A stretch of 9,910 nt of DNA from an uncultured Lachnospiraceae bacterium (GTDB lineage Bacteria; Bacillota; Clostridia; Lachnospirales; Lachnospiraceae). The stretch spans positions 1 through 9,910 of the forward strand of contig CAKRNI010000086.1 of NCBI GenBank assembly GCA_934370915.1, written 5' to 3'. Position 1 is the stretch's first letter, and the number at the start of each line of letters is the position of its first letter. A program made the translations under genes and the position numbers. The notes under the pieces are model-generated. The model did not search any database. It was not told the DNA's origin and saw nothing but the letters and a program-made list of their open reading frames with translations. Shown here piece after piece: positions 1-9,910 of this stretch.

Positions 1-76
1 GGGATTCGAACCCACGCGCCCTTGCGGACAAACGGTTTTCAAGACCGCCTCGTTATGACCACTTCGATATCTCTCC
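1..76 (-). tRNA. tRNA-Ser (anticodon UGA), 3' end cut by window edge
   Basis: On the minus strand the sequence starts GGAGAG at 76 and continues through a D-arm, an anticodon stem (GCGGT/ACCGT) with loop CTTGAAA, a long variable arm (GTCCGCAAGGGC region) and the T-loop GGTTCGAATCCC. The loop gives anticodon UGA, which reads UCA and other UCN serine codons. The long class II variable arm is what is expected of tRNA-Ser. The 3' half of the acceptor stem and any CCA lie before position 1, so the gene is incomplete only because of the window boundary. It has its own promoter about 30 bp upstream. Confidence 0.95.
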
Positions 77-103
77 AAAGCGCTCTCTCAAACGTGCTCA
101 TTA

Positions 104-132
104 ATAATACCCTACAATGTCATTTTTGTCAA
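104..132 (-). promoter_or_regulatory. Sigma-A promoter of tRNA-Ser
   Basis: Minus strand reads TTGACA (132-127), a 17-bp spacer (126-110), then TATTAT (109-104). The -35 matches consensus exactly, the -10 matches five of six bases, and the spacing is optimal. Transcription would begin near 97, giving a leader of about 20 nt before the tRNA 5' end at 76, which RNase P would remove. This shows the tRNA need not depend on read-through from the ispD operon. Confidence 0.88.
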
Positions 133-172
133 GCGTTTTTCCAAGTTTTTTTCGTTTTTTTATTCTTTTCTA
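133..172 (-). promoter_or_regulatory. A-tract UP-element-like region upstream of the tRNA promoter
   Basis: Directly upstream of the TTGACA box the minus strand is very A-rich, with runs of seven A, seven A and five A spaced roughly one helical turn apart. Such A-tracts upstream of stable-RNA promoters bind the RNA polymerase alpha C-terminal domain and raise output. The composition and placement are seen directly; the activity is inferred. Confidence 0.5.
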
Positions 173-408
173 ATTGTATACAAAATATGCTGTTTCTACG
201 CATCGCAGCCATCAACATCTGGTGTTTTTGTGGTGGGCAACCAATAAACTCGTTTTCCCTTCAGGAAAAAATTTTTTCAGAATTTTTCTAAAAAGTCTAA
301 AAGGCTTTTTATCCATTCAGCCAGAAAGACATGGTCTCCTTTTCCCGGAAGACCACGCCTTTCTCTGACTGCCGCTGGCAGATCCATATCTTCTATTATA
401 GAAAGAAT
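173..408. other. AT-rich spacer between ispD and the tRNA promoter
   Basis: About 240 bp follow the ispD stop. The half nearest ispD is open in the ispD frame (see the 277-387 candidate). The rest is AT-rich and holds a 10-bp palindrome TTGTATACAA (174-183) and a 14-bp A6/T6 palindrome (265-278). A weak AAAAAG/CTTTTT hairpin lies in the middle. I see no convincing GC-rich intrinsic terminator for the ispD operon, so either a weak AT hairpin, Rho, or read-through into the tRNA transcript must end it. Confidence 0.5.
277..387 (-). CDS. Candidate 36-aa ORF in frame downstream of the ispD amber stop
   Basis: Reading on from the ispD TAG (411-409) in the same frame, 43 codons are open up to a TGA at 279-277. 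The first ATG is at 387. From that ATG the peptide runs MDLPAAVRERRG, a short Gly/Lys turn, then an amphipathic helix with the core LAEWIKSLLDFLEKF. The composition looks protein-like and less AT-biased than the flanking spacer. There is no good Shine-Dalgarno before the ATG. It could be a small leaderless or coupled gene, a C-terminal extension reached by UAG read-through, the remnant of a longer ispD cut by a nonsense mutation, or chance; an open run of this length is not statistically strong on its own. Confidence 0.22.
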   Translation of the reverse strand: MDLPAAVRERRGLPGKGDHVFLAEWIKSLLDFLEKF

Positions 409-1131
409 CTATTGTACCCTATGAGCACAAAGAGCCTCCGCGATGATCATATCCTCCGGAGTTGTCACTTTGATATTGGAATAACTCCCCTCGATAAGCT
501 TCACCTTCGTCTCCGTCATCTGTTCCACTACCATTGCATCATCCGTAATACGGCTGCGATCTGTTCCGGGTGCAAATACCTTCTCGTAGGCGCGGTAGAT
601 CAGACCGAAGCGGAATGCCTGAGGTGTCTGGATCTGCCATAAGGTACTGCGGTCCGGTGTGCTTGCAGAAAATCCCTCCGCATCCGCCGCCTTGATCGTA
701 TCCTTCACCGGCATCGATGCCACACAGGCAGAAAACTCCCGGGCACCATCCACAGCTCTCGCGATGATTTCCCCGTTTACAAGCGGTCTTGCCCCATCAT
801 GGATCAGAACGATACCGTCCTCTGTGAATCCTGCGGCCTTTAATGCGCAAAGTCCATTCCGGACAGAATCATACCGTTCTTTTCCTCCGGCCACGACCTG
901 TCTCACTCTGGTAAATCCGTACTGCTCCACGATATTCCTTTTACAGAATTCCTCTTCGTCTGCTCCGGTCACCAGAACGATCTCGTCTATCCCTGCCTTC
1001 TCAAAGGCCCGCAGGGCATGAACAACCACAGGCTCTCCCTTTAAGAGAAGATACTGCTTTGCCACCCTGCTGTGCATCCGCTTTCCATGTCCTGCTGCCA
1101 GAATGATGGCCGCTGTCTTCACGTTTTCCAT
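409..1131 (-). CDS. ispD: 2-C-methyl-D-erythritol 4-phosphate cytidylyltransferase (IspD)
   Basis: IspD couples CTP with MEP to give CDP-methylerythritol, the third step of the cytosolic MEP pathway to isoprenoids, including undecaprenyl carriers. The 240-aa protein has the usual family length. The nucleotide-binding loop LAAGHGKRM is at 11-19, K25 follows, GGKERYDSVRNG is at 82-93, HDGARP at 111-116, the region around TLWQIQTPQAF at 163-173, TDDAM at 196-200 and SYSNIKVTTPEDM at 216-228. R18, K25 and K221 match the catalytic Arg/Lys set known for the family. It starts at an ATG that shares its A with the tsaD stop (TAATG), behind GGGAGA with 6-nt spacing, which implies translational coupling. 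It ends in TAG, after which the frame stays open for 43 codons. Confidence 0.97.
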   Translation of the reverse strand: MENVKTAAIILAAGHGKRMHSRVAKQYLLLKGEPVVVHALRAFEKAGIDEIVLVTGADEEEFCKRNIVEQYGFTRVRQVVAGGKERYDSVRNGLCALKAAGFTEDGIVLIHDGARPLVNGEIIARAVDGAREFSACVASMPVKDTIKAADAEGFSASTPDRSTLWQIQTPQAFRFGLIYRAYEKVFAPGTDRSRITDDAMVVEQMTETKVKLIEGSYSNIKVTTPEDMIIAEALCAHRVQ

Positions 1132-2168
1132 TATCGTTCTCCCAGTTTCAGGTTCGGTACCGCGTTGAGATCCCAGCCGGCGCGGACACCGTTGATATAC
1201 TCATAATATCCCGCAGCACCGATCATAGCCGCGTTGTCGGTACAGAAGATCGGTGACGGATAGTAGAATTCGATTCCGGCCTTCTCACACGCCTCCTTCA
1301 TACCTGCACGCAGGGCAGAGTTCGACGCCACACCGCCGGCAATCGCAAGTTTCTTATAGCCAAACTCCTTTGTCGCCGCGATGGCACGGCTCACAAGGAC
1401 ATCCACCACCGCGTTCTGGAAGGACGCGCAGAGATCCGGTACACAGATCGTCTCACCTTTCATTTCCGCCTGATTAATATAATTTAATACTGCGGATTTC
1501 ATGCCGCTGAAGCTGAAGTCATAGGGAGAGCCTCCGACTTTTGCGCGCGGGAATTCCATTGCATGGGGATTTCCCTCTTTTGCAGCCTTGTCAACCTTCG
1601 GTCCGCCCGGATATCCGAGTCCTACCGCGCGGGCTACTTTATCGAATGCCTCTCCTGCTGCGTCATCCATCGTGCGGCCGATGATCTCAAATTCACCATA
1701 GTCCTTCACGATAACAAGATGAGTGTGGCCACCGGACACAATCTCACAGACAAAGGGCGGTTCCAGATCCGGGTGCTCGATAAAGTTTGCGGATACATGT
1801 CCCTCGATATGATGAACCGGCACCAATGGCTTCTTTGCGGCGTAAGCGATAGCTTTTGCCGCTGCAACACCCACAAGAAGCGCACCCACAAGACCAGGTC
1901 CGTAGGTCACAGCGATGGCTGTGATCTCATCTAATGTCATGTGTGCTTCGTCTAAGGCAGCCTGAACCACCTGATTTACCTTCTCAATATGTTTCCTTGA
2001 CGCAATCTCCGGTACAACGCCGCCGTAAAGTGTGTGGAGCGCGATCTGGGATGAGATCACGTTAGAAAGCACCTCACGGCCGTTTTTTACAACAGAAGCC
2101 GCTGTTTCATCACAGGAACTCTCGATTGCAAGTATATATACATCTTCTTCAACACTGTGTATCTTCAT
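1131..2168 (-). CDS. tsaD: tRNA N6-threonylcarbamoyladenosine transferase catalytic subunit (TsaD)
   Basis: TsaD (Kae1/Gcp family) transfers the threonylcarbamoyl group from TC-AMP to A37 of ANN-decoding tRNAs, working in the cytosol with TsaB and TsaE. The 345-aa protein is full length. It shows the N-terminal ASKHA motif [14 protein letters not shown] at 14-27, [12 protein letters not shown] at 89-100, the metal-binding HHIEGH at 119-124 (H120 and H124), VSGGHTHLV at 144-152, GLGYPGGP at 183-190, IAGGVASN at 276-283 and TDNAAMIG at 310-317 with the metal-binding D311. The ATG at 2168 sits behind GAGG with about 8-nt spacing, 3 bp after the rnz stop. The last base of the stop is the first base of the ispD start. 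The partner genes tsaB and tsaE are not in this window. Confidence 0.98.
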
Positions 2169-2171
2169 TTC

Positions 2172-3083
2172 TTAATCCTCATCAAATCCAAGTTCAGCAG
2201 ACCAGCCGTCGCGGGCAGTCTTAATTTTCGGGAAGATTTCCCGGATCTCGTTTAAATATTCCTCCGGATGCATTAAAGACGGGCTGTAATGGGTCAGCCA
2301 CATCTCCCTCGGATTCGCCTCTTTGCCGAGCTTTGCCGCCTCCTGAAACATCATATGTTTATTTTCCCGGGCATTGGCGATCTTCTCTTTTTCGCCGTAC
2401 ATGCCCTCGCAGATAAAGAGGTCATTGTCCGCGGCATATTCCGCAATCGCCGGCACCGGACGCGTGTCGGTCGTGTAGGTGACCGAAATTCCGCGGCGTT
2501 TTTCTCCAAGTACCATATCCGGTACCAGAATCCTGCCCTCGTGCTCGATCGTTTCCCCCTTCTGGAGTCTGCTCCAGAATTTCTGTGGAATCTCCTGGGC
2601 TCTCGCCCGCTCCACATCAAATTTACCGTTTCTCGGGATCGTGATCCGGTAGCCATAGCAGGTCACACGGTGATTTACGCGGAACGCGTCGATCACATAC
2701 GGTCCCGCCTGAAATTCTTCTCTCGGCTCCGTGAGTTCCTTAAACACAAGCGGGAACGGAAGCTCCGGTGCGATCATGCGGAGTGCGCCCACTACGCGTT
2801 CCAGACCTTTTGGGCCAACGAGGAGTACCGGTTCCGTGCGCTCCGCGTTTCCCATGGTCAAGAGAAATCCCGGAAGCCCGCTGATATGATCCGCATGATA
2901 GTGGGTAAAGCAGATCACATCCACAGGCTTCGGGCTCCATCCCTTTTCTTTTAATGCGATCTGGGTTCCTTCACCACAGTCGATCAACAGGTTGCTTCCG
3001 TCGCAGCGCGCCATCATGGATGTAAGCCAGCGGTACGGCAGCGGCTGCATGCCGCCGGTCCCCAGTAAACAGATATCTAACAT
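2172..3083 (-). CDS. rnz: Ribonuclease Z (tRNase Z)
   Basis: A metallo-beta-lactamase-fold endonuclease that cuts tRNA precursors after the discriminator base, mainly those lacking an encoded CCA. From the chosen ATG (3083) the protein has 303 aa, the normal size for the short bacterial form. The zinc motif HYHADH is at 61-66, with H138, D206 (in TYTTDTRP) and H265 (LTHYS) as the remaining ligands. Their spacing fits the known B. subtilis enzyme. H243 is in HMMF, where many homologues have HSTA. An in-frame ATG at 3122 is rejected because it would add 13 unconserved residues and has no ribosome site; the ATG at 3083 has AGAGGA at 3095-3090, 6 nt away, and gives the usual MLDICLLGTGG start. 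It is the first gene of the rnz-tsaD-ispD operon. Confidence 0.95.
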   Translation of the reverse strand: MLDICLLGTGGMQPLPYRWLTSMMARCDGSNLLIDCGEGTQIALKEKGWSPKPVDVICFTHYHADHISGLPGFLLTMGNAERTEPVLLVGPKGLERVVGALRMIAPELPFPLVFKELTEPREEFQAGPYVIDAFRVNHRVTCYGYRITIPRNGKFDVERARAQEIPQKFWSRLQKGETIEHEGRILVPDMVLGEKRRGISVTYTTDTRPVPAIAEYAADNDLFICEGMYGEKEKIANARENKHMMFQEAAKLGKEANPREMWLTHYSPSLMHPEEYLNEIREIFPKIKTARDGWSAELGFDED

Positions 3084-3123
3084 GTATTTTCCTCTGCATT
3101 CTATGATAAATCTAAAATTCATT

Positions 3124-3169
3124 GTAACGGTTCAGCAGTTCTATACCTGTCACAGCGCTGAATCGTTAC
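3124..3169 (-). repeat. Inverted repeat in the rnz leader
   Basis: Arms of 13 bases at 3124-3136 and 3157-3169 pair across a 20-nt loop. In the minus-strand leader RNA 12 of 13 positions pair, with one A/C mismatch; read from the plus strand the mismatch becomes a G-U pair and the stem is complete. It lies about 13 nt after the predicted start of transcription and about 40 nt before the rnz start codon. No U-run follows it, so it is not an ordinary terminator. It could stabilise the mRNA, act as a leader regulatory element, or be a DNA operator. Confidence 0.6.
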
Positions 3170-3188
3170 TATCTTTCAGTCTGCTCGT

Positions 3189-3218
3189 ATCATACCATAA
3201 AGCGGCCGCTATATGCAA
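3189..3218 (-). promoter_or_regulatory. Extended -10 promoter of the rnz-tsaD-ispD operon
   Basis: Minus strand reads TTGCAT (3218-3213), an 18-bp spacer, then TATGAT (3194-3189) preceded by TGG, so the extended -10 TGnTATGAT is present. Predicted start of transcription is near 3182, giving a leader of about 100 nt before rnz. The spacer contains the 10-bp palindrome AGCGGCCGCT (3201-3210), which may be chance. Confidence 0.7.
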
Positions 3219-3257
3219 GTGATGGTGACTGATTCCCGGACATGCCCCGCTCTTGCA

Positions 3258-3269
3258 GTGAAATTTCAC
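3258..3269. repeat. 12-bp palindrome GTGAAATTTCAC upstream of the rnz promoter
   Basis: A perfect 12-bp palindrome centred about 80 bp upstream of the predicted rnz transcription start and about 50 bp after the stop of the small cysteine-pair gene. It may be a binding site for a dimeric regulator. It is too short and has no U-run to be a terminator. Function is inferred only from position and symmetry. Confidence 0.35.
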
Positions 3270-3317
3270 CTAACTTTGTCAGTATTCCGGTTTTTCCGCC
3301 GCACGCTGTCCGATTTT

Positions 3318-3560
3318 TCAAAGCAGCTCGATCTCATCCTCCACATCCACCGGGACCCGGAACTCCGCTGTCATTTCGTCATAGCAATCCTCACACAGGT
3401 CAAAGTGGTGGACCTCCCCGTCTTTTTCCGAAAAGAAGTCCCATCTGTGGTCCGCTGTAAACACACCTTCCCGCACGATCCCATGTTTCACTGCCAGTTT
3501 TTTCCCACATCGGTTGCAGATCACGCAATCCAGCCTTCCATCTTTTCCGTATTTTCTCAT
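3318..3560 (-). CDS. Small cysteine-pair (zinc-ribbon-like) protein, function unknown
   Basis: An 80-aa acidic protein with cysteines C12, C15 and C18 (CVICNRC) and a second pair C56 and C59 (LCEDC). Two CxxC knuckles 38 residues apart are the usual ligand pattern of a zinc ribbon; C12 would be a spare thiol. HH at 51-52 sits just before the second knuckle. The C-terminus is strongly acidic (VEDEIELL). No signal peptide or membrane segment is visible. GGAGG lies upstream of the ATG with about 10-nt spacing. It follows rimI by 75 bp in the same direction, so the two are probably cotranscribed. I recognise the general appearance from clostridial genomes but know no function. Confidence 0.85.
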   Translation of the reverse strand: MRKYGKDGRLDCVICNRCGKKLAVKHGIVREGVFTADHRWDFFSEKDGEVHHFDLCEDCYDEMTAEFRVPVDVEDEIELL

Positions 3561-3635
3561 CGTTTCTTTTCCTCCGCCTTCTTTATCTCCGGCTCTTCCG
3601 GAGTCCCCTACAGTATAGCGGATATTTTCATGATT

Positions 3636-4184
3636 TTAAGTGGGAATGGATGGAATGGGACGTCTCCACATGATGAGGGCATCCTCCATCGGATTCTGGT
3701 AGTAATTTTTCCGCACAGCCTCCGCCTGAAAACCATAGGATTTATAAAGGTTTATGGCAGGTGTGTTTCCGGCGCGCACCTCCAGAGTCAGGTCCATCGC
3801 TTCCTTTTCCTTTGCAGAGATTTCCAGACGGTCCATGAGTTTCTTTGACTCCCCACGGCCCCTGTGTTCCGGCAGCACTGCGATCCGCATGAGCTCGCCT
3901 TCGCCGGCAAGAAAGCGGAAATTCGCGTATCCGATCCTGGCGCCGTCTGTATCTGTCAGCACCCAGGCCTCGTCCCACTCGCTCTCCAGCAGGTCGAAGA
4001 GAAGCTTTTCAGACCAGGCATCTGAAAAGCAGGTCTGTTCGATCTGCTCCACAGCAGAAATATCGTCCACAGTCATCGCGCGAAGCACAGCTCCTGCCTG
4101 TTCCGCGGGTTTTTCACCGCTGTTTTCGTTATTTATGTATTTATTATGATTGTTGGAATTTTCATGAATAATGTCTTTTTTCAC
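3636..4184 (-). CDS. rimI: Ribosomal protein bS18-alanine N-acetyltransferase-like GNAT (RimI)
   Basis: A GNAT-fold acetyltransferase; RimI acetylates the N-terminal alanine of ribosomal protein bS18 using acetyl-CoA. The core is at about 33-175: LRAMTVDDISAVEQIE at the start, CFSDAWS at 52-58, the acetyl-CoA loop region MRIAVLPEHRGRG at 99-111, LEVRAGNTPAINLYKSYGF at 134-152, and the closing NYYQNPMEDALIM at 160-172 with the family's tyrosines. The GTG at 4184 is chosen because AAGGAG stands 6 nt before it; an ATG at 4250 has no ribosome site and adds unrelated sequence. This start gives 182 aa, including about 32 extra N-terminal residues rich in Asn, Lys and Glu that are not part of the GNAT fold and are encoded by AT-rich DNA. 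rimI commonly neighbours tsaD in Clostridia, which supports the name; other GNAT substrates remain possible. Confidence 0.88.
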   Translation of the reverse strand: MKKDIIHENSNNHNKYINNENSGEKPAEQAGAVLRAMTVDDISAVEQIEQTCFSDAWSEKLLFDLLESEWDEAWVLTDTDGARIGYANFRFLAGEGELMRIAVLPEHRGRGESKKLMDRLEISAKEKEAMDLTLEVRAGNTPAINLYKSYGFQAEAVRKNYYQNPMEDALIMWRRPIPSIPT

Positions 4185-4190
4185 TACATT

Positions 4191-4196
4191 CTCCTT
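4191..4196 (-). promoter_or_regulatory. Ribosome binding site that sets the rimI GTG start
   Basis: AAGGAG on the minus strand, 6 nt before GTG at 4184-4182. An overlapping ATG is followed at once by TAG and cannot be used. This site decides for GTG over the upstream ATG at 4250 and over the internal ATG just before the GNAT core, whose nearest purine run is too far away. Confidence 0.75.
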
Positions 4197-4278
4197 TTCG
4201 GCCGCATTCCACAGGTTTCCACACGATACACGACGGATCTGCCGGATCATTGCCGGAATTTTCGTTCATGTGAACAGA

Positions 4279-4303
4279 CTGCCGGGAAATAACTTCCCGG
4301 CAG
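4279..4303 (-). terminator. Probable terminator of the polysaccharide operon
   Basis: A perfect 10-bp GC-rich stem (CTGCCGGGAA with TTCCCGGCAG) around a 5-nt loop lies about 50 bp after the stop of the glycosyltransferase gene and about 95 bp before the rimI start. On the minus strand it is followed by TCTGTTC, a poor U-tract. It is well placed to separate the two transcription units, but termination may be partial. I see no clear separate promoter for rimI between it and the GTG. Confidence 0.6.
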
Positions 4304-4350
4304 AGTCTTATCGCAATATTCGATTCTATATATAAGTTTACAGCCAAATC

Positions 4351-7300
4351 CTACCGCTTTTTCTCCGGTGTAAAGTCCTCCTCGATGACCTTCCACGCGG
4401 CCTCAACGCTGAAGTATTCGCGAATATACTTCTGGGTCTCCTCGCACATTCTGCGGCATTCTGCCGGATCCTCATACATCTTCACTACCTCGTCAGCGAA
4501 TGCCTCCGGTCCGTCAGCTACCTTCATGACACGTTCCGCCTCCGGGATTCCCTCGGAGCCGATGGATGTGGTGACGATGGCAGATCCGTTATAGACAGCC
4601 TCAACGACCTTGCCCTTGACGCCGGCGCCATAGCGCAGTGGTACTACAACGATCCGCGATGTGGCGTAGAGGGACGCAAGCTCTTCCTCTGTGACAAAGC
4701 CTTTGACGATGATGCCGCTTCCCGGCTGCTCAAGCGCCTTGATCTCGTCTGTCACCTTGGAACCTACCACATAAAAGTTCACGTTGATCTTCTGTCTGAT
4801 TAACGGGAAGATCTCCTTTGCAAACCAGAGCACTGCGTCAGCGTTCGGCGGATGCGCGAAACCGCCGACAAACAGCAGTCCTTCCCTCTTTGCAAAGTCC
4901 TTATCAATATTCTCCAGAAACTTCTCGTAAACATAAGCTGTGATCGCCTTGATCTTGTACTCCGGATGGATCGCGTGGATCGCCTCTTCCTCCACATAGG
5001 ACGGATAGTAGGAAACCGCCGCCTTCTCCATCAGGGAGAACTCGATGGACTTCCAGTAATCGGACTCCCGCTTCTTTTTGATATCACCGGTGAGCTCATA
5101 CTCCCGGTATTCTCTTAAGAAATGCAGGTCATGTCCATAATAGATCACCTTGATATCTGTATTCTGCTTAATAAAATCAACATATTTGATGGCAATATGC
5201 GGGCGGTTCAGGTATGCAAAATCGATCTCATCTTTGTTCTTTGTCAGCCAGTCCCAGATTCCTGCCTGATATTCCGGTCCGTATAAGATCTCCACACCCA
5301 TCTGCTGAAGCGTTGTGGAGTACGGCTCCTCGTGAAGGAAGTTATCTCCGAGGAATTTCACGGAGTATCCCATCTTCACAAACATTTTGAGGTACTGGTA
5401 AGTAGTCTTGGAACCCGCGTCCTTATCGAAGGTCGGAACATAGTGGTCCACGACGAGGATCACCGGCTTCTTCTGGCTTCTCTCACGGGCACGGAACGGG
5501 TTCGGATTGCCTGTATTTACAGACTGCTTTTTGAACTCCTCCGCCCACTTTTCTTTTAATTTCCTACTGTTTTCCACCTGATAGCGCTTCAGACCGGTTC
5601 CGTTTACATCGGTACCGTTGGAAACACCCTCGAAATGGATCACCTTGGATAACGGCTGATAAACCACACGGTATCCGGCTTTTCTCACCTCAAAGGCAAG
5701 ATCGGAGTCCTCACAGTACGCCGGTGCAAACAGCTCGTCAAAACCGCCGATCTGCTTCCAGAGGCTTGTGGATAACAGAATCGCTGCTCCGGAGATATAA
5801 TCGACATCCTTCACATAGTTGTACTCCGGCTTCTCCGGATCATCGAGACGTCCGTAATTCCAGCCGGAACCATCACTCCAGATGATGCCGCCGGCTTCCT
5901 GAAGACGTCCATCCGGATATACCAGTTTGGAGCCAACCATGCCGATGGTCGGATCGGACTCAATGAGGTTCACAAGGGATGACAGCCAGCCCGGAGTCAC
6001 CTGGGTGTCATTGTTTAAGAACATGACATATTTTCCGCGGGCTGCCTTCGCTGCCTGATTGCAGTTTCTTAAAAATCCCTGATTTGTCTTATTTCTGCAG
6101 ATTACGAGATTTTCCGCGTACATGGACAGCTCCTTTGTCGCGTCCGTGGACACATCATCTGCAATGATGATCTCGTAGGTCACATCCTTTGTGTTCTCTA
6201 AAATAGAGAGCAGGCAGGCGTAGGTATAGTGGATCTGATTATAGACCGGGATCACGATGGATACGGTCGGGTGCTCCACATAGTCAAAATGCAGTTTTCC
6301 GTGCTCTAAATATCCGGCACCGATCTTAAAATCGCCGCGGATCCTGTTCCTTCCGTCCTTTGTGAAATACAGCTTTCCGTATTTTCCCGGGTGGAAGACG
6401 GTGTTCTTGAAGTAACCCGCGATCTTTCTCTTTCTCGTGCCCTTCGGCATGACTTTATCCACAGCACGGTGGCATTTCCGGAGAACTTTCCACATGATTG
6501 CCTCATGCTTCGACAGGTATGCAAGATCTCCTGCCATTCTCGCGTTCTCGCTTCTGAGGCTGGCGATGATGGCATCCAGATTCGTCACATGGTTGTTTGT
6601 GAGGCGCTGGACCTCCTGCTGCTTGCTGATCGTGATATCTTTTTCCGCAATCTCCTGTTTTAAGTTCTCGCACCAGTCTTTTACCTTGTAGAGCTCACTC
6701 TCCCGGTCGAGAAGGAATTCCACGGTCTTCGTCGGCTGTTCGTACTGTTTCATATAGCCGAAGGAGCCTGCGTTGTGGACATAGGACTGGAATGCCTTTT
6801 CCATACCGTCAAATACGGACTGTTCCTCCTCTGTGATCCCGAAATGGGCATAGAGATCCTGTTCTTTTACGTTCAGTACCTTCTCGTAGCGTCTGTAAAA
6901 ATATAAAAGATTGCGGTACTTTAAGAATTTCTCCGGGATTGGGAAATCAAATACCCACTCATAGTCGATTCCGTAGATACAGTTCTCATTTTCCGGCACC
7001 ATCAGGTTCTCGAAGAGTCCATCCACATTGGAGACAGCAACCGCCTTACCGCTGATTGACGGAACCTTTCCAAATACTGCCTCAAACTCCGGTGTCACCT
7101 GAAACGCTTTTGCGTCCGCATTTTCCGGGAACAGCACCTTCATCACAGTCTCAAGTTCTTTATACGGAACCTCGCCCATGACGATTGCTTCTCCGAGGGC
7201 ATCTCCAACTGTTTTGCCGTTTAAGTAGCGGAAGGAGACCGTCTTCTGATCCTCTTTCCATTCCGGTCTTAAAAAGCGGACAGCAGGATTCAGTTCCCGG

Positions 7301-7464
7301 ATCTTCTCATATTTTTCTCCGAAGGAGCGGATATGCGCTTCGCCAGCCGCTGTGAGAGCTGTCTTCTCAACGGTGAGAACGCCGTTTTCTTTTACGATCT
7401 CCGTCTTTAACTGGAACTGCTCCGCTCTGGTCCGGTTGTATTTTACAAATAAAATCTGTCTCAT
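4351..7464 (-). CDS. Multidomain protein: kinase-like region, coiled coil, GT2 and GT4 glycosyltransferases
   Basis: A 1037-aa protein, probably at the inner face of the membrane, building a glycan for Wzm/Wzt export. Residues 1-260 resemble a protein or small-molecule kinase fold: possible beta-3 lysine K34 (TVEKTAL), a hinge-like FRYLNGKTV at 78-86, D148 and N153 spaced as in a catalytic loop, and IDYEW at 166-170 in the DFG position. About 262-318 is a predicted coiled coil, followed by a basic stretch (340-365). About 398-615 is a GT-A domain: TVSIVIPVYNQ at 400-410, ADDVST 435-440, NND at 484-486 as the metal site, EDSD 585-588 as catalytic-base region. About 666-1035 is a GT-B domain with GGFAHPPNADA at 867-877 and RYGAGVKGKVVEA at 944-956, keeping the second Glu (E955) but not the first. 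The ATG at 7464 overlaps the upstream stop (ATGA) behind AAGGGG; an ATG at 7530 lies inside the upstream gene. Sugar specificity cannot be read. Confidence 0.9.
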   Translation of the reverse strand: MRQILFVKYNRTRAEQFQLKTEIVKENGVLTVEKTALTAAGEAHIRSFGEKYEKIRELNPAVRFLRPEWKEDQKTVSFRYLNGKTVGDALGEAIVMGEVPYKELETVMKVLFPENADAKAFQVTPEFEAVFGKVPSISGKAVAVSNVDGLFENLMVPENENCIYGIDYEWVFDFPIPEKFLKYRNLLYFYRRYEKVLNVKEQDLYAHFGITEEEQSVFDGMEKAFQSYVHNAGSFGYMKQYEQPTKTVEFLLDRESELYKVKDWCENLKQEIAEKDITISKQQEVQRLTNNHVTNLDAIIASLRSENARMAGDLAYLSKHEAIMWKVLRKCHRAVDKVMPKGTRKRKIAGYFKNTVFHPGKYGKLYFTKDGRNRIRGDFKIGAGYLEHGKLHFDYVEHPTVSIVIPVYNQIHYTYACLLSILENTKDVTYEIIIADDVSTDATKELSMYAENLVICRNKTNQGFLRNCNQAAKAARGKYVMFLNNDTQVTPGWLSSLVNLIESDPTIGMVGSKLVYPDGRLQEAGGIIWSDGSGWNYGRLDDPEKPEYNYVKDVDYISGAAILLSTSLWKQIGGFDELFAPAYCEDSDLAFEVRKAGYRVVYQPLSKVIHFEGVSNGTDVNGTGLKRYQVENSRKLKEKWAEEFKKQSVNTGNPNPFRARERSQKKPVILVVDHYVPTFDKDAGSKTTYQYLKMFVKMGYSVKFLGDNFLHEEPYSTTLQQMGVEILYGPEYQAGIWDWLTKNKDEIDFAYLNRPHIAIKYVDFIKQNTDIKVIYYGHDLHFLREYREYELTGDIKKKRESDYWKSIEFSLMEKAAVSYYPSYVEEEAIHAIHPEYKIKAITAYVYEKFLENIDKDFAKREGLLFVGGFAHPPNADAVLWFAKEIFPLIRQKINVNFYVVGSKVTDEIKALEQPGSGIIVKGFVTEEELASLYATSRIVVVPLRYGAGVKGKVVEAVYNGSAIVTTSIGSEGIPEAERVMKVADGPEAFADEVVKMYEDPAECRRMCEETQKYIREYFSVEAAWKVIEEDFTPEKKR

Positions 7465-8321
7465 GCCTTCCCCTTTTCCCACATGCCGAGGAATGAGTTG
7501 GAAAACTTCGTAAAGTCCCCATTTCTGCATGCGTTCGCCATGGCTTTCTCCTCGTTTCCGAACCAGAGTCCCGGACCGTCAAAACGGGCGGAGATATTTG
7601 TCACATCGCCGGTCTGCGGGAGATAGTCGTCGGAGTAGATCGTTGCCGGATAACGGTAATCCGGAACCGGATAGTAGAGCATCGCGGTTCCACCGAATTT
7701 TTCCTTTAATCCCTCAAACAGACCGCGCAGCTCCACCTCTAAATAGGAGTGTTCAAATGGCTCCGCGCCCATAAAGTAGCGGACGCCGGACTCATTCTCT
7801 GCCGCTGCTAAGAGTTTTCCTCCCGGTTTCACAAGGGATGCCGCTCTTTCCAGCAGATCCGCTGCCCCACTTTTCTCTGTCTCAGAGAGCATGGACGGCA
7901 GGATCACATAGTCGAATCCAGCTTTATAGAGCGCGTCCAGCTCCTCTGCTGCACGTTCTTTTCCCTTGTACTCTTTCCACCCAGAAGACTCTGCATCTGC
8001 CTTCGGAAGTTCCCCGCGGATCAGGCAGAGGTTTTCCTTCTCCCCATGTCTTCTCCGGTTCACCTCCAGATTCTCATCCCGCCAATCCAGAACGACCACC
8101 TCACCGGCGCGTTCTGTAAAAAGTCCGGTACAGGAACCGTAGTCGGATCCGACCTGGAGAACCCGGTCATTTTTTCCTATTTCCAGCCACTCGAAAAGAT
8201 TTTCCCTTAACGGCGAAAATGCGTAGAGACACCACGGGGTCGTTTCTCCCCGCAGTGCCGCCTCCGCATCTCCTTTATACTTTTCGAGCAGGTCAAGAAG
8301 TTCATAACTGTAATCCTTCAT
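7461..8321 (-). CDS. SAM-dependent methyltransferase-like protein of the polysaccharide operon
   Basis: A 286-aa soluble protein with a class I Rossmann methyltransferase layout at about 40-215. Motif I is VLQVGSDYGS at 54-63, the acidic end of strand 2 is VVVLDW (D79), strand 4 is FDYVILPSM at 136-144, and LVKPGGKLL at 163-171 is the post-strand loop typical of the family. Motif I is degenerate: Gln stands where an acidic residue is usual and the middle glycine is Asp60, so activity is uncertain. After the fold comes YYPVPDYRYP at 216-225 and a tail ending in FSNSFLGMWEKGKA. It starts at ATG 8321 behind GGGAG, 6 nt away, and its stop overlaps the start of the next gene. The context suggests it methylates the growing or finished glycan, or, if inactive, serves as a scaffold for the kinase-like partner. 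Confidence 0.85.
   Translation of the reverse strand: MKDYSYELLDLLEKYKGDAEAALRGETTPWCLYAFSPLRENLFEWLEIGKNDRVLQVGSDYGSCTGLFTERAGEVVVLDWRDENLEVNRRRHGEKENLCLIRGELPKADAESSGWKEYKGKERAAEELDALYKAGFDYVILPSMLSETEKSGAADLLERAASLVKPGGKLLAAAENESGVRYFMGAEPFEHSYLEVELRGLFEGLKEKFGGTAMLYYPVPDYRYPATIYSDDYLPQTGDVTNISARFDGPGLWFGNEEKAMANACRNGDFTKFSNSFLGMWEKGKA
7470..7476 (-). other. Possible -1 slippery heptamer A_AAG_GGG at the methyltransferase/glycosyltransferase junction
   Basis: In the methyltransferase frame the codons are GAA AAG GGG AAG GCA TGA. A AAG GGG fits the X XXY YYZ pattern. A -1 slip would leave the frame at GGG and continue GAA GGC ATG AGA, exactly into the glycosyltransferase frame, giving one protein of about 1320 residues. 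The same G-run also serves as Shine-Dalgarno for the ATG at 7464, so ordinary coupled re-initiation is the simpler reading. A weak A/U-only hairpin (7455-7440) lies downstream. Confidence 0.3.
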
Positions 8322-8358
8322 CTTTTTCTCCCGCTATGTGTCACAGACATTTTTTCCC

Positions 8359-8384
8359 GGATCCTGCCTTTTTCAGACAGATCC
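8359..8384 (-). repeat. Imperfect hairpin between wzt and the methyltransferase gene
   Basis: In the 89-bp gap the minus strand can fold GGATC-TGTC with GGCA-G-GATCC around a UGAAAAA loop: five plus four pairs, one bulged G and one G-U pair. No U-run follows, so full termination is unlikely; it could protect the upstream mRNA end or lower expression of the downstream genes. The octamer GATCCTGC is also present twice, 20 bp apart, in this gap on the plus strand. Confidence 0.4.
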
Positions 8385-8410
8385 TGCTGTCAAAATGCCA
8401 TGCCCTGATC

Positions 8411-9727
8411 TTATGCTTTTGTCAGCGATGTCTCCACTTCTGATTCCATGTCATACACACCAACTGTATTCTTATTGGAGATCACCGTAAGGTTTGCGAT
8501 GTTATACAGACGGTGGTATACCACATGTTCCTCACCCTCAAAGCCTGTACAGCTCATGGAGAGAAGGTACTCGCCCCCCTGCAATGTCATCTTCTGGGTA
8601 AAGGAAACATCGTAGATATCGCCATCTCCCACCGGTTTGATGTCACAGCCCTCATACATGGTGTTCGTTCCGGTGAGATCCGTTCCCTTCTTGTCGCGGA
8701 TCGTATAGGTAAAGATCGGACACTTGATCGGCGCATGGAAGCGGATCCGCTCCCTGATTGTGAACATCTCTCCCTTTAGCAGGAGATTTGTGAGGTTCCC
8801 TCTCGCGTCAAAAAGCCCCAGATCAAAGATCTCTGCCCGTCCGTCTCCGTACTCGGTTCGGTCGGTGTTGATGGTGATCTTATCCTTCATGAGGGATCCG
8901 TCGGAATGGACTTTCTCAGCCTTCACGTTCTTTTCTTCACCCATCATACCGCCGGAATAGTCGCTCTCCAACTCTTCCTTTAAGGAATCCAGCTGGTTTG
9001 CCAGGATCTTCTTATAGAGATCCACCATATGGCCCGGCTCACCTTCCGCGATGAACTCGCCCTTGTTTAAGAGAACGACCTTATCGCAGTATTTGATGAT
9101 ACTGCCCATATCGTGGGTCACCATGAGGATCGTGGTTCCTCTTTTTTTGATCTCCTCCATCTTCCGGTAACACTTTGCCTGAAAGAATACGTCTCCGACG
9201 GACAGGGCCTCGTCGACGATCAGGATCTCCGGCTCCACGTTAATGTTAAGCGCAAATGCCAAACGGACGAACATACCGCTGGAGTAGGTCTTTACCGGCT
9301 GATAGACAAAATCGCCGATATCCGCAAAATCCAGAATATCCTGCAGCTTTTCATCCATCTCTTTCCGGGAATACCCCATCATGGTGCCGTTCATATAGAT
9401 ATTTTCAATTCCGGTGTAGTCCATATTGAACCCGGCTCCAAGCTCCAGAAGCGCGGAGATTTTTCCCTCCACGTCCACCTGACCGGTGGTCGGTGTGAGG
9501 ACGCCGGTGATGATCTTTAAGATCGTTGATTTTCCGGAACCGTTCGTTCCGATAATGCCCACGGTCTGGCCCTTTTCTACATTGAAAGAGAGACCATTTA
9601 AGGCATAGAAATCCTTGTGATAGCTTTTATGTGTCGGGCTTAAGGACTCTTTCAGGCGATCGATCGGCTTGTCATAGAGTCTGTACACCTTCGTCACGTC
9701 TTTTACTGTAATCGCATTGGCAGACAT
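8411..9727 (-). CDS. wzt: Polysaccharide ABC transporter ATP-binding protein with C-terminal glycan-binding domain (Wzt-type)
   Basis: The ATPase of an O-antigen or teichoic-acid-type exporter, working with the Wzm permease at the cytoplasmic membrane. In 438 aa: Walker A GTNGSGKST at 60-68, the family's LELGAGF at 94-100, signature YSSGM at 148-152, Walker B ILIVDE at 168-173 and switch H205 (THD). The ATPase ends near 245 and an acidic linker follows. Residues about 285-425 form a beta-rich domain like the Wzt C-terminal carbohydrate-binding domain, which in E. coli O8/O9a selects capped glycan for export. Plain TagH/Wzt proteins without it are about 180 residues shorter, so the domain implies recognition of a particular chain end. 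GGAGG overlaps the wzm stop (TAGGAGG), 5 nt from the ATG. Confidence 0.95.
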   Translation of the reverse strand: MSANAITVKDVTKVYRLYDKPIDRLKESLSPTHKSYHKDFYALNGLSFNVEKGQTVGIIGTNGSGKSTILKIITGVLTPTTGQVDVEGKISALLELGAGFNMDYTGIENIYMNGTMMGYSRKEMDEKLQDILDFADIGDFVYQPVKTYSSGMFVRLAFALNINVEPEILIVDEALSVGDVFFQAKCYRKMEEIKKRGTTILMVTHDMGSIIKYCDKVVLLNKGEFIAEGEPGHMVDLYKKILANQLDSLKEELESDYSGGMMGEEKNVKAEKVHSDGSLMKDKITINTDRTEYGDGRAEIFDLGLFDARGNLTNLLLKGEMFTIRERIRFHAPIKCPIFTYTIRDKKGTDLTGTNTMYEGCDIKPVGDGDIYDVSFTQKMTLQGGEYLLSMSCTGFEGEEHVVYHRLYNIANLTVISNKNTVGVYDMESEVETSLTKA

Positions 9728-9736
9728 GGTTTCCTC

Positions 9737-9910
9737 CTACAATACATCTGAGAAATGCGGACGGAGCCGCTTGAATACTTTGAGTCCCACTAACATGGTG
9801 ATCAGGGTCACTGCCCAGAAATACACGGTCAGTGTCGGACGCATGAAGAACCAGTCTCCCGTCAGCATGCTGTCACGGTATCCCGCCGCGATATAGTAAA
9901 ACGGGTTCAG
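9737..9910 (-). CDS. wzm: Polysaccharide ABC transporter permease, C-terminal fragment (Wzm-type)
   Basis: Only the last 57 codons are in the window, starting LNPFYYIAAGYRDS and ending PHFSDVL before TAG at 9739-9737. LNPFYYI is typical of the periplasmic-side helix of ABC-2 polysaccharide permeases, and YFWAVTLITMLVGLKVF at 30-46 is the last membrane helix, followed by the short basic tail FKRLRPHF that is common at the end of this family. Its stop is built into the wzt ribosome site, so the two are coupled. The gene runs past the window edge; it is not truncated in any biological sense that can be seen. Confidence 0.93.
   Translation of the reverse strand: MNPFYYIAAGYRDSMLTGDWFFMRPTLTVYFWAVTLITMLVGLKVFKRLRPHFSDVL

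What the first reader, a model, noticed from the sequence alone, without database searches (positions are those of the whole stretch)
6511..8321. WbdD-like methyltransferase/kinase/coiled-coil module split over two ORFs and fused to glycosyltransferases
Seen: a methyltransferase-like protein followed by a protein whose first 260 residues have kinase landmarks (K34, a hinge-like FRYLNGKTV, D148 and N153 five apart, IDYEW) and then about 55 residues of heptad-like sequence. Established: E. coli O8/O9a WbdD is a methyltransferase (plus kinase in O9a) with a coiled coil that acts as a ruler, caps the O-antigen, recruits the WbdA polymerase, and works with a Wzt whose C-terminal domain reads the cap. 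Inference: this operon carries a Gram-positive version in which kinase-like domain, ruler and two glycosyltransferases are one polypeptide. That would place chain synthesis and chain-length control in a single protein.
Basis: partly seen in the sequence, partly recalled or inferred. Interest (0 to 1): 0.85.

Follow-up and report, generated by a model that had tools for sequence, protein, structure and literature searches.

The report
Gram-positive sugar-chain capping and polymerase module
Next to a sugar-chain exporter, a bacterium closely related to gut Lachnospiraceae carries a methyltransferase gene overlapping a gene that joins a predicted kinase, a long predicted helix and two glycosyltransferase domains; together they likely build a surface sugar chain, measure it and cap it with a methylated phosphate before export, a set-up worked out so far mainly in Gram-negative bacteria.

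The parts
9737..9910 (-). C-terminal end of the exporter permease (Wzm), cut by the window edge
   Evidence: 57 aa and a stop read from the sequence; identity inferred from position: the gene at this place in relative L003 is ABC2_membrane PF01061
8411..9727 (-). Wzt, exporter ATPase with C-terminal Wzt_C domain
   Evidence: PF00005 6.4e-23, PF14524 Wzt_C 2e-40
8447..8860 (-). Wzt_C domain (residues 290-427), the part that would read the cap
   Evidence: function inferred from the E. coli O9a system (PMC3482155)
7461..8321 (-). methyltransferase (286 aa), separate ORF
7461..7464 (-). ATGA overlap of MT stop and start of the large protein, with ggggaagg upstream
   Evidence: sequence
4351..7464 (-). 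large protein, 1037 aa: kinase-like, helix, GT2, GT4
6739..7464 (-). kinase domain, residues 1-242; K34 (7363-7365), D148 (7021-7023), N153 (7006-7008), D167 (6964-6966)
6451..6723 (-). predicted single 91-residue helix with heptad pattern, residues 248-338 (candidate ruler)
5884..6261 (-). GT2 glycosyltransferase domain (residues 402-527)
   Evidence: PF00535 2.2e-27
4468..4881 (-). GT4-type glycosyltransferase domain (residues 862-999)
   Evidence: PF13692 6.3e-23

Best explanation
The two overlapping genes encode the likely polymerase-terminator of a polysaccharide that would be exported by the adjacent Wzm/Wzt transporter: two glycosyltransferase domains would extend the chain, a predicted APH-type kinase domain would phosphorylate its non-reducing end, the separate methyltransferase would methylate that phosphate, the long predicted helix would hold the kinase at a set distance from the glycosyltransferases and so set chain length, and Wzt_C would admit only capped chains for export. 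Shown by sequence or computation: the gene order, the domain make-up, the invariant kinase residues, the near-fixed kinase-GT2 spacing, the tie to Gram-negative MT-kinase proteins and the spread in one bacterial family. Inferred from K. pneumoniae O7 and E. coli O9a: phosphorylation, methylation, measuring by the helix and cap reading. A rhamnose-containing polymer is inferred from rmlC next to the permease gene in two relatives. The MT is on its own polypeptide here and is fused in 34 of 78 relatives in the tree.
Against: No biochemistry, no glycan structure. No kinase family of Pfam and no kinase in the PDB sequences matches the kinase domain. Without the MT the tie to the Gram-negative proteins is modest or weak: kinase-helix profile 4.3e-6 (probability 87) and 0.0019 (probability 14.5); kinase-only profile 2.5e-6 in the Pseudomonas record, no match in the Citrobacter record. 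Of six further O7 positions checked in the Pseudomonas protein (D441 and five GT-motif residues) only one has the published letter at the same number, so numbering agreement holds for the MT only. The WbdD match has rmsd 15 A and TM 0.20-0.28, so a like two-domain arrangement is not shown. The window MT glycine loop reads QVGSDYG, not the canonical acidic-xGxGxG. The Ig-like CBM of O7 ORF6 is not predicted here. The helix carries a conserved stretch (QRLTNNHV in the window), so it may bind a partner and not only space. In the 60 further loci plus the window a heptad pattern within 110 residues after the kinase is found in 14 of 59 tested at p<=0.01 (control 1 of 61).
Confidence: 0.72

Rival explanations
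1. The kinase phosphorylates internal or side-chain sugars of the polymer (or adds another phosphate-linked decoration) and is not a chain terminator; chain length is set by the exporter.
For: The fold is shared with choline and antibiotic kinases of very different substrates; no cap has been seen.
Against: MT next to or fused with the kinase in 59 of 60 loci and Wzt_C in 53 of 60 is the set of parts of cap-and-read systems; homology to the O7 type.
Confidence: 0.13
2. The helix is an oligomerisation or partner-binding element and not a ruler; capping is independent of length, as reported for WsaE methylation in vitro.
For: Conserved sequence in the helix; WsaE methylation was chain-length independent (PMC2943079, passages read).
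Against: Near-constant kinase-GT2 spacing across 79 loci; coil-ruler precedent in O9a and O12 as stated in PMC11231755.
Confidence: 0.25
3. The methyltransferase caps a hydroxyl directly (WsaE or O8 type) and the kinase domain is a dead scaffold.
For: The MT domain alone is held to form the cap in WsaE (PMC2943079).
Against: Kinase residues are kept most strictly: D, N, D in 60 of 60 further loci, and they persist in 7 fused proteins whose MT motif has decayed or is missing.
Confidence: 0.06
4. The split into MT and large protein is a frameshift artefact of a single fused gene.
For: 34 of 79 proteins in the tree are fused.
Against: 45 of 79 are split, the window among them; several have the same 4-base overlap (such as L001, L003, L004); the window sits in an all-split set of 8 with support 99.
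Confidence: 0.02

Closest known systems
Klebsiella pneumoniae O7 ORF6 (MT-kinase terminator fused to two GT2 modules; PMC11231755)
   Same: MT, APH/AmiN-like kinase, coil and two GT domains in this order, in an ABC-exporter pathway; MT and kinase of our family are homologous by profile to its apparent Pseudomonas counterpart
   Different: Here the MT is a separate ORF, no Ig-like CBM is predicted between kinase and helix, the second GT is GT4-type, and the host group is Bacillota
E. coli O9a / K. pneumoniae O3 WbdD (PMC3482155)
   Same: MT, kinase, coil order; exporter with a cap-reading Wzt domain
   Different: WbdD kinase is described as Src-like; no GT on the chain, it recruits WbdA; no sequence hit to WbdD, nor among the 60 of 103 rows shown
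K. pneumoniae O12 WbbB (from the discussion of PMC11231755)
   Same: terminator, coil ruler and two polymerase GTs in one chain
   Different: all three catalytic modules are GTs (GT99, GT102, GT103); that the terminator adds Kdo is recalled; no MT-kinase
Geobacillus stearothermophilus WsaE (PMC2943079, PMC3898925)
   Same: Gram-positive; N-terminal MT cap domain fused to two rhamnosyltransferases, with Wzm/Wzt
   Different: 2-O-methyl cap, three active domains of which none is a kinase, methylation chain-length independent in vitro

Membership tests
O7-type MT-kinase terminator (ORF6-N) | class I methyltransferase domain ahead of the kinase | tested here: met
   profile and fold; on a separate polypeptide in the window, fused in 34 of 79 tree rows
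O7-type MT-kinase terminator (ORF6-N) | kinase domain of APH/AmiN type with catalytic Asp (D441 of O7) | tested here: met
O7-type MT-kinase terminator (ORF6-N) | coiled coil after the kinase | tested here: met
   helix 248-338, heptad 2 of 5000 shuffles for 262-318; oligomer not modelled
O7-type MT-kinase terminator (ORF6-N) | Ig-like CBM between kinase and coil (present in O7; not stated as common to all orthologues) | tested here: not met
   model runs from kinase to helix with no beta domain between
O7-type MT-kinase terminator (ORF6-N) | phosphorylates and methylates the non-reducing end | not testable with these tools
   needs enzyme assays
WbdD family (E. coli O9a) | kinase of WbdD (Src-like) type | tested here: inconclusive
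   best matches are APH-type; WbdD appears only for the two-domain model, at rmsd 15 A
WbdD family (E. coli O9a) | terminator chain without glycosyltransferase domains | tested here: not met
   GT2 and GT4 are on the same chain
WbdD family (E. coli O9a) | exporter ATPase with Wzt_C | tested here: met
   PF14524 2e-40
WsaE family | MT plus two GTs without a kinase | tested here: not met
   a kinase fold lies ahead of the GTs

The most novel reading that the evidence does not exclude
Lachnospiraceae as a group build their ABC-exported surface polysaccharide with a kinase-ruler-polymerase whose invariant act is putting one phosphate on the chain end; methylation is an optional second lock that has been fused, split off and, in Lachnoanaerobaculum- and Oribacterium-type lineages, lost, leaving a phosphate-only cap that Wzt_C reads.
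Probability: 0.4. Interest if true: 0.78.

Novelty: new variant of a known kind. Interest (0 to 1): 0.6.

Why it matters
Capped, length-measured polysaccharides have been worked out mainly in Gram-negative O antigens. If this reading is right, about half of the sampled genomes of one major gut family (129 of 250) make a surface glycan this way, so chain-length control of a Gram-positive commensal glycan becomes testable, with natural fused, split and MT-decayed versions as ready-made comparisons.

Tried and rejected
Single-sequence searches of the kinase region against PDB sequences and Pfam found no kinase; the profile and member scans gave coil-like and other chance hits, one of them (DUF4135, 4 of 61 members, best 0.0048) recalled to be kinase-like and not followed. 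WbdD does not appear among the rows shown; that excludes nothing. A plasmid tblastn with a GT-less MT-kinase relative gave 6 records, of which the best two (Pseudomonas, Citrobacter) were followed. A search with the Pseudomonas protein to reach the K. pneumoniae O7 sequence gave 1249 hits, 120 listed; where an organism was named it was Pseudomonas. A regex count of MT glycine loops in the 60 loci missed some intact motifs by eye and was not used. Literature: the 2019 census of chain-termination systems cited in PMC11231755 (its contents recalled only) is not held; searches for Lachnospiraceae with Wzt, for bolteae capsule, for methylphosphate with Firmicutes and for Lachnospiraceae with rhamnan and related terms listed nothing that by title or abstract deals with this module. 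A frameshift origin of the split was rejected. The idea that the polymer is the mannose-rhamnose polysaccharide of Enterocloster bolteae (recalled) was not pursued: no data.

Full report
What is there. On the minus strand the window holds the end of an exporter permease gene (9737-9910; Wzm by position), a Wzt ATPase with a Wzt_C domain (8411-9727; PF14524 2e-40), a 286-aa methyltransferase (7461-8321) and a 1037-aa protein (4351-7464). The MT stop and the start of the large protein overlap as ATGA behind ggggaagg, so translational coupling is likely; the longer ORF to 7530 is not the likely start. Above cut-off Pfam sees only glycosyltransferase domains in the large protein, GT2 (402-527) and GT4-type (862-999). 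The nearest solved sequences of the GT2 part are chondroitin synthase (7e-15) and, weaker, other glycosyltransferases such as GalNAc transferases. No genome is held for the window; its host group is inferred from relatives: the GT tree places it in a set of 8 rows whose named members are mostly Lachnospiraceae.

Helix. A hydrophobic heptad score for 262-318 is reached by 2 of 5000 shuffles; for 240-296 by 371 of 5000, so the pattern lies in the later part. In 79 window-type loci the same region gives p<=0.05 in 78 and <=0.01 in 63; a control segment inside GT2 gives 6 and 0 of 79. The distance from the kinase IDYEW motif to the GT2 motif is 229-252 residues (median 237; window 235) in 79 of 79. 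This fits a ruler, but also a rigid joint; the helix holds a conserved stretch (QRLTNNHV in the window) that may bind something. In the 60 further loci plus the window a heptad pattern within 110 residues after the kinase is found in 14 of 59 tested at p<=0.01 (control 1 of 61), so a coil directly after the kinase marks the window type and a minority of the rest.

Closest system. In K. pneumoniae O7, ORF6 carries MT, an unannotated kinase (D441 needed), an Ig-like CBM, a coil and two GT2 modules, and was shown to phosphorylate and methylate the chain end (PMC11231755: abstract, section 10, part 1 of 2 of sections 11 and 13 read). Searching plasmid records with a GT-less MT-kinase relative found a 1457-aa Pseudomonas asturiensis protein beside an ABC permease and ATPase, and a 649-aa Citrobacter braakii protein beside rml genes and an ABC exporter. 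The family profile aligns with them through MT and kinase at 5.1e-29 and 2.4e-28. Without the MT the tie is weaker: the kinase-helix profile gives 4.3e-6 and 0.0019, and the kinase-only profile finds the Pseudomonas record at 2.5e-6 and not the Citrobacter one. Six of six published O7 SAM-site residues match the Pseudomonas protein at the same numbers; of the other six positions checked, D441 falls two residues off (D443) and four of the five GT-motif residues do not match by number. D443 and N448 are invariant in 13 aligned relatives and align with window D148 and N153. A Foldseek search with the MT-kinase-helix model lists WbdD at ranks 16 and 29 with over 500 aligned columns, but at rmsd 15-18 A; one other methyltransferase (5dpl) also spans over 500 columns.

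Spread and forms. The kinase profile is found in 129 of 250 genomes of the family of the genome behind locus L012 ([Clostridium] aerotolerans; its Lacrimispora neighbours in the tree are labelled Lachnospiraceae) and in 7 of 398 drawn from its phylum, three of which were already in the family sample. In 60 fetched loci the MT is fused (29), directly adjacent (30) or not found (1), and a Wzt_C gene lies on the same strand in the fetched stretch (11-20 kb) in 53. GT domains are on the kinase chain in 20 of these 60 by the window-derived profiles, probably a lower bound. In a quick tree of 79 GT regions (window and 78 loci), MT-fused (34, by length over 1200 aa) and MT-split (45) forms need 8 changes, at least 4 of them forced by well-supported branches; the tool warns of long branches for L066, L069, L074 and L075, among others.

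Methyltransferase decay. In a table of 39 proteins the kinase D and N are present in all and the second D in 38 (E in Citrobacter). Five Lachnoanaerobaculum-type proteins (L071, L072, L073, L076, L079) have lost the glycine loop (GSQxA), and in two Oribacterium-type ones (L074, L075) no such loop is aligned. This suggests that phosphorylation is the essential step; it is consistent with the report that phosphorylation alone stops the chain in O9a (PMC3482155). It is an inference from sequence.

Sugar. rmlC lies directly before the permease gene in L003 and L012, so dTDP-rhamnose is a likely donor. L012 also has heptose-nucleotide type genes downstream, whose best matches are below the curated cut-offs.

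Novelty. Fused terminator, ruler and polymerase chains are known (O12 WbbB, O7 ORF6), and so is a Gram-positive MT plus two-GT fusion (WsaE; PMC2943079 and PMC3898925, passages read). The O7 paper names alpha- and gammaproteobacteria and cyanobacteria for orthologues of its terminator, and an archaeon (Methanoculleus) for ORF6 homologues; its main text has no mention of Gram-positive, Firmicutes or clostridia. [quoted passage not shown] My literature searches (listings) showed no report of a kinase-MT terminator in Bacillota, but the 2019 census was not readable. Hence: new variant of a known kind.

Noticed in passing
L071, L072, L073, L076, L079, L074, L075 (fused proteins): MT glycine loop decayed or not aligned while kinase D/N/D/E/W persist; candidate phosphate-only caps.
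   Followed up: partly
L082 (Citrobacter braakii plasmid pF217-3, 87246-102277): O-antigen-like cluster (rml genes, ABC exporter, MT-kinase protein, GTs) on a plasmid typed as conjugative.
   Followed up: partly
L012 13289-15674: Heptose-nucleotide type genes (hddC-, hddA-, gmhB-like, all below curated cut-offs) directly downstream of the module in [Clostridium] aerotolerans DSM 5434.
   Followed up: no
P0218, P0220, P0221: 775-782 aa MT-kinase proteins without GT domains in Pfam, with a possible beta-rich domain after the kinase and a short helix, reminiscent of the O7 CBM layout; read by eye only.
   Followed up: no
L127 8671-14343: 1890-aa protein with MT, kinase and a GT2 match on one chain, the longest kinase ORF of the 60 loci.
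   Followed up: no
window 409-4250, minus strand: Downstream genes look like housekeeping: IspD (tested); by eye TsaD, a metallo-beta-lactamase-fold protein and a RimI-like acetyltransferase (not tested).
   Followed up: no
P0131: This protein ends, by eye, in an adapter-like tail just after the start of a GT2 motif, so its apparent lack of GT domains is likely an assembly artefact.
   Followed up: no
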